A DNA stretch of 64,000 bases, taken from assembly GCA_022652985.1 (NCBI GenBank), contig JALCRY010000004.1:1-64000 (forward strand), written 5' to 3'. The position numbers and the translations under genes are program-made. Below, in pieces: positions 1 through 64,000 of this stretch; within the stretch, counting starts at the first letter, position 1; every line of letters begins with the position of its first letter. The notes beneath the pieces are model-generated. The model worked only from the letters and a program-made list of their open reading frames with translations. It was not told the DNA's origin and made no database searches. The stretch comes from Eubacteriaceae bacterium (GTDB lineage Bacteria; Bacillota; Clostridia; Peptostreptococcales; Anaerovoracaceae).

Positions 1-452
1 TGAACGGTTATGATGAAGTTGCTGATCATGAGTATATGACCAATGTCGACGGAGCCTGTTCCGAAGGAGTGATCCTTTCCTATGCTTACAGGAACAATGA
101 TGACCTGGCGCTGAAGTTCAGGATACAGGTCTACAGCAGCATGCCTTCATCAGCCTGCAAAAAACCGGGAATGATCGGCAACAACAATGATATACTTAAG
201 TCGCTGAAAATCGATACAGAAGGCTGCAGTATCAGTCCGGCGTTCGATCGATATACCACAAAGTATTCTGTCACTGTTCCGGCGGGAACGACGCAGGTGA
301 AAATAACCGCCAAGGCATATGACAGCAATGCAAAAATCACAGGTGCCGGGACGAAAACGCTGACAAAGTCCAGCACGAAATACACGATCAAAGTAACATC
401 CACAAGCGGAGCTGTTAAAAAATATTATCTGACAGTAAAAATCGCCGATTAA
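1..452 (+). CDS. C-terminal end of a secreted protein with cadherin-like beta-sandwich domain (partial)
   Basis: The frame is already open at base 3 and ends with TAA at 450-452, so only the last ~149 residues are present and the start lies outside the window. The final ~85 residues (from NDILKSLKID to the end) have the look of the cadherin-like beta-sandwich domain of Firmicutes surface proteins: an L-x-S-L-x-I opening, an F-x-x-x-x-T-x-Y-x-V-x-V-P strand pair, and a Y-x-I-x-V-T-S-x-x-G-x-x-K-x-Y-x-L-x-V ending. Family knowledge says such domains are extracellular and repeated in cell-wall or secreted proteins. No catalytic motif is visible in this fragment. A strong terminator follows directly, so this is the last gene of its unit. 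Confidence 0.75.
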   Translation, partial: NGYDEVADHEYMTNVDGACSEGVILSYAYRNNDDLALKFRIQVYSSMPSSACKKPGMIGNNNDILKSLKIDTEGCSISPAFDRYTTKYSVTVPAGTTQVKITAKAYDSNAKITGAGTKTLTKSSTKYTIKVTSTSGAVKKYYLTVKIAD

Positions 453-466
453 CAGGCATGTATCTT

Positions 467-518
467 ACAGGGGACAATGACCGAATATATCGATCGATTG
501 TTCCCTGTTTTTTTATTT
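467..518 (+). terminator. Rho-independent terminator of the partial surface-protein gene
   Basis: A 12-bp stem (ACAGGGGACAAT at 467-478 with ATTGTTCCCTGT at 497-508, one G-T pair) is followed by a T-rich tail. It lies 15 bases after the stop codon. Confidence 0.85.
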
Positions 519-524
519 TTCTGT

Positions 525-552
525 TTGCAAAATCTGTTCTTTAGTGTATAAT
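525..552 (+). promoter_or_regulatory. Sigma-A-type promoter of tRNA-Ser
   Basis: TTGCAA (525-530) and a perfect TATAAT (547-552) are separated by 16 bases. The expected start near 559 is about 8 bases before the mature tRNA 5' end at 567. Confidence 0.7.
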
Positions 553-566
553 ATCAAAGTGCGCAT

Positions 567-657
567 GGAGAAGTATCGAAGTGGTCATAACGAGCCGCAC
601 TCGAAATGCGGTTGTCCGGTTCCGGGCACGTGGGTTCGAATCCCACCTTCTCCGCCA
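567..657 (+). tRNA. tRNA-Ser (anticodon CGA)
   Basis: The acceptor arms GGAGAAG (567-573) and CTTCTCC (647-653) pair fully. The discriminator G is at 654 and an encoded CCA at 655-657. The anticodon stem CCGCA/TGCGG encloses the loop CTCGAAA with anticodon CGA at 602-604, reading the serine codon UCG. The 91-base length with a long variable arm is that of a class II tRNA, as expected for serine. The T-arm GGGTTCGAATCCC is intact. Confidence 0.96.
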
Positions 658-666
658 GGGAAAAAG

Positions 667-693
667 CAGACGGTTTTGCCGTCTGTTTTTTTT
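667..693 (+). terminator. Terminator after tRNA-Ser
   Basis: The 7-bp stem CAGACGG (667-673) / CCGTCTG (679-685) is followed by eight T residues. It begins 10 bases after the CCA end. Confidence 0.9.
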
Positions 694-749
694 ATGCCGG
701 CGGATGTACAATAATATACAGAGAGGCATATATAAGAGAGGTGTTTTTT

Positions 750-2342
750 ATGAGAACTGTATATTCGGATAGAGGCATGGTCTGCGCTTCGGAACCGCTG
801 GCGGCGGAAGCCGGCATTGATATGCTGGAAGAAGGCGGTAACGCCGTGGATGCTGCAGTAGCGTCGGCGGCGTGTCTGACTGTTACAGAACCAGTGAACT
901 GCGGTCTCGGAGGCGACGCGTTTGCGCAGGTCTGGTTCAAGGGCAAATTATACGGACTGAATGCAAGCGGACCTTCGGCAGCCGGACTTGATGCCGATGA
1001 TATCAGAAGCAGATACGGAGATGTCATGCCGGATTACGGATGGGATCCAGTGACTGTGCCGGGGATACCGGCGGCCTGGGCGGCGCTTACGAAGAGATTC
1101 GGATATCTGCCGATGAGCAGTACCTTAAGGCCGGCAGTTAAATATGCGGAAGAAGGATACAATGTTACGCCCGTGATCGCTGAATTGTGGTCTCAGGAAT
1201 TTGATAAATATACATACCTGATGAAGAACCTGAGGAAGGAAGGCAAGACGTGGGGCTGGCTCGATGAGTGGTTCCGGGTTTTTGCTCCCAACGGCCGCGC
1301 GCCGCGCGAAGGAGAGCGTTTCACTAACAATGATCTGGCAAATACGCTCGGGGTCCTCATCGATACGGGATGCGAATCATTCTATCAGGGGTATTTAGCT
1401 TCGCTTATCATTGAGGCGGCGAAGAAATACGGCGGAGTGCTGAGCGAAAAAGATTTCCGGAGCTTTGATGTGGAATGGCCGGAACCTGTTTCTGCGGAAT
1501 ACAGAGGTTTTACGGTATCGGAACTTCCGCCGAACGGGCAGGGCCTCGTAGTCCTGGAAGCTCTGAAGATAATAGAGCAGTTCGACCTGCTCGACATGCC
1601 GAAAGCCGACATCGTTCATCTGCAGATAGAAGCGATGAAGCTGGCATTCACAGACGGACTGAAATACATTTCAGATCCCCGTTATATGGAAGCGGAAGCT
1701 GCGGATTTCCTGACTGAAGAATATATAAAAGAGCGCGCAGCCCTGATATCCGGACAGGCGGCGGAACCTCCCGCGGGAGATCCGCGCAGCGGGGATACAG
1801 TATATCTCTGCACAGCCGACAGCGAAGGGAATATGGTCTCATATATACAGAGCAATTACAAAGGCTTCGGCTCGGGTGTAGTAATACCGTATACCGGCAT
1901 CGTGATGCATGACCGCGGGGCCTGTTTCAGTATGGACAGGAATTCGCCGAATGCCGCAGGTCCAGGCAAGCGTCCGTATCATACGATCATGCCCGGCTTC
2001 CTGCTGAGAGATAGTTACCCGTGCGGACCGTTCGGAGTAATGGGGGCATACATGCAGCCCCAGGGCCAGATGCAGGTACTCATGGATATGATCGATTTCG
2101 GGATGGATCCTCAGGAGTCTCTGGCGGCGCAGAGATGGCAGTGGACAGGCGGGAAACGCATTGAAATAGAGCCTGGTTTTCCGATGGAAATCGCCGGAGA
2201 GCTTCTTAAGAAAGGCCATGAAATCATAATCGCGGATGACAGCCTGACTTTCGGACGGGGGCAGATCATACTGAAAAATACCGACGGACAGTATTCGGGA
2301 GGCAGTGAACCGAGAGCTGACGGGAAGGTTGCAGTCTGGTAA
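750..2342 (+). CDS. Gamma-glutamyltransferase family Ntn-hydrolase
   Basis: The 530-residue product matches the gamma-glutamyltranspeptidase family along its length: the N-terminal MLEEGGNAVDAAVA segment, GLGGDAFA, the PPNGQG substrate loop and a Thr in SGDTVYLCTADSEGN. Family knowledge makes Thr350 the residue that becomes the N-terminal nucleophile after self-cleavage into large and small subunits. Substrates are gamma-glutamyl amides such as glutathione or gamma-glutamyl peptides, or in related acylases other amides. The start at 750 is chosen because it follows GAGAGGTG; the open frame further upstream runs through the tRNA. I see no signal peptide, unlike secreted GGT, so the protein may be cytoplasmic like the YwrD branch. 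It is a single gene with its own leader. Confidence 0.88.
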   Translation: MRTVYSDRGMVCASEPLAAEAGIDMLEEGGNAVDAAVASAACLTVTEPVNCGLGGDAFAQVWFKGKLYGLNASGPSAAGLDADDIRSRYGDVMPDYGWDPVTVPGIPAAWAALTKRFGYLPMSSTLRPAVKYAEEGYNVTPVIAELWSQEFDKYTYLMKNLRKEGKTWGWLDEWFRVFAPNGRAPREGERFTNNDLANTLGVLIDTGCESFYQGYLASLIIEAAKKYGGVLSEKDFRSFDVEWPEPVSAEYRGFTVSELPPNGQGLVVLEALKIIEQFDLLDMPKADIVHLQIEAMKLAFTDGLKYISDPRYMEAEAADFLTEEYIKERAALISGQAAEPPAGDPRSGDTVYLCTADSEGNMVSYIQSNYKGFGSGVVIPYTGIVMHDRGACFSMDRNSPNAAGPGKRPYHTIMPGFLLRDSYPCGPFGVMGAYMQPQGQMQVLMDMIDFGMDPQESLAAQRWQWTGGKRIEIEPGFPMEIAGELLKKGHEIIIADDSLTFGRGQIILKNTDGQYSGGSEPRADGKVAVW

Positions 2343-2389
2343 TATTTATTTAAACCGGCGTCTTATTTTCGTATTCACCGATAAACTAT

Positions 2390-2437
2390 TTGACATAGAA
2401 GATACACTTGTTTATTATTGTGTTAGTTAAAACTAAC
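2390..2437 (+). promoter_or_regulatory. feoAB promoter with overlapping DtxR-like palindrome
   Basis: TTGACA (2390-2395) and TATTAT (2413-2418) are spaced by exactly 17 bases. Directly after the -10 lies the inverted repeat GTTAGTT (2422-2428) AA AACTAAC (2431-2437), covering the probable start site. TTAGTTA-type arms resemble the TTAGGTTAG half-sites bound by DtxR/IdeR iron repressors. Repression of feoAB in iron-replete cells is the inference. Confidence 0.7.
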
Positions 2438-2455
2438 TCAACACGGAGGGATACG

Positions 2456-2677
2456 ATGACACTGGACCTAGGAAAGCCCGGATCGACATATATTATCAAG
2501 GGTATGAAACTGCCGCAGACGATAGAAAAGCATCTGGAAGCGCTCGGCATGACATACGGAACGAAAGTGGATGTATTGAATAATAAAAGCAAAGGGACTC
2601 TTATCATAAAAGTACGCGGGACACGGTTTGCCGTCGGCAGAGGGATATCCGGCAATATAGAGGTGAGCGACCGATGA
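2456..2677 (+). CDS. feoA: Ferrous iron transport protein A
   Basis: This 73-residue protein has the FeoA layout: G-x-x-Y-I-I-K-G near residue 10-17, a LEALGMTYGTKVDVLN core and a closing R-G-T-R-F-A-V-G-R-G-I strand. That is a small SH3-like fold known to interact with FeoB in Fe(II) import. The start at 2456 follows ACGGAGGG at proper distance; a longer frame from 2408 would begin inside the promoter palindrome. Its stop overlaps the feoB start (ATGA), so the two are translationally coupled. The upstream DtxR-like palindrome suggests iron repression. Confidence 0.92.
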   Translation: MTLDLGKPGSTYIIKGMKLPQTIEKHLEALGMTYGTKVDVLNNKSKGTLIIKVRGTRFAVGRGISGNIEVSDR

Positions 2678-4740
2678 CGGCAGTAATGAAACAGGATGCG
2701 ACGATCGGATTTGTAGGAAATCCGAATTCCGGCAAAACAACGCTTTTCAATGCTTTCAGCGGAGCCAACCTGAAAGTCGCGAACTGGCCGGGTGTTACGG
2801 TCGAAAAAGTAGAAGGCATGATGAAGTTCAAGAATCAGCGTTATAAACTCGTTGATCTTCCCGGAACTTACAGTCTTACGTCATATACTATGGAGGAGCA
2901 GGTAGCGAGAAATTATATTCTCAGCGACGATGTCGATGTCATAATCGATGTAGTCGATGCTTCTTCGCTGGAGAGAAATCTTTATCTTACGCTGCAGCTG
3001 CTGGAACTGGGGAAACCTGTAGTTGTGGCCCTGAACATGATGGACATCGTCGAGAAGAGAGGCCTGGAGATCGATATGCACAGGCTCCCGGAGATGCTGG
3101 GAGTACCGGTCATTCCTGTATCGGCAAGAAAACGAAAAGGTCTCGGCGTTCTGATGCATGCGGCTCATCATCACATCAATGCGAAGCATCCTGATAAGCT
3201 CATACACGGACATGATTATACATCGGCGAAGGACTCGAAGCATGCCCATGAGCATCACCGCGACTACACCATGGTATACAGCGATAAGATAGAGGATAAG
3301 ATCGATCTGATAATCGATGAGCTGCGTAAAAAATATCCTGAGATCAGAAATTACAGGTGGCATGCTCTCAAGCTTCTGGAGAGAGATCAGGAAATAACCG
3401 CCAGATATCCGGTGGATCTGCCCGCTGTCATCGACAGGAGTTATGAGTCTGATATAATCAATGAAAAATATGATTTCATCAGTGAAATAATGAATGAAGT
3501 CATAATGAACAGGGCTGAAAGAGAAGCATCTACCGATAAAGTGGATGCGGTACTTACGAATAAATACTGGAGCATTCCGATTTTCCTGGGAATAATAGGA
3601 GTGGTCTTCTTCCTGACATTCTTTGTCGGGGATTTCTTCAAGGCATATTTTGAAATCGCCATAAGCTGGCTCGGAAAAGCCGCGGCATCGGGATTGATGT
3701 CCGCCGGTGCATCACCGGGGCTTATCGCGCTGATCACGGACGGGATAATTGCGGGTGTCGGGAGCATCCTGACATTCCTGCCGAATATTTTCATGCTGTT
3801 CCTGGCGCTGGCATTTCTGGAAGACAGCGGCTATATGTCGCGGGTAGCCTATGTAATGGACGGCATCATGGGGCATCTGGGTCTGTCCGGCAGGGCTTTC
3901 ATCCCGATGATCCTCGGATTCGGATGTACGGTGCCGGCGATCATGGCTTCCCGGGCGCTGGAAACGAAAAAAGATCGTTTCCGGGTAATGCTGATCACGC
4001 CTTTCATGTCGTGCAGCGCCAGACTGACCGTTTATATCCTTTTCTCCGAGATGTTTTTCCCGCAGCATGCCATGCTGGCAGCATACTCGCTGTATCTCAT
4101 AGGATTTGCAATGGCTCTGCTGGTCGCCTTCATCATTCATCTTTTCGACAAAGAGGAAACAGAACATCAGCTGCTGATCGAACTGCCTGAATACAAGGCG
4201 CCGAGCGCCAGGACTGTGCTCATATATGTCGGTGAAAAAGTAAAGGATTATCTTTCCAAAGCAGGCACAATAATATTTATAGCTTCCATAGTCATGTGGT
4301 TCATAATGAATTTCGGGCTGCACGGCTACACACAGGATGTCTCACTGAGCATCGGCGCGCAGATAGGAAAGGCTATCGTTCCTTTCTTCAGGCCTCTGGG
4401 ACTTGGATACTGGCAGCTGGCTCTTGCTCTTATCGCAGGGATATCGGCGAAGGAAGTAGTGGTATCCAGTACAGCGGTACTGTACGGAGTTTCGAATATT
4501 AATGCAGCGGCGGGGATGAGCACTCTGGCGGGGCTTCTGGGAGCATCCGGATTCACAGCGCTCAATGCTTACTGCCTGATGATATTCTGTCTCCTTTATG
4601 TGCCGTGCGCAGCGACGCTGGCCGTAATAAAGCGTGAATCCGAAAGCTGGAAATGGACGGGTTTTGTGGCTCTGTTCCAGATATCCGTTGCATGGGTCGT
4701 TACATTCGCGGTATATCATATCGGGACTCTGTTTATTTAA
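2674..4740 (+). CDS. feoB: Ferrous iron transporter FeoB with His-rich linker
   Basis: This 688-residue Fe(II) membrane transporter has an N-terminal G domain: G1 GNPNSGKT at 15-22, DLPG at 61-64 and NMMD at 121-124. A helical region follows, then the FeoB_C/Gate membrane segments starting around residue 300 (FLGIIGVVFFLTFFVG, then the FGCTVPAIMAS and GISAKEVVVSS gate motifs). Length is ordinary for the family. An unusual feature is a linker at about 162-195 with eleven histidines and a HxH/HH pattern, a plausible metal-binding stretch between the G domain and the membrane part. The start overlaps the feoA stop. No feoC-like gene follows. Confidence 0.96.
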   Translation: MTAVMKQDATIGFVGNPNSGKTTLFNAFSGANLKVANWPGVTVEKVEGMMKFKNQRYKLVDLPGTYSLTSYTMEEQVARNYILSDDVDVIIDVVDASSLERNLYLTLQLLELGKPVVVALNMMDIVEKRGLEIDMHRLPEMLGVPVIPVSARKRKGLGVLMHAAHHHINAKHPDKLIHGHDYTSAKDSKHAHEHHRDYTMVYSDKIEDKIDLIIDELRKKYPEIRNYRWHALKLLERDQEITARYPVDLPAVIDRSYESDIINEKYDFISEIMNEVIMNRAEREASTDKVDAVLTNKYWSIPIFLGIIGVVFFLTFFVGDFFKAYFEIAISWLGKAAASGLMSAGASPGLIALITDGIIAGVGSILTFLPNIFMLFLALAFLEDSGYMSRVAYVMDGIMGHLGLSGRAFIPMILGFGCTVPAIMASRALETKKDRFRVMLITPFMSCSARLTVYILFSEMFFPQHAMLAAYSLYLIGFAMALLVAFIIHLFDKEETEHQLLIELPEYKAPSARTVLIYVGEKVKDYLSKAGTIIFIASIVMWFIMNFGLHGYTQDVSLSIGAQIGKAIVPFFRPLGLGYWQLALALIAGISAKEVVVSSTAVLYGVSNINAAAGMSTLAGLLGASGFTALNAYCLMIFCLLYVPCAATLAVIKRESESWKWTGFVALFQISVAWVVTFAVYHIGTLFI

Positions 4741-4795
4741 TATTAAAAAATCTTTTCAACTGTGTTAATATATAACCATAGTCGGAGGTAATGAA

Positions 4796-6310
4796 TTGAT
4801 TGGATATACGTGTAAGTATGCACCGGTCGAGCTTTTGCAGGCTCTAGGCGGCCAGTGCGTTTTCATAGATGAAGAAATTCCCGATTCTGAGGGCGATAAT
4901 GATATCGCCAGACTCAGAGCCATAAAATACGCCAGGCAGCTTCTGCTTAAATGCAGGGATTCGGGGATAAAGGAACTGGTAATAACCGGCTGCAGCGATA
5001 TTTCGCAGAGAGCATATGATATTCTGCGCGTCGGCAATGACTTCAGGTTTTTATTCTATTTTGATCTGCCTTATATGGGTGACCGCATGGCGGCCATGCA
5101 GTTCAAGGGCGAGTTGATAAGATTCATGCAGGAATACTCTTCGTATCACGGAGAAGATCTTCTGATGGAGGATTTTCTGAAGCGTTTTGCTTTTGCGTTC
5201 ACCGGCGAAGAGAAAATGGCCAGCAGCAAGTGCGGCTTCATACGTCATCTCGATATGCCGGAAGGGCAGCTGACATTCGATGAACTCATGGAATGGTATG
5301 CCGGCGAACTTCTGGCGCAGGAGCCGTGCGTAAGAATGGGCGGCGTCATCGAATCCGAGAGTGCCGCGGAAGCCGAAGCAGAAGAAAGTGAAACTGAGGC
5401 CGCCGGTCAGGAGAATATAGAGGAAGTACCGGAAGTAACGGAAGTGCAGGAAGAGGAGCCTCAGACTGCGGCGGAAGATCTCCCGGTAGAAAATGCCGGC
5501 GCAGAGGAAGCGTCAGACGATGAGGAAGAAGAAACCGGTGAGATCTTCGGAGGAGCCGATATCGGATATTCCTTCACGAAGGCAGTAATAGTCAGCAGCT
5601 CGGGAAAGGTGTGCGGCAGGGCGTGCGTTCCTTCGACGGGTGATGCCGGACTGGACGTACTCAAGGCCTTCGGCATGATACACGATGAATCGGGGATAAA
5701 TGTTGAGGACATTACAGCCGTCACGGCATGCGGAGAAGGCGCTGATAAAGTCGACTTTGTGACTGACGTGAAGAGCGGCAGAGAATGCATGATCGAAGGC
5801 GCGCTGAAAAGTGTTCCGGATGCCAGGACAGTTCTTGATGCGGGCGCTCATGCCAACAGATTGTATACTCTGGGAAAAAGAGGAGAATTGAAGCAGTCTG
5901 TCTATGCTTCCGAATGCGCGGGAGCGGCGGGAAAATTCCTGGAAATGACTGCCGCTGAACTGCAGATCGGACTGGATGAAATGTCATCGCTCGGCCAGGA
6001 GTGGGAAGAAGAGCTGAAGCTGTCGGGAACCTGTGCGGTGTTCGAAATGTCGGAGATCAAAGCTATGGCTGTCAGGAATCTGGCCTATGCGGATATCATC
6101 CACGCAGCTGATGCCGCTTATGCGGCGAGGATCAGCGAGATCATGGCGAAAGCGAGAGTCAAAGCGCCGGTTGTTATTGCCGGAGGAGCGGCCGAGGATC
6201 TGGCAGCTGTCAGAGCAATCGAAGATAAAACAGGGATAGAGCTTATTATTGCGGATGAGCCGAAATACTGCTGTGCTTTGGGCGCGGCACTGCTGGCGGC
6301 CGCAAGGTAG
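4796..6310 (+). CDS. Fusion of a 2-hydroxyacyl-CoA dehydratase-like segment with a degenerate BadF/HgdC-type ATPase
   Basis: This is a 504-residue two-part protein. Residues 1-~175 (opening IGYTCKYAPVELLQALGG) resemble part of the HgdB/HgdD 2-hydroxyacyl-CoA dehydratase subunits. Residues ~180-250 are a Glu-rich linker. Residues ~253-504 follow the BadF/BadG/HgdC activator ATPase fold: DIG at 255-257, a CAGAAGKFLE cluster motif with Cys374, and CAVFEMSEI with Cys413. The 39-residue Cys spacing equals that of the [4Fe-4S] cysteines of Acidaminococcus HgdC (127/166). The phosphate-2 motif usually written DIGGQD reads DAGAHA at 348-353, so ATP hydrolysis may be altered. The start is TTG at 4796 behind GGAGGT; an ATG at 4791 leads at once to a stop. 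Function is unproven; an electron-activating or regulatory role is conceivable. Confidence 0.65.
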   Translation: MIGYTCKYAPVELLQALGGQCVFIDEEIPDSEGDNDIARLRAIKYARQLLLKCRDSGIKELVITGCSDISQRAYDILRVGNDFRFLFYFDLPYMGDRMAAMQFKGELIRFMQEYSSYHGEDLLMEDFLKRFAFAFTGEEKMASSKCGFIRHLDMPEGQLTFDELMEWYAGELLAQEPCVRMGGVIESESAAEAEAEESETEAAGQENIEEVPEVTEVQEEEPQTAAEDLPVENAGAEEASDDEEEETGEIFGGADIGYSFTKAVIVSSSGKVCGRACVPSTGDAGLDVLKAFGMIHDESGINVEDITAVTACGEGADKVDFVTDVKSGRECMIEGALKSVPDARTVLDAGAHANRLYTLGKRGELKQSVYASECAGAAGKFLEMTAAELQIGLDEMSSLGQEWEEELKLSGTCAVFEMSEIKAMAVRNLAYADIIHAADAAYAARISEIMAKARVKAPVVIAGGAAEDLAAVRAIEDKTGIELIIADEPKYCCALGAALLAAAR

Positions 6311-6320
6311 AGGGGTAATT

Positions 6321-7034
6321 ATGAAATTTTACGTAACGAAGGAAGTTTTTGCTAAGATCCCGAACGCGCAGTTCGGACTTGTCAGTGTTTACGGTGTGGA
6401 TAATTCTGCGGAGTATCCGGCCGTTGAAGAAGCTCTGACCAAAGCTATAGCTTCATGCGAAGAGCATTTCGAAGGGAAAAAAGTCAAGGAGCAGCCTGAA
6501 CTTCTTCCCTACAGGGATGCGTTCAGAAACATCGGGATCAACCCGAACAAGTACATGTCATCGATAGAGGCGCTGCTGACAAGGATCGCCAAAAAGAAGG
6601 GCATGCCTCATATCAATCCTATAGTAGATCTGGGAAACAGCGTTTCGCTTTTCCGTTATGTTCCTATTGGAGCGCATGATCTTGATACGATGACGGATGA
6701 TGCGTTCTGCGTCAGGACGGCTTCCGCGGAAGATACGTTCCTGCCGTTCGGCGCCGAAGAAACCGAATCTGTCGATGAGGACGAGGTCGTATATGCTACA
6801 GGCACGACGATCAGGACCAGGAGATGGATCTGGCGGCAGAGCGAAGAGGGCAAAATAACCGGAGAGACAAAGGACCTTTTATTTATCATGGACGGGTTCG
6901 ATGAGAATCTGGACGAGATACTGGCAGCCAGAGAAGAGATCGCCGGACTTCTGGAAAACGAATTCGGCTGCAGCGTAAAAAAAGGCCTGATCAATAAAGA
7001 CAGCAGGGAATTTATTTGTGATACGGAGGCGTGA
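6321..7034 (+). CDS. B3/B4 domain protein (PheRS-beta editing-domain-like)
   Basis: The 237-residue product has a core of LPYRDAFRNIGINPNKYMSS, SIEALLTRIAKKKGMPHINP and NSVSLFRYVPIGAHDLD. That is the signature of the stand-alone B3/B4 domain family related to the editing domain of phenylalanyl-tRNA synthetase beta. The family may bind or hydrolyse mischarged tRNA or free amino-acid substrates; no exact activity is known. The start at 6321 follows AGGGGT. It sits 10 bases after the dehydratase/ATPase fusion gene and overlaps the next gene by one base, so the three form one operon. The C-terminal half (RRWIWRQSEEGKITGETKDLLFIMDGF) fits the family. Confidence 0.82.
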   Translation: MKFYVTKEVFAKIPNAQFGLVSVYGVDNSAEYPAVEEALTKAIASCEEHFEGKKVKEQPELLPYRDAFRNIGINPNKYMSSIEALLTRIAKKKGMPHINPIVDLGNSVSLFRYVPIGAHDLDTMTDDAFCVRTASAEDTFLPFGAEETESVDEDEVVYATGTTIRTRRWIWRQSEEGKITGETKDLLFIMDGFDENLDEILAAREEIAGLLENEFGCSVKKGLINKDSREFICDTEA

Positions 7035-7417
7035 TGACATACGAAAGAGCTAAGATAATAACGAGTCTTATGCTCGTTGAAGGCATGACGGACGAGGCGC
7101 TCAGATCTTTTCTGGATTATTTTGGAGACAGTATATATGATGATCCGCAAAAGACGACTGAAGAGCTGGCATTCCTTAAAAACGAGTATCCGGAGATCGA
7201 GGTCCCGGAACCGTTCATGATGGATGTAATGATCGTCAAAGCAGATGCTGTTATCGGGAAAGCGCACAGCAAAGGCATAGAGGTCACAGATCCCGACCCG
7301 TCGGACCCCGGTCAGGAAGGTGCGGTCTATTGCTTCTCATACGGTGACTGTGCCTGCCGAAAAACAGTTCCTGTCAGGACGATTGCTGATTTCATGAAAT
7401 ACAGAGATCTTATATAA
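7034..7417 (+). CDS. Protein of unknown function in the 4796-7417 operon
   Basis: This 127-residue soluble acidic protein matches no family that I recognise. The N-terminal half is probably helical (YERAKIITSLMLVEGMTDEALRSF). Near the end is a compact cysteine set, CFSYGDCACRK, within the last 30 residues, which could bind metal or form a disulfide. The ATG at 7034 overlaps the stop of the B3/B4 gene, with GGAGG four bases before it; a GTG at 7031 is too close to that site. It is the last gene of the operon and is followed by a bidirectional terminator. Context links it to the two genes upstream without defining a role. Confidence 0.7.
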   Translation: MTYERAKIITSLMLVEGMTDEALRSFLDYFGDSIYDDPQKTTEELAFLKNEYPEIEVPEPFMMDVMIVKADAVIGKAHSKGIEVTDPDPSDPGQEGAVYCFSYGDCACRKTVPVRTIADFMKYRDLI

Positions 7418-7427
7418 CGAATAAAAA

Positions 7428-7480
7428 AAGGCTTTGCACCGGCGGACAGATCATCCGCTGATACAGAGCCTTGTTTTTTT
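7428..7480. terminator. Bidirectional terminator between convergent genes
   Basis: AAGGCTTTG (7428-7436) pairs with CAGAGCCTT (7464-7472, one G-T pair), around an inner GCGGA/TCCGC hairpin. A runs precede it and T runs follow, so it can serve the plus-strand operon and the minus-strand nitroreductase gene. Confidence 0.8.
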
Positions 7481-7484
7481 AATT

Positions 7485-8003
7485 TTATACTCTTACGACA
7501 TAGTCTTTCTTGCGCGGTGAAGCTTCGGGATACTCGCAGTTTCTGTATCCGAGGCAGCAATGTCCGACCCCGGCATAATCGCCTTCGATGCCCCATTTTT
7601 TGAGCAGGGCTTTTCCTTCCTCGCTGGCAAATTCTTCCTTTGCCCGGTGCACCCAGATCGAGCCGATCCCCAGTGAATGGGCCGCATTCATAAGATTTCC
7701 AATAACAAGAGCGCCGTCTTCAATGTAAGTGTTTACATTTTTATCGGCAAGAACGACGAGTACTGTCGGAGCTCCGTAAAAAGGATCCGTGTCAGTACCG
7801 AGGATTTTTGCATTCATCGCGGACAGCTGAGCAATCGTTTCTCTGTCCTGTATTACGACGATTTTTGCCGACTGAGCGCCTCTGCCGTTCGGCGCGTACA
7901 TCCCTGCAGTCAGGATATCGTCAAGATCATTTTCCTCGATCTGCCTTGACCCGAAACTTCGTATACTTCGTCTGTCTACCATGTTCTGTATGACTTCATT
8001 CAT
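7485..8003 (-). CDS. Nitroreductase family protein
   Basis: The 172-residue product has the FMN-dependent nitroreductase pattern: RRSIRSFGSRQIEENDLDDIL at the N-terminus, APNGRGAQSAKIVVIQD, GALVIGNLMNAAHSLGIGSIWVH in the middle and GHCCLGY near the end. It would act as a cytoplasmic dimeric flavoprotein reducing nitro compounds, quinones or related substrates with NAD(P)H. The physiological substrate cannot be told from sequence. The start ATG at 8003 is preceded by AGGAGGT in the minus strand. The gene stands alone, divergent from the secreted NlpC/P60 gene, with a TATAAT on the minus strand at 8034-8039. Confidence 0.88.
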   Translation of the reverse strand: MNEVIQNMVDRRSIRSFGSRQIEENDLDDILTAGMYAPNGRGAQSAKIVVIQDRETIAQLSAMNAKILGTDTDPFYGAPTVLVVLADKNVNTYIEDGALVIGNLMNAAHSLGIGSIWVHRAKEEFASEEGKALLKKWGIEGDYAGVGHCCLGYRNCEYPEASPRKKDYVVRV

Positions 8004-8029
8004 ATTATTACCTCCTTCTGATATTATGT

Positions 8030-8059
8030 TTGTATTATACCATTTTTTGGGTGTATAAT
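8030..8059 (+). promoter_or_regulatory. Probable promoter of the NlpC/P60 gene, interleaved with the divergent one
   Basis: A perfect TATAAT at 8054-8059 lies 30 bases before the ATG at 8089. The -35 (TTGTAT, 8030-8035, 18-base spacer) is weak. It overlaps a minus-strand TATAAT at 8034-8039 serving the nitroreductase gene, so the two promoters share DNA. Confidence 0.45.
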
Positions 8060-8088
8060 AAAGCGAGCTGGTCCAAAGGGGAGAATTT

Positions 8089-9597
8089 ATGTCATTGAAA
8101 ACATGCAGCCGCAGGAGTTTTTATTCTATAATCATGACTGCAGTAATATTATTTATTGCAGCCGCCGTCTTTATTTTAGTACCGTCAGATGCACATGCCG
8201 CGTCGGGTCCCGTCCCGCAGGTGACTGTGACGTCCGATGCGAAACTTGTGATTTTCTGGACGGCCCCTGCAGATGCAGGATCGAGGACACATTACGTGCT
8301 CAAACGCGTCGACAGCAAAAAGAACGTGACGACTGTCGATATCACCAACGGCAAAACATCCTATACGGAAGATCTTGATTCACTGACCGATAAATACAAT
8401 TACAAATATGCTGTGGCGTATTACAGCGGTTCCGATCTGAGCAGTTTCAGCAGTTACACATATCTCGGATATGTTTACAGACCGCTGGATCTTACGATGA
8501 AGAAATCGGCGCTCACAATAAATGCGGGCAGGAAGCGGACGCTCAGATTGTACACGAGCCCGATAACAACTGTCGACATGCCGTTCTACCAGTATTACTA
8601 CACCGGGAGAGGCTTCTGCGACACTTCGATAAATATGGCGAGCAGGAGAGTGCATCTCTACGGATACTGGAGTTCGTCCAATGAATCTGTGGCTTCGGTT
8701 TCACAGACCGGACAGATAACGGCTGCCGCGCCGGGAAAGACGACCATAACCTTTAAATCTGTATTCGGCAGAAGCGCTTCCGCGGAAGTAACTGTTCCGG
8801 GGACCGATACGATGGAAGGCAGCATTTATATTCTGGAGAAAAACGAGCTGATCAACAAGACGATACTGGGTTCCAAGCTGATGATCAAGGGAACTCAGAA
8901 CAGACTGAACGGAACGGTCAAAGCCAACTACACAATAAACAAGCTGTATTTTGAAATCACAAATTCGCAGGGGCAGGTGACCGATTCATATACGAAGTAT
9001 GTGGGCGCAAAGACATATAATCTTGCCAAAGCTTCGGTTTATGTTCCTTTCAGCAGCGCAGGCAAAGGCCTGCATTACATAAAAATCTATGCGGATTATA
9101 AGTCGGATGTTTTCGGCGCCGGCGCAAGGCAGAAGATATATTCGGAGAAGTTCCGGGTTTACGGAACATCGGCGGAGTATCTGGCTAAAGCGAATCTGAC
9201 GAAGGGCGAGGCGATAGCAAAATGGGGGACTCTGAGGATAGACGACCCGTACAGCCAGTCTGCAAGAGGCACATCCAATTACACCGACTGCAGCTATCTT
9301 ACGCTGTGGGCGGTTAGGCAGGTGCTTGGCAATAACGATTATTCGGAGCAGCCGCGCGCCGATCTGCAGTATAAGTATATTGTCGCTCAGGGCGGTACGC
9401 TGAGCAAGTCGCAGCTCATGCCGGGAGACATGATTTGTTATGTGAACGGTTCGTCGTTTTACTACAAAAAAATCGGGCATATCGAAATCTACCTGGGAAA
9501 TAATCTTACGGTAGGTGCAGGTACGCCGGGATACACCCTGATAGATACATACAAAAAAACGCCGTGCACTAAAATATTGTACGGCAGACCTTATTAG
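8089..9597 (+). CDS. Secreted NlpC/P60-type peptidoglycan hydrolase with Ig-like domains
   Basis: The 502-residue product has a signal peptide (basic start, hydrophobic segment 14-32, cleavage near AHAASG). A fibronectin-like segment follows (about 45-130), then a BIG_2-type bacterial Ig domain (WSSSNESVASVSQTGQITAAAPGKTTITF), a middle beta-rich region without clear match, and a C-terminal NlpC/P60-like domain. In that domain YTDCSYL carries the probable nucleophile Cys401 and KIGHIEIYLG carries His464. The likely role is cleavage of wall peptides outside the cell. The LMPGDMICY strand before the His fits the family. An RBS (AAAGGGGAGA) precedes the start. Its stop overlaps the convergent Nudix gene by four bases. 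Confidence 0.85.
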   Translation: MSLKTCSRRSFYSIIMTAVILFIAAAVFILVPSDAHAASGPVPQVTVTSDAKLVIFWTAPADAGSRTHYVLKRVDSKKNVTTVDITNGKTSYTEDLDSLTDKYNYKYAVAYYSGSDLSSFSSYTYLGYVYRPLDLTMKKSALTINAGRKRTLRLYTSPITTVDMPFYQYYYTGRGFCDTSINMASRRVHLYGYWSSSNESVASVSQTGQITAAAPGKTTITFKSVFGRSASAEVTVPGTDTMEGSIYILEKNELINKTILGSKLMIKGTQNRLNGTVKANYTINKLYFEITNSQGQVTDSYTKYVGAKTYNLAKASVYVPFSSAGKGLHYIKIYADYKSDVFGAGARQKIYSEKFRVYGTSAEYLAKANLTKGEAIAKWGTLRIDDPYSQSARGTSNYTDCSYLTLWAVRQVLGNNDYSEQPRADLQYKYIVAQGGTLSKSQLMPGDMICYVNGSSFYYKKIGHIEIYLGNNLTVGAGTPGYTLIDTYKKTPCTKILYGRPY

Positions 9598-10106
9598 CAG
9601 GAAGTCATATCTTCGATTTTCGCTATTACATCAAACATTTCGGGATAGTAGAAGATCATTTCTTCTTTGATCATTTTTCTCAGCTGATCGGGAGTCAGCC
9701 ATCTGACTTCCGCGACTTCGTCGGGCGCAAGTTTGAATTTGCGTTTCTGAGTATTGTTTCTGACGAGGAACAGATCCCATATCATATGTTCACCGGCAGC
9801 TCTGACGATTCGTTTGATCAGGATGAGCTGTTCGGGCGTGACATCTACACCGAGTTCTTCTTTGACTTCTCTGATGCACGCTTCTTCGCCGCCTTCGCCG
9901 GACTGGACATGTCCTGTGGTCAGCGTCCAGTATCCCGGATAGATCAGACAGCTGAAACTTCTTCTCTGTACGAGTATGCGTCCGTTGTCGTCAACGAGCC
10001 AGGCTTCTACCATTCTGATGTATTCTCCGTCGCTGAGATTCGCGTCTTTTGGAATGCGGTGTCTTACGATCACGCCGTTTTCATTATATATATCTCTGAA
10101 TTCCAT
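9594..10106 (-). CDS. Nudix hydrolase
   Basis: The 170-residue product carries a perfect Nudix box: G65-x5-E71-x7-R79-E80-V-K-E83-E84-L-G86-V (GHVQSGEGGEEACIREVKEELGV region). Nudix enzymes hydrolyse nucleoside diphosphates linked to another moiety. The opening RDIYNENGVIVRHRIPKD and the length recall the isopentenyl-diphosphate isomerase-like or YfcD-like subgroup, so a substrate other than NTP is possible. The start follows GGAGAGGCCT on the minus strand. It converges on the NlpC/P60 gene and shares four terminal bases with it; no terminator separates them. Confidence 0.88.
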   Translation of the reverse strand: MEFRDIYNENGVIVRHRIPKDANLSDGEYIRMVEAWLVDDNGRILVQRRSFSCLIYPGYWTLTTGHVQSGEGGEEACIREVKEELGVDVTPEQLILIKRIVRAAGEHMIWDLFLVRNNTQKRKFKLAPDEVAEVRWLTPDQLRKMIKEEMIFYYPEMFDVIAKIEDMTSC

Positions 10107-10163
10107 AGGCCTCTCCTTGAAAAATATTATACAATATTTAATTCAAAAAATACATAATAATAC

Positions 10164-10192
10164 TTTTCAATCTGCTTTAAATGTGCTATTAT
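10164..10192 (+). promoter_or_regulatory. Promoter of tRNA-Pro with extended -10
   Basis: TTTTCA (10164-10169), a 17-base spacer and TGC-TATTAT (10184-10192) form an extended -10 promoter. The tRNA begins 16 bases after the -10. Confidence 0.65.
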
Positions 10193-10208
10193 AGCTAAGT
10201 TGAGTTTT

Positions 10209-10284
10209 CGGGGTGTAGCGCAGTTGGTAGCGCGCTGCGTTCGGGACGCAGAGGCCCGGAGTTCAAGTCTCCGCACTCCGACCA
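10209..10284 (+). tRNA. tRNA-Pro (anticodon CGG)
   Basis: Acceptor arms CGGGGTG (10209-10215) and CACTCCG (10274-10280) pair with one G-T. The discriminator A is at 10281 and an encoded CCA at 10282-10284. Anticodon stem CTGCG/CGCAG encloses TTCGGGA with CGG at 10242-10244, reading CCG. The first C-G pair and GGGTGTAGCGCAG D-side are typical of bacterial tRNA-Pro. Confidence 0.96.
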
Positions 10285-10296
10285 GACTTACAGGAC

Positions 10297-10336
10297 CGTC
10301 TCACTGGTGATTTTATTCTCAGTGAGACGATTTTTT
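10297..10336 (+). terminator. Terminator after tRNA-Pro
   Basis: A 10-bp perfect stem CGTCTCACTG (10297-10306) / CAGTGAGACG (10320-10329) is followed by ATTTTTT. Confidence 0.9.
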
Positions 10337-10391
10337 CATATATACTGTATTATTTACCCCGGACAGGCCGGTAAACGGTAGAACTGTGATT

Positions 10392-10457
10392 TTGAACAAT
10401 ATAATTGGGTATAATAGTTTTATATTTATTGAACAATTCAGTGTTTTATGCTAAACT
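10392..10457 (+). promoter_or_regulatory. Leader of pyruvate carboxylase with candidate promoter
   Basis: TTGAAC (10429-10434) and TAAACT (10452-10457) are spaced by 17 bases and form the best candidate. A second TTGAAC (10392) and an isolated TATAAT (10410-10415) are not properly spaced with each other. The gene start with GGAGG follows at 10494. Confidence 0.35.
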
Positions 10458-10493
10458 GAGAAAAGTCATTATTTACTGGAGGAAAAAAATAAA

Positions 10494-13400
10494 ATGAGTG
10501 AAATCAAAAAGTTCAAGAGGGTCCTTATAGCAAACCGCGGTGAAATCGCGATCAGGATCATCAGAGCCTGCAAAGAGCTCGGCATAACGAGCGTTGCAAT
10601 CTATTCGGAAGAGGATAAACATTCTCTTTTCAGACTGAAGGCCGATGAGGCATATCTCATCGGAAAAGGCAAATCGCCTGTCGAAGCTTATCTTGCTATC
10701 GATGACATCATTCAGATGGCAAAGGACAAGGAAGTTGATGCTATCCATCCGGGTTACGGATTCCTGGCCGAGAACGAAGAGTTCGCCAAGGCCTGCGAAA
10801 GAGAAGGTATCGAATTCATAGGTCCTACGGCCTACATGATGTCTCGTCTCGGAGATAAGATCCAGTCGAAAATCGTTGCCAAAGAGGCAAACGTACAGGC
10901 TATTCCGGGAGTGGAAGAAGCCATCAAATCGGATGAGGAAGCGAAAGAATTCGCTAATTCATGCGGTTATCCTGTTATGCTCAAAGCGGCTGCCGGCGGC
11001 GGCGGCAGAGGCATGCGTATCGTCAATAAAGAGGAAGACCTTATTGACGAATTCCACAGAGCAAAGAGCGAAGCGAAGAAAGCCTTCGGCATCGATGATA
11101 TCTTCATTGAGAAGTATATCGCAGATCCAAAGCATATCGAAGTACAGATACTCGGAGACAAATACGGAAACCTCGTTCATCTTTATGAAAGAGACTGCTC
11201 TGTACAGAGAAGATATCAGAAGGTCATCGAATTCTCGCCGGCTATATGCCTGAATGACGAGCAGAGAAAATCACTCTGTGATGACGCTCTGAAAATCGCC
11301 AGAACTGTAGGTTACAGAAGCGCCGGTACAGTAGAGTTCCTGTTTGACGAGGATCTCAACCATTACTTCATCGAGATGAACCCTCGTATACAGGTGGAGC
11401 ACACAGTATCAGAACTCGTTACGGGTATTGATATCGTACAGGCTCAGATCCTTATAGCAGAAGGTTATCCGCTGGATTCACCGGTCATCAACATACCTGA
11501 TCAGGAATCTGTAAAGCAGCACGGAGCTGCGATCCAGTGCCGTATCACGACAGAGGATCCGCTTAATGACTTCATGCCTGATACAGGTGAAATCATTCAT
11601 TATACGGATGCCTGCGGTTTCGGCATCAGACTGGACGGAAACGGATTCCCGGGAGCTGTTATCAGTCCTTATTATGACAGCCTTCTTGTTAAGGTGACAT
11701 CATTCGGCAGAGGCTTTGAAGATGCGAGAAGAAAATCTCTCAGAGCTTTGAAGGAAACTGACATCAGCGGAGTAAAAACAAACAAAGAATTCCTTATTAA
11801 CGTTATTCAGAACGATACGTTTAAAAAGGGAATGTGTAATACAGGATTTATCGCTGCGAATCCGCAGCTGCTCGAAGTTGCTCCTGAAGTAAACACAGAG
11901 TATAAGGTCATCGGATTCCTCGGAGATAAATATATCAATGAAACAAAAGGCATCAAGCCTAAATTTGAGCATCCTGTTTATCCGAGATATACGAAGGCTC
12001 AGGTTGCTCAGCAGGACGGACTTAAGTTCCTGCTCGACAAGGAAGGCCCTGAGGCGGTTTCCAAGTACGTTCTGGATCAGAAGAGACTGATGATCACAGA
12101 TACTACGATGAGAGACGCTCAGCAGTCGCTTCTTGCTACGCGTGTAAGAAGCGTGGATATGTATAAGGTAGCTCCTGCTGCCGCTGTACTGGAAAAAGAT
12201 CTGTTCTCATTTGAAATGTGGGGCGGAGCTACATTTGATACAGCCTACAGGTTCCTCAGAGAATCGCCGTGGGAGAGACTTCATAAACTCAGAGAAATGA
12301 TCCCTAACGTTCCGTTCCAGATGCTGATCAGAGGAGCGAACGCAGTTGGATATAAAAACTATCCGGATAATGTCATCAGAGAATTTGTCAGGACTTCTGC
12401 GGAAGCCGGCATAGATGTATTCAGGATCTTCGATTCACTGAACTGGATCGAGGGCATGAGCGTAGCTCTTGATGAAACACTGAAGCAGGGCAAGATCGCT
12501 GAACCGTGCATCTGCTATACAGGCGATATTCTGGACAACACAAAGACAAAGTATACGCTTGACTACTATGTGAAGATGGCGAAAGAGCTCGAAAACAGAG
12601 GCGCTCATATACTCGGCATCAAAGATATGTCAGGTCTTCTCAAGCCTATGGCGGCGAAGATGCTTATCGAAGCTCTCAAGGATGAGCTCAAGATACCTGT
12701 ACATCTCCATACTCACGATACGAGCGGCAACGGTGTGGCAACACTGTTCATGGCTGCCCAGGCGGGAGTCGATGTAGTTGATGCGGCTATTTCAAGCATG
12801 TCGGGACTTACGAGCCAGCCTAACCTGAACTCTCTTGTTGCTGCTCTGCAGCGTACTGACAGAGACACGGGCATGGATCTTGACGAACTGCAGAAGATAG
12901 CTGATTACTGGGCTGCGGTACGTCCTGTATATAAGAACTTTGAGTCCGGACTCCAGGCGAGCTCGGCTGAGATATACAAATATGAACTTCCGGGCGGACA
13001 GTATTCAAATCTGAAGCCTCAGGTTGACAGCTTCGGTATCGGCGACAAGTTCCAGGAAGTCAAGGATATGTATATTGAAGTGAATAAGATGTTCGGAGAT
13101 ATCGTCAAGGTGACACCGTCCTCCAAGACAGTAGGAGATATGGCTATCTTTATGGTACAGAACGGCTATACACCGGAAAATATATATGAGAAAGCGCAGG
13201 GCGTTGATTTCCCTGACTCGGTAGTATCTTTCTTTGAAGGAATGATGGGACAGCCTATGGGCGGTTTCAATGCAAAGCTGCAGAAGCTTGTACTCAAGGA
13301 CAAGACACCGATCACATGCAGACCGGGAGAACTTCTTCCGCCTGCTGACTTCGACGGCATCAGGAAACTGCTCAGAGAAGAGTATGATCTCGAAGGAACA

Positions 13401-13964
13401 GACGAGCAGGTGATCAGTTATGCAATGTATGACAAGGTTTATACTGATTACCATAAAAATCTGAAAGTAAGCGGAGATTTCAGACGTATGGGAAGCGATA
13501 TTTTCTTCCACGGACTGAGTCTCGGTGAATCCTGCAAGGTTGAGATCGCTGACGGCAAGACAATGTATATCGAGCTGATCAGTGTGAGCGAACCTAATGA
13601 GATGGGACAGAGAGACTGCATGTTCAATGTTGACGGACATAAGAATGTCGTGCATATCATTGATAAATCTGCAGGCAAGCAGACTGTTGATTCTGTAGAG
13701 TATGCTTCTGAGGACGATCCTGGACAGGTCGGAGCGAACATTTCCGGCAATGTGCTGAAACTGCTCGTGAAGCAGGGCGACATGATCGTAGAGCAGCAGC
13801 CTATAGCAATCATGGAAGCTATGAAGATGGAGACTAAGGTCCTGGCTCCTATAAGCGGAAAGCTCAAGGAGTTCAAGGTCAAGGAAGGACAGCAGGTTGA
13901 TTCAAATCAACTGATCGCTGTCATCCAGCCGGCTGAAGTCAAGAAAGAAGAACATCTCATATAA
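10494..13964 (+). CDS. pyc: Pyruvate carboxylase
   Basis: The 1156-residue single-chain enzyme carboxylates pyruvate to oxaloacetate with ATP and bicarbonate, feeding anaplerosis and aspartate/pyrimidine synthesis. Domains in order: biotin carboxylase (NRGEIAIRI at the start, Gly-rich ATP-grasp loop AAAGGGGRGM about 165-174, EMNPRIQVEHTVSE), a central linker, the carboxyltransferase TIM barrel beginning near residue 535 (TDTTMRDAQQS, later LHTHDTSGNG), the PYC/OADA region, and a C-terminal biotinyl domain. There EAMKMET places the biotin-bearing Lys at 1111. This is close to the usual ~1150 length. TACTGGAGG gives the RBS. It stands alone between a tRNA unit and the pyr operon. Confidence 0.97.
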   Translation: MSEIKKFKRVLIANRGEIAIRIIRACKELGITSVAIYSEEDKHSLFRLKADEAYLIGKGKSPVEAYLAIDDIIQMAKDKEVDAIHPGYGFLAENEEFAKACEREGIEFIGPTAYMMSRLGDKIQSKIVAKEANVQAIPGVEEAIKSDEEAKEFANSCGYPVMLKAAAGGGGRGMRIVNKEEDLIDEFHRAKSEAKKAFGIDDIFIEKYIADPKHIEVQILGDKYGNLVHLYERDCSVQRRYQKVIEFSPAICLNDEQRKSLCDDALKIARTVGYRSAGTVEFLFDEDLNHYFIEMNPRIQVEHTVSELVTGIDIVQAQILIAEGYPLDSPVINIPDQESVKQHGAAIQCRITTEDPLNDFMPDTGEIIHYTDACGFGIRLDGNGFPGAVISPYYDSLLVKVTSFGRGFEDARRKSLRALKETDISGVKTNKEFLINVIQNDTFKKGMCNTGFIAANPQLLEVAPEVNTEYKVIGFLGDKYINETKGIKPKFEHPVYPRYTKAQVAQQDGLKFLLDKEGPEAVSKYVLDQKRLMITDTTMRDAQQSLLATRVRSVDMYKVAPAAAVLEKDLFSFEMWGGATFDTAYRFLRESPWERLHKLREMIPNVPFQMLIRGANAVGYKNYPDNVIREFVRTSAEAGIDVFRIFDSLNWIEGMSVALDETLKQGKIAEPCICYTGDILDNTKTKYTLDYYVKMAKELENRGAHILGIKDMSGLLKPMAAKMLIEALKDELKIPVHLHTHDTSGNGVATLFMAAQAGVDVVDAAISSMSGLTSQPNLNSLVAALQRTDRDTGMDLDELQKIADYWAAVRPVYKNFESGLQASSAEIYKYELPGGQYSNLKPQVDSFGIGDKFQEVKDMYIEVNKMFGDIVKVTPSSKTVGDMAIFMVQNGYTPENIYEKAQGVDFPDSVVSFFEGMMGQPMGGFNAKLQKLVLKDKTPITCRPGELLPPADFDGIRKLLREEYDLEGTDEQVISYAMYDKVYTDYHKNLKVSGDFRRMGSDIFFHGLSLGESCKVEIADGKTMYIELISVSEPNEMGQRDCMFNVDGHKNVVHIIDKSAGKQTVDSVEYASEDDPGQVGANISGNVLKLLVKQGDMIVEQQPIAIMEAMKMETKVLAPISGKLKEFKVKEGQQVDSNQLIAVIQPAEVKKEEHLI

Positions 13965-13980
13965 TGAGTAAAAACATAAG

Positions 13981-14008
13981 CGCCGGGCTTGATTAAGCCC
14001 GGCGTTTG
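13981..14008 (+). terminator. Terminator after pyc
   Basis: A 10-bp stem CGCCGGGCTT (13981-13990) / AAGCCCGGCG (13995-14004) has a GATT loop. The T run is only three bases, so readthrough into the pyr operon is possible. Confidence 0.65.
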
Positions 14009-14057
14009 TAGTAACATAATATAGATTTAGAGTGAATTGAAACGAAGGAGGAAGCTG

Positions 14058-15374
14058 ATGAAGACACTCATAACCGGCGGCAATGTTCTCATGAAAAACG
14101 GGTTCGTAAGATCAGATATGGTGATCGCCGACGGAAAGGTTTTTGCATTGGCACCTGAATTCAGTGATAATGAAGCAGACAGAGTTATCCGTTGTGATAA
14201 CTCTTTTATTATACCTGCATTCGCCGATGTGCATGTCCATCTCCGTGAACCGGGATTTGAATATAAGGAAACTATTCGTACGGGAACTATGGCTGCGGCA
14301 AGAGGCGGATATTCTGCAGTATGCAGCATGCCTAATCTGAAGCCGGCGCCGTCATCGCCGGAAGCGCTGAAAGCTGAACTGGAGGCAATAAAAAAAGATG
14401 CCGTCATTAAGGTATATCCTTATGGAACTATCACGAGAGATCAGTCCGGAACGGGTGAGCTTTCGGATATGGCAGGACTGGCGGCTCAGACAGTTGCCTT
14501 CACTGATGACGGAAAAGGAATACAGAAGACAGAACTTATGTCGCAGGCGATGAGGAAAGCGAAAGAGCTTGATAAAATCATTGTTGCTCACTGCGAGGAT
14601 GAGTCATGGCTTCCTGAAGGGGGATGCGTGCATGACGGGCAATTTGCGCGCAGGTACGGCTTTGCCGGCATCCCGTCTGAAAGTGAATGGTGTCAGGCTG
14701 AGCGTGACCTGGATCTGGAAAGGATTATCAGCGGGAAGTATCACATCTGCCATGTTTCGACGAAAGAAACGGTCGAGCTGGTGCGCAGGGCCAAAGAAGA
14801 CGGAGTGGACGTGACTTGTGAAACAGCGCCGCATTACCTCGTGCTCTGCGAAGATGACATCATCGATGACGGGAGATTCAAAATGAATCCGCCGGTGCGT
14901 TCTGCTGAAGACAGAGAAGCCCTGATAGAAGGCATTATCGACGGTACTGTTGATATGATAGCCACAGATCACGCGCCTCATGCTGCAGAAGAAAAGAGCC
15001 GGGGACTGCAGGGAAGCGCCTTTGGCATTGTCGGACTGGAAACTGCTTTTCCTGTACTCTTCACTCAGCTGGTGCTGGGAGGAAGGATCTCTCTGGAAAA
15101 GCTGATAAAGCTTATGTCCGTTGCGCCGCGGAGACGGTTCGGCCTTGATGACGGCGGCGAAAACAGCATTACTGCCAAAGGCTATATCTGCGCAGGGCAG
15201 ACAGCTGATATCGCAGTTCTGGATATTGAGGATGAATACTGCATCGATCCGGCTGATTTCGCCTCGATGGGCAAGAGTACTCCGTTTGCCGGAATGAAAG
15301 TAAGAGGCAGGGTACTCGCGACATTTGCGGATGGAAAAGAAGTATACAATTATAAAGGAACAGACAATGAATGA
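14058..15374 (+). CDS. pyrC: Dihydroorotase
   Basis: The 438-residue enzyme cyclises carbamoyl-aspartate to dihydroorotate, the third step of pyrimidine synthesis. The zinc motif ADVHVHLREPG (His59, His61) is present. Also visible are GFEYKETIRTGT, SMPNLKP, HCEDESW, CHVSTKE and TDHAPHAAEEK (Asp304, the catalytic Asp), all in family order. This is the class I (type II) dihydroorotase of Gram-positive bacteria. The start at 14058 follows AAGGAGG; an in-frame TTG at 14037 has none. It is the first gene of pyrC-K-D-F-E-B-I and overlaps pyrK by eight bases. Confidence 0.95.
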   Translation: MKTLITGGNVLMKNGFVRSDMVIADGKVFALAPEFSDNEADRVIRCDNSFIIPAFADVHVHLREPGFEYKETIRTGTMAAARGGYSAVCSMPNLKPAPSSPEALKAELEAIKKDAVIKVYPYGTITRDQSGTGELSDMAGLAAQTVAFTDDGKGIQKTELMSQAMRKAKELDKIIVAHCEDESWLPEGGCVHDGQFARRYGFAGIPSESEWCQAERDLDLERIISGKYHICHVSTKETVELVRRAKEDGVDVTCETAPHYLVLCEDDIIDDGRFKMNPPVRSAEDREALIEGIIDGTVDMIATDHAPHAAEEKSRGLQGSAFGIVGLETAFPVLFTQLVLGGRISLEKLIKLMSVAPRRRFGLDDGGENSITAKGYICAGQTADIAVLDIEDEYCIDPADFASMGKSTPFAGMKVRGRVLATFADGKEVYNYKGTDNE

Positions 15375-16095
15375 TTCTATTCTAAGAATAAACAGGAACG
15401 ATGAATTATGCGCCGGTGTCTATGAAATGGCTGTTGCTGCCGGAGATAACACATTCAGTGCAGTACCGGGACAGTTTGCCGAGATCAGGCTCAGCGGCTT
15501 TTTCCTGAGGCGTCCGATCTCTGTCGCAGATGTCAGTGATAAGGAGATGATTTTCGTCTATAAAGTAATAGGCGGCGGAACGGACGCGATGTCGAGTATG
15601 AAAGCCGGTGACAGTATAGAAGTAATGGCTCCGCTGGGAAACGGTTATGATATCGCGAAAGCGGACGACAGGCCTTATGTGGTCGGCGGCGGACTGGGAG
15701 TGCCTCCGATGTATTTTCTCACCAGGAAACTTATCGAGTCCGGTCGTAAGCCGGCTGTGATCCTCGGATACAACACCCGCGGCGAGATGTTCTACAGCGA
15801 CAGATTCGCAAAACTCGGGGCTGATGTCTGCATTACTACAGCAGACGGAAGCTGCGGACAAAAAGGATTTGTGACGGATGCGGTCCCCCCGGACAGGCCG
15901 TATGTATTTGCCTGCGGTCCGGAACCTATGCTGAAAGCAGTTTATGATGTTTCAGCGGACGGACAGTTCAGCTTTGAAGCGCGCATGGGCTGCGGTTTCG
16001 GCGCGTGCATGGGCTGCAGCCGCAGAATGAAAAGCGGGTATAAACGGATCTGCAAAGAAGGTCCGATTTTCGACAGGGAGGATATATTATGGTAG
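15367..16095 (+). CDS. pyrK: Dihydroorotate dehydrogenase electron-transfer subunit
   Basis: The 242-residue iron-sulfur flavoprotein passes electrons between PyrD and NAD. An N-terminal FAD domain (QFAEIRLSGFFLRRPISVAD with the RRPIS FAD motif) and an NAD part (YVVGGGLGVPPMYFL) precede the C-terminal [2Fe-2S] site with Cys209, Cys214, Cys217 and Cys229 (C-x4-C-x2-C-x11-C). Its start lies inside the pyrC end and its stop inside the pyrD start, so the three are coupled. The presence of PyrK shows that PyrD is the NAD-dependent 1B type. Confidence 0.94.
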   Translation: MNDSILRINRNDELCAGVYEMAVAAGDNTFSAVPGQFAEIRLSGFFLRRPISVADVSDKEMIFVYKVIGGGTDAMSSMKAGDSIEVMAPLGNGYDIAKADDRPYVVGGGLGVPPMYFLTRKLIESGRKPAVILGYNTRGEMFYSDRFAKLGADVCITTADGSCGQKGFVTDAVPPDRPYVFACGPEPMLKAVYDVSADGQFSFEARMGCGFGACMGCSRRMKSGYKRICKEGPIFDREDILW

Positions 16096-16997
16096 ATCTT
16101 AGAGTAGATCTGAGCGGAATGATCCTTGATAATCCGGTAATTCCTGCCAGCGGGACTTTCGGCTACGGAAAAGAATTCGCCGAGCTGTATGATATCAATA
16201 TTCTCGGTTCGATTTCATTCAAGGGAACTACCGTCGAGGAAAGATACGGCAATGAGCTCCCGCGGATCGCGGAATGTGATGCGGGAATGATCAATTCTGT
16301 CGGTCTGCAGAATCCGGGGCTTGCTTCAGTATGCCGCAGGGAACTGCCGGAGCTGGCCAAGATATATAAAAAGAAAGTCATTGCGAATATCTGCGGTTCG
16401 AGCATAGATGATTATATCGCCTGTGCCGCGGCCATGGACGGACAGGACACGGTCGGCATAATCGAAGTAAATATTAGCTGTCCGAATGTCCGCTGCGGCG
16501 GCATGTCTTTCGGGGTGGAGCCGCAGACGGCGGAGGAACTGACGAGAGCGGTTAAGACGGTGACGTCAAAGCCTGTGTATATGAAACTCAGTCCGAATGT
16601 CACGGACATTACGGAAATAGCGAAAGCGTGCGAAAGCGGCGGTGCTGATGGCATAAGTCTGATAAATACGCTGCTCGGAATGAGAATAGATATCAAAACG
16701 AGAAAGCCTGTGATAGCCAATAAGGTCGGAGGTTTTTCCGGACCGGCGATTTTCCCGGTCGCTCTGAGGATGGTCTGGGAAACAGCACATGCGGTCGATA
16801 TCCCTGTCATGGGCATGGGCGGTGTCGACAGCGCGGACAAGGTGATCGAAATGATAATGGCAGGAGCTTCCGCAGTTCAGGTGGGCGCTGCCAATCTGAC
16901 TGATCCGTTTATATGCAAAAAAATAATCGAAGAGCTTCCAGCGAGAATGGAATCGCTCAATATTAATAATTTTGATGAAATCAGGGGGTGCGCATAA
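16089..16997 (+). CDS. pyrD: Dihydroorotate dehydrogenase catalytic subunit (class 1B)
   Basis: The 302-residue FMN enzyme oxidises dihydroorotate to orotate. The opening LSGMILDNPVIPASGTFGYG, FKGTTVEERYGN, the catalytic Cys131 in EVNISCPNVRCGG, and the FMN phosphate region MGMGGVDSADKVIEMIMAGASAVQVG are all those of PyrDB. The catalytic Cys rather than Ser marks class 1. It overlaps pyrK by seven bases and its TAA shares one base with the pyrF ATG. The complex with PyrK would be cytoplasmic and reduce NAD. Confidence 0.95.
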   Translation: MVDLRVDLSGMILDNPVIPASGTFGYGKEFAELYDINILGSISFKGTTVEERYGNELPRIAECDAGMINSVGLQNPGLASVCRRELPELAKIYKKKVIANICGSSIDDYIACAAAMDGQDTVGIIEVNISCPNVRCGGMSFGVEPQTAEELTRAVKTVTSKPVYMKLSPNVTDITEIAKACESGGADGISLINTLLGMRIDIKTRKPVIANKVGGFSGPAIFPVALRMVWETAHAVDIPVMGMGGVDSADKVIEMIMAGASAVQVGAANLTDPFICKKIIEELPARMESLNINNFDEIRGCA

Positions 16998-17704
16998 TGC
17001 CGGAAAGAGATGTCATAATTGCTCTGGATTTCGCAGATGCAGCAGAGACGTTGAGATTTCTTGACCTTTTCAGTGATGAAAGGCCGTATGTCAAAGTCGG
17101 TATGGAATTGTTCTATGCTGAAGGTCCGTCGATAATAAAAGAAATAAAGGCGAGAGGACACAGGATATTTCTGGATCTGAAGCTGCATGACATACCGAAT
17201 ACAGTCGAAAAGGCGATGAGAGTTCTTTCCGGACTCGATGTCGATATGGTGAATGTTCATGCTGCAGGAACAAAGAAAATGATGCGGGCAGCTCTGAGGG
17301 GACTGATAAGAGATGACGGGACAAGGCCGCTTCTCATCGGTGTTACACAGCTGACATCGACTGATCAGACAAGGCTCGAAGAAGACATACTGATCAAAGA
17401 CAATATTGAAAATGTGATCCTGAAGTATGCTAAAAATGTCCGCGAATGCGGTCTGGACGGAGTTGTGTGTTCTCCGCTCGAGGCATCTTCGATCCACGGC
17501 GCCTGCGGAAAGGATTTTCTGACTGTGACACCGGGGATCCGTTTCAGAGAAAGCGACATCGGCGACCAGTCGCGCATAACCACACCGGCGGAAGCAGGAA
17601 GACTGGGTTCAGATTATATTGTGGTCGGCAGGCCGATCACACAGGCTGATGATCCTGTGTCTGCATACAGGAGGTGCAGAAGGGATTTTTTAGATAAACA
17701 ATAA
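16997..17704 (+). CDS. pyrF: Orotidine 5'-phosphate decarboxylase
   Basis: The 235-residue enzyme decarboxylates OMP to UMP, the last step of the pathway. The catalytic array is visible as FLDLKLHDIPNTV with Asp60, Lys62 and Asp65. The phosphate-binding end reads TPGIRF and YIVVGRPITQADDP. ATG at 16997 is chosen because the GGGGG at 16984-16988 is spaced eight bases from it; a GTG at 16988 lies within that site. It overlaps pyrD by one base and precedes pyrE by 17 bases. Confidence 0.95.
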   Translation: MPERDVIIALDFADAAETLRFLDLFSDERPYVKVGMELFYAEGPSIIKEIKARGHRIFLDLKLHDIPNTVEKAMRVLSGLDVDMVNVHAAGTKKMMRAALRGLIRDDGTRPLLIGVTQLTSTDQTRLEEDILIKDNIENVILKYAKNVRECGLDGVVCSPLEASSIHGACGKDFLTVTPGIRFRESDIGDQSRITTPAEAGRLGSDYIVVGRPITQADDPVSAYRRCRRDFLDKQ

Positions 17705-17721
17705 AGTGCAAGGAGGAAAAA

Positions 17722-18381
17722 ATGAAAGCTGATAAAATAAACATCAACAGTACAGAAGAAATCATAGCAGAAAAGCTTTTAAAAATAGGAGCGGTATTCC
17801 TGAGACCGGATGATCCGTTCACCTGGGCAAGCGGCATAAAAAGCCCCATTTACTGCGACAACAGACTGATACTTTCCGCACCGAAAGTAAGGAATGTTGT
17901 TGAAGAATCAATAGCGATGGCAATAGATGAAATTTATCCCGAATGTGAAGTGATCATGGGAACAAGCACTGCCGGCATCGCACATGCGGCGCTGGCCGCA
18001 AATCTGCTGGGACTGCCTATGGGATATGTCAGAGGCAAGGCCAAGGACCACGGCAGAACAAATCAGATCGAAGGCAGGCTGGAGAAAGGACAGAAGGTCG
18101 TCGTAGTGGAGGACCTCATTTCCACTGGCGGATCGGTCATTGAAACAGTGGAGGCTCTGCGCGAAGCCGGCGGCGATGTGCTGGGCATAATAAGCATTTT
18201 CACATATGGCCTGGAATCGAGCATAGAGGCATTCCGTGAAAAGAAAATAAAGGCGGTCAGTCTCTGCAATCTCGATGTCCTGGTGGATGTCGCCGTCAGA
18301 AATAAATATATTGAGTTCGGACAGAAAAACAAAATACTGAGTTTCAGGAGCAATCCGGAACACTGGTATGTTGGATTATAG
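17722..18381 (+). CDS. pyrE: Orotate phosphoribosyltransferase
   Basis: The 219-residue enzyme joins orotate to PRPP giving OMP, the substrate of the preceding pyrF product. The PRPP motif [13 protein letters not shown] contains Glu130-Asp131. The [16 protein letters not shown] segment and [18 protein letters not shown] loop are typical. The RBS AAGGAGG is strong. pyrE follows pyrF, so the two last enzymes are made in sequence. Confidence 0.95.
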
Positions 18382-18394
18382 AAAGGAGCACTTT

Positions 18395-19330
18395 ATGGAG
18401 AATAGAAACCTTATAAGTATAACGGATCTGTCTGCCGGGGAAATCGATGAGATGATAAAACTCGCCGATGATATCATTGCGGATCCGGAAGCATATTCGG
18501 AGGCGTGCAGAAGAAAAAAGCTGGCGACTCTGTTTTTCGAACCGAGCACGAGGACAAGGCTGAGTTTCGAGGCGGCGATGCTCGACCTGGGCGGTAATGT
18601 ACTCGGTTTTTCGTCGGCTGATTCCAGCTCGGTATCAAAAGGCGAAAGTGTCTCTGATACGATAAGAGTCATTGGCAATTACGTAGATATTATCGCGATG
18701 AGACATCCTAAGGAAGGAGCACCTACGGTGGCTGCTGCCAGAAGCATCGTACCTATAATAAATGCCGGAGACGGCGGGCATTTCCATCCGACGCAGACAC
18801 TGACCGACCTGCTGACAATAAGCCGCAAGATCGGCAGACTGGACAATATTACTATCGGCCTCTGCGGAGATCTTCAGTTCGGGCGTACAGTACATTCGCT
18901 GATAGAAGCAATGCTGAGATACGAGAATGTTAAGTTTGTGCTCATTTCGCCTGAGGAGCTGCGCGTTCCTTCATATATCATCGACAAGATCAGAGATGCG
19001 GGAACAGAGTATAAAGAAGTCACCAAGATGGAAGATGTCATGGGAGAACTCGATGTTCTGTATATGACACGTGTTCAGAAGGAGCGTTTCTTCAACGAAG
19101 CTGATTATGTCAGACTTAAGGATACTTATATCCTGGATGCTGAGAAAATGCAGCTGGCAAAGGACGATATGATCGTTATGCATCCTCTTCCGAGAGTCAA
19201 CGAGATAGCAGTCGAGGTAGACAGCGATCCGCGCGCATGTTATTTCGATCAGACGCTGTATGGAAAATATATCAGGATGGCACTGATACTGACACTTCTC
19301 GGTATCGGCAGGAACGGAAAGAAAGCATAG
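18395..19330 (+). CDS. pyrB: Aspartate carbamoyltransferase catalytic chain
   Basis: The 311-residue enzyme makes carbamoyl-aspartate, the committed step. The carbamoyl-phosphate site [13 protein letters not shown] (Ser51-Thr-Arg-Thr-Arg55) is present, with [16 protein letters not shown] and [10 protein letters not shown] near the end. ATG 18395 follows AAAGGAGC; the frame extends upstream to 18368 without a better site. The presence of pyrI downstream makes this the class B (catalytic plus regulatory chain) form known from enterobacteria and many clostridia rather than the unregulated Bacillus form. Confidence 0.95.
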
Positions 19331-19340
19331 GAGGTACGGA

Positions 19341-19760
19341 ATGAATATAGACGGAGTAAGTACCGGTATCGTGCTGGATCACATCCAGGCCGGCAAGAGC
19401 ATGCAGATATACGAACTGCTCGAGCTCGACAAACTGTCATGCAGTGTGGCTGTAGTACAGAACGCGAGAAGCACTAAATACGGCAAAAAAGATATTATCA
19501 AAATCGATGCGCTCATTGATCTCGATCTCGATGTCCTCGGATATGTGGATCCTAATATCACAGTCGATATCATCAAAGACAGCAAGCTTATCGAGAAAAA
19601 GCATGTGGCACTTCCGGAGACGCTGACTAATGTCATAAAATGCAAAAATCCGCGATGCATAACTTCGGTGGAGCACGGCATAGATCAGAAATTCAGACTT
19701 ACGGATAAGGAAAAGAAAATATACAGATGCTGTTACTGCGACGCTGAGTTTAAAGTATGA
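19341..19760 (+). CDS. pyrI: Aspartate carbamoyltransferase regulatory chain
   Basis: The 139-residue regulatory chain binds nucleotide effectors in its N-terminal half (GIVLDHIQAGKSMQIYELL) and zinc at the C-terminal interface with PyrB. The four ligands Cys101, Cys106, Cys130 and Cys133 have spacing x4, x23, x2, identical to the E. coli chain (109, 114, 138, 141). It is the last gene of the pyr operon, followed by a terminator. The operon therefore carries feedback control of its first committed enzyme. Confidence 0.95.
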   Translation: MNIDGVSTGIVLDHIQAGKSMQIYELLELDKLSCSVAVVQNARSTKYGKKDIIKIDALIDLDLDVLGYVDPNITVDIIKDSKLIEKKHVALPETLTNVIKCKNPRCITSVEHGIDQKFRLTDKEKKIYRCCYCDAEFKV

Positions 19761-19790
19761 TAGCTGACTGACGCACAGGAAATGTTATGG

Positions 19791-19823
19791 CTGCTGCATT
19801 TATAGATGCGGCAGTCTTTTTTT
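19791..19823 (+). terminator. Terminator of the pyr operon
   Basis: CTGCTGCAT (19791-19799) pairs with ATGCGGCAG (19806-19814), one G-T pair, followed by TC and eight Ts. Confidence 0.88.
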
Positions 19824-19888
19824 ACCGTTAAAATGACTGAAAATAGTGATTATGACCGACTTTGCTCAAACACTTGATTTATTTTGCT

Positions 19889-19936
19889 TGAAAATGAAAG
19901 AAAATGATTGACTTTGATTGAAATTGGTGCTATATT
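19889..19936 (+). promoter_or_regulatory. fru operon promoter with TGAAA-type repeats
   Basis: TTGACT (19908-19913), a 17-base spacer and TATATT (19931-19936) form a good promoter. TGAAAATGA, AGAAAATGATTGA and GATTGAAATTG words repeat around and through the -35. Such A-rich repeats are typical operators of DeoR-family sugar regulators, so auto-control by the next gene is likely. Confidence 0.6.
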
Positions 19937-19982
19937 TTAATTGTCAAATAAAAGAGGCAATTCAATCAGCGAGGTAAAGCTC

Positions 19983-20732
19983 ATGTTACAGAATGTCAGA
20001 TATAATAAGATACTCGAACAGATACAGCGTCAGAACTCAGTCAGAGTTACCGATCTGGCTGAAGAACTCGGTGTAAGCGAGTCAACGATAAGAAGAGACA
20101 TCAATGATCTCGACAAGGCCGGACAGCTCAGAAAGGTGTTCGGGGGTGCGGTCGCCAACCGCAGCGATATTATCGGTCTGGAATCAGATGTCATGACGAG
20201 AGAAACCCTTAATGTTGAAGAGAAAAATGCGATTGCCAGATACGCGGCTTCTATAATAAATGATGACGATTTCATCTTTATAGATGCCGGTACGACAACA
20301 GCCAGGATAGTCGATTTCCTGGAGTCGAAAAAGGCAACGATCGTTACCAACGGAGTGCCGCTGGCCATGAAGCTCATTCAGAGCGGATTCAGATCTTATA
20401 TGATCGGCGGAGAACTTAAACTATCTACAGAAGCAGTTGTCGGTACAGACGCTGTGGAAAGTCTTAAAAAATATAATTTCACAAAATGCTTTATAGGAAC
20501 AAACGGCATTGATACCGAAAGAGGATATACGACTCCTGATATCGATGAATCAATGGTAAAAACCACAGTTATCAATCAGTCATATGTCTCGTATATCCTC
20601 GCTGACCATTCCAAGTTCGGACTGATAACTTCAGTATCATTTGCAGATATCAGAGAAGCATGTATAATCACAGATCACGTAACAGATAAAAAATACATAA
20701 AACATACTATTGTTAAGGAGGTCGGAAAATGA
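19983..20732 (+). CDS. DeoR-family transcriptional regulator of the fructose operon
   Basis: The 249-residue product has an N-terminal winged HTH (about residues 22-43, VTDLAEELGVSESTIRRDIN, the classic DeoR signature) and a sugar-phosphate isomerase-like sensor domain (FIDAGTTTARIVDFL, GVPLAMKL, GTNGIDTERGYTTPD, ADHSKFG). Known relatives at this position (FruR of lactic bacteria) sense fructose 1-phosphate and repress fruKA. The ATG at 19983 follows GAGGT; an in-frame TTG at 19941 lies just past the -10 and is unlikely. Its stop overlaps the fruK ATG. Confidence 0.9.
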   Translation: MLQNVRYNKILEQIQRQNSVRVTDLAEELGVSESTIRRDINDLDKAGQLRKVFGGAVANRSDIIGLESDVMTRETLNVEEKNAIARYAASIINDDDFIFIDAGTTTARIVDFLESKKATIVTNGVPLAMKLIQSGFRSYMIGGELKLSTEAVVGTDAVESLKKYNFTKCFIGTNGIDTERGYTTPDIDESMVKTTVINQSYVSYILADHSKFGLITSVSFADIREACIITDHVTDKKYIKHTIVKEVGK

Positions 20733-21655
20733 TCTACACAGTAACATTCAGCCCGGCGATAGACTATATCGTTTATATGGACGAGCTGATACCGGGAGAA
20801 ACAAACCGTTCGACCGGAGAAAAGTATTACTACGGAGGCAAAGGCATAAACGTTTCCACGATATTGAGCAATCTCGGGATCGAAAATGTGGCTTTGGGAT
20901 TCGTAAGCGGGTTCACAGGCGCCGAACTGGAAAACGGACTTGCCGCAAACGGTCTTAATACCGACTTCATCCATTTAAAAGAAGGCATTACGAGAATCAA
21001 CATAAAGCTCAAGAAAAAGGAAGACGACGCGCCGTCGGCGATGGAAGAAACTGAAATCAACTGTCAGGGCGCTGCGGTTTCGCCGGAAGCCGTAGAAGAA
21101 CTTATGAACAAGCTCGATGGGCTTTCCGAAGGAGATACACTGGTGGTTTCCGGCAACATTCCGAATACGATGCCGGATGACATGTATGAAAGAATACTGG
21201 GCAAACTGCAGGGAAGAGGAGTCATGTTCGTGGTGGATGCCACGGGAGATCTGCTCAGGAAGGTACTGAAATACAAACCTTTCCTGATCAAGCCTAACAG
21301 AAGAGAGATCGAGGAGCTGTGCGGAAGACGGGCAAGCAACAATGAAGAGATCGCAGAATGCGCAAGGATGCTTCAGCAGGAAGGAGCACAAAACGTACTA
21401 GTCTCGATGGGAGGCGACGGAGCACTTCTGCTGACAGCGGACGGAGATGTATATTACCGCGGTTCGATGGGGGACAACATCAGGAACACAGTCGGTTCGG
21501 GAGATTCGATGGTAGCGGGATTTATAGCAGGTTATTTCAAAACAAAAGATTATCAGTCGGCATTGAAGATGGGCGTAAGCGCCGGTTCGGCATCGGCTTG
21601 CCAGGACGGACTGGCAACAGGTGAACAGATAATCGAGTTCTATCAGAATAATTAA
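20729..21655 (+). CDS. fruK: 1-phosphofructokinase
   Basis: The 308-residue PfkB-family kinase turns fructose 1-phosphate, the product of the PTS transporter next door, into fructose 1,6-bisphosphate. Visible features are YTVTFSPAIDYIVYMDEL, the GGKGINVS substrate motif, IKPNRREIEEL and the catalytic NTVGSGDSMVAGF (Asp259). ATGA overlap with the regulator gene and 12 bases to fruA show one operon. An alternative tagatose-6-phosphate kinase role is less likely given the context. Confidence 0.93.
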   Translation: MIYTVTFSPAIDYIVYMDELIPGETNRSTGEKYYYGGKGINVSTILSNLGIENVALGFVSGFTGAELENGLAANGLNTDFIHLKEGITRINIKLKKKEDDAPSAMEETEINCQGAAVSPEAVEELMNKLDGLSEGDTLVVSGNIPNTMPDDMYERILGKLQGRGVMFVVDATGDLLRKVLKYKPFLIKPNRREIEELCGRRASNNEEIAECARMLQQEGAQNVLVSMGGDGALLLTADGDVYYRGSMGDNIRNTVGSGDSMVAGFIAGYFKTKDYQSALKMGVSAGSASACQDGLATGEQIIEFYQNN

Positions 21656-21667
21656 TGGAGGAGAAAC

Positions 21668-23650
21668 ATGCGTATTATTGATTTGTTGAAAGATGGATCT
21701 GTTGTGACAAATGCTGATGTCAGTACAAAAGATCAGGCCATCGACATGATGATCGGACTTCATGACAAGTGCGGAAATATTTCCGACGTGGTAAAGTTCA
21801 AAGAGGGAATACTTAAGAGGGAAGAAGAAAGCACAACTGCAGTAGGCGAGGGAATAGCCATTCCGCACTGCAAGAGCGAGGTCGTTGCCAGTCCGGGACT
21901 TACTGCTCTGACAGTACCTGCAGGCATCGATTACAACGCTCCTGACGGGAAGGATTCAAACATTCTGTTCATGATCGCAGCTCCTCTTGACGGAGATCTT
22001 CATCTGGAAGTTCTGGCGAGACTGATGACGCTTCTCATGGACATGGATCTCAGGAACAAGCTTATTGCAGCCAAAGACGAGAACGAGTTCATAGCCGCCA
22101 TCGATGAAGCTGAAAAAGCAAAATATCCTGATGAGGCAGGCTCGCAGGAAGTAGTGGATGCAGCTGAGGCTGCCGGCGAAGATGAGGGATATAAGATCCT
22201 TGCAGTTACAGCCTGCCCGACGGGAATCGCCCATACCTACATGGCAGCTGAATCTCTGGAAAAGAAAGCGGCAGAGATGGGATTCAAACTGAAGGCTGAG
22301 ACAAACGGTTCGATGGGAGCCAAGAACGTCCTCACACCGGAAGAAATCGCCGCAGCAGACGGAATCATCATTGCCGCCGACAAGAATGTCGACATGGCAA
22401 GATTTGCCGGCAAGAGAGTGTATTCGACCAAGGTCGCAGACGGGATCAACAAGCCGGAAGAACTTATAAATCAGATACTGAACAAGACAGCTCCGATAAT
22501 GGAAGGCGATGTGAAAGCAGCGGCTGCATCGGGTTCAAACAACGAAAGCAAAGGACATCAGGTATATAAACACCTTATGAACGGCGTTTCATACATGCTC
22601 CCGTTCGTAGTAGGCGGCGGCATCATGATAGCACTGGCATTCCTGATAGATACGATCGCCGGCGCGCCAAGAGATTCATCATTCGGTACATTTACGGCGG
22701 CAGCTGCTTTCTTCAAGAGCATCGGAGGCGTAGGATTCGGATTCATGCTTCCTGTACTTGCGGGATTCATTGCTGAAAGTATAGCGGACAGACCGGGACT
22801 CGCAGTAGGCTTTGTCGGAGGTTCGATCGCAACACTGGGATGCACATTTGCCAATGTAACAGGCGATGCTGCGGCAGTTTCCGGATTCCTCGGCGCTCTG
22901 CTGGCAGGATTCGTAGGCGGATATATCGTCAAGCTGCTCAGGAAAGTCTTCGCATGGCTGCCTGATTCGGTATCGCAGATGATGCCGATACTCATCATCC
23001 CTCTGTTCGGAATGATCCTCATGGGACTGTTCATGTGTGCGATCAACCCGTTCGTCGGAGCTCTGAATACAGCTATTTCCAACGGCCTTAACGGAATGGG
23101 ACAGTCAAGTGCAGTAATACTCGGATGCATCGTGGCCGGCATGATGGCCATAGATATGGGCGGCCCGTTCAATAAAGCGGCGTATGTATTCGGCACAGCG
23201 GCTCTTACAACAGGCGGATACAACATCATGGCGGCAGTCATGATAGGCGGAATGGTACCGCCGATCGCTATCGCGCTCTGCACAACAATATTCAAAAACA
23301 GATGGACTAAGGAAGAAAGAAGAGCAGGAGCAGTCAACTATGTTATGGGACTCTGCTTCATCACAGAAGGAGCTATCCCGTTCGCTGCCGGCGATCCGCT
23401 GAGAGTCATTCCTTCGTGCATAGCAGGAAGCGCACTGGCAGGAGGCCTCTCGATGCTGTTCAACTGCACCCTGATGGCGCCTCACGGAGGGATCTTCGTC
23501 TTCGCAGTAGTAGGACATGCTCCGATGTATGTCGTAGCTCTTATCGCCGGATCAGTACTTGCAGCACTTCTCCTCGCGATCCTCAAGAGACCTCTTTCGA
23601 AAGAAGCTCAGGAAGCAGGAGCATCTATGGACGGACTCAAGCTGGAGTAA
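21668..23650 (+). CDS. fruA: PTS fructose transporter EIIABC
   Basis: The 660-residue fused transporter imports fructose and delivers fructose 1-phosphate. EIIA is at 1-~150 with phospho-His67 in AIPHCKSE. EIIB is at ~175-280 with phospho-Cys183 in VTACPTGIAHTYMAAE, the usual fructose-type loop. EIIC from ~300 has many membrane segments with FVVGGGIMIALAFL, GFVGGSIATLG and a FITEGAIPFAAGDP motif. All three domains are present in A-B-C order. The GGAGG before the start is strong. The general PTS proteins follow downstream. Confidence 0.95.
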   Translation: MRIIDLLKDGSVVTNADVSTKDQAIDMMIGLHDKCGNISDVVKFKEGILKREEESTTAVGEGIAIPHCKSEVVASPGLTALTVPAGIDYNAPDGKDSNILFMIAAPLDGDLHLEVLARLMTLLMDMDLRNKLIAAKDENEFIAAIDEAEKAKYPDEAGSQEVVDAAEAAGEDEGYKILAVTACPTGIAHTYMAAESLEKKAAEMGFKLKAETNGSMGAKNVLTPEEIAAADGIIIAADKNVDMARFAGKRVYSTKVADGINKPEELINQILNKTAPIMEGDVKAAAASGSNNESKGHQVYKHLMNGVSYMLPFVVGGGIMIALAFLIDTIAGAPRDSSFGTFTAAAAFFKSIGGVGFGFMLPVLAGFIAESIADRPGLAVGFVGGSIATLGCTFANVTGDAAAVSGFLGALLAGFVGGYIVKLLRKVFAWLPDSVSQMMPILIIPLFGMILMGLFMCAINPFVGALNTAISNGLNGMGQSSAVILGCIVAGMMAIDMGGPFNKAAYVFGTAALTTGGYNIMAAVMIGGMVPPIAIALCTTIFKNRWTKEERRAGAVNYVMGLCFITEGAIPFAAGDPLRVIPSCIAGSALAGGLSMLFNCTLMAPHGGIFVFAVVGHAPMYVVALIAGSVLAALLLAILKRPLSKEAQEAGASMDGLKLE

Positions 23651-23691
23651 TATAATAACGATATAGAATAGAAAAATGATAGTGCATATAT

Positions 23692-23719
23692 GCGGGGCCG
23701 CGTTCTGAGGAGGCCCCGC
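23692..23719 (+). other. Intercistronic GC-rich hairpin between fruA and ptsH
   Basis: An 8-bp perfect stem GCGGGGCC (23692-23699) / GGCCCCGC (23712-23719) has a 12-base loop and no T run. It lies just before the ptsH ribosome site (AAAAGGAG). It is more likely an RNA-stabilising or processing element than a terminator. Confidence 0.6.
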
Positions 23720-23737
23720 GGGAAAAGGAGATTCAAA

Positions 23738-24004
23738 ATGGTATCTAAACAGCTCACAGTAACTAATTCACAGGGTTTCCACATGAGACCGGCAACAGTA
23801 TTCGTAAATGCAGTCAGCAAATATAAGTCAAATATCACAATCAAGTTCAACGGAAATGACGTAAACGCAAAGAGCCTGATGAATCTGATAGCAGCATGTA
23901 TCAAGTTCGGTTCGAACATTGAAGTAGTTGCAGAAGGAGAAGATGAAGAAGCCGCTCTGGCAGAAGCTGTACAGCTCATAGAAGCAGGCCTCGGTGAGGA
24001 GTAA
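23738..24004 (+). CDS. ptsH: Phosphocarrier protein HPr
   Basis: The 88-residue product has His15 in SQGFHMRPA, which carries the phosphoryl group from enzyme I to EIIA. Ser46 in NAKSLMNLI occupies the regulatory site known to be phosphorylated by HPr kinase in Gram-positives. The protein therefore may serve both transport and carbon catabolite control, although no hprK lies in this window. The start at 23738 follows AAAAGGAG and gives exactly the numbering of classic HPr. Four bases separate it from ptsI. Confidence 0.95.
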   Translation: MVSKQLTVTNSQGFHMRPATVFVNAVSKYKSNITIKFNGNDVNAKSLMNLIAACIKFGSNIEVVAEGEDEEAALAEAVQLIEAGLGEE

Positions 24005-24008
24005 TACG

Positions 24009-25721
24009 ATGTTGAAAGGTATTCCGGTATCCGACGGTATCGGCATCGGTACAGTCAGGATAATAAAAAATAAGGAAGTCAAGTTCGATGACCGCGTAAT
24101 TCCGGAAAATGAGATCGAATCAGAACTCGGGCGTTTCCACTCCGCAGTAGATGTGTTCTGTGAAAGAACCAAGAAAATGGCAGAAGAAATGGAACAGTCC
24201 GTAAACCCGAAAGAGGCCGAGATAATCAAAGGACATATACAGATGATTTCGGATCCGTTCATGATCGGACAGATAGAAGATCAGATAAAGAACGGGACAT
24301 GTGCGGAGAAAGCGGCGGAAAACACCTTGAATCAGTTCATTGAAATGTTCTCCGCAGTAGACGATGAGCTTACGCAGCAGCGCGCCACCGATGTCAGCGA
24401 TATCAAAAAGAGACTGCTGAGGATACTGCTGGGGATCGAAGAAATAGATCTGGGCAGTCTGCCGGCGGGAACGATAATCGTGACCAAAGATCTGACACCT
24501 TCGATGACAACAGAAATAAAGAAAGAAAATATCAACGGCATCGTTACTGAAAAAGGCGGCATCACATCGCACAGCGCGATATTATCGAGAGCTCTGGAAA
24601 TACCCGCAGTCCTGAGCGTGCCGGAGATAACAAAGATCCTCAAGGACGGAGACAGTGTAATAATAGACGGCAAAGAGGGCGAAGTTCTTTCTGATCCGAC
24701 AGATGCAGACAGGCAGAAATACGAAAAAGCACGCGTCGATTTCCTCAAAGAAAAAGAATATCTCAATACATTCATCGGTAAAGATACGATGACTGAGGAC
24801 GGATATCACAAGGAAGTCTTCTGCAATATCGGAACTCCCAAAGATGCAGTGACAGCAGTTCAGAAAGACGGGGAGGGCATCGGCCTCTTCAGGACCGAGT
24901 TCCTCTTCATGGACCGCAAGACAGCGCCTACAGAAGAAGACCAGTTCAATGCATACAAGAAAGTCGCGGAAACTCTCGGCGGCAGGACAGTGATAATCCG
25001 TACGCTGGACATAGGCGGCGACAAGGATATCCCGTATATGGAGCAGTCGAAAGAAGACAATCCGTTCCTGGGATACAGAGCAGTGAGATATTGCCTCGGC
25101 GACAAGGAACTTTATAAAACACAGCTTCGCGCAATATTGAGAGCTTCGGCTTTCGGCAGTATCTGGGTAATGGTGCCTATGGTAACGAATGTATATGAAA
25201 TGCGTCAGGTCCGCGGCATAGTCGAAAGAATCAAGACAAAGCTCGATAAGGAAGGCATTCCGTATGACAGGAATATCAAGGTCGGCGCCATGATAGAAAC
25301 ACCTGCGGCATCGCTCATATCAGACATACTGGCGAAGGAATGTGATTTCTTCAGCATAGGGACAAACGACCTCATCCAGTATACGATGTGCGCGGACAGA
25401 GGAAACGCGGATGTTGCATATCTCTACAAGCCGTATTATCCGGCGGTCCTGAGATCGCTCAAGACGATAATAGAAAACGGTAAAAAAGAGGGTATATCCG
25501 TCGGCATGTGCGGCGAAGGAGCAAGAGATCCGATGCTCATACCTCTTCTGCTGGCATTCGGACTCGACGATTTCAGCGTAACTCCGACATCAGTGCTTTC
25601 GACCAGGAGCTGCATTTCAAAATGGACTCTCGAGGAAGCAAGAGAAGTCGCAAACAAAGCAATGTCTCTTCCTACATATATGGAAGTAGAAGAGTATCTT
25701 AAAGGGATAGTTAGAAAATAA
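24009..25721 (+). CDS. ptsI: PTS enzyme I (phosphoenolpyruvate-protein phosphotransferase)
   Basis: The 570-residue product starts the PTS chain by taking phosphate from PEP. The phospho-His domain has [19 protein letters not shown] with His188. The PEP-binding barrel has [26 protein letters not shown], and the closing [14 protein letters not shown] and [10 protein letters not shown] motifs. Length equals the usual ~570-575. ATG 24009 is used because GTGAGGAG precedes it. Its location directly after HPr inside the fructose operon couples general PTS synthesis to fructose control. Confidence 0.96.
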
Positions 25722-25750
25722 TTCATATGACCATGACTGGAGGTAATATT

Positions 25751-26764
25751 ATGATCAAAGTAGCAATAAACGGTTTCGGAAGAATAGGCAGACTGGCTTT
25801 CCGCCAGGTATTTGAAAACAGCGAGTTCGACATCATCGCGATAAACGACCTGACAGACCCTGAGATGCTTGCATTCCTGCTTAAGCACGACAGTGTGCAG
25901 GGACAGTATCTCCATGATATCTCATTCGATGAGAACAGCATCACAGTAGACGGCAAGAAAATCACTATTTACAAAGAAGCAGATGCCAGGAATCTGCCTT
26001 GGGGCAAACTCGGGATCGACATCGTCCTCGAATGCACGGGCTTCTATACATCAAAAGATAAATCGCAGGCTCATATAGACGCCGGCGCCAAGAAAGTACT
26101 TATTTCCGCACCGGCCGGCAGTGATCTTCCGACAATCGTATTCGGCACGAACCACGAGATACTTACGAGTGAAGACCGCATCGTTTCAGGCGCATCATGC
26201 ACAACGAACTGCCTGGCTCCTATGGCCAAGGCGCTCAACAGCTACAGAGAGCTGCGTACAGGATTCATGACGACCATCCATGCATATACAGGAGATCAGA
26301 TGATCCTCGACGGACCGCACAGAAAGGGAGATCTGAGACGTGCAAGAGCAGGAGCAATCAACATCGTACCTGCAAGTTCCGGCGCTGCCAAGGCAATCGG
26401 CCTGGTTATTCCAGAGCTCGACGGCAAGCTCATTGGATCCGCACAGAGAGTACCTGTAGCATCCGGTTCAATCACAATACTTGACGCGACACTTAAGGAT
26501 ATGACAGACAGTGTAAGCGTTGAGGGGATCAATGCGGCGATGAAAGCGGCAGCAGACGAATCGTTCGGATATACAGAAGAAGAAATCGTTTCTGCGGATG
26601 TTATCGGCATGCACTACGGCTCGCTCTTCGATGCTACACAGACTCTGGCGCAGCAGTGCGGAACGCATATCTATGAAGTAAGAGTAGTATCATGGTACGA
26701 TAACGAAATGTCGTATGTTTCACAATTAGTCAGAACGCTTAAGTACATGGCAAACATGAACTAA
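25751..26764 (+). CDS. gap: Glyceraldehyde-3-phosphate dehydrogenase
   Basis: The 337-residue NAD-dependent glycolytic enzyme has a Rossmann start [18 protein letters not shown], the catalytic Cys150 in [32 protein letters not shown] and the closing [21 protein letters not shown]. It follows ptsI by 29 bases with GGAGGT before its ATG and no terminator between. A hairpin terminator follows, so gap ends the fructose/PTS unit or has an extra promoter within ptsI. Confidence 0.96.
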
Positions 26765-26785
26765 GCTGTTTTAGATATCATTGTA

Positions 26786-26814
26786 AAAAGCAGGGCTGCG
26801 GGGCCCTGCTTTTT
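26786..26814. terminator. Terminator after gap
   Basis: AAAAGCAGGGC (26786-26796) and GCCCTGCTTTT (26803-26813) form an 11-bp stem with TGCGGG loop. Because A and T runs flank it, it may also end the minus-strand dtxR-like gene, whose stop is at 26830. Confidence 0.85.
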
Positions 26815-26829
26815 GCTTGCTGAAAAAAT

Positions 26830-27216
26830 TTATCTGATCTTGTTTTCAACATATTCTTTTATTTTGTCGAAAGATTCCTGACTGATGTAATGTTCGATCC
26901 TGCATGCATCGGCCACGGCTGTTTCCTCTGAAACGCCGATAGCCTTCAAAGCCTCGGAAAGTGTCAGATGACGTTCATACACAGCAGAAGCGGCAGTCAT
27001 GCCTTCTGCAGTCAGGGTTATATATCCGGAATCATCAATGTCTATCAGACCTTTTTCCTTCAGATGCTTCATGGCGACGCTGACACTCGGTTTAGAGAAA
27101 CCTGTTTCGTGAACGATATCTATCGACCGCACTTCAGACTGTTTTTTGTTCAGTATGAGTATCGTTTCCATGTAGTTTTCTGCAGATTCATATGTTTTTT
27201 CCATTTTATTCACCAT
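26830..27216 (-). CDS. DtxR/MntR-family metal-dependent repressor
   Basis: The 128-residue product has an N-terminal winged HTH (SAENYMETILIL, SIDIVHETGFSKPSVSVAMKHLKEKGLI) and a dimerisation/metal domain. No SH3 domain is present, so the length is that of MntR. The metal site reads ACRIEHYIS with Cys105, Glu108 and His109: the Cys is as in the iron sensor DtxR (Cys102-x2-Glu-His), whereas MntR has Glu there. Fe(II) sensing is therefore the better guess. It lies two bases after deoD and is co-transcribed with it. A second Met at codon 5 is an alternative start; neither has a strong RBS. The feoAB palindrome at 2422-2437 is a candidate target. Confidence 0.88.
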   Translation of the reverse strand: MVNKMEKTYESAENYMETILILNKKQSEVRSIDIVHETGFSKPSVSVAMKHLKEKGLIDIDDSGYITLTAEGMTAASAVYERHLTLSEALKAIGVSEETAVADACRIEHYISQESFDKIKEYVENKIR

Positions 27217-27218
27217 TA

Positions 27219-27926
27219 CTATAATACAGCTGTTTCAAGAGCCAGTACGATCATGTCTCCGTTAGCCTTAGTTCTTTCTTCAACAGTAGCTTTTTCGCCG
27301 GTAACAAAATGATCTGTTATCGTCATCATGGCCAGCGCATCGACGCCGTTGTAAGCCGCGTTCATGTAAAGCGCCGCCGCTTCCATTTCTACAGCCATTA
27401 CTCCCATTGCTGCCCACTTTTTCCACCATTCCGGATCTGCTTCGTAGAAAACGTCGCAGGAAACTATATTGCCGGCATTGATGCTGAGTTTCATTTCTTT
27501 ATTGATTTCCAGTGTTTTCTGCAGGAGATCCCAGCTTGCGCAAGGCGCGTAATTTCCGGGCAGCCTGAATGAATGCTGGTAATTGGAATCAGTGGAAGCG
27601 GATATGCCGAGGACTATATCGCCGATCCTGATATCTTTGTGGAATGATCCCGCGGTACCTATGCGGATGATCTTCTTCACTTTGTATTCGGTCATGAGTT
27701 CCCAGGAATATATGCCCATCGAAGGCATTCCCATACCGCTGCCCTGGATGGAGACAGGGACGCCTTTGTACCGTCCGGTGTATCCGTACATGTTCCTTAC
27801 ATCACTATATAGAACCGGCTCTTCCAGATAGTTCTCCGCTATGTATTTTGCCCGCAGGGGATCGCCGGGCATCAGGACACTTTCCGCTATTTCTCCCGGT
27901 TCTGCAGCATTAATATGTGTGCTCAA
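27219..27926 (-). CDS. deoD: Purine nucleoside phosphorylase (DeoD type)
   Basis: The 235-residue enzyme splits purine (deoxy)nucleosides with phosphate. STHINAAEPGEIAESVLMPGDPLRAKYIAENYL and MGMPSMGIYSWEL mark the hexameric DeoD type. VMAVEMEAAALYM is the nucleoside-binding motif, and TITDHFVTGEKATVEER carries the catalytic Asp. The start is a TTG at 27926 placed seven bases after a perfect AGGAGGT on the minus strand; it gives the usual DeoD length. The frame is open upstream to 28349 but without homology. A DtxR-type repressor follows in the same unit. Confidence 0.94.
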   Translation of the reverse strand: MSTHINAAEPGEIAESVLMPGDPLRAKYIAENYLEEPVLYSDVRNMYGYTGRYKGVPVSIQGSGMGMPSMGIYSWELMTEYKVKKIIRIGTAGSFHKDIRIGDIVLGISASTDSNYQHSFRLPGNYAPCASWDLLQKTLEINKEMKLSINAGNIVSCDVFYEADPEWWKKWAAMGVMAVEMEAAALYMNAAYNGVDALAMMTITDHFVTGEKATVEERTKANGDMIVLALETAVL

Positions 27927-27956
27927 TTGAAATACCTCCTGTAAATTATTAATGCC

Positions 27957-27985
27957 ATTATAACATATCCGGGGCGGAATGTGAT
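27957..27985 (-). promoter_or_regulatory. Candidate extended -10 promoter of deoD
   Basis: On the minus strand TGT-TATAAT ends at 27957 (hexamer 27957-27962). ATCACA at 27980-27985 (four of six -35 bases) is 17 bases upstream. The TTG start lies 31 bases downstream. Confidence 0.5.
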
Positions 27986-28104
27986 AATCCTCTGAAGATA
28001 TTGTGAATATATGGAAATTCATTGGAGATTTTTCCTGCAGGGTGATAAAATCGTCATAATAAATAAACATGACGTATGATTTTGACACACACAGAGAGGA
28101 AGAT

Positions 28105-29301
28105 ATGAAGAAGAGAGTATTTGCAGTTGTATTGAGTATAGCATTGCTGTTCACGATGTCCGTTTCGGTACAGACGGCCGGTTCAGTGGATGCTTCAGGC
28201 ATAACAAAGACATCATACAGTAATATGACAAAAGGCGTCTGGCTTGCTTTCTGCGATTTTTCATCGCTCGGGTTATATGATAAACCGCTCTCCACATATA
28301 AAAAGAATGTGAACAGTATTCTGAACAAGGCGAAGGCGGCGGGGTGCAATACCGTTTATTTCCATGTCAGAGCTTTTGATGATGCGGCATGGTATTCGAC
28401 GACGTTCAGAGCGTCAGAGTATCTGTGTCCGCATGCGCACAGCTATGCGAATGCGAAGACAGCATACCAGACAGAACTCGGCTATGATCCGTTCGGCGTT
28501 TTCGTTTCCTGCGCGGAAACGAAGGGGATAAATGTTGAGGCATATATGAATCCCTACAGGATCACATATTCCAAATTCCTGGATCCGGCCAGCCCTTACT
28601 CGAGATCGAGAGTATACAGGGCCGTCAGGGAACTGAAGGAGAATTATAATATATCGGGAATACATTTCGATGATTATTTCTACCATTCGACATCAAAGTA
28701 TCTGTACACCACAGCAGCGAGCAGATACAGCAAAAATCCGCAGGGAACGCTGAGAACGAGAAAAGGCATTACTGCTGCCGAGAAGAGAAAGAACTGCAAT
28801 CTGCTCGTCAGCGGCGTATATAAAAAGGCGCATACGGCAGTGTCATCGAAATCCACGGCTTCCGGTTCGTCTTCAGTCAAGTTCGGCATAAGCCCTGCAG
28901 GCAATTATGCAAACTGCATGGCTGCAGGCGCGGATGTCAAAACATGGTGCAGCAAGGCGGGCTATGTCGATTACATCTCTCCGCAGATATACTGGACAAA
29001 TACGTACAAGCTTCCTTCAGGTTCCTACACGAAGCTGTTCAACAGCAGGCTGAAACAGTTCCAGAGTCTCAATAAGCTCGACAAGCCTATGTATGTTGGT
29101 CTTGCTCTTTACAGAGCCGGCATCAGCGACAGCAATGATAAAGGCTGGAAGAAATACACGAACAACATCGCGACGCAGGTAAAGCGTATTTATTCGACAG
29201 GCGGGGAAGGCTATATCCTGTTCGAAGCCAGCAACCTGAAATCAAAAAGCACAGCCAAGAAAGCGGAAATCAGCAATCTCGAGCAGCTGCTCGCCGAGTA
29301 A
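28105..29301 (+). CDS. Secreted GHL10/DUF187-type glycoside-hydrolase-like protein
   Basis: The 398-residue product has a signal peptide (KKRVFAVVLSIALLFTMSVSV, cleavage near VDASG). A TIM-barrel domain follows of the GHL10 family (glycosyl-hydrolase-like 10): KGVWLAFCDFSSLGLY, CNTVYFHVRAFDDAAWYST, GINVEAYMNPYRIT, ISGIHFDDYFYHST, FGISPAGNY, VDYISPQIYW and GYILFEASNL. Family members are extracellular and thought to act on wall glycans or other carbohydrates. Asp and Glu in the HFDDYFY strand are the likely catalytic region. The start at 28105 follows AGAGAGGA. It is a single gene with its own terminator, divergent from deoD. Confidence 0.88.
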   Translation: MKKRVFAVVLSIALLFTMSVSVQTAGSVDASGITKTSYSNMTKGVWLAFCDFSSLGLYDKPLSTYKKNVNSILNKAKAAGCNTVYFHVRAFDDAAWYSTTFRASEYLCPHAHSYANAKTAYQTELGYDPFGVFVSCAETKGINVEAYMNPYRITYSKFLDPASPYSRSRVYRAVRELKENYNISGIHFDDYFYHSTSKYLYTTAASRYSKNPQGTLRTRKGITAAEKRKNCNLLVSGVYKKAHTAVSSKSTASGSSSVKFGISPAGNYANCMAAGADVKTWCSKAGYVDYISPQIYWTNTYKLPSGSYTKLFNSRLKQFQSLNKLDKPMYVGLALYRAGISDSNDKGWKKYTNNIATQVKRIYSTGGEGYILFEASNLKSKSTAKKAEISNLEQLLAE

Positions 29302-29330
29302 AACAGAATAACAAGCAGAGAAAATACTAA

Positions 29331-29356
29331 AAAAGATGGCTTATGGCCATCTTTTT
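29331..29356 (+). terminator. Terminator after the GHL10 gene
   Basis: AAAAGATGGC (29331-29340) pairs with GCCATCTTTT (29346-29355). A and T runs on both sides could also serve the convergent rpsT gene. Confidence 0.85.
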
Positions 29357-29396
29357 GATTCGCATTTAACTTATGCGCTGTGGGGACGGGTGAGCA

Positions 29397-29672
29397 TTAC
29401 TTTGAAGCTTCTTTAGCTTCGTTGAATCTCTTTGTGAGTCTGGAAACTTTTCTTGATGCAGTCTTCTTGTGATATGTACCTTTCGATACAGCCTGCATAA
29501 GTTTTTTCTCGGCAAGAAGGAGCTGCTCTTCTGCTGCTTCGAGATCGTTATCTTCGATAGCTGCGTCGAAACTCTTCAGGATAGCCTTGATATGATTCTT
29601 GACTCTCTTGTTTCTTGCTGTTTTCTTGTCTGTAACTCTGATTCTTTTTTTTGCGGATTTGATGTTTGCCAT
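29397..29672 (-). CDS. rpsT: 30S ribosomal protein S20
   Basis: This 91-residue very basic protein has the S20 opening ANIKSAKKRIRVTDKKTARNKRVK and the later AVSKGTYHKKTASRKVSRL segment, which contacts 16S rRNA in the 30S body. Length is standard. GGGGTGA precedes the ATG on the minus strand. It is divergent from lepA, an arrangement common in Firmicutes, where rpsT and lepA lie side by side. Confidence 0.97.
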   Translation of the reverse strand: MANIKSAKKRIRVTDKKTARNKRVKNHIKAILKSFDAAIEDNDLEAAEEQLLLAEKKLMQAVSKGTYHKKTASRKVSRLTKRFNEAKEASK

Positions 29673-29787
29673 TAAAATTCACCCCACTTCTTGTTTCATT
29701 TTTTTTCGTTTTATAGCAAAACTCGCAATTGACAGTATATATGATATTATCATTGAAATCAAGGGGAAAATGAAGTAGAATGCACTT

Positions 29788-31605
29788 ATGGATTCGTACA
29801 AAGACTATATTAGGAATTTCAGTATCATAGCACACATCGATCACGGCAAGTCTACTCTTGCGGACCGTATCCTGGAGAAAACAGGCATCGTGTCGAAGCA
29901 TGACATGAAAGATCAATACCTCGACAACATGGATCTGGAAAGGGAACGGGGGATCACGATCAAGCTTCAGACAACAAGACTTTCATTTAAGTCAAAAGAC
30001 GGCAATGAGTATATTTTCAATCTGATAGATACTCCGGGACATGTCGACTTCAATTATGAAGTGTCAAGAAGTCTGGCCGCATGTGAAGGCGCTGTGCTCG
30101 TAGTGGATTCGACACAGGGTGTCGAAGCTCAGACCCTCGGCAACGTATATCTTGCGCTGGACGAGGACCTTGAGATACTGCCGGTACTGAACAAGATCGA
30201 TCTTCCGAGTGCACACCCGGAAGAAGTAAGGGAAGAAATTGAAGAAGTAATAGGGATCGACGCGCATGACGCGCCGCTTGTTTCTGCGAAAGAAGGCACG
30301 GGAGTCGAAGAGCTGCTCGAGGCGATCGTGGAAAAGATTCCTTCGCCGAAGGGCGATCCGGACAAGCCGCTCAAGGCGCTGATCTTCGATTCGTATTATG
30401 ACAATTATAAAGGCGTGGTCATTCTCGCGAGGATATTCTCCGGCACAGTCCGGAAGGGCGACATGATCAGGATGATGAATACCGGGACTGTACACGAGGT
30501 CACTGAGGTAGGCACATATTCTCCGGGACATGTGCCGTGCAGTGAACTTCGGGCCGGAGAGGTAGGATACATCTGCGGAAGCATAAAACAGGTCAGAGAC
30601 GCGCGTGTGGGCGATACCATAACTCTGAACGACAACCCGACAAAAACGCCTCTGAGAGGCTATAAGAAGGCTCAGTCGATGGTTTACTGCGGAATATATC
30701 CGGCAGGGACAGAAAAATACGACAATGTCAAGGATGCTCTGGAAAAACTGCAGGTGAATGACGCGGCATTCGATTTCGAACCGGAGACATCACAGGCTCT
30801 CGGATACGGTTTCAGATGCGGTTTCCTGGGGCTGTTGCATATGGAGATCATCGTGGAGAGGCTGGAGCGCGAGTTTGACCTGGAGGTCATCACGACTTCG
30901 CCGAGTGTTATTTACCGCGTCATCAGGACTGACGGGACGGAAATGATGATCGAAAATCCGAGCAACCTGCCGGAAGCAACGGAGATCGACCATATCGAAG
31001 AGCCGATAGTCAAGGCCGATATAATGATACCGAACGAATATGTGGGGAATATCATGGAATTGTGCCAGAACCGGCGGGGCAAACTTCTTGACATGGAATA
31101 CATTACTGCCACCAGAGTGACGCTGCATTACGAGATGCCGCTGAACGAGGTCATCTATGATTTTTTCGATGCACTCAAATCCAAGACCAGAGGTTATGGT
31201 TCGCTCGATTATGAGTTCATCAGATATGAAAGATCAAAGCTGGTGAAGCTGGATATCATGCTTAACAAGGAGCTTGTGGATGCGTTCTCGATGATAGTGC
31301 ATGAGTCGGAGGCATATGCACGGGGACGCTTCGTCTGCGAAAAGCTCAAGGAAGTTATCCCGATGCATCAGTTCGAAGTGCCTATACAGGCCTGCATAGG
31401 GCAGAAGATCATCGCCAGGGAAACTGTCCGCGCATACAGAAAAGACGTTATTGCCAAGTGCTACGGCGGAGACATTTCGAGAAAGAAAAAACTTCTCGAA
31501 AAGCAGAAAGAGGGCAAGAAAAGGATGCGTCAGTTCGGATCCGTAGAAGTTCCTCAGGAGGCGTTCACTGCAGTGCTTAAGTATGATGATAATAAGGGGA
31601 GTTAA
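29788..31605 (+). CDS. lepA: Elongation factor 4 (LepA)
   Basis: The 605-residue translational GTPase is thought to act on stalled or mistranslocated ribosomes. G1 reads AHIDHGKST, the switch region is [11 protein letters not shown] and G3 is [20 protein letters not shown] follows. The LepA-specific C-terminal domain ends in [23 protein letters not shown] and [25 protein letters not shown]. The length of ~600 is standard. The ribosome site before the ATG at 29788 is weak. An ABM-type small gene follows after one base. Confidence 0.96.
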
Positions 31606-31606
31606 A

Positions 31607-31894
31607 ATGATCACGTTGAACGTAACATATTATTGTAAACCGGGGAAAAGAGAAGAATTCATAGATGCCCTGAAAAGACTGGAAATGCGCAAAAATTCGC
31701 GAGGCGAAGCCGGAAATATCAAGTATGATTATTTCGTTTCGCTCCACGATCCCAACAGATTGTTCCTGCTCGAACAGTGGAGAGACGACATCGCACTCAC
31801 GAATCACGGCGGACAGCCGTTTTTCAAGAAGCTCGGGAGCCTCAAGGAAACTTACGTTGAAGAAACGGTTATCGAAAAATATTACCAGGATTAG
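31607..31894 (+). CDS. ABM-domain putative quinol monooxygenase
   Basis: The 95-residue product has the antibiotic-biosynthesis-monooxygenase ferredoxin-like fold: TLNVTYYCKPGKREEFIDAL, a KYDYFVSLHDPNRLFLLEQWRDDIAL core with the E-Q-W motif, and HGGQPFFKKLG. Relatives such as YgiN oxidise quinols or small aromatic compounds, or have unknown roles. ATG 31607 follows GGGGAG and lies directly after the lepA stop, so it is probably read with lepA. It converges on ygeY with one base between the stops. Confidence 0.85.
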   Translation: MITLNVTYYCKPGKREEFIDALKRLEMRKNSRGEAGNIKYDYFVSLHDPNRLFLLEQWRDDIALTNHGGQPFFKKLGSLKETYVEETVIEKYYQD

Positions 31895-31895
31895 A

Positions 31896-33044
31896 TCACA
31901 GTCTGCCTATGAGCTCGCAGTATACACTGCGGGCTTCTTTTATTTTTGAGACTTCGCAGCGTTCGTTCGTCATGTGAGCGAGTTTGTATTCGCCGGGACC
32001 GAAGCCTATTGTCGGTATGCCCATCGATACAGGCGTGACAGCATTCGTGCCGAAATCCCAGAAGTCATAGCGCGAAGGTTCCGTGCCGGTGACGTCTCCG
32101 ACTGCGGAGCGGAGCGCTTTCGCCAGCGGCGCGTCTCTGGAAATGTTCCATGGATCGTGCATAGGTTCATAAACAAGTTCGGCGCCTTTCCAGGAGGTGT
32201 GTCTCAGTGTGCCGACTTTCCAGTCGGCTCTTCTGCCGGATACGAGGCGGTCCATTTCCTCTCTTACCATATCGAGCGTTTCACCGGGAGCAAGGCGCCG
32301 GTCGAGATATATCGAGCATTCGCTCGGGACCGCATTGAGCGAAGCGCTGACGCAGGAAATATCGGAAAGAACTATCGTGCCGTGGATCTCGTCTGCACGG
32401 AAAAGGCTGCTGTTGAGCGCTTCGACATCCCGGATGATCCCGGCCATTTCATATACGGCGTTGATGCCTTTTTCGGGAGCGGATCCGTGGGAGGAGATGC
32501 CGTGCGTCGTGATTTCGATCTGAGCCTTGCCCTTGTGGCCCAGCGTGATGACATTTCCGCTCGGTTCGCATATGATGCAGTAATGCGGCTTCAGCGAAAG
32601 TTCTCGGTACAGGTGTTTCAAGTTCTCTCCGTCGCAGTATTCCTCACATACTGAACCTGTGACATATACAGTTTTGCCGTCGGTGTATCCTTTGTCACGG
32701 GCAGCGGCCGCACCATAGATGCTTGCGCAGAAGGCCGATTTCATATCTACGCTTCCGCGTCCCCAGAGATATCCGTCTTTTATTGCACCGTCGAAAGGCG
32801 GCACTTCCCATTCGTCCGGATCATCGACCCTGACGGTATCCATATGAGAATCAAAGTGTATGATCTTCGGACCGTTTCCTATGATGCCGACGACATTTCC
32901 CGTTTCGTCGATGAATGCCCGGTCATATCCCAGAGATTCCATCTCGGCGGCCGCTGCCCCGGCAAAATCTCCCTCTTCATCAGAATAGCTTCTTGTTCTG
33001 ACTGCGCGCTGTGCGAAGTCAATCAGTTTTTCATCATTCATCAT
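31896..33044 (-). CDS. ygeY: YgeY-type M20 family hydrolase
   Basis: The 382-residue M20 metallohydrolase has the zinc-binding pattern HFDSHMDTV (His67), GRGSVDMKSAF (Asp100) and GSVCEEYCDGE (Glu134/Glu135), then an ISSHGSAPEKGINAV dimerisation region. The E. coli homologue YgeY lies beside ygeX (diaminopropionate ammonia-lyase), exactly as here, and is named a selenium-metabolism-linked hydrolase by genomic context. Its substrate is unproven; a peptide or acylated diamino acid is plausible. The start at 33044 is eight bases from AAGGAGA. The gene overlaps the end of dpaL by 11 bases. Confidence 0.87.
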   Translation of the reverse strand: MMNDEKLIDFAQRAVRTRSYSDEEGDFAGAAAAEMESLGYDRAFIDETGNVVGIIGNGPKIIHFDSHMDTVRVDDPDEWEVPPFDGAIKDGYLWGRGSVDMKSAFCASIYGAAAARDKGYTDGKTVYVTGSVCEEYCDGENLKHLYRELSLKPHYCIICEPSGNVITLGHKGKAQIEITTHGISSHGSAPEKGINAVYEMAGIIRDVEALNSSLFRADEIHGTIVLSDISCVSASLNAVPSECSIYLDRRLAPGETLDMVREEMDRLVSGRRADWKVGTLRHTSWKGAELVYEPMHDPWNISRDAPLAKALRSAVGDVTGTEPSRYDFWDFGTNAVTPVSMGIPTIGFGPGEYKLAHMTNERCEVSKIKEARSVYCELIGRL

Positions 33045-34113
33045 CTTCGATTTCTCCTTCCGTATTGAAAAGCAATATTCTTGAGTCGCTGTCAAGTTTC
33101 AGCTGCAGGCGTTCCGCGGCGTAAGAGGGATCGGTCAGGACTGTTTCTATGACACCGAGTCCGACAGCTCCGCATTCGCCCGAGGAAAATGCCCGATCGG
33201 TCCCGGCAGGATGCCTGGCACGTTCCATGCCTTTATATGTGACGGCGTCGCTGCATTTAATAAAAACATCTGTTCTGGACATAAGATAAGGGTAATTAAC
33301 GAAGTTCGGCTCACCGCAGTTGAGACCTGCCATCGCGGTTTCAGGGCCGCCGCCGATACATATTTTTTTACCCGCGGCTGCGGATTCGTAATAGCAGGCG
33401 GCAGGAGCCGCTTCAATGATCCCGATGAAGGGAAGACGGCTGCCGCAGACGCTTTCCAGATAAGCAATTACTCCTCCCGCCAGTGAGCCCACGCCTGCCT
33501 GTATGAACAGATGTGTCGGCATCTCGTCGGCCTGTGCAAGTACCTCGCGCATCATAGTCGAATAACCGCAGGTTATATATCCCGGTATTTCCGTATACCC
33601 GGGGAGAGCAGTATCCTGCACGAGCGTCCAGGCGCTTTTTTCGGCCTCGGCAGCCGCACATCTCACTGTGTCGTCGTAGTTCATTTCCATAACTTCAACG
33701 GAGGCGCCGTATTTTTCTATTTGCCTGATGCGGCGGCTTTCAGCGCCGCGCGGCATTAAGATCCTGCAGGGGATACCCATTTTCTGCGCAATCCAGGCAA
33801 GGGCTTTGCCGTGATTGCCGTCTGTGCAGGAGATAAAACCGCGGATGTCTTTGCTGTATTTCTGAGCTGCCATATATGCAGCGTAACTGGCGCCGAGACC
33901 CTTGAAGGCATTGAGCCCGAAACGCTCAGACTCATCTTTCATCAGTATTGAACCGACACCGGTCTCCGCAGCCAGAGATTTAAGCCCGATCAGCGGTGTC
34001 GGGCGGTACCCGGCAATAGTTCTGTGGAATTCATAAGCCTGGTCAAAACCGCTTACCGGCGGAACGGCATATGAACCTTTCATATTATTTTCGATTATAC
34101 TTAACTGTTTCAT
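33034..34113 (-). CDS. dpaL: Diaminopropionate ammonia-lyase
   Basis: The 359-residue PLP enzyme splits 2,3-diaminopropionate to pyruvate and two ammonia. The Schiff-base Lys71 lies in ERFGLNAFKGLGASYA; CTDGNHGKALAWIAQKMG and TCGYSTMMREV follow. An IQAGVGSLAGG glycine loop binds the PLP phosphate. It is somewhat shorter than the ~400-residue E. coli YgeX, mainly because of trimmed termini. GGAGG precedes the ATG at 34113. The overlap with ygeY shows a two-gene catabolic unit, divergent from an AraC regulator that may control it. Confidence 0.9.
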   Translation of the reverse strand: MKQLSIIENNMKGSYAVPPVSGFDQAYEFHRTIAGYRPTPLIGLKSLAAETGVGSILMKDESERFGLNAFKGLGASYAAYMAAQKYSKDIRGFISCTDGNHGKALAWIAQKMGIPCRILMPRGAESRRIRQIEKYGASVEVMEMNYDDTVRCAAAEAEKSAWTLVQDTALPGYTEIPGYITCGYSTMMREVLAQADEMPTHLFIQAGVGSLAGGVIAYLESVCGSRLPFIGIIEAAPAACYYESAAAGKKICIGGGPETAMAGLNCGEPNFVNYPYLMSRTDVFIKCSDAVTYKGMERARHPAGTDRAFSSGECGAVGLGVIETVLTDPSYAAERLQLKLDSDSRILLFNTEGEIEDDE

Positions 34114-34208
34114 TTCTCTGCCTCCTGATTTTATTATATTGACTCCGGGCAGAAATAATATAATAATATTAATGAAAAATATCGTAATATTGACATTGGA
34201 GGCCGATC

Positions 34209-35102
34209 ATGCAGATCTATGATATTCCCGTCGACAGTTCCCACAAAGAAACGACAGGCCACGGCACCGAAGAATTCCGCTTCGCGCTGTACGATACGCG
34301 TATAAGCAGCAATATCCTCGGCCGCATCGTCTGGCACTGGCACGATGAACTGCAGTTCTGCACAGTGCTAGAAGGCATCGTGGATTTCCACGTGCGCGGA
34401 GATATGATCACAGTAGGCGAAGGCGAGGGAATATTCATCAACGTCGGACAGCTGCACGAAGCGCTGAATCATCCTGGGAGCAGCGGCAGATACATGTGCG
34501 TTGATTTCCATCCTGATCTCATATCTGGCCCGGCAGTCAGCATCATCAGATCGTTATATGTTCGTCCGTATATTACGGAAAACAGTCTGCCATATCTCAA
34601 AATAGAGAGAGGCGGCGTTATGATCGGTGAACTGCTGGAGCTCGCCGGCATATATGAAAAGAAAGAAAAAGGATATGAAATAGATATCGAAATATTGCTC
34701 CTGCAGATATGGAAAAGGCTGATCGCGTCGATGAAGCCTGCGGAGACGGATGAAGAGCCGGACGGCGGCCAGCAGCGGATAAAAGAAATAATTCGCTGGA
34801 TCGATGCGCATTACACAGAGAGGTTCGACCTCAGCACGCTTGCCGGACATGTCGGACTTTCAAAAAGTTATTGCTGCCGCGAATTCAAAAAGAGAATGAA
34901 CTGCACGATCTCGGATTTCCTGCTTGAAAGACGTCTCTCCGCAGCGACGGAAATGCTCACATCTTCGGATGATCCCGTTACGGAGATCGCCTACAGCTGC
35001 GGGTTTGGAAGCACAAGCTATTTTATAGAAAAATTCCGCACCGCCAGCGGCTGCACTCCGCTGACTTACAGAAAGAAATTTTATTATAAAATAAGTAGCT
35101 AA
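34209..35102 (+). CDS. AraC-family transcriptional regulator
   Basis: The 297-residue product has an N-terminal cupin-like sensor (HWHDELQFCTVLEGIVDFHVRG, GEGIFINVGQLHEALN) and a C-terminal double HTH (ERFDLSTLAGHVGLSKSYCCREFKKRMNCTISDFL, VTEIAYSCGFGSTSYFIEKFRTASGCTPLTYRKKF). It would act as a DNA-binding activator responding to a small ligand. It is divergent from dpaL-ygeY with a 95-base intergenic region containing AATATTA/TAATATT inverted words, so control of diaminopropionate use is the natural guess. ATG 34209 follows GGAGGCC. Confidence 0.9.
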   Translation: MQIYDIPVDSSHKETTGHGTEEFRFALYDTRISSNILGRIVWHWHDELQFCTVLEGIVDFHVRGDMITVGEGEGIFINVGQLHEALNHPGSSGRYMCVDFHPDLISGPAVSIIRSLYVRPYITENSLPYLKIERGGVMIGELLELAGIYEKKEKGYEIDIEILLLQIWKRLIASMKPAETDEEPDGGQQRIKEIIRWIDAHYTERFDLSTLAGHVGLSKSYCCREFKKRMNCTISDFLLERRLSAATEMLTSSDDPVTEIAYSCGFGSTSYFIEKFRTASGCTPLTYRKKFYYKISS

Positions 35103-35142
35103 TGAGGAAAGGCAATGTTATACTTTTATCGAGGCAATCTTT

Positions 35143-36297
35143 ATGGAACAGACACTTGGACTATATATCCATATACCGTTCTGCGAAAGGAAGTGTAAAT
35201 ATTGCGGCTTCCTTTCTTTGGACAGGGTAAATGATCCCGGGCGGAAAAAGTACATCGGTGCACTCAGGAAAGAGCTGACGATGTACGGTGAACTGTGCGC
35301 GGGAATATCTGTCGACACAGTGTTTATAGGAGGCGGTACGCCTTCTCTTCTCGATGCTGCGGATATCGGGGCGTTAATGTCGTGCGTGCGTGACTCGTTC
35401 AGTGTCGCGCCGGACGCGGAAGTCACGATCGAAGCAAATCCCAATTCTCTGACAGAAGAAAAATTGAAAATATATGCAGCGGCAGGGATAAACCGTCTCA
35501 GTATCGGGGTGCAGTCTTTCAGCGATGACGTACTTCGTACGCTGGGGAGGATCCACGACAGCAGGAGCGCAGTTTCAGCATACGAGACCGCGCGCGGATG
35601 CGGGTTCGATAATATCAATATCGACCTCATGTCGGGCATTCCGTCGCAGACGTTCGCACAGTGGAAAAGCACAGTGAGCGAAGTACTCAGGCTCAGACCG
35701 GAGCATATATCCTTCTACAGCCTGCAGCTGGAAGAGGGCACGCCTTTTTACGAAAGCTACAAAAACGGAGAAATGGATCTGGTCGACGATGTGCTCGACC
35801 GCGGGATGTACCACTATGCGGCAGACGCGTTCAAAGCGGAAGGATACGAACATTACGAGATATCAAATGCCGCGCTTCCCGGCAGAGAATGCAGGCATAA
35901 TCTGAAATACTGGTCGCTCCGCGAATACATAGGAGCTGGTCTCGGTGCCTCTTCATATTTTGACGGCCGGCGGTACGCTGATCTGACTTCACTCGGGGAA
36001 TATATTGCCGCAGCTGAAAGCGGCCGCATTCCTGCGGACAGCAGCACTGTGCATGAAGACACAGAAAGCGACAGTATGGGGATATACTGCTTCACTTCAC
36101 TGCGTACTTCCAGGGGCATAGATCTGCTGGAATTCGAGAAACTGTTCGGCAGGTCGCTGTACAAAGCATACAGTTCAGCAATAGGGAAAATTGGCGGTTA
36201 TATCGCGGATGGATATATTCATGCGGACGGCCGGTTCCTGTCGCTGACGGAAAAGGGGATAGACTGCTCGAACGATATAATGTCCGAGTTTGTTTGA
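35143..36297 (+). CDS. hemW: Heme chaperone HemW (coproporphyrinogen III oxidase-like radical SAM)
   Basis: The 384-residue radical SAM protein has its [4Fe-4S] cysteines at 14, 18 and 21 ([10 protein letters not shown]). [25 protein letters not shown] and the C-terminal HemN-like domain ([24 protein letters not shown]) follow. Proteins of this type without the extra N-terminal Cys of true HemN act as heme-transfer chaperones. The next-door usual partner is lepA, which lies about 3.5 kb upstream here. The ATG at 35143 has a weak ribosome site (AGGCAATCTTT). glpK starts 11 bases after its stop. Confidence 0.88.
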
Positions 36298-36308
36298 AAG
36301 GAGTGTAT

Positions 36309-37793
36309 ATGTCTAAATACGTCATGGCTCTGGATCAGGGGACAACGAGCTCAAGATGCATACTGTACAATAAGCAGGGAGAAATCATAAGTTCGGCACA
36401 AAAGGAGTTCGGGCAGATATTTCCGCAGCCCGGCTGGGTAGAGCACGATGCTATGCAGATATGGTCCACGCAGGTAGGAGTAGCGCTGGATGCCATGGCG
36501 CGTATAGATGCTTCTCCGGAGGATATTGCTGCCATAGGCATAACCAATCAGCGCGAGACAGCCGTAGTCTGGGACAGAGAGACCGGACTGCCGGTATATA
36601 ACGCGATCGTCTGGCAGTGCCGCAGGACAGCGGAGCTGTGCGGGGAGCTGAAAGAATGCGGATGTGAAGACAAGGTGCGTGAAAAGACAGGACTGATACT
36701 CGATCCATATTTTTCCGGCACGAAAATAAAATGGATACTCGACAATGTCGCAGGCGCGAGAAAGAAAGCCGATGAGGGAAAGCTGCTTTTCGGGACTATC
36801 GAGACATGGCTGATCTGGAAACTGACAGACGGCGCCGTACATGTTACGGATTATTCCAATGCGTCGAGGACTATGCTGTTCAACATCCATGATCTTGACT
36901 GGGACGATGAACTTCTGGAAATGCTTGATATTCCGAGATCGATGCTGCCGAAGCCGGTGCCTTCCAGCATGGTTTACGGCGAAACTGACAAGTTCGGCGG
37001 GAAAATAAAAATCGCCGGTGCGGCGGGCGATCAGCAGGCTTCTCTTTTCGGACAGACCTGTTTCAGTCAGGGAGAAAGCAAGATGACTTACGGCACCGGA
37101 GGATTCCTGTTGCTGAATACCGGCAGCGATCCGATATTATCGAAGCACGGGCTTCTGACGACCGTTGCCTGGGGGATAGACGGCGCGGTCAATTATGCGC
37201 TGGAAGGCTCTGTATTTGTCGCGGGTGCGGCAATACAGTGGCTCAGAGATGAAATGGGGCTTATGTCGAAGTCGTCGGAATCCGAAGCAATGGCGGAGAA
37301 AGTGAACGACAGCGGCGGCGTGTACGTCGTGCCGGCTTTTACAGGTCTCGGCGCTCCTTACTGGGATCCTTACGCCAGGGGAACGATAATCGGGATAACG
37401 CGCGGCACAAATGTAAATCACATAGTCCGTGCGACGCTGGAATCCCTGGCTTATCAGACCAAAGATCTCGTAGACGCGATGCTCGAGGATACCGGGGAAA
37501 AGCTGCAGAGTTTCCGCGTGGACGGAGGAGCCTGCGCAAATAACTTTATGATGCAGTTCCAGTCTGATATACTGGGTATACAGGTCATAAGACCCAAAGT
37601 AATAGAGACTACTTCGCTCGGCGCCGCTTATCTTGCGGGGCTGGCTGTGGGTTTCTGGAAAGATAAAGAAGATGTCATCGCCAATGCGATGACAGACAGA
37701 GTGTTCGAGCCTGAAATGGACATGTCTGAACGGCAGGGCAGATTAGATGAATGGCATGAAGCAGTAAAACGTTCGATGGGATGGTGTAAATAA
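36309..37793 (+). CDS. glpK: Glycerol kinase
   Basis: The 494-residue FGGY-family kinase makes glycerol 3-phosphate. [75 protein letters not shown] and the C-terminal [20 protein letters not shown] are all canonical. Length is standard. ATG 36309 follows AAAGGAG. No glpF or glpD lies next to it; the downstream aldo-keto reductase overlaps by one base, suggesting joint expression. Glycerol may be obtained by a distant facilitator. Confidence 0.95.
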
Positions 37794-38686
37794 TGGCAAA
37801 TGATCGCAGAAAAAAGCGCAGGATCAAGTATCCTGCTTCAATAGGAGACAGCTATGAGCTGTATAACGGTGTGAAGATTCCGTGCGTAGGTTTCGGAACA
37901 TATCAGGTAGATGATGAAGACGATGCGATAAGGTCGGTACATACGGCTATAAGAATGGGGTACCGGCATATTGATACAGCTTCGTATTACGCGAATGAGA
38001 AGTGCATAGGGCATGCCGTGAATTCGTGCGGCGTCCCGAGAAGCAGCCTGTTTGTGACGGGCAAGGTCTGGAATACGGACAGAGGATATGAAACGACATT
38101 AAAGGCTTTTGACAGGAGTCTGAAGGAACTGGGACTCGATTATCTCGATCTGTATCTTATCCACTGGCCGGCAAATCCGAAACAGTTCAGAGAAGACTGG
38201 ATAACTATCAATCAGCAGACCTGGAAGGCGCTGGAAAAGCTGTATGCGGACGGCCTGGTAAGAGCTATCGGGGTTTCGAATTTCACGCCGAAATATATCA
38301 GTGTCCTGATGGAGACTGCTAAAATGCGGCCGATGGTGGATCAGGTCGAGTACCATCCCGGGCTGATGCGTGATGAGACGATAGAATTCTGCGGAGAGCA
38401 TGATATTATGATCGAGGCCTGGAGCCCGCTGGGCAGAGGCTTTATGCTGGAAAATCCCACTCTGATAGAGCTTGGCAGGAAGTATCATGTTTCCGCGGCG
38501 CAGATATGCCTGAGATGGGAGCTGCAGAAGGGAATAATACCGCTTCCTAAATCGGTGAAGGATTACAGGATCAGGGAAAACGCGGATATTTTCCATTTTG
38601 AAATAAGTCATGACGACATGAAAAAAATAGACAGCATTGAAAGAGTGCCGGCTAAACATAATCCTGATACGGCCATATTCGACTGA
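37793..38686 (+). CDS. Aldo-keto reductase
   Basis: The 297-residue NADPH-dependent reductase has the catalytic tetrad Asp61 (HIDTASYY), Tyr66, Lys91 (VTGKVW) and His124 (LIHWP). GVSNFTPKYI and WSPLGRG follow, with a KSVKDYRIRENADIF coenzyme loop at the end. An unusual basic N-terminal extension ([16 protein letters not shown]) precedes the fold. The substrate is not deducible; the TAATG overlap with glpK suggests glyceraldehyde, dihydroxyacetone-related or methylglyoxal-type aldehydes. It converges on a LysR gene with four bases between the stops. Confidence 0.9.
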   Translation: MANDRRKKRRIKYPASIGDSYELYNGVKIPCVGFGTYQVDDEDDAIRSVHTAIRMGYRHIDTASYYANEKCIGHAVNSCGVPRSSLFVTGKVWNTDRGYETTLKAFDRSLKELGLDYLDLYLIHWPANPKQFREDWITINQQTWKALEKLYADGLVRAIGVSNFTPKYISVLMETAKMRPMVDQVEYHPGLMRDETIEFCGEHDIMIEAWSPLGRGFMLENPTLIELGRKYHVSAAQICLRWELQKGIIPLPKSVKDYRIRENADIFHFEISHDDMKKIDSIERVPAKHNPDTAIFD

Positions 38687-38690
38687 CAGA

Positions 38691-39587
38691 TCAGTTTTTG
38701 TCTGCGGATATGTTGTGTTCAGTCATGAATTTTATGAAACCTTTGGCAGAAGGCGAAAGGCTGTCTGTTTTTCTGTAGGCAATACATACAGTATAGGTAA
38801 ACGGTATATCGAGCGGTTTTGTGATTATTGAACCATGCCTGATGTTTGTCATGGTCTGAGCTGATCTTAATGATAATCCAAAGCCGCTGTATACTCTCGA
38901 CACGAGATTGATGTCGCTTGATGTCGTGGCCTCGACGGAGGGGCGGATGCCGTTGTCTTCCAGTATGACCCGGTACATATATTCGGTGAACCCCTCCTGC
39001 ATGATAAAAGGATATTCCTCAAAAGCACTGATAGGAAATTTTTCGACGTCTGCCAGGGGATGTCTGCGCGGCAGGAGCGCTACCGGAGAATCCTCATAGA
39101 GAGGTATGAGTTCGATCTTGCGGCTGCGTCTGATTTCCTCGTTATCGATGACAATGGCAAAATCAGCTTTTTCACCGTCCAGGACCGACTCCGCATCTTC
39201 GATTTTTCCTTCGTCTATACGCAGAGTTATATCCGGAAAATCATTTCGGAAATACATGATGACAGCAGAGAGCCAGTTTATGGTGAGGTTCTGTATCGTG
39301 TAGAGTATGAGAGTATTTTCGTTCTGTCTTTTTATCTGATGAGCTTTTTCATAGAAATTATTTGTGGATTTTATATGTGCATATACAGTAGGCATGAGCT
39401 TATGTCCGTTCGGAGTGAGCCTGGCGCCGCGTTTGTCACGTACCAGAATAGGGAAGCCTACTTCAGCTTCAAGATTCTTGAGCATATGAGTAATAGCGGG
39501 CTGAGTATATCCGAGTTTCTCGGCAGCCGCGGTCAGACTTCCTGTTTCAACAATCGTAACTAAAACATCAAGTACTTTGGTGTCCAT
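38691..39587 (-). CDS. LysR-family transcriptional regulator
   Basis: The 298-residue product has an N-terminal winged HTH (VLDVLVTIVETGSLTAAAEKLGYTQPAITHMLKNLEAEVG) with the usual LysR pattern, and an inducer-binding domain (TLRIDEGKIEDAESVLDGEKADFAIV, EYPFIMQEGF, SRVYSGFGLSLRSAQT). The effector is unknown. It lies 101 bases downstream of a YczE-type membrane protein gene in the same direction, so that gene is its likeliest partner. Convergent with the aldo-keto reductase; no terminator is evident between them. Confidence 0.9.
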   Translation of the reverse strand: MDTKVLDVLVTIVETGSLTAAAEKLGYTQPAITHMLKNLEAEVGFPILVRDKRGARLTPNGHKLMPTVYAHIKSTNNFYEKAHQIKRQNENTLILYTIQNLTINWLSAVIMYFRNDFPDITLRIDEGKIEDAESVLDGEKADFAIVIDNEEIRRSRKIELIPLYEDSPVALLPRRHPLADVEKFPISAFEEYPFIMQEGFTEYMYRVILEDNGIRPSVEATTSSDINLVSRVYSGFGLSLRSAQTMTNIRHGSIITKPLDIPFTYTVCIAYRKTDSLSPSAKGFIKFMTEHNISADKN

Positions 39588-39688
39588 AAAAACCGTACTT
39601 TCACATCAAAGAATAAACGTCTGTAGAATTATCATATACAATTTACAGAATTATTACAATTAAAATCAAATAAATCTATCCATGAAAA

Positions 39689-40405
39689 TTATTTATGCTT
39701 GATTGCCTTCCTGAGAGCCGCAAGATTGTCGACAGTTTCCAGAAAATTCTCGTTGCGCGCGCGCTTTACATCAAAGCGGAAGAACCGGAACACGAGGTCG
39801 AGGATGAATCCGAAGCCGACAACATAGATGACTGTGCCGACGCCGATATCGGCGCCCATGAGCCAGCCGAGGACCAGGACGCAGCCTTCCATGATGATCC
39901 TCACATGACCGGCGGAAAGTCCTTTTATGCGTCTGGCCAGAGCTACCATCAGAGCATCTCTCGGGCCTGCGCCGAATGCGCTGTCCAGTATCATGTAACA
40001 GCCGATATCCTGGATGACTATGCCGGCCAGCATGACGATTATGCCGGCAAATACGTTTTCCATCGGCGGAAACGCCCTGAAATAGTCGAGCATTGAGATG
40101 TATGTGCCGATCAGCAGGCAGTCGCCGACGGTCCCGAAGCCGATTTTTTCCCTGAGAATAATATCAGCGGCTATAACGGCCGCACCAATGATGTTGTTCC
40201 AGATGCCGTAATTGATCCCGGTGAGGTTCTGAAAGCCGACAGAAAGAGCCAGCCACGGAGCCAGTCCGATATTGGCCTGGACTGTCATATACATTCCGGC
40301 AGCACAAATAACGAGCGCAATATTCAGCTCGGCAAATTTGGAAATATAATCTCCGGCATCCGCTTTGGGAATGTAGCACTTGTGCTCACTGCTCCGTATA
40401 TTCAT
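39689..40405 (-). CDS. YczE/YitT-type integral membrane protein
   Basis: The 238-residue product has about five hydrophobic segments (FAELNIALVICAAGMYMTV, NNIIGAAVIAADIIL, VFAGIIVMLAGIVI, IIMEGCVLVLGWLMG, VIYVVGFGFILDLVFRF) and the conserved GLAPW, FGAGPRDALMVAL and GVGTVIY motifs of the YczE family. No transport substrate is established for the family. ATG 40405 follows AGGGAGGA on the minus strand; the frame is open further upstream without homology. A LysR gene follows, and hrcA is divergent. Confidence 0.83.
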   Translation of the reverse strand: MNIRSSEHKCYIPKADAGDYISKFAELNIALVICAAGMYMTVQANIGLAPWLALSVGFQNLTGINYGIWNNIIGAAVIAADIILREKIGFGTVGDCLLIGTYISMLDYFRAFPPMENVFAGIIVMLAGIVIQDIGCYMILDSAFGAGPRDALMVALARRIKGLSAGHVRIIMEGCVLVLGWLMGADIGVGTVIYVVGFGFILDLVFRFFRFDVKRARNENFLETVDNLAALRKAIKHK

Positions 40406-40564
40406 GTTCCTCCCTGTAATATCTTCAGTTAAAGAATGTAAATTAATATTATATGTATTTTTACATTTATACAAGAAAAATAATGTCATTGACGCGGCTG
40501 TCAGCGGAAAGGAGCGCGGCTGCCGGGTGACATTCTTGAAATGTAAAAAAGTAGGACAAAAGTG

Positions 40565-40593
40565 TTGACATAACAGGTCCATAATGGTAAATT
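40565..40593 (+). promoter_or_regulatory. Heat-shock operon promoter
   Basis: TTGACA (40565-40570), a 17-base spacer and TAAATT (40588-40593). The CIRCE element begins ten bases downstream, at the probable transcription start. Confidence 0.75.
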
Positions 40594-40602
40594 AATACTA
40601 GG

Positions 40603-40629
40603 TTAGCACTCGGGATAAAAGAGTGCTAA
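40603..40629 (+). promoter_or_regulatory. CIRCE operator for HrcA
   Basis: A perfect inverted repeat TTAGCACTC (40603-40611), nine bases, GAGTGCTAA (40621-40629) matches the CIRCE consensus. HrcA, encoded 19 bases downstream, binds it and represses the operon. Confidence 0.97.
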
Positions 40630-40647
40630 CAATAAGGGGAAAACATT

Positions 40648-41715
40648 ATGAGTATGAATGAAAGGAAACTGAAAATACTTCAGGCTATTATCCGCGATTT
40701 CGTTGATACGGCTGAGCCTGTAGGTTCAAGGACATTGTCCAAGAAATTTGATCTTGGCGTAAGTCCGGCAACAATAAGAAACGAGATGTCGGATCTTGAA
40801 GATATGGGTTTTCTGACTCATCCTCACACTTCAGCGGGCAGAGTCCCGTCGGAAAAAGCGTACAGGCTGTATGTCAATGAGCTCATGAACAAAAAGGATC
40901 TGACCGATGATCAGAAAAATGCTATTGCGCATGAACTGTATGATAATGTTACAGAGCTCGATCAGACTATTGAGCACGCAGCGCACATACTTTCGAAGAT
41001 AACGAATCTGACAGCATTTGCTATGACGCCGAACGAAGAACTGGAAACTATCAAGTTTATCCAGTTCCTTCCGGTAGATGAAAACACTGTAGTGCTGATG
41101 ATCGTGTCGGAAAACGGTAAAGTGCAGAACAATGCGGTCCGCGTCAGCTTCGAATACGATGACGAGATGCTCCGCATATTATCCAAATCGATGACTTTCG
41201 ACTACAAGGGCAAGACGATCAGTGAAGCGCTGACGGGAGACATCATTACTTCTTTCAAGAGCGATATAGAGGCCATGAACGGACTTACAAGCAGTCTGAT
41301 GCCGAATTTCATGAAGACTCTGGAAAAAATGCTGGATGCGAACCTGTATATGGATGGGCTGACGAATATATTCAATATCCCCGAATACAACGATCTCGAC
41401 CGGGCAAAGATGTTTATGGAACTCATCAACAAGAAAGAGGATTTCAAAAAGAAGCTTATTTCGCGTGATGACGGCATGATCATTACGATAGGGACCGAGA
41501 ATCAGGATGAAGATATGAATGATGTAAGTCTCATCACCGCCACCTACCGTGTAGACGGCAAGCTGGTCGGCAAACTGGGCGTCATCGGCCCGACACGAAT
41601 GAGGTATGACAATGTTACATCTGTGATCGATTTTATTACTGACAATCTCAGTAAAACATTCAAATTAACAGGAGGCGATGGACAGGATGACGACGAACCA
41701 GACGACAAATACTGA
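40648..41715 (+). CDS. hrcA: Heat-inducible transcription repressor HrcA
   Basis: The 355-residue repressor binds CIRCE at normal temperature with help from GroEL. The N-terminal winged HTH reads RKLKILQAIIRDFVDTAEPVGSRTLSKKFDLGVSPATIRNEMSDLEDMGFL with HPHTSAGRVPSEKAYRLYV. The sensor domain ends in TATYRVDGKLVGKLGVIGPTRMRYDNVTSVIDFI. It is first in hrcA-grpE-dnaK-dnaJ and autoregulated through the CIRCE element in its own leader. The end overlaps grpE. Confidence 0.97.
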   Translation: MSMNERKLKILQAIIRDFVDTAEPVGSRTLSKKFDLGVSPATIRNEMSDLEDMGFLTHPHTSAGRVPSEKAYRLYVNELMNKKDLTDDQKNAIAHELYDNVTELDQTIEHAAHILSKITNLTAFAMTPNEELETIKFIQFLPVDENTVVLMIVSENGKVQNNAVRVSFEYDDEMLRILSKSMTFDYKGKTISEALTGDIITSFKSDIEAMNGLTSSLMPNFMKTLEKMLDANLYMDGLTNIFNIPEYNDLDRAKMFMELINKKEDFKKKLISRDDGMIITIGTENQDEDMNDVSLITATYRVDGKLVGKLGVIGPTRMRYDNVTSVIDFITDNLSKTFKLTGGDGQDDDEPDDKY

Positions 41716-42274
41716 CGCAGAAGAAAAAGCACCTGACACTGAACAGGCTGAGGAAGAAATCAAAGAAGAACCTGAGACAGAAGAAGCGGACGAAACGGAA
41801 GCGGAAGAGGAACAGGCTGAAGAACCTGAAGCGCAGGAAGAAAAGAAAGAAACAGAAGACGAAGATCTCAACACGAAATATCTCAGGCTTATGGCCGATT
41901 TCCAGAATTTCAAGAAGAGAGCGCAGAAGCAGAGAAGCGAAACGCTTGCTTATGCCAATGCCGAAATAGTAGGGCAGCTGCTTGAGGTGCTGGACAATTT
42001 CGAAAGGGCTCTCGACAGGGATGTCGATGAGGAAGAGGCAGGTTTCAAGGAAGGCATGAGAATGGTGTTCGACCAGCTCAAGGGCGTTCTTGATAAAGCC
42101 GGAGTCGAAGAGATTGAAGCTCTCGGGACCGTATTCGATCCGAATTTCCATAATGCGGTGATGACGGAAGACACCGACGAATATGAAAGCGGACAGGTTT
42201 CGGGCGTGATGCAGAAAGGATATACACTGAAAGGCAGAGTGGTCAGACCGGCAATGGTCAAAGTGGCTAACTAG
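41687..42274 (+). CDS. grpE: Nucleotide exchange factor GrpE
   Basis: The 195-residue GrpE releases ADP from DnaK. A highly acidic first third (Glu-rich, residues ~8-60) is followed by the conserved LRLMADFQNFKKRAQKQ helix, VLDNFERAL, EGMRMVFDQLKGVL and the C-terminal beta domain FDPNFHNAVM and KGYTLKGRVVRPAMVKVA. GGAGG at 41671-41675 is two bases from an ATG at 41678 and 11 from the ATG at 41687; I take the latter, but the three-residue longer form is possible. It overlaps the hrcA end by 29 bases. Confidence 0.95.
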   Translation: MTTNQTTNTDAEEKAPDTEQAEEEIKEEPETEEADETEAEEEQAEEPEAQEEKKETEDEDLNTKYLRLMADFQNFKKRAQKQRSETLAYANAEIVGQLLEVLDNFERALDRDVDEEEAGFKEGMRMVFDQLKGVLDKAGVEEIEALGTVFDPNFHNAVMTEDTDEYESGQVSGVMQKGYTLKGRVVRPAMVKVAN

Positions 42275-42318
42275 CCCCAGATGCATATAGATAAAATTAT
42301 TAAAGAAGGAGAAAAACT

Positions 42319-44214
42319 ATGGGAAAAGTAATAGGAATAGACCTCGGTACTACAAACTCTTGTGTTGCTGTACTTGAAGGAGGAGAACCAACCGTTATTA
42401 CTAATGCAGAAGGAATGAGAACAACACCGTCTGTTGTCGGCTTTACAAAGGCAGGAGAAAGACTTGTCGGTGAAACTGCGAAAAGACAGGCTGTTACGAA
42501 TCCTGACAGAACTATCTCTTCGATAAAGAGATACATGGGAACTAATCACGAAGTAGTGATCGACGGCAAAAAATATACACCGCAGGACATCTCGGCTATG
42601 ATCCTCGGAAAGCTGAAGGCTGACGCGGAGGCATATCTCGGCGAAACAGTAACAGAAGCTGTTATTACCGTACCTGCTTACTTCGCAGATGCACAGAAAC
42701 AGGCTACAAAGGATGCCGGCAAAATCGCAGGACTCGATGTAAAGAGAATCATCAACGAGCCTACTGCTGCTTCACTGGCATACGGACTCGACAAAGAAGA
42801 CGGATCGCATAAGATCCTCGTGTACGACCTCGGCGGCGGTACATTCGATGTATCTATCCTCGAGCTCGGAGACGGAGTATTTGAAGTACTCGCTACAAAC
42901 GGAAATACAAAGCTCGGCGGCGACGACTTCGACGACGCTGTCATGAATTATCTGGCAGACGAGTTCGGCAAAGCGAACGGCATCGACCTGAGAAATGACA
43001 AGATGGCTCTGCAGAGACTTAAGGAAGCTTCGGAAAAGGCCAAAAAAGAACTGTCGAGCGCGCAGACGACAAATATCAACCTGCCGTTTATTACTGTAAA
43101 CGATCAGGGTCCGCTGCACCTCAACATGGATCTTACACGTGCGAAATTCGATCAGCTGACATCACATCTTGTAAACGCGACGATCGAACCTATGCAGAAG
43201 GCTATGAGCGATGCAGGCGTTTCCAACAGTGATATCGCCAAAGTCATCCTGGTCGGAGGATCCACGAGGATCCCGGCTGTACAGGAAGCAGTCAAGAGAG
43301 TTACGGGCAAAGAACCGTTCAAGGGCATCAACCCTGATGAATGCGTTGCTATAGGCGCTTCGATCCAGGCCGGCGTACTTACAGGCGAAGTCAATGATGT
43401 ACTTCTGCTCGATGTAACACCGCTTTCGCTTTCGATCGAAACACTCGGCGGCGTAGCTACAAAGCTTATTGACAGAAATACTACTATTCCGACCAAGAAG
43501 AGCCAGATATTCTCGACGGCTGCGGACAACCAGACAGCAGTAGACATTCATGTACTGCAGGGCGAAAGAGATATGGCTGCGGACAATACAACGCTCGGAA
43601 GATTCCAGCTTTCAGGCATTCCGCCTGCACCTCGCGGAATACCGCAGATCGAGGTCACATTCGACATCGATGCGAACGGTATCGTAAATGTAAGCGCGAA
43701 GGACATGGGAACGGGCAAAGAGCAGAGAATAACCATTACTTCGTCCACGAAACTGTCTGACGACGAGATCGACAAGAAGGTCAAGGAAGCAGAGCAGTTC
43801 GCTGAACAGGACAAGAAGAAGAAAGAAGAGATCGAAGTCAGGAACCAGGCGGAGACTCTCGTATATGAAACAGAAAAGAACGTTAAGGATCTCGGCGACA
43901 AGCTCAGCGAAGATGAGAAGGCCCAGATCAACGGTGCGAAGGATGAGCTGTCAAAGGCTCTGGAAAACGGCACTGTAGACGAGATCAAAGACAAGACGGA
44001 AAAGCTCACAGAGCAGTTCCATACGATATCAGCGAAGATGTATCAGCAGGCTTCACAGCAGAACCCTAACATGGGCGGAGCAGGCCCTGACATGGGTTCA
44101 CAGGCCGGCCCGGATATGAACTCACAGAACACTTCGAATCAGGCTCCTAACGGAGATGATGTCGTAGATGCGGACTATACTGTAGTAGACGATGACAAGA
44201 AGGATAATCAGTAA
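42319..44214 (+). CDS. dnaK: Molecular chaperone DnaK (Hsp70)
   Basis: The 631-residue chaperone has an ATPase domain with [52 protein letters not shown] and [13 protein letters not shown]. The [14 protein letters not shown] linker leads to the substrate-binding domain, and a C-terminal lid ends in a Gly/Met/Asn-rich tail with [12 protein letters not shown]. This is the Gram-positive form lacking the ~24-residue insertion of proteobacterial DnaK. AAGAAGGAG is the RBS. Its stop overlaps the dnaJ start by one base. Confidence 0.97.
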
Positions 44215-45374
44215 TGGCAGATAAACGTGATTACTATGAGGTGCTCGGCATCCAGAAGGGCGCGTCGGAAGATGAGATAAAGAAGGCTTTCAGAAAGATG
44301 GCCATCAAGTATCATCCTGACAAAAACCCGGGAGACAAGGAGGCTGAAGAGCATTTCAAAGAGGTCAACGAGGCGTACAGCATACTCGGCGATCCCGAAA
44401 AGAAAAAGAAATATGATCAGTTCGGATTTGCGGGCGTAGATCCGAACGCGGGATTCGGCGGTGCAGGCGGTTTCAACGGCTTCGGCGGCGCGAACGGTTT
44501 TGGCGATTTCGAAGATATCTTCGATATGTTCGGCGGCATGTTCGGCGGCGGAAGAGGCGGTTACAGCCGTCAGCGCAGGAACGGTCCGATGAAAGGCAGC
44601 GATCTGCAGCAGGGTCTTAATATTACTTTCGAAGAGGCTGTTTTCGGCGTCAAGAAAGATATCAAGCTCACTAAGTATGTTGAATGCGAAAAATGCCACG
44701 GCACAGGCGCAGAGCCGGGAACGTCCAAGGTGACATGCCCGGACTGCGGCGGCTCGGGAGAAGTTCATACGGCTCAGAAGACGCCGTTCGGGACTTTTCA
44801 GAGTGTTTCCCCGTGTCAGAGATGCGGAGGCACCGGACAGATAATCGAAAAGCCTTGTACAGCCTGCGGCGGAAACGGACGCGTCAGGAAATCGCTGACT
44901 ATTACAGTCAACATTCCTGCGGGCGTAGACAACGATTCCATCGTTACCCTCAGAGGACAGGGCGAGCCGGGCATAAACGGCGGTCCTGCAGGCGATCTCT
45001 ATATAGTAATAGCGGTCAAACCGCATAAGGTGTTCAAGAGAAAAGGGCAGGATCTGCAGCTTGAAATACCTATAACGTTTGAACAGGCCGCGCTCGGAGC
45101 GGAAATAATAGTACCGACGCTCAAAGAAAAGCTGAAGTATAAAATACCTCCGGGGACTCAGCCGGGAACAACATTCCGGATGAAAGGCAAAGGTGTAGCA
45201 AGCCCGAGAAACGGCAGGATGGGTGATCTGTATGTCCGCGTCATGCTGGAAGTGCCTACTAAACTCAATGCCAAACAGAAAAAAGCCGTTCAGTCTATGG
45301 GCAATGCGCTGACAGACGACTGCTATCAGAAGAAGGGCAAATTCGCTTCAATGATATCAGAATGGTTCAAATAA
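44214..45374 (+). CDS. dnaJ: Chaperone protein DnaJ
   Basis: This 386-residue type I J-protein has a J domain with [34 protein letters not shown] (HPD motif), a G/F-rich linker ([19 protein letters not shown]), and four zinc-binding CxxCxGxG repeats ([32 protein letters not shown]). The C-terminal client domains follow. All parts are intact. It is the last gene of the CIRCE-controlled operon and is followed by a strong hairpin. Confidence 0.97.
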
Positions 45375-45385
45375 AATATACAGGG

Positions 45386-45424
45386 GAAGGTGTCTCGATT
45401 TATTATGTGAGACACCTTCTTTTA
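45386..45424 (+). terminator. Terminator of the heat-shock operon
   Basis: An 11-bp perfect stem GAAGGTGTCTC (45386-45396) / GAGACACCTTC (45409-45419) is followed by TTTTAT. Confidence 0.9.
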
Positions 45425-45453
45425 TGTTATAATAAATCTCTGAGGTACGTATT

Positions 45454-45906
45454 ATGAGCAAGAAAAAAACCGAAGAAAGCGAAGAACGTTTTGACAGCGA
45501 TCAGTATGAAGCGATGCCTGAAAATGAAGATATCGGAGAGGTGAAAATCGCCGATGAGGTAGTGGCCGTATGCGCAATAAACGCGGCTCTCAAAACTGCC
45601 GGGGTGGCGCGTATGTATACCGGTATCACGGATTCGATATCGCAGACGATCCTGGGCAAGGAGTCTGTCTCGAAAGGCGCCAAGATCAGTCAGTCGGATG
45701 CCGAAACAGAAATAGATCTGTTTGTGATCGTGGAGTACGGAGTGAATATTCCGGACGTGGCGTTCAGTATTCAGAAGAACGTTAAAAAAGAAGTTGAATC
45801 GATGATAGATAAAAAAGTCAAGGCAGTGAACATCCATGTCCAGGGAGTTGCTCTCAATATCGGGGATGAAGCTGAAGATGAAAAAAAGGAAGAGGACGAC
45901 CGATGA
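45454..45906 (+). CDS. Asp23/Gls24 family protein
   Basis: The 150-residue acidic protein has a charged N-terminus, an IADEVVAVCAINAALKTAGVARMYTG core and a VFSIQ..VKKEVESMIDKKVKAVNIHVQGV ending, as in the Asp23/Gls24 (alkaline-shock) family. Family members lie at the envelope or in the cytoplasm and are linked to cell-wall stress. In clostridia one copy regularly precedes nusB, as here; the genes overlap by ATGA. No membrane segment is present. Confidence 0.9.
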   Translation: MSKKKTEESEERFDSDQYEAMPENEDIGEVKIADEVVAVCAINAALKTAGVARMYTGITDSISQTILGKESVSKGAKISQSDAETEIDLFVIVEYGVNIPDVAFSIQKNVKKEVESMIDKKVKAVNIHVQGVALNIGDEAEDEKKEEDDR

Positions 45907-46304
45907 ACAGAACCGAAGCCAGAGAACTGCTGATGCAGATGATTTTCCAGATGGAAGCGCAGGGCGACAGCAGCTACGACCTGATGAAAACCTTGTATGA
46001 TGATAAGGGCAAGATACCAAAATCACAGAAAGAATATATTGAGAGCACTTTTTCAGTCGTTAGAAGCCATCTCGATGATATAGATGAACTGATAGACGGG
46101 CATTCAAAGGGCTGGAAAGCCTCCCGGATGCCGAAGGCGGATCTCGCTATTGCCAGACTGGCAATAGCCGAAATAGTCTACGTCGATGATATCCCGAATG
46201 CGGTCGCCATTAACGAAGCCGTTAATCTGGCAAAAAAGTACGGCAGCGACAACGCTGCGAGATTCATCAACGGTCTTCTGGGAGATGTGTCGAAAGGTGA
46301 GTGA
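45903..46304 (+). CDS. nusB: Transcription antitermination protein NusB
   Basis: The 133-residue all-helical RNA-binding protein works with NusE/S10 on boxA RNA in rRNA antitermination. TEARELLMQMIFQME, the IDGHSKGWKASRMPKADLAIARLAIAEI core and the closing VAINEAVNLAKKYGSDNAARFINGLLGDV are characteristic. Its start overlaps the Asp23 stop and its stop lies five bases before the TsaD-like gene. Length is normal. Confidence 0.95.
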   Translation: MNRTEARELLMQMIFQMEAQGDSSYDLMKTLYDDKGKIPKSQKEYIESTFSVVRSHLDDIDELIDGHSKGWKASRMPKADLAIARLAIAEIVYVDDIPNAVAINEAVNLAKKYGSDNAARFINGLLGDVSKGE

Positions 46305-46309
46305 CAGAC

Positions 46310-47272
46310 ATGATCAGAGAAGGAACAGTCCTCGGTATTGATACAAGCAATTACACAACTTCGGCGGCGATTGTCGATAAAAACGGCAATGTTTTCCGCG
46401 ACTGCAGGCAGCAGCTCGCCGTCAGAGAGGGAAGACGCGGTCTTCGCCAGTCGGAGGCCCTGTTCCAGCATGTTGATAATCTGCCGGATGTTATACATAA
46501 TGTCCTTGATGACGATACGAGAAGAGATATCAGAGCAGTTGCCGTATCGACAAAGCCGCGGCCGCGCGAAGATTCATATATGCCGGTATTCAAGGCCGGG
46601 ATCACGGAAGCAGCCGCCGTTTCAGACGCTCTGGGAGTTCCTCTCATCAAGCTTTCTCATCAGGAGGGACACATAGCCGCAGTCAAGGAATTCACGCCTT
46701 ATTCCGAAGAAAATGAGATATTGTTCTATCACATTTCCGGCGGAACTACTGAACTTCTCAAGGTAACTGATTATTTCGGCAAAAAAGGAATGAATATAGA
46801 AATCATCGGCGGGACGAAAGATATTTCGTTCGGTCAGCTTATAGACCGCATCGGCGTTGCGCTGGGATGCGGATTTCCGTCGGGCAAGGAAATGGATGAT
46901 TCGGTACTGAGGTTCTGTGAACTGGGCGAACAGCCGTCGCATGTTCTTACACCGATACCCCTTGACGGACTGTTTTTCAACTTGTCTGGCATTGAATCCC
47001 AGACCATGAGACTGATAAAAGAAGACGAGATGAGTTTCATCGACCTTTCAATAGAGCTTTTCGACAAGATCGCCGAATGTCTCCTGCATCTCACTGCGGA
47101 GGCAGTATCGGCAACAGGCATCGACAGAGTTGTCTTCGGCGGGGGCGTGTCCTCCAGCAGGTATCTGAGAGGAGCACTTAAGGCGAATATGACAGGCCTG
47201 GCCTTCGGCGACTATTCTGCTGACAACGCTGTAGGAACGGCGCTGCTCGGAAGGAACAGATTATGGCGCTGA
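46310..47272 (+). CDS. TsaD/Kae1-like paralogue (M22 family)
   Basis: The 320-residue ASKHA-fold protein has LGIDTSNYTTSAAIVD at the N-terminus, the metal-binding SHQEGHIAA with His117 and His121 (HxEGH, as HMEGH in TsaD), HISGGTTELL and VVFGGGVSSSRYL. TsaD makes the t6A tRNA modification with TsaB and TsaE. Many clostridia carry this shorter second copy between nusB and xseA, and its role is unknown. It is probably not the true TsaD because the catalytic-site spacing and the genomic place differ. ATG 46310 is taken; a GTG at 46301 is an alternative start. It overlaps xseA by ten bases. Confidence 0.78.
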   Translation: MIREGTVLGIDTSNYTTSAAIVDKNGNVFRDCRQQLAVREGRRGLRQSEALFQHVDNLPDVIHNVLDDDTRRDIRAVAVSTKPRPREDSYMPVFKAGITEAAAVSDALGVPLIKLSHQEGHIAAVKEFTPYSEENEILFYHISGGTTELLKVTDYFGKKGMNIEIIGGTKDISFGQLIDRIGVALGCGFPSGKEMDDSVLRFCELGEQPSHVLTPIPLDGLFFNLSGIESQTMRLIKEDEMSFIDLSIELFDKIAECLLHLTAEAVSATGIDRVVFGGGVSSSRYLRGALKANMTGLAFGDYSADNAVGTALLGRNRLWR

Positions 47273-48543
47273 AACCGATAAGAGTATCACAGCTGAACGC
47301 ATATATACACAGGATACTGCAGACAGATCCCGTGCTCGGGAATATCTCCGTGATCGGCGAGATATCGAATCTTAAATTCCACAGCAGCGGACATGTTTAT
47401 TTCAGTCTGAAAGATGAAAACAGCAAGATCAACTGTTTCCTCGCCGCTCAGAATCTGGCGCATATACGTTATGATCTCGAAGAAGGCATGGAAATCAATG
47501 CTCTAGGGTATATTTCAGTTTATGAGAGGGGCGGATATTATTCGCTCAATGTACGCGATATTGAGGTCAGAGGAGAAGGAGACCTGGCTGTTAAATTCGA
47601 GCAGCTCAAGAAAAAGCTCGACAAAGAAGGCATCTTTGACAGGGCGCATAAAAAGGAAATCCCTGCGTTTCCGGAAAATATAGCAGTCGTTACGGCTTCG
47701 ACAGGCGCGGCGCTGCAGGATATTTTGAAAATAGTTACCGGAAAAAATGATTATGTAAACATACGAATATTCCCGGTCAAAGTTCAGGGACCGGGCGCTG
47801 CAGAGGAGATCGCGGAAGCGATAGATACCGTAAATGCGGAATTTCCCGATACTGATGTAATGATCATCGGCAGAGGCGGCGGTTCGCTTGAAGATCTGTG
47901 GGCTTTTAACGAAGAAATAGTCGCGCGGAGCATATATGCATCGGACATACCGGTCATATCAGGAGTCGGGCACGAGATAGATTTCACAATAGCGGACATG
48001 GCTGCGGATATGCGGGCGGAAACTCCGACAGCAGCTGCTAATGCGGCTGTTCCGGATATGGATGAAATAAAAATGATCATCGGAGAGGCCAGAGATGATC
48101 TCGAGGATAAGATCGGCGTGCAGATAAAGAAACGGGAAGATATGGTAGCTTCGCTTGATATCGGCGCACTTGGAAAACGGATCGACGAACGCATTGAATT
48201 TAGCAGGCTGAAATCAAAAAACATTCTCGGGCAGATGGGCAGAACGCTTGAAGGCATGATCGCCGGGACATCGCTGAAAACAGAAGACGCGTACCACAGG
48301 CTTGACGCCGTGACAGCGGTCATTACTGCCGGACAGCACCGCGCGGACATGCTGAAGCAGCAGCTCGACAATATGGATCCGCGGAATATCATCAGCAAAG
48401 GATACGGCGCGATACTTGATGACCGCGGAAAGATGATCACCAGCGCCGCGCAGATAAAGGAAAAAGATATGCTGCGCATTGTCGTTAAGGACGGGGATGC
48501 GGATGTAACAGTCGATGAAGTCAGGAGGAAAACCGATGGCTGA
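47263..48543 (+). CDS. xseA: Exodeoxyribonuclease VII large subunit
   Basis: The 426-residue product is the nuclease subunit of ExoVII, degrading single-stranded DNA to oligonucleotides. It has an N-terminal OB fold (ISVIGEISNLKFHSSGHVYFSLKD), then the catalytic domain with VVTASTGAALQDI, IIGRGGGSLEDLWAFNEE and PVISGVGHEIDFTIADMAADMRAETPTAAA. A coiled helical region and the NIISKGYGAI end follow. AAGGA lies before the ATG at 47263. It overlaps xseB by eight bases, as usual for a two-subunit enzyme. Confidence 0.96.
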   Translation: MALKPIRVSQLNAYIHRILQTDPVLGNISVIGEISNLKFHSSGHVYFSLKDENSKINCFLAAQNLAHIRYDLEEGMEINALGYISVYERGGYYSLNVRDIEVRGEGDLAVKFEQLKKKLDKEGIFDRAHKKEIPAFPENIAVVTASTGAALQDILKIVTGKNDYVNIRIFPVKVQGPGAAEEIAEAIDTVNAEFPDTDVMIIGRGGGSLEDLWAFNEEIVARSIYASDIPVISGVGHEIDFTIADMAADMRAETPTAAANAAVPDMDEIKMIIGEARDDLEDKIGVQIKKREDMVASLDIGALGKRIDERIEFSRLKSKNILGQMGRTLEGMIAGTSLKTEDAYHRLDAVTAVITAGQHRADMLKQQLDNMDPRNIISKGYGAILDDRGKMITSAAQIKEKDMLRIVVKDGDADVTVDEVRRKTDG

Positions 48544-48736
48544 ACAGAAAAAGCTGGATTTTGAACAATCGATGGCGAAGCTTGAAAAAGCTGCTGCCAA
48601 TCTGACAAAGGAAGATATCACTCTCGACGATGCCATAAAGAATTACGAGGAGGGGATCAAATACTACAATCAGTGCAATGAAATACTTGCGAACGCCAAG
48701 CAGAAGATCGAAACATATAACAACAAGCTTAAGTAA
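48536..48736 (+). CDS. xseB: Exodeoxyribonuclease VII small subunit
   Basis: This 66-residue helical protein (FEQSMAKLEKAAANLTKEDITLDDAIKNYEEGIKYYNQC) has the XseB pattern, in which several copies coil around the XseA helices. AGGAGG precedes the ATG at 48536. It overlaps the end of xseA and is followed after 20 bases by ispA, the usual order. Confidence 0.95.
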   Translation: MAEQKKLDFEQSMAKLEKAAANLTKEDITLDDAIKNYEEGIKYYNQCNEILANAKQKIETYNNKLK

Positions 48737-48756
48737 AGTAATGGAGGATTGATGAT

Positions 48757-49665
48757 ATGGATGCTGATTTCAAAAGATATAAAGATATGATCGACGAGCA
48801 TTTGCTTGACTTCCTTCCTGATATCGATCACAAAACGATAACTTTGTACGAATCAATGAAGTACAGTCTGACGGCCGGAGGCAAGAGGATAAGACCGGTG
48901 CTTCTGCTGGGCGCCTGCGAATTCTGCGGCGGAGATCCGAAAACAGCTCTGCCTTACGCCTGCGCGCTCGAATACATCCACACATATTCACTGATACACG
49001 ATGATCTGCCGTGTATGGACGACGATGAATTAAGGCGCGGCATGAAGACGAACCACATCGTTTACGGCGCAGGCATTGCGACACTGGCGGGCGACGGACT
49101 CTTAAGTTCGGCGTTCGAAGCCATGAATATGGATATGCTCATGTATCTCGATGATCTCGGAGAGCTCAAAAAAAGGATCAAAGCTTCGTATGAAATATCC
49201 AAGGGCGCAGGTGTGCGCGGCATGGTAGCCGGCCAGGTATCCGATCTGGAAGCAGAGGGCGAGCCTGTGACGGTGGAAATGCTGGACTATATAAATATCA
49301 ACAAAACCGGTGCGATGATCAAGGCGGCAGTCAAGGCCGGCGCGGATCTCGGCGGCGGAGATTATGATACGATCAATAAACTCAATGAATATGCCGAAAA
49401 CCTCGGGCTTGCCTTCCAGGTGCGCGATGATATTCTCGACATAGTCGGCAGCGTCGAAGAACTCGGCAAGAATACAGGCGCCGATGAAGCTCAGGACAAA
49501 TCGAACTATCCTTCGATCTTCGGCCTCGATAAATCATATGAAAAAATGGAAAAGCATCTGGACCTTGCGTATCAGGCAATTGCGCCGTTCTACGACAACG
49601 CCGAGTTTTTCTATCACATACTTGATATGCTCGAACTGAGAGAGCGCGACAAAGAGAGGAATTAG
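48757..49665 (+). CDS. ispA: Farnesyl/geranyl diphosphate synthase
   Basis: The 302-residue all-helical trans-prenyltransferase condenses dimethylallyl and isopentenyl diphosphate. The first aspartate motif DDLPCMDDD is at 82-90 and the second is QVRDDILDIVG; GGKRIRPVLLLGACE and KTGAMIKAAVKAGA are also typical. The product (C15 or other) cannot be fixed from this alone, though length fits FPP synthase. GGAGG is nine bases before the ATG. It sits directly upstream of dxs, so precursor supply and chain growth for isoprenoids are co-expressed. Confidence 0.93.
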   Translation: MDADFKRYKDMIDEHLLDFLPDIDHKTITLYESMKYSLTAGGKRIRPVLLLGACEFCGGDPKTALPYACALEYIHTYSLIHDDLPCMDDDELRRGMKTNHIVYGAGIATLAGDGLLSSAFEAMNMDMLMYLDDLGELKKRIKASYEISKGAGVRGMVAGQVSDLEAEGEPVTVEMLDYININKTGAMIKAAVKAGADLGGGDYDTINKLNEYAENLGLAFQVRDDILDIVGSVEELGKNTGADEAQDKSNYPSIFGLDKSYEKMEKHLDLAYQAIAPFYDNAEFFYHILDMLELRERDKERN

Positions 49666-51530
49666 TGAAACATTTACAGGAATATAATTTACCGGAAGAC
49701 CTTAAAACCATGACGGATGAAGATCTTGAACTTCTGGCGGTTGAAATCAGAGACTATCTGATAAAAATCATCAGCCGGACGGGAGGACATCTTGCATCCA
49801 ATCTTGGCGTGGTCGAACTCAGCATAGCATTGAACAGGGTTTTCGACTTCAGTAAGGACAGGATAGTCTGGGATGTCGGTCACCAGTCATATGTTCATAA
49901 GATCCTCACAGGCAGGGCGGAGGAATTCGCCACTCTCAGGCAATACGGGGGGATCAGCGGCTTTCCGAAAAGGAGTGAAAGCATCTATGACGCGTTCGAC
50001 ACGGGTCATGCGAGCACATCTATTTCTGCAGTAATGGGCATGGCCGCGGCCAGAGATATTCAGGGTGACGACTACGCGACAGTGGCGGTCATAGGAGACG
50101 GTTCGCTGACCGGAGGTCTGGCGCTTGAAGGTCTGAATAATCTCGGCGCTTCGCGTTCCGATTCGATAGTAATACTCAACGATAACGGCATGTCCATCGA
50201 TCAGAGCACCGGAGGCATGTCCAGGCATCTGAACAAGCTGAGAGTGTCACAGGGGTACTACGATTTCAAAAAAAGAGTCAAGACAAACGTAAAAAAAATA
50301 CCTAAGGTCGGAGAAGATATTTATTCCGGACTTTCAAAAGTCCGCGACTCGCTGAAATACACACTGGTCGACGGTGTCGTTTTCGAGGAACTGGGATTTA
50401 CATATTTCGGCCCTGTAGACGGTCATGACATACATGCACTTACTGAGAACCTTCTGCTGGCAAGAGAGGCCGAGGGGCCGGTACTGCTGCATGTGATCAC
50501 GACCAAGGGCAGGGGATACCGCAATGCGGAGGAAGATCCCAACCGATTCCACGGCACCGGGCCGTTCGATCCGGCGACAGGAGCATCGCTTGAAGTCAAA
50601 AAAGCGCCGTCTTATTCAGAGATATTCGGCAGGACTTTAACGGAGCTGGCAGAAAAAGATAAAAAGGTCGTCGCGGTATCCGCCGCGATGCTGGAAGGAA
50701 CCGGCCTGGAAGTTTTCAAGGATGAATTTCCCGACCGTGTATTCGACGTGGGCATAGCCGAAGGACACGGAGTTACTTTTGCTGCGGGTCTCGCAGTTTC
50801 CGGGCTTAAGCCTGTTGTGGCTATCTATTCGACATTCCTGCAGAGAGCTTTTGACGAACTGATGATAGATGTCTGCATGCAGGATCTGCCTGTAGTTTTT
50901 GCCGTTGACCGGGGAGGGATCGTCGGGTCCGACGGAGAAACACATCACGGCATTTTTGATTTTTCATATCTGAGCCTTATGCCGAACATGAAGATACTGG
51001 CTCCGCGCGACGGCAGCGAACTGAAGTCGATGCTGGAATATGCAGTCAGCTGCAGCGGCCCCTGCGCGGTCAGATATCCGCGGGGGGAAAACGGCGATAT
51101 AGATCTGCCGAGGATGTCTCTTGATGACGGCGCGGAAGTCCTGTATGAAGGAAAGGACGCGGTGATCTGGGCTGCCGGCATAATGGTGAAGCACGCTCTC
51201 GCAGCTGCTGCCATTCTGAAGGCGGAGGGGATCGAGTGCGGAGTCGTGAATGCGCGTTTCATCAAGCCGCTCGACAAAGAAAAAGTCATCAGGTCGGCTG
51301 CCGGCGGGAAACTGATCATTACTGCCGAAGACAACGTATTCAGCGGCGGCATGGGTGAAATGATCTCGGCTGCGCTCGGCGCTGCAGGATGTACGAATGA
51401 TATACTGAACATCGCCTGGCCGGATAAGTTCATCGAACACGGCACATGCGGCGAGCTCTATAAAATATATAAGATGGATGCGGAAAGCATCGCTGAAAGG
51501 ATAAGTGGCAGACTTGAAAGAAAGGCTTGA
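49665..51530 (+). CDS. dxs: 1-deoxy-D-xylulose-5-phosphate synthase
   Basis: The 621-residue thiamine-diphosphate enzyme makes DXP from pyruvate and glyceraldehyde 3-phosphate, the first MEP-pathway step. GGHLASNLGVVELSIALNRVF, WDVGHQSYVHKILTGR, GDGSLTGG (144-151, cofactor-metal site), LNDNGMSI and the DVGIAEGHGVTFAAGLA transketolase part are canonical. The GTG start at 49665 shares a base with the ispA stop and is preceded by AGAGAGGA. It overlaps tlyA by 26 bases. The pathway implies no mevalonate route is needed. Confidence 0.96.
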   Translation: MKHLQEYNLPEDLKTMTDEDLELLAVEIRDYLIKIISRTGGHLASNLGVVELSIALNRVFDFSKDRIVWDVGHQSYVHKILTGRAEEFATLRQYGGISGFPKRSESIYDAFDTGHASTSISAVMGMAAARDIQGDDYATVAVIGDGSLTGGLALEGLNNLGASRSDSIVILNDNGMSIDQSTGGMSRHLNKLRVSQGYYDFKKRVKTNVKKIPKVGEDIYSGLSKVRDSLKYTLVDGVVFEELGFTYFGPVDGHDIHALTENLLLAREAEGPVLLHVITTKGRGYRNAEEDPNRFHGTGPFDPATGASLEVKKAPSYSEIFGRTLTELAEKDKKVVAVSAAMLEGTGLEVFKDEFPDRVFDVGIAEGHGVTFAAGLAVSGLKPVVAIYSTFLQRAFDELMIDVCMQDLPVVFAVDRGGIVGSDGETHHGIFDFSYLSLMPNMKILAPRDGSELKSMLEYAVSCSGPCAVRYPRGENGDIDLPRMSLDDGAEVLYEGKDAVIWAAGIMVKHALAAAAILKAEGIECGVVNARFIKPLDKEKVIRSAAGGKLIITAEDNVFSGGMGEMISAALGAAGCTNDILNIAWPDKFIEHGTCGELYKIYKMDAESIAERISGRLERKA

Positions 51531-52311
51531 TATCCTGCTGGTAGATAAGGGTTTTTTCACTTCCAGGGAGAAAGCAAAAGCTTCGATCATGGCCGGACTG
51601 ATTTATGTCGACGGCGCAATAAGCGATAAACCGGGCACAAAAATAGATATTGAATCGGAGATAATCATCAAAGAGGATCTCTGCCCGTATGTCAGCAGAG
51701 GCGGACTGAAGCTGGAAAAAGCGATGGAACTCTGGGGGTTCGGACTTGACGGAAAAGTGTGTATGGACATGGGCGCTTCGACAGGCGGCTTCACTGACTG
51801 TATGCTGCAGCACGGGGCATCGAAGGTGTATGCTATCGATGTAGGTTACGGACAGCTCGACTGGAAACTCAGGAACGACCCGAGGGTCGTGAATATGGAA
51901 AAGACCAATATCAGATATCTCGACACTGCGCTTATACAAGAACCCGTCGACTTCATCAGTATCGATGTGTCTTTCATTTCACTTGATCTGATGTTCCCTG
52001 TGGCGGCGAAAGTACTGGCGGATGACGGTCAGATAGTCGCTCTTGTGAAGCCTCAGTTTGAAGCGGGCAGGGAACAGGTCGGCAAGAAGGGTATAGTGCG
52101 TGATCTGAACGTCAGAAAGGAAGTTCTGCGCAATGTGACCGGATATGCGGAAAAGGCAGGATTTTATGCAGCAGGGCTTTCATTTTCACCTGTTACGGGC
52201 GCTAAAGGAAATGTTGAGTTTCTGTTGTACTTGACGAAAAAATTTGTTAATATTAGTATTGAACAAAAAATAGATGATATTGTCTTCGACTCTCACCGAG
52301 AGTTAGAATAA
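51505..52311 (+). CDS. tlyA: TlyA-type rRNA methyltransferase
   Basis: The 268-residue product has an N-terminal S4 RNA-binding domain (KERLDILLVDKGFFTSREKAKASIMAGLIYVDG) and a C-terminal FtsJ/Rossmann SAM domain (CMDMGASTGGFTDCMLQHGASKVYAIDVGYGQL, ISIDVSFISLDLMFP, LVKPQFEAGR). Known homologues put 2'-O-methyl groups on cytidines of 16S and/or 23S rRNA. The GTG start at 51505 follows GAAAGG within the dxs end. It ends the isoprenoid cluster; nadK, argR and recN, which often follow in clostridia, do not. Confidence 0.93.
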   Translation: MADLKERLDILLVDKGFFTSREKAKASIMAGLIYVDGAISDKPGTKIDIESEIIIKEDLCPYVSRGGLKLEKAMELWGFGLDGKVCMDMGASTGGFTDCMLQHGASKVYAIDVGYGQLDWKLRNDPRVVNMEKTNIRYLDTALIQEPVDFISIDVSFISLDLMFPVAAKVLADDGQIVALVKPQFEAGREQVGKKGIVRDLNVRKEVLRNVTGYAEKAGFYAAGLSFSPVTGAKGNVEFLLYLTKKFVNISIEQKIDDIVFDSHRELE

Positions 52312-52342
52312 ATTATCTTTTACACCAAAAGGAGATATACAA

Positions 52343-53533
52343 ATGAATCTATCAGACAGAAATCAGTTAATGGGCTTTTCACCAATCAGAAAGTTCAACA
52401 AGTATGCTAATGCAGCAGAAAAAGCCGGGAAGAAAATCTATCATCTTAATATCGGACAGCCTGATATCAAGACACCTACCAGCTATTTCGACGCTATCAA
52501 GGGCTTCAATCAGGAAGTTCTGGCATATGCATCATCAGAAGGAAATCCTGATTTAAGAGAAGCCATCAGCAATTACTTCAAGAGAGTTGATGTTGATTTC
52601 ACACCGGACGACATCCTCATCACAAACGGCGGAAGCGAAGCTCTCATGCTTCTGTTCTTAACTCTCTTAAACGACGGCGATGAAGTAATCATGGCTGAAC
52701 CGTACTACACAAACTACCTTACATTCATCCAGGCGGCAGGCGGATCGATCAGACCAATCACCACTACTGCTGAAGACGGATATCATTATGCAGACAGAGA
52801 CAAGATCGAAGCATGCATTACTGACAAGACCAAGGTTATTGCTCTCGTAAGCCCTGGCAACCCGACAGGTTCCGTCCTCACAAAGGATGAAATCAAAATG
52901 ATCTGCGACGTCGCAGTAGAACATGATCTTATTATCATGGCTGACGAAGTTTACAGAGAGTTCGTATATGACGGCAAAGAAATGACTTCATTCGGACAGG
53001 TCAAGGAAGCTGCGAACAACGTAGTTGTTATCGACTCTGTTTCGAAGAGATTCTCAGCCTGCGGAGCAAGAATCGGCTGCATCGGCACCAAGAACGCAGA
53101 AATCATGTCCGGACTTATGAAGTTTGCCCAGGGAAGACTCTGCTGCCCGACGATAGACCAGGTCGGCGCAACGGCTCTGTACAACCTCGATCCTTCATAC
53201 TTCGGACCTATCAAGGCTGAGTATGACCACAGAAGAAATGTTGCTTATGAAGAACTGCAGAAGATAGACGGAATAGTATGCGCTAAACCGAGCGGAGCTT
53301 TCTATATTTCCTGCAAGCTTCCTGTAGACAATGCGGAAGATCTTCTGATGTTCCTGCTGACAGAGTGGGACGACAACGGAGAAACAGTTATGTTCGCTCC
53401 TGAAGAAGGCTTCTATGTAACACCTGGACTCGGAAAGAGCGAATGCCGTCTGGCTTACGTTCTCTGCGAGGAAGACCTCAGAAAGGGCATCCAGCTCCTG
53501 AACAAGGGCATCCAGGCTTACCTGAATAAATAA
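52343..53533 (+). CDS. PLP-dependent class I aminotransferase (aspartate/aromatic type)
   Basis: The 396-residue fold-type I aminotransferase has HLNIGQPDIKTP, YASSEGNPDLREAISNYF, LVSPGNPTGSVLTKDE, MADEVYREFVYDG and the Schiff-base Lys235 in DSVSKRFSACGARIGC. RLAYVLCEEDL closes the domain. It probably acts on aspartate, aromatic or a related amino acid; the exact donor is not readable. Codon choice is biased to a few codons (for example AAG, GAA, ATC), suggesting strong expression. AAAGGAGAT is the RBS. It stands between tlyA and mutS with short gaps. Confidence 0.92.
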   Translation: MNLSDRNQLMGFSPIRKFNKYANAAEKAGKKIYHLNIGQPDIKTPTSYFDAIKGFNQEVLAYASSEGNPDLREAISNYFKRVDVDFTPDDILITNGGSEALMLLFLTLLNDGDEVIMAEPYYTNYLTFIQAAGGSIRPITTTAEDGYHYADRDKIEACITDKTKVIALVSPGNPTGSVLTKDEIKMICDVAVEHDLIIMADEVYREFVYDGKEMTSFGQVKEAANNVVVIDSVSKRFSACGARIGCIGTKNAEIMSGLMKFAQGRLCCPTIDQVGATALYNLDPSYFGPIKAEYDHRRNVAYEELQKIDGIVCAKPSGAFYISCKLPVDNAEDLLMFLLTEWDDNGETVMFAPEEGFYVTPGLGKSECRLAYVLCEEDLRKGIQLLNKGIQAYLNK

Positions 53534-53569
53534 TAATCGTATGTAACACGGTTTCACGGAGGAGAAAGT

Positions 53570-56041
53570 ATGGCATTATCGCCAATGATGCAGCAGTATC
53601 TCGACATTAAGGAACAGCATAAGGACTGCATCCTCTTTTTCAGACTCGGAGACTTTTATGAGATGTTCTTTGACGACGCCAAACTCGTTTCCAAAGAACT
53701 GGAACTCACACTTACTGGAAAAAACTGCGGTTTGGAAGAAAGGGCTCCCATGTGCGGAGTCCCTTTCCATTCTGCGGATACTTATGTCGCCAGACTGATA
53801 GAGAAGGGTCATAAAGTCGCGATCTGCGAGCAGGTAGAAGATCCTAAAACAGCCAAAGGGCTTGTAAAAAGGGAAATAATACAGATAGTTACTCCCGGCA
53901 CAGTCACGAGCAACACAATGCTCAACGAAAAGGAGAACAATTATCTTGCTTCGGTTTACGCTGACGAAAAAGGCGTAGGCTTTTCTTACTGCGATATTTC
54001 CACCGGCGAGATCAATGTTACTGAATTCAGAGGAAAGCAGTCGGCGGAAACGCTCCTCAACGAACTCGTCCGCATAGGGGCGAAGGAGATCATCATCAAT
54101 CAGGGAGCTGACGGCGTCCTCGATATCGAGGACATGAAGAATGCTTCAGGTGCATATTTCACCGAACTGAATACACAATATTACAACAAGAGCACCGTCC
54201 GCGACGATATATTCAGACAGTTCAATGTGAAATCGCTGATAGGCATAGGCCTTGACGGCCGGAATCACGCGCAGTTTGCTCTGGGCGCGCAGCTTCGTTA
54301 CCTTATGGAGATGCAGAAACAGAGTATGGACCATATGACAGAGCTCAATGTTTATCAGATCGGCAATCATATGGCTCTTGACAAATCCACGATCAAAAAT
54401 CTGGAAATAACAGAAACCATATATGAGCATACCGTTAAAGGCTCGCTCCTCGGCGTGCTCGACAAGACACATACGGCCATGGGCAGCAGGAAAATGAAGA
54501 CCTGGCTCCGTGAGCCGCTCAATACAGCGGGTGAAATCAAGGAAAGACTGGATGCGGTCGAAGAGCTCGTCCTGAATTATATGACGAGAAACAATCTTCG
54601 GGAAAGCCTCAAAGCCATTTATGACTTTGAAAGGCTCGCGGCCAGGATATCCTGCGGCAATGCAAACGGAAAGGACCTCATAGCACTGAGGAATTCACTT
54701 TGTGTTCTGCCGGAAATAAAACTGGATCTTGAAGACAGCGCATCGATGCTTTTGAAAGAGATCAACGATGCGATAGATCCCCTCGGGGACGTATATAAAA
54801 CGATAGATGATGCTATTGCGGACGATCCTCCGTTCACCATCAAGGAAGGCGGCATCATCAAAGACGGATATTCCGAAGATCTCGACAGCCTGAAAAACTC
54901 GATAAGCGATGCGAAGGAATGGATCGCTTCTCTGGAAGCCAAGGAAAAGAAGCGTACAGGGATCACCCATCTCAAAGTAGGCTACAACAAGGTTTTCGGT
55001 TATTACATCGAAATTTCCAAATCAGAGGTCGAGGAAGCTCCTGACGATTACATCAGAAAACAGACACTGGTCGGTGCCGAACGCTTCATCACGCCTGAGC
55101 TCAAAGAGATGGAAGGCAAAGTGCTGAACGCCGAGACACATATCAACGACATGGAGTACGAGATATTCTGCGATGTCAGAGATTATATCAGAAGCTTTAT
55201 ATCGCAGATACAGAGCACGTCAAAAGCTGTTTCATCTCTGGACGTACTGGCTTCATTTGCCGAAGTGAGCGATAAACTCGGCTATGTCAAGCCTGAAATA
55301 AACGAATCCGACGAGATCATTATCGAAAAGGGCAGACATCCCGTCATCGAACAGTCTATCAGAGACGGCGTTTTCGTGGCCAACGATACTTACATGAATA
55401 AATCGGACGCTTCGATGCTGCTGATAACGGGCCCGAATATGTCCGGAAAATCGACATATATGCGGCAGACCGCGCTGATAGTTCTGATGGCGCAGAGCGG
55501 ATGCTTCGTGCCGTGCGAAAAGGCAGTAATAGGCATTGTCGACCGCATATTCACGAGGATCGGCGCGTCAGACAATCTGGCGCAGGGACAGAGTACTTTC
55601 TTTGTGGAAATGAGCGAGCTCGCGTACATCCTGAATACTGCTACCGCAAGGTCGCTTATAATACTGGATGAGATCGGCCGCGGCACGAGTACTTATGACG
55701 GTCTTTCGATCGCCTGGGCCGTAGTGAAATATCTCTGCGATGAAAACAGGATGATACGGACACTGTTCGCTTCGCATTACCATGAACTTACTGCAATGGA
55801 AGGCAGAACGCACGGTTTCAGGAACCTCAGCGTCGATGTCGCGGAAGAAAACGGCGATGTGATATTCCTGCACAAGATCGTGGAAGGAAGCGCGAGCAGG
55901 AGCTACGGGATCCACGTGGCCAAGCTGGCGGGGGTGCCTAAGGAGCTCCTTGATTCGGCTAATTCCAAGCTGATGGAGCTTGAGGAAAATTCCAAGGAAA
56001 TAAACAGCCCGGAAGGGATGCAGATAACATTTAAGATTTAA
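53570..56041 (+). CDS. mutS: DNA mismatch repair protein MutS
   Basis: This 823-residue MutS1 has the mismatch-reading FYE motif at 29-31 (RLGDFYEMFFDDA), then connector, lever and clamp domains, and the ABC-type ATPase with Walker A GPNMSGKST at 621-629. STFFVEMSEL and ILDEIGRGTSTYDGLSIAWA follow (Walker B/signature), and ASHYHELTAMEG. It recognises mismatches and loops. Slightly shorter than the usual ~850-880 because the C-terminal tail is short. It is followed by mutL after 13 bases. Confidence 0.97.
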   Translation: MALSPMMQQYLDIKEQHKDCILFFRLGDFYEMFFDDAKLVSKELELTLTGKNCGLEERAPMCGVPFHSADTYVARLIEKGHKVAICEQVEDPKTAKGLVKREIIQIVTPGTVTSNTMLNEKENNYLASVYADEKGVGFSYCDISTGEINVTEFRGKQSAETLLNELVRIGAKEIIINQGADGVLDIEDMKNASGAYFTELNTQYYNKSTVRDDIFRQFNVKSLIGIGLDGRNHAQFALGAQLRYLMEMQKQSMDHMTELNVYQIGNHMALDKSTIKNLEITETIYEHTVKGSLLGVLDKTHTAMGSRKMKTWLREPLNTAGEIKERLDAVEELVLNYMTRNNLRESLKAIYDFERLAARISCGNANGKDLIALRNSLCVLPEIKLDLEDSASMLLKEINDAIDPLGDVYKTIDDAIADDPPFTIKEGGIIKDGYSEDLDSLKNSISDAKEWIASLEAKEKKRTGITHLKVGYNKVFGYYIEISKSEVEEAPDDYIRKQTLVGAERFITPELKEMEGKVLNAETHINDMEYEIFCDVRDYIRSFISQIQSTSKAVSSLDVLASFAEVSDKLGYVKPEINESDEIIIEKGRHPVIEQSIRDGVFVANDTYMNKSDASMLLITGPNMSGKSTYMRQTALIVLMAQSGCFVPCEKAVIGIVDRIFTRIGASDNLAQGQSTFFVEMSELAYILNTATARSLIILDEIGRGTSTYDGLSIAWAVVKYLCDENRMIRTLFASHYHELTAMEGRTHGFRNLSVDVAEENGDVIFLHKIVEGSASRSYGIHVAKLAGVPKELLDSANSKLMELEENSKEINSPEGMQITFKI

Positions 56042-56054
56042 CGGTGAAACGCGT

Positions 56055-57857
56055 ATGATCAGAATACTGGAAAAAAATGTGGCGGATAAGATAGCTGCCG
56101 GCGAAGTTGTCGACAGACCGGTCTCTATTGTCAAGGAACTCGTTGAAAATTCCATAGACGCAGGTGCCGGCTCCGTTATAGTAGAAATCAAAAAAGGCGG
56201 CAAGACATATATCAGAGTGACGGATGACGGAAGCGGCATACTCTCTGAAGAAGCTGAACTGGCGTTCATGCGCCATGCTACCAGCAAAATATCAGCAGCG
56301 GAAGATCTGGATTCCATCGAGACCCTCGGCTTCAGAGGCGAAGCACTGGCGAGCATTGCCGCGGTTTCAAGAGTAGAGCTTATCACGAAGACCGAAGATG
56401 AGAAAATGGGACTCAAACTCTGTATCGAAGGCGGCCAGGTCACTGAGAAAACGGGAATAGGATGCCCTGACGGGACTACGATAGTGGTCAGGGATCTTTT
56501 TTATAATACTCCGGCGAGACTGAAGTTCATCAAGACCGATTCTGCGGAAAGCGGTCTGATCACAGATCTCGTTTCGCATATTGCGCTCGCTTATCCTGAC
56601 CTGAGGATCCGTATGATCAACAACGACCATATCCTGTTCGCGACTCAGGGAAGGGGAGACAGGCTCAATGCGATTATGACGCTTACGAGCAGAGAATTCG
56701 GCAGCAAACTGATTCCTCTGCAGGCTGAAGGCGGCGGAATGAAGATAGAAGGCTACGTCTCCGGTCCGGGGGAAAGCAAATCCTCCAGAAGGGGGCAGAT
56801 ATTCTTTGTAAACGGCAGAACTGTCAACAGCAAGATCATGGAGAAAGCAGTGTCGAGGGCATATAAAGAACGCCTGTTCGACGGCAGATATCCGATCGTC
56901 TATCTTTTTCTGGATGTAGAACCGGACAAGGTAGATGTCAATGTTCACCCGAACAAAAAAGAGGTCAAGTTCCACGATGATGCAGCGGTGGAGGATTTCA
57001 TCTGTGCAGCGGTCACGGAAGTTCTGAAGCAGAAAGAAGCTGTGCCGAAGCTGGAGAAAAAAGATAAGCCGTTCATCAGGCCGAATTCGCCGTCAAACAC
57101 ATTAAACAGACAAAATATAAATAATGAAAATAATATAAAAAGTAAAACAACACGTAAACCTGAAATATTTGAACAGCCCAAACAGGTTGACATTAAAAGT
57201 GTATTGTCAACCTACAAGGAGGAGAACTCTAAAATCACCGAAGAAATCGCAGATCTTAAGACCGAAATCGATAAAATTCAGGCTGAACCCTTTGATTTCA
57301 GAGAGCTTGACTACAGAGGCTCTATTTTCGGCACATATATCCTCGCTACGGATGAGGAATATCTCTACCTGCTTGATCAGCATGCAGCGCATGAAAGGAT
57401 ATATTATGAAAAGCTGATGGATCAGTTTGAGGCGGCGGAAAAATACAAGCAGGAAATAATGGTGCCGATCACGGTGACTTCTTATCTGACTGATCCGGAC
57501 TGGAAGGAGCCGCTCAGCAAAATGGGATTCGACATTGAGGAGTTCGGGCCGAACACTTATGCCGTCAGAGCTGTTCCGACGTTCTTCGGGCTTACGGAAG
57601 CGGAAATATTCGTGAACGATTATATCGACAGTGTGAATGAACATACTGATTTCACGAGCCGGGAAGTCATTTCCCGTATCGCGACCAAAGCGTGCAAGAG
57701 TGCGGTCAAAGCTCACGATATGCTGAAGGACGAGGAAATAAGCAGACTGATAGATGATCTGGCGAAATGCTCGAATCCTTACAGCTGCCCTCACGGCAGG
57801 CCGACATTTATTAAAATCGGCAAGTATGATATAGAAAGACGTTTCAAGAGGAAATAA
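56055..57857 (+). CDS. mutL: DNA mismatch repair protein MutL (endonuclease type)
   Basis: The 600-residue product has a GHKL ATPase at the N-terminus: ADKIAAGEVVDRPVSIVKELVENSIDAGA (Glu28, Asn32), DDGSGI and TLGFRGEALASI. A variable Asn/Lys-rich linker lies around 340-400. The C-terminal domain carries DQHAAHERIYYE at 441-452, the endonuclease motif DQHA-x2-E-x4-E, and CPHGRPT at 578-584 completing the metal site. It therefore should nick DNA itself, consistent with organisms lacking MutH. It follows mutS and precedes miaA, a common clostridial order. Confidence 0.97.
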   Translation: MIRILEKNVADKIAAGEVVDRPVSIVKELVENSIDAGAGSVIVEIKKGGKTYIRVTDDGSGILSEEAELAFMRHATSKISAAEDLDSIETLGFRGEALASIAAVSRVELITKTEDEKMGLKLCIEGGQVTEKTGIGCPDGTTIVVRDLFYNTPARLKFIKTDSAESGLITDLVSHIALAYPDLRIRMINNDHILFATQGRGDRLNAIMTLTSREFGSKLIPLQAEGGGMKIEGYVSGPGESKSSRRGQIFFVNGRTVNSKIMEKAVSRAYKERLFDGRYPIVYLFLDVEPDKVDVNVHPNKKEVKFHDDAAVEDFICAAVTEVLKQKEAVPKLEKKDKPFIRPNSPSNTLNRQNINNENNIKSKTTRKPEIFEQPKQVDIKSVLSTYKEENSKITEEIADLKTEIDKIQAEPFDFRELDYRGSIFGTYILATDEEYLYLLDQHAAHERIYYEKLMDQFEAAEKYKQEIMVPITVTSYLTDPDWKEPLSKMGFDIEEFGPNTYAVRAVPTFFGLTEAEIFVNDYIDSVNEHTDFTSREVISRIATKACKSAVKAHDMLKDEEISRLIDDLAKCSNPYSCPHGRPTFIKIGKYDIERRFKRK

Positions 57858-57867
57858 GGACAGAAGG

Positions 57868-58809
57868 ATGCAAGGTCAGAACAGAAAAATCGTTGCTGCG
57901 GCGGGCCCTACAGCCGTCGGAAAAACTGAATACATGATCGGACTGGCTCTCGATATAAATGCGGAGATCGTATCCTGTGATTCCATGCAGCTTTATAAAT
58001 ACATGAATATCGGCAGTGCCAAGCCGACTGCGGAAGAACGTGCCGCGGTCAGGCATTACCTCGTTGACGAGATAGACCCGCGGGAGCCGTTCACGGTGGC
58101 CAGATACCAGAGGCTGGCCAAAGCAGCAATTGAAGAGATATTTGCCAAGGGAAAAGTGCCGCTTGTAACGGGCGGGACCGGCCTATATCTCAATTCTTTG
58201 CTGTATGATATGGATTTCGGACCTACTCCTGCGGCAGGAAGCGGCGAACGCAGAGAAGAACTCTATAAAATAGCGGAAACTGAAGGCGTTGAAGCGGTCC
58301 ACCGTATACTCGAGAATATCGATCCTCTGTCGGCGGAAAGGATACACCCGAATAATCTCAAGCGCGTGGTGAGAGCCATAGAAGCAGCGGAAGCCGGGGA
58401 AAAACTTACTGCATTTGACAATGTGCGGAAAAAGACGGATGATTATGAGGTGATACTTATAGGTCTTGTGAGAGACCGCGCCGAGCTATACGAACGGATC
58501 GACCGCAGAGTGGACATACTCATGGAGCAGGGACTTCTCGAAGAAGTAAAAATGCTCAGAGACATGGGATTCACGACAGATGACATCGCTATGAAAGGCA
58601 TCGGCTACAAGGAAATACTCGATGCACTGGACGGTAAGTACAGCCTGGAAGAAGCTGTGGAAACAGTAAAGAAGAACACCAGACATTATGCCAAGCGTCA
58701 GATGACATGGTTTAAAAGGTATGACGACATGAAATGGTTCGATCTTACCGGCAGAGATAAGGATGAAGTCCTCGGAGAAATCAAGGAATGGGTAAACAGA
58801 AGATTGTAA
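57868..58809 (+). CDS. miaA: tRNA dimethylallyltransferase
   Basis: The 313-residue enzyme adds the dimethylallyl group to A37 of tRNAs reading UNN codons. The P-loop GPTAVGKT is at 13-20; VSCDSMQLYKYMNIGSAKP, the tRNA-binding VTGGTGLYLNSLLYDMDFG and the closing KRQMTWFKR are typical. It uses dimethylallyl diphosphate from the MEP pathway begun by dxs in this window. It follows mutL by ten bases and its end overlaps the recombinase gene by 22 bases. Confidence 0.95.
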   Translation: MQGQNRKIVAAAGPTAVGKTEYMIGLALDINAEIVSCDSMQLYKYMNIGSAKPTAEERAAVRHYLVDEIDPREPFTVARYQRLAKAAIEEIFAKGKVPLVTGGTGLYLNSLLYDMDFGPTPAAGSGERREELYKIAETEGVEAVHRILENIDPLSAERIHPNNLKRVVRAIEAAEAGEKLTAFDNVRKKTDDYEVILIGLVRDRAELYERIDRRVDILMEQGLLEEVKMLRDMGFTTDDIAMKGIGYKEILDALDGKYSLEEAVETVKKNTRHYAKRQMTWFKRYDDMKWFDLTGRDKDEVLGEIKEWVNRRL

Positions 58810-59930
58810 AAATCCATAACAAGAGCGATAAGCCTGACAACATCGTTATGAAGGAGCACGAGATCACCTCGCAGTGTGAAGAGATCGAGAAGCAGCTTCC
58901 GTCTTTCATGCGCGGATATTTCAATTATATCAAAGGCAACGATCTGCCGATGACGCGGCTTGCTTATCTGCATGACGTGAAGTTTTTCTGCGACTATCTC
59001 GTAAATGAGACTGATCTGACTGCAGCTGAGGACGCGCACAGCATAACGCTTGCGGAATTCAACAAAATCAAGGCAGTAGATGTTAACATCTTCATTGAAT
59101 ACTGCCGAAAATACGAAGTTGAGACTGAAGACTGCATCATCGTATACGAGAACGGCAATAAAACGCTGGCCAGGAAGAAATCGTCGATATCCGTTCTTTT
59201 CAAACAGCTGTTCAGAGATGAACTGCTGGAAAACAATATCACCGACGGATTCGACCCGATAAGGGTCCCGAAACCGGGCGAAAAAGAAATCAAAGCGCTT
59301 CAGGATGATGAAGTAATGATCATGCTCGATGCGGTCACGAACGGCAGCGGCCTCACACCGAAGGAGATGCAATACTGGGAAAAGACCAAATACCGCGACA
59401 AGGCAATACTTATCGTATTCCTGACCTATGGTCTCAGGCTTTCGGAGCTGCAGCAGCTGAACGTCTCGTCGTTCAATTTCAACCGCGGCGAGTTCAAAAT
59501 TTACCGTAAAAGAGGCAAAGAGTCAACTATGCCGCTCAACAGGTCCGTCACTCAGGTCATCAATGATTACCTGAAACTTGAAAGACCCCCGGATGATGAA
59601 CTCGAGGACCTTCATAAAGACGCCCTGTTCCTTTCGCTGCAGGGCAAACGGATGACCGAGCGGGCTATACGCGATCTGGTGAAGAAATATACATCTATCG
59701 GCATGAGAACCGCGAGGAGCGCAGGCTACAGTCCGCACAAACTGAGGGCGACAGCCGCTACCAGTCTGATAGGCCGCGGCAATTCGATTTTCGATGTGCA
59801 GGCTCTTCTGGACCACGAGCAGGTCACGACAACGCAGCTGTACGCAGCGCATAAAATGAATGTCAAGAGAGACCTTGTCAAAGACATGGAATGGGAACTC
59901 GAAAGGGAAGGCAAGGACCATAAGAAATAA
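58788..59930 (+). CDS. XerS-like tyrosine recombinase
   Basis: The 380-residue site-specific recombinase has an N-terminal SAM-like DNA-binding domain (LPSFMRGYFNYIKGNDLPMTRLAYLHDVKFFCDYL) and a C-terminal catalytic domain. Arg217 lies in TYGLRLSELQQL, a Lys in IYRKRGKES, His317 and Arg320 in SPHKLRATAATSL, His343 in LLDHEQ and the Tyr352 nucleophile in TTQLYA. The ~360-380 length and the N-terminal pattern are nearer to XerS of streptococci (single-protein chromosome dimer resolution) than to XerC/D. The ATG overlaps miaA, with GGAGA nine bases before; not flanked by mobile-element genes. A phage-integrase role cannot be excluded. Confidence 0.82.
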   Translation: MGKQKIVKIHNKSDKPDNIVMKEHEITSQCEEIEKQLPSFMRGYFNYIKGNDLPMTRLAYLHDVKFFCDYLVNETDLTAAEDAHSITLAEFNKIKAVDVNIFIEYCRKYEVETEDCIIVYENGNKTLARKKSSISVLFKQLFRDELLENNITDGFDPIRVPKPGEKEIKALQDDEVMIMLDAVTNGSGLTPKEMQYWEKTKYRDKAILIVFLTYGLRLSELQQLNVSSFNFNRGEFKIYRKRGKESTMPLNRSVTQVINDYLKLERPPDDELEDLHKDALFLSLQGKRMTERAIRDLVKKYTSIGMRTARSAGYSPHKLRATAATSLIGRGNSIFDVQALLDHEQVTTTQLYAAHKMNVKRDLVKDMEWELEREGKDHKK

Positions 59931-59947
59931 AAACAGGAGGACATAAT

Positions 59948-60397
59948 ATGCTTACAAAAGTAATAAAAACAGATCTGGATCAATTCTTCATGTATCCGGA
60001 AGGATGCAGCAATATCGCCGATCTCGCCAAGATCATGAACAGTATCAAAGACAGATACATACTGCTCCGCAGACTCCGTGAAGAGCTGACTGTCGAGCCG
60101 TGCTTCATAGACGATTTTGAAGAAACATATGTCAACATTGAAACGATCGGATATTTCAGCGAGGCCGCTGTCGAGATCTATTCCGAAAAAGAATATGACG
60201 AACTTCTGGCAGCCGCTGTCAGAAAGACCTGCGGAGGCTGCGCGTACAACGGCAGCACTCTCATGGGCTGTACCGATCTCCGGAGCAGACGCTGCAAGCT
60301 TGCTCTTAACGGCGAATGCGACGAATTTGATGATGATTTTGAAGATTTTGAAGCCGCCGGCCCGTCGGATACGGAGGATATAACACGTGGACACTGA
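59948..60397 (+). CDS. Unknown cysteine-bearing acidic protein
   Basis: The 149-residue product is soluble and matches no family that I recognise. Its middle is helical (ADLAKIMNSIKDRYILLRRLREELTVEP). Near residue 96-125 lies a Cys set, CGGCAYN then C, RRCKLALNGEC, five cysteines in all, which could bind zinc or an iron-sulfur cluster. The tail is strongly acidic (DEFDDDFEDFE). AGGAGG with good spacing precedes the ATG. It overlaps the SpoIIM-like gene by 11 bases, so the two are coupled and may work together at the membrane. Confidence 0.75.
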   Translation: MLTKVIKTDLDQFFMYPEGCSNIADLAKIMNSIKDRYILLRRLREELTVEPCFIDDFEETYVNIETIGYFSEAAVEIYSEKEYDELLAAAVRKTCGGCAYNGSTLMGCTDLRSRRCKLALNGECDEFDDDFEDFEAAGPSDTEDITRGH

Positions 60398-61034
60398 CCG
60401 CATCAGCATCTTCAGCCTTAGAAAACAATACAGCCTTTCGGGTTCGTTCTGCCGGCACCGGATACTTCCGGTCTTTCTGGGAACGCTGGGCATCGCGATC
60501 GGGATCAGCGTTTTGCTGACGCTTTTCTTCGAGCAGCATCCGGCATATTCCCAGGAAATACTCAGAGCGTTTTCTGAAAAAGCGCGCAGCGTCATGACTG
60601 ACGGCGGGATATCATGGCCTAAACTGCTGCTGAACAATATTGAGGCGTCTCTCGTCGGAGTGGTGCTCGGTTTCGTGCCGTTCCTTTTTCTGCCCGCGCT
60701 TGTGCTTATTTCGAATGCGGCAGTAATAGGCGCTGTACTGGCGCTCTACAGTCTGAATGGTTCAAATGTTGCGGCGGTCCTGGCGGCGGGCGTTCTTCCG
60801 CACGGGATATTCGAGATAACCGCAGTTGTGCTCAGCATGAGTATGGGGATATATTTATGCTATACCATCTGCAGCCTGATCACCGGAACGAACCGGGGAA
60901 ACAAGAAAGCTGTTATGAAACAGACCGTAACGGATATCACACGGACTTTTCTCTGTATTGTGATCCCGCTGCTTGTAATTGCGGCGCTCATTGAAACATA
61001 TGTGACGCCGATCATACTGGATAAAGTGATTTAA
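60387..61034 (+). CDS. SpoIIM/DUF95-family membrane protein
   Basis: This 215-residue protein has about five membrane segments and the family landmarks LLLNNIEASLVGVVLGFVPF, PALVLISNAAVIGAVL and VLPHGIFEITAVVLSMSMG. SpoIIM of Bacillus belongs to the engulfment DMP complex (SpoIID-SpoIIM-SpoIIP); DUF95 relatives also occur in non-sporulators. No other sporulation gene is seen in the window, so I cannot say which. The start is GTG at 60387, nine bases after GGAGG. Confidence 0.85.
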   Translation: MDTDRISIFSLRKQYSLSGSFCRHRILPVFLGTLGIAIGISVLLTLFFEQHPAYSQEILRAFSEKARSVMTDGGISWPKLLLNNIEASLVGVVLGFVPFLFLPALVLISNAAVIGAVLALYSLNGSNVAAVLAAGVLPHGIFEITAVVLSMSMGIYLCYTICSLITGTNRGNKKAVMKQTVTDITRTFLCIVIPLLVIAALIETYVTPIILDKVI

Positions 61035-61059
61035 GTGAAATAGAGAAGGATAGAATTCA

Positions 61060-62352
61060 ATGAAAAGCAATACTTACGAACTGCTGACTCAGAAAATGGG
61101 CATCGACCCGAAAGTAATGGAAATCATCGACCAGGCGGAAAAAGCCGCAGAACCGGTGTTCGCCGACCTCGACGATATTACTGCATTCAATCAGTACAAA
61201 GTGCTGAACGCGTTCCAGAAGAACAGTATCAGCGACATGCACTTCACCTGGACGACCGGATACGGATACGACGATCCGGGACGTGAAGCCATCGAGAAAG
61301 TCTATTCGGATATCTTCGGGACGGAAGCGTCGCTTGTACGGCCTATAATCGTCAACGGCACGCATGCGCTCACACTGACGCTCACGGGGATACTCAGACC
61401 CGGAGACGAGCTTATTTACTGCACCGGGAATCCCTACGACACCCTGGAGGATGTCATCGGTCTTAGAAATGAAGGACGCGGCTCGCTGAAAGAGTTCGGG
61501 ATATCATACGATCAGGTCGAACTGACGCCGGACGGGAACATTGATTTTGAAGCACTCGGAAAAGCGATAAAGCCGAACACGAGGATATGCGCTATTCAGA
61601 GATCTACAGGATACGGCTGGAGAAAAGCGATTACGATCAATCAGATCGAGGAATGGGCGGCTTTTGTCCACTCGGTCAATAAAGATATCGTCTGCATGGT
61701 CGACAACTGCTACGGTGAATTCCTGGATACTAAAGAGCCTACGGAAGTCGGGGCCGACATCATCGCTGGTTCCCTCATCAAGAATCCGGGCGGCGGTCTT
61801 GCACTGACCGGCGGGTATATTACCGGGCGTGAAGATCTTGTGGAGAAAATATCGTACAGAATGACCTCTCCGGGGATAGGAGGGGAGTGCGGACTCACCT
61901 TCGGGCAGTCAAGGACAATGTTCCAGGGACTCTTCATGGCTCCTAAAGTCGTCAACGGAGCTGTCAAGGGCGCCATCCTCTGCGCTGAGGCTTTCAGGAG
62001 CCTGGGGTATGAAGTTTGTCCGCAGCCGGAAGACAAGCGTTCGGATATCATCGAATGCGTGAAGCTCGGCAGCGAAGAAGCAATAGTTGCCTTCTGCAAA
62101 GGCATCCAGGCGGCGGCTCCGGTAGATTCGAACGTGACTCCGGAACCATGGGATATGCCGGGATATGAAGATAAAGTAATAATGGCTGCCGGTGCGTTCG
62201 TTCAGGGTTCGTCGATAGAACTCAGCTCCGATGCGCCGATCAGAGAGCCATATATCGTTTACTTCCAGGGCGGCCTGACATATGAACACTCCAAATTCGG
62301 AGTCATAAAAGCACTGCAGTCATTATATGACAATAATCTTATAAAAATGTAG
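61060..62352 (+). CDS. Methionine gamma-lyase family (aluminium-resistance-like) PLP protein
   Basis: The 430-residue PLP protein belongs to the Met_gamma_lyase family, of which YnbB of Bacillus is a member. FTWTTGYGYDDPGREAIEKVYSDIFG, VNGTHALTLTLTGILRPGDEL, QRSTGYGWRKAIT, VDNCYGEFLD and the Schiff-base Lys241 in GSLIKNPGGGLALTGGYI are canonical. It is annotated as methionine gamma-lyase-like; the true substrate is unknown. In other Firmicutes it follows miaA-hfq, as it roughly does here without hfq. Confidence 0.9.
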   Translation: MKSNTYELLTQKMGIDPKVMEIIDQAEKAAEPVFADLDDITAFNQYKVLNAFQKNSISDMHFTWTTGYGYDDPGREAIEKVYSDIFGTEASLVRPIIVNGTHALTLTLTGILRPGDELIYCTGNPYDTLEDVIGLRNEGRGSLKEFGISYDQVELTPDGNIDFEALGKAIKPNTRICAIQRSTGYGWRKAITINQIEEWAAFVHSVNKDIVCMVDNCYGEFLDTKEPTEVGADIIAGSLIKNPGGGLALTGGYITGREDLVEKISYRMTSPGIGGECGLTFGQSRTMFQGLFMAPKVVNGAVKGAILCAEAFRSLGYEVCPQPEDKRSDIIECVKLGSEEAIVAFCKGIQAAAPVDSNVTPEPWDMPGYEDKVIMAAGAFVQGSSIELSSDAPIREPYIVYFQGGLTYEHSKFGVIKALQSLYDNNLIKM

Positions 62353-62371
62353 CTCCGAAAGATGGTCCCGG

Positions 62372-62380
62372 TGATACAAT
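62372..62380 (+). promoter_or_regulatory. Extended -10 element just before the TVP38-type gene
   Basis: TGA-TACAAT at 62372-62380 matches the TGnTATAAT pattern with one change. Transcription would then start near the ATG at 62387. No -35 hexamer is recognisable. Confidence 0.4.
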
Positions 62381-62386
62381 ATAAGT

Positions 62387-63127
62387 ATGAGTGAAGAAAA
62401 GAAAATAAACACAATATTAATTAAGCTGAAGAGAATGAACAATATGTTCAAGCTCCTGATATTACTCGGTATAATTATTGGTGTTCCGCTGTATATATAT
62501 TTTTTCCAGCATCAGTGGATAGATACATTTTCCAGCCTGGACAGTACCAAGGCATTTCTGGAAGCACACAAAACAGGCAATATCTTCCTTCTGCTGGGGC
62601 TGCAGATCGTGCAGATAGTTGTTTCAGTCATACCGGGGCAATGGATACAGTTCGCTTCAGGGTTCACATACGGTTTTCTGTTCGGCCTTATCATGTCTGT
62701 GGGCGGTGCAATGATCGGCACAGTTATCGCTTATTACCTGGCGGACTTTATGGGCCGCGATGCTATGCACATGCTGTTCGGAGAGGAGAAAATCAAACAC
62801 TACATCGAAATGCTGAACAGTAAGAAAGGCATTACCGCAGTGTTCCTGATATATCTGATACCCGGCGTGCCGAAAGATCTGTGCTGTTATGCCGCAGGAC
62901 TTTCTGACATGAAGCTGAAGCCTTTCCTGCTGATATCCACCGTCGGAAGGCTGCCGGGAATGGCCGGAAGCATACTGATCGGGAAATTCGTCGATCTGGG
63001 CGGTTATAATATCGCCATTATCATCTGTGCGGCAGCCATTGTTCTGTTCGCTCTCGGCGTGATCTTCCGGAAAAAACTTATGGCCTGGATAGACAGAGCA
63101 TATACGAAGATTGAAGAAATGGAATAA
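62387..63127 (+). CDS. TVP38/TMEM64 (DedA-like) family membrane protein
   Basis: The 246-residue product has membrane segments at about 20-38, 60-85, 88-115, 145-170 and 195-225 and the family core GQWIQFASGFTYGFLFGLIMSVGGAMIGTVIAYYLADFMGRD plus VFLIYLIPGVPKDLCCYAAGL. Family members flip or move lipids in the membrane; no substrate is known here. The start is uncertain: ATG 62387 has no RBS and lies at the predicted transcription start. ATG 62435 (16 residues shorter, after GAAGAGA) is an alternative. A strong terminator follows. Confidence 0.83.
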   Translation: MSEEKKINTILIKLKRMNNMFKLLILLGIIIGVPLYIYFFQHQWIDTFSSLDSTKAFLEAHKTGNIFLLLGLQIVQIVVSVIPGQWIQFASGFTYGFLFGLIMSVGGAMIGTVIAYYLADFMGRDAMHMLFGEEKIKHYIEMLNSKKGITAVFLIYLIPGVPKDLCCYAAGLSDMKLKPFLLISTVGRLPGMAGSILIGKFVDLGGYNIAIIICAAAIVLFALGVIFRKKLMAWIDRAYTKIEEME

Positions 63128-63148
63128 CATAATAAACGTTTGAGATTC

Positions 63149-63182
63149 AAGGGCTTCGCCGGCTGCGGCGGGGCCTTTTTTA
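63149..63182 (+). terminator. Terminator after the TVP38-type gene
   Basis: AAGGGCTTCGCCG (63149-63161) pairs with CGGCGGGGCCTTT (63166-63178), G-T pairs included, and seven Ts follow. Confidence 0.88.
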
Positions 63183-63193
63183 TAACTTAAAAT

Positions 63194-63265
63194 AAGAACA
63201 AATGTTTGAAAATCTATTGACAAAGAACATATTTTCGATTAATATATAAAAAGAACAAATGTTTA
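63194..63265 (+). promoter_or_regulatory. SOS-type promoter with three LexA-like boxes
   Basis: Three sites of the Gram-positive LexA pattern GAAC-N4-GTTC/T are present: GAACAAATGTTT at 63196-63207, GAACATATTTTC at 63225-63236 and GAACAAATGTTT at 63253-63264. A promoter, TTGACA (63217-63222) and TAATAT (63240-63245) with a 17-base spacer, encloses the middle box. LexA binding at such sites would block it until DNA damage. Confidence 0.75.
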
Positions 63266-63315
63266 CAAATAAAAAAAGGGCAGGAAAGTGCCTGCAGGTC
63301 GAGGAGGATATGACT

Positions 63316-63627
63316 ATGAACAGAGGAAAGACATTAGTAATCAAATCAAAAGGAAGATTCATCGTATTCATGGCTGTTCTTATCATTCTTGCGGCTGCAG
63401 CTGTCAATTTTGCATTCAACAGTATAGATGTTCGTGCGGAAAATCATCCGTCATATGTAACTGTACAGGTTTCTGACGGAGATACGCTCTGGTCGATAGC
63501 CGAACAATATATGTCAGATACAAATGATACCCGCGAAGCCGTATATGATATACAGAAAGCAAATAATATGTCAGGCAATGATAATCTGACAGTCGGATCT
63601 ACGATCAAAGTTCCGGTATACGAATAA
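63316..63627 (+). CDS. Small LysM protein, YneA-like SOS cell-division inhibitor candidate
   Basis: The 103-residue product has an N-terminal membrane or signal segment (FIVFMAVLIILAAAAVNFAF, residues ~14-33) and then a single LysM domain, YVTVQVSDGDTLWSIAEQYM ending in LTVGSTIKVPVY. YneA of Bacillus has the same architecture (about 105 residues, one transmembrane helix plus LysM) and halts division when LexA is cleaved. The three LexA-like boxes upstream strengthen this. ATG 63316 is eight bases from GAGGAGG; ATG 63310 is only two away. lexA itself is not seen in the window. Alternatively it is a wall-binding protein of another kind. Confidence 0.8.
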   Translation: MNRGKTLVIKSKGRFIVFMAVLIILAAAAVNFAFNSIDVRAENHPSYVTVQVSDGDTLWSIAEQYMSDTNDTREAVYDIQKANNMSGNDNLTVGSTIKVPVYE

Positions 63628-63751
63628 ATATCTGCTGATCAGTGAAAAAAGAGCTGAGATCGAAAAATCACCATAAATCGTTATAACAGATGAAAAAACG
63701 GAGGACCCACAGGTCAACCAGTCAAAAAAAGTCGCTTAGAACGCAAAATAG
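63628..63751. other. Gene-free stretch without recognised element
   Basis: After the LysM gene stop I find no coding region with a ribosome site, no promoter with two good hexamers and no known RNA. An A-rich stretch with TTATAAC at 63681-63687 is the only promoter-like word. Confidence 0.4.
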
Positions 63752-63813
63752 AGCCTCGGTTTTAAAACGTTGGAATTTCAATCTTTACAGACGTTTGTAC
63801 CGGGGCTTTTTTA
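63752..63813 (+). terminator. Long two-helix terminator-like structure
   Basis: Outer stem AGCCTCGGT (63752-63760) / ACCGGGGCT (63799-63807), one G-T pair, encloses a second helix AAACGT (63765-63770) / ACGTTT (63791-63796), and is followed by six Ts. It can end the LysM transcript or a small RNA. Confidence 0.65.
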
Positions 63814-63824
63814 GTATTTGAAAG

Positions 63825-63944
63825 TTATCCAGTGCTAATTCACTGTTTGTCCACAGTTTGCGTTGCAACACTTCCCAAAATTATGATTTTAGGAATAGTT
63901 AAATCCAAAACGGTGGACAACTACCCTCCGTGATATGTGGATAT
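63825..63944. repeat. Cluster of TTATCCACA/GTGGACAA-like words in both orientations
   Basis: Plus strand: TTATCCAGT (63825-63833) and TTGTCCACA (63847-63855). Minus strand: GGTGGACAA (63912-63920) and TGTGGATAT (63936-63944). TTGTCCAC and GTGGACAA are perfect 8-bp inverted repeats. A GTTGCAAC palindrome is at 63862-63869. The words are one or two changes from DnaA boxes, but could also be transposon-end repeats. Confidence 0.5.
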
Positions 63945-63959
63945 TTTTGTCGGGCCGCA

Positions 63960-64000
63960 AAAATGTTGCCCATCTATATATTAAAAATTTTGCCCACCTA
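63960..64000. repeat. Two 18-base near-identical direct repeats at the window edge
   Basis: AAAAATGTTGCCCATCTA (63960-63977) and AAAAATTTTGCCCACCTA (63983-64000) differ at three positions. They start 23 bases apart. The array may continue outside the window. Confidence 0.55.

Follow-up and report, generated by a model that had tools for sequence, protein, structure and literature searches.

The gene that begins 55 bases downstream of feoB in the window (the whole stretch of 64,000 nucleotides that was analysed) encodes a truncated HgdB/HgdD-like module joined by an acidic linker to an altered activator ATPase. It almost certainly descends from a longer dehydratase–activator fusion. As an acyl-CoA dehydratase or reductase it very probably no longer acts. 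The best explanation, which has about an even chance of being correct, is a maintained Fe–S/ATPase protein whose CoA dehydratase role is gone and which has been repurposed, probably for iron or redox homeostasis. Its features suggest that an old component of a radical enzyme has acquired a new role. Coordinates of the gene, of its parts and of its neighbours are compiled in Table 1.

Table 1. Coordinates in the window of the fusion gene, its parts and the neighbouring features
Feature	Position	Strand	Evidence or remark
feoA	2408–2677	+	PF04023 E=1.3e-13
feoB	2674–4740	+	PF02421 E=1.8e-65, PF07664, PF17910
Whole gene, truncated dehydratase-like/activator fusion	4796–6310	+	504 aa, TTG start
N-terminal HgdB/HgdD-like module, residues 1–181	4796–5338	+	hhalign to parent half, alignments
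Cys6	4811–4813	+	Equivalent to BzdN Cys36; predicted distal ligand, kept
Cys66 and Ser67	4991–4996	+	Cys66 kept; Ser67 in place of ligand Cys equivalent to BzdN Cys100
Cys146	5231–5233	+	Equivalent to BzdN Cys263, kept; Arg150 (+4) equivalent to BzdN Arg267
Cys178 in PC(V/M)RM motif	5327–5329	+	Equivalent to BzdN Cys293, kept
Acidic linker, residues 182–250	5339–5545	+	Replaces C-terminal lobe with last proximal ligand
Altered activator ATPase, residues 251–504	5546–6307	+	PF01869, TIGR00241, PDB matches
Second phosphate motif DAGAHA, residues 348–353	5837–5854	+	DLGGRG in G001; DIGGQD in 40/40 parents
Cys374	5915–5917	+	Activator cluster ligand position, kept
Cys413	6032–6034	+	Activator cluster ligand position, kept
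B3/4-domain protein, 237 aa	6321–7034	+	PF03483 E=1.1e-25
Orphan, 128 aa	7031–7417	+	Conserved C-terminal YGDCAC; overlaps B3/4 gene
Hairpin then T run	7422–7482	+	Probable terminator of feoA-to-orphan operon

Gene layout and domain evidence

The reading frame is open throughout, and its TTG start is preceded by GGAGGT and falls on the same residue in relatives. Separate domain searches of the two halves, proposed as a check in a first-pass annotation of this DNA, gave a strong answer at one end and a weak one at the other. The C-terminal half is an ATPase of the BcrAD_BadFG/HgdC type (PF01869, E=2.3e-25, 90.1 bits against a cut-off of 31.5; TIGR00241, E=2.3e-34, 119.1 bits, just under the cut-off of 125.4; PDB 4eht, E=8.8e-28). 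The N-terminal fragment matches PF06050 at E=0.028, with 14.4 bits in the window genome (G000) and 19.4 bits in its congener G001 against a cut-off of 28.4; the match spans residues ∼1–120 of 342 and the domain is incomplete. Profile–profile comparison with full-length relatives is decisive (hhalign probability 99.9, E=5.4e-37, 182 columns) and bears out the annotation's view that the first ∼175 residues, here ∼181, are a fragment of HgdB/HgdD. Its Glu-rich linker was also correctly described and comprises 69 residues, 25 of them Glu. Over the full chain, tblastn against a parental fusion (locus L049) gives E=1e-50, with identical order of the fused parts.

Taken by themselves, the two truncated N-termini matched no PDB profile up to E=5, and the window protein has no Pfam match to DUF523 (TudS) up to E=1. 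AlphaFold, run on a two-sequence alignment of the window protein and one congener, reached a pLDDT of 38 for the full chain and 64 for the N-terminal part, where one model of five was good. A PDB fold search gave no match at E≤0.001, HadBC standing at rank 39 (E=0.37). Models of this quality are too weak for an assessment of Cys geometry and carry no weight in the conclusions.

The ortholog in G001, a same-genus metagenome-assembled genome (MAG; CALDNM010000202.1, ‘uncultured Clostridia bacterium’), lies at locus L053 and has 512 residues, its N-terminal part being ∼75–78% identical. An assembly error or chimera is ruled out by the recurrence of the gene and its neighbours in this independent MAG at 75% identity. 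Horizontal transfer is likewise rejected, the GC and GC3 of the gene being those of its neighbours.

The parental two-gene cassette

The N-terminal part was searched in relatives through family, order, class and phylum, covering ∼1,200 distinct genomes. This search revealed a two-gene cassette, common across Bacillota, in which a catalytic-type dehydratase subunit of ∼425 aa is followed by a fusion of 540–670 aa that combines a complete dehydratase-like half with an intact activator ATPase. The first-pass annotation was right to see an altered fusion with a fragmentary dehydratase part; fusion as such is not the unusual feature that it was taken to be, being a common architecture in Bacillota. 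What is new, therefore, is that the chain is truncated, the partner gene lost and the ATPase altered, a form so far restricted to this genus. The count of genomes that it proposed divides along the same line: the truncated form occurs only in the window genome and G001, 2 of the ∼1,200, with feoB, the B3/4 gene and the orphan as neighbours in both, but the parental fusion is common.

In all 40 parental loci analysed the partner (PF06050) is adjacent and on the same strand, often with a 4-base overlap. It carries three invariant Cys (123, 151 and 369 in L049) that align with the region of BzdO Cys95/128/380, HMMER placing the second one residue off, at C129 and not C128. In BzdO the cluster bound by these Cys occupies the position of the proximal sub-cluster (PMC11971306). 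The dehydratase half of the fusion has seven Cys that are invariant in 40/40 sequences (6, 43, 66, 67, 169, 201 and 230), six of which align with BzdN Cys36, 73, 100, 263, 293 and 327, the ligands of the [8Fe–9S] double-cubane cluster (PMC11971306). Given these six ligand matches and the BzdO-like Cys of the partner, the cassette is predicted to be a compact form of class I reductase/dehydratase whose double-cubane subunit is fused to its own ATPase. Among the papers searched, no characterized member was found.

Examples of the cassette are L049:4504–7400 and its equivalents (L008–L043, L084–L091), and in the genera viewed its neighbours are unrelated housekeeping genes, such as hppA and tpiA in L049. 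Matches to the N-terminal module also occur in short ORFs of 109–221 aa (G1018:C3:75859, G1104:C1:411271, G801:C29:12860 and G931:C21:101). These short frames may represent genes that are split, frameshifted or cut off by a contig end, or modules that stand alone. Elsewhere in the window genome, two activator-type ATPase domains occur together in one protein of ∼1430 aa, which is encoded at L046 (G000:C1:26000–36000) and is present in 7/7 family genomes checked.

Losses in the window genus

The dehydratase half of the window gene consists of parental residues ∼1–136 and ∼164–204 joined together; residues ∼137–163 and everything beyond ∼205 are missing. Neither the window nor the contig of G001 gave a credible tblastn match to the partner gene or the missing lobe. 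No PF06050 protein was found in the 94%-complete G001 genome, and the sole one of the window genome is part of a different HgdB-like/activator pair, located on contig C35. The gene is almost certainly the descendant of a fused subunit, a BzdN-like chain with a BzdQ/HgdC-like ATPase, that would once have been paired with a BzdO-like catalytic subunit. In trees with the parents the ATPase branch of the pair is too long (∼10 changes per site) and support for placing the N-terminal part is weak, so that no precise parent is named.

Parental Cys6, 66, 169 and 201 are retained in both species (6, 66, 146 and 178 in window numbering). Lost in both are Cys43, replaced by Ile, Cys67, replaced by Ser, and Cys230, which lay in the deleted lobe. 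All six Cys of the N-terminal module are common to the two species. When the BzdN ligands are divided by alignment and elimination into a proximal (73/100/327) and a distal triad (36/263/293), the window protein keeps 3/3 predicted distal ligands and has lost 3/3 proximal ones. If three of six were lost at random, the chance of losing exactly that triad would be 1 in 20, which is suggestive but does not settle the matter. The retained Cys146–Cys178 island has deletions on both flanks, and window Arg150 aligns with BzdN Arg267, a residue beside the distal sub-cluster (PMC11971306). Measured against double-cubane proteins (DCCP and BzdN; NF040772), three of six cluster Cys are present, as a distal-type triad; at the equivalents of BzdO 95/128/380, expected for a proximal [4Fe–4S] cluster, stand I43 and S67, and the third is deleted. 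A [4Fe–4S] cluster at the distal site is predicted tentatively from these residues, at somewhat less than an even chance. Two segments that give the cluster cavity its form are absent, so the three-Cys site may not assemble.

The ATPase has changed in another manner. As the first-pass annotation stated, both activator Cys are present with their 39-residue spacing, and DAGAHA stands in place of DIGGQD; the Cys pair is also conserved in G001. Of the 83 positions invariant in the parents, 33 remain in both species. On the strength of the Cys pair, an activator-type [4Fe–4S] cluster is predicted to be still bound, probably, by the ATPase dimer.

A probable feo operon as genomic context

The genes that follow feoA and feoB are on one strand, with gaps of 55, 10 and −4 bases between feoB, the fusion, the B3/4 gene and the orphan. 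The hairpin has a folding energy of −23.9 kcal/mol (ViennaRNA, region 7416–7485), though it is absent from the consensus-scan listing. From the short gaps, the single strand and the hairpin with its T run, the feoA-to-orphan genes likely form one operon. The order feoB–fusion–B3/4–orphan recurs in G001, again with feoB directly upstream. The orphan has no Pfam or NCBIfam match and, among 196 relatives searched, is present only in the two congeners. Further downstream, positions 8089–9597 of the window encode a probable secreted protein with Big_2 and NlpC/P60 domains, which adjoins the operon in G001 too.

The first-pass annotation had noted the B3/4 protein and the orphan, both indeed downstream, and its suggestion of repurposing was a fair guess, but it missed the feoA and feoB genes immediately before the fusion. 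The gene order shared by two genomes points to a role tied to iron uptake or Fe–S homeostasis, a proposal put forward with a little less than even confidence. A literature search found nothing describing this fusion or linking Feo with this family.

Selection and rival explanations

One rival explanation is slow decay: the cassette would be disappearing from the genus and the frame would be open by chance. Within the family the cassette is patchy, matching in 47/350 genomes, and decay is a real fate for it (ALTERNATIVES): in genome G384, frameshift and deletion have disrupted the partner and the fusion alike. There (L047:3808–6475) the partner shifts frame near residue 170–180 and the fusion lacks residues 30–86 and changes frame; two congeners of G384 have no PF06050 protein. 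In the window genus the partner is absent and the ATPase evolves very fast, with tree tips of 2.03 and 1.52 against a median of 0.20, ∼ten times faster than relatives. Yet the frame is open in two species despite synonymous divergence near saturation, and the gene order is shared. For residues 1–181, comparison of the two species gives dN 0.17, dS 1.85 (near saturation) and dN/dS 0.094, pyruvate carboxylase giving 0.068, and the tree tips are 0.16 and 0.10 (median 0.26). The ATPase, with pN 0.32 and pS 0.82 (saturated), is under purifying selection still, much looser. Within the genus the N-terminal part is 78% and the ATPase 50% identical; in parental fusions the opposite holds, the ATPase being the more conserved half in 10/10 pairs. 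The main constraint now bears on the N-terminal piece and no longer on the ATPase, which speaks against a dying gene, in which a fragment would not be held more tightly than the ATPase, and for a changed function. A frameshift relic, which the first-pass annotation had named as one outcome that would overturn its reading, is contradicted by the intact frame in both species and by the strong purifying selection that acts on the N-terminal part. Decay is accordingly improbable, and the gene is highly likely to be maintained and functional.

Two further explanations accept a maintained gene. The N-terminal module may bind no cluster and serve in protein or nucleotide binding, with the ATPase as a non-catalytic scaffold or regulator, for example of FeoB. 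The module lacks three of the six ligands and the greater part of the C-terminal lobe, the P2 motif is altered differently in each species and constraint on the ATPase is relaxed, all of which suit this proposal; it is harder to reconcile with a Cys146–Cys178 piece kept between two deletions, with its Cys and Arg150 conserved, and is considered unlikely, though a serious contender. The protein might instead inject electrons in the ordinary ATP-driven way, with a second dehydratase-like protein of the cell as its target in trans, since the activator Cys, the first phosphate motif (DxGxSxTK, here DIGYSFTK), the DxG of the second (D348/G350) and the adenosine-loop GG are all kept, and the window genome also has the C35 pair. 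That pair already has its own activator, however, and Gln386 and Asp387 of DIGGQD are gone in both species. Because the 94%-complete G001 lacks any PF06050 protein, this possibility is very improbable.

Comparison with known systems

Compared with the Bacillota cassette, the window form shares the fusion order, the N-terminal start, Cys6/66/169/201 (parental numbering) and the activator Cys; it lacks the partner gene, two dehydratase segments, the proximal ligands and GGQD, and adds the acidic linker and an upstream feoB. With class I benzoyl-CoA reductase (BzdN/BzdO/BzdP/BzdQ; PDB 8S02; PMC11971306) it has in common a BzdQ/MbdQ-like ATPase and a BzdN-like module in which Cys36/263/293 have their counterparts, but it is a single chain without a BzdO-like subunit, proximal ligands or CoA site. 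HadBC/HgdAB with HadI/HgdC (3O3M, 4EHT, 1HUX) show the same ATPase fold, a Cys pair 39 apart and homology in the N-terminal domain. Whereas 2-hydroxyacyl-CoA dehydratases (HAD) are described as retaining a proximal-type cluster, the window form retains ligands of the other site only, and is without DIGGQD and a second subunit. DCCP and DCCP-R (6ENO, 7YYL) have distal-type ligand positions and a related ATPase; the window form differs in being fused and truncated, with three of six cluster Cys. The one-domain thiouridine desulfidase TudS (PMC10611767) sets a precedent, in that its BCR/HAD-type domain is truncated and has a [4Fe–4S] cluster with three Cys. TudS has no activator ATPase fused to it, and the window protein has a different Cys spacing and no DUF523 match.

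Proposed mechanism and implications

In the reading preferred here, of a repurposed Fe–S/ATPase protein, the chain would dimerize via the ATPase, with a [4Fe–4S] cluster bridging at Cys374/Cys413. At what used to be the distal site, the N-terminal module would carry one [4Fe–4S] cluster, held by Cys6, Cys146, Cys178 and perhaps Cys66. The proximal site, nearest the lost catalytic partner, would be gone, and acyl-CoA radicals would therefore no longer be made. The ATPase could be a slow or non-hydrolysing conformational switch and not a fast electron pump, and the whole a nucleotide-bound Fe–S redox or sensing protein serving the Feo iron-uptake operon. It is tempting to propose, as a rather unlikely but specific form of this reading, that the distal half was kept on a linker-tethered mini-domain with a modified ATPase and was recruited to the Feo operon as an ATP/redox-responsive iron or Fe–S sensor. 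Equally speculative is that a BCR/dehydratase Fe–S fold reduced by loss of its proximal half would be an undescribed form, the mirror image of BzdO and the 2-hydroxyacyl-CoA dehydratases.

Dehydratase–activator fusions with a complete predicted double-cubane site are widespread in Bacillota, and the superfamily is described as diversifying through loss of the outer half of the double cubane. If the proposal is true, loss of the inner half together with the partner, under selection, would be a second evolutionary route. It would also mean a non-metabolic use for the parts of an ATP-driven electron-transfer system, beside iron-uptake genes.
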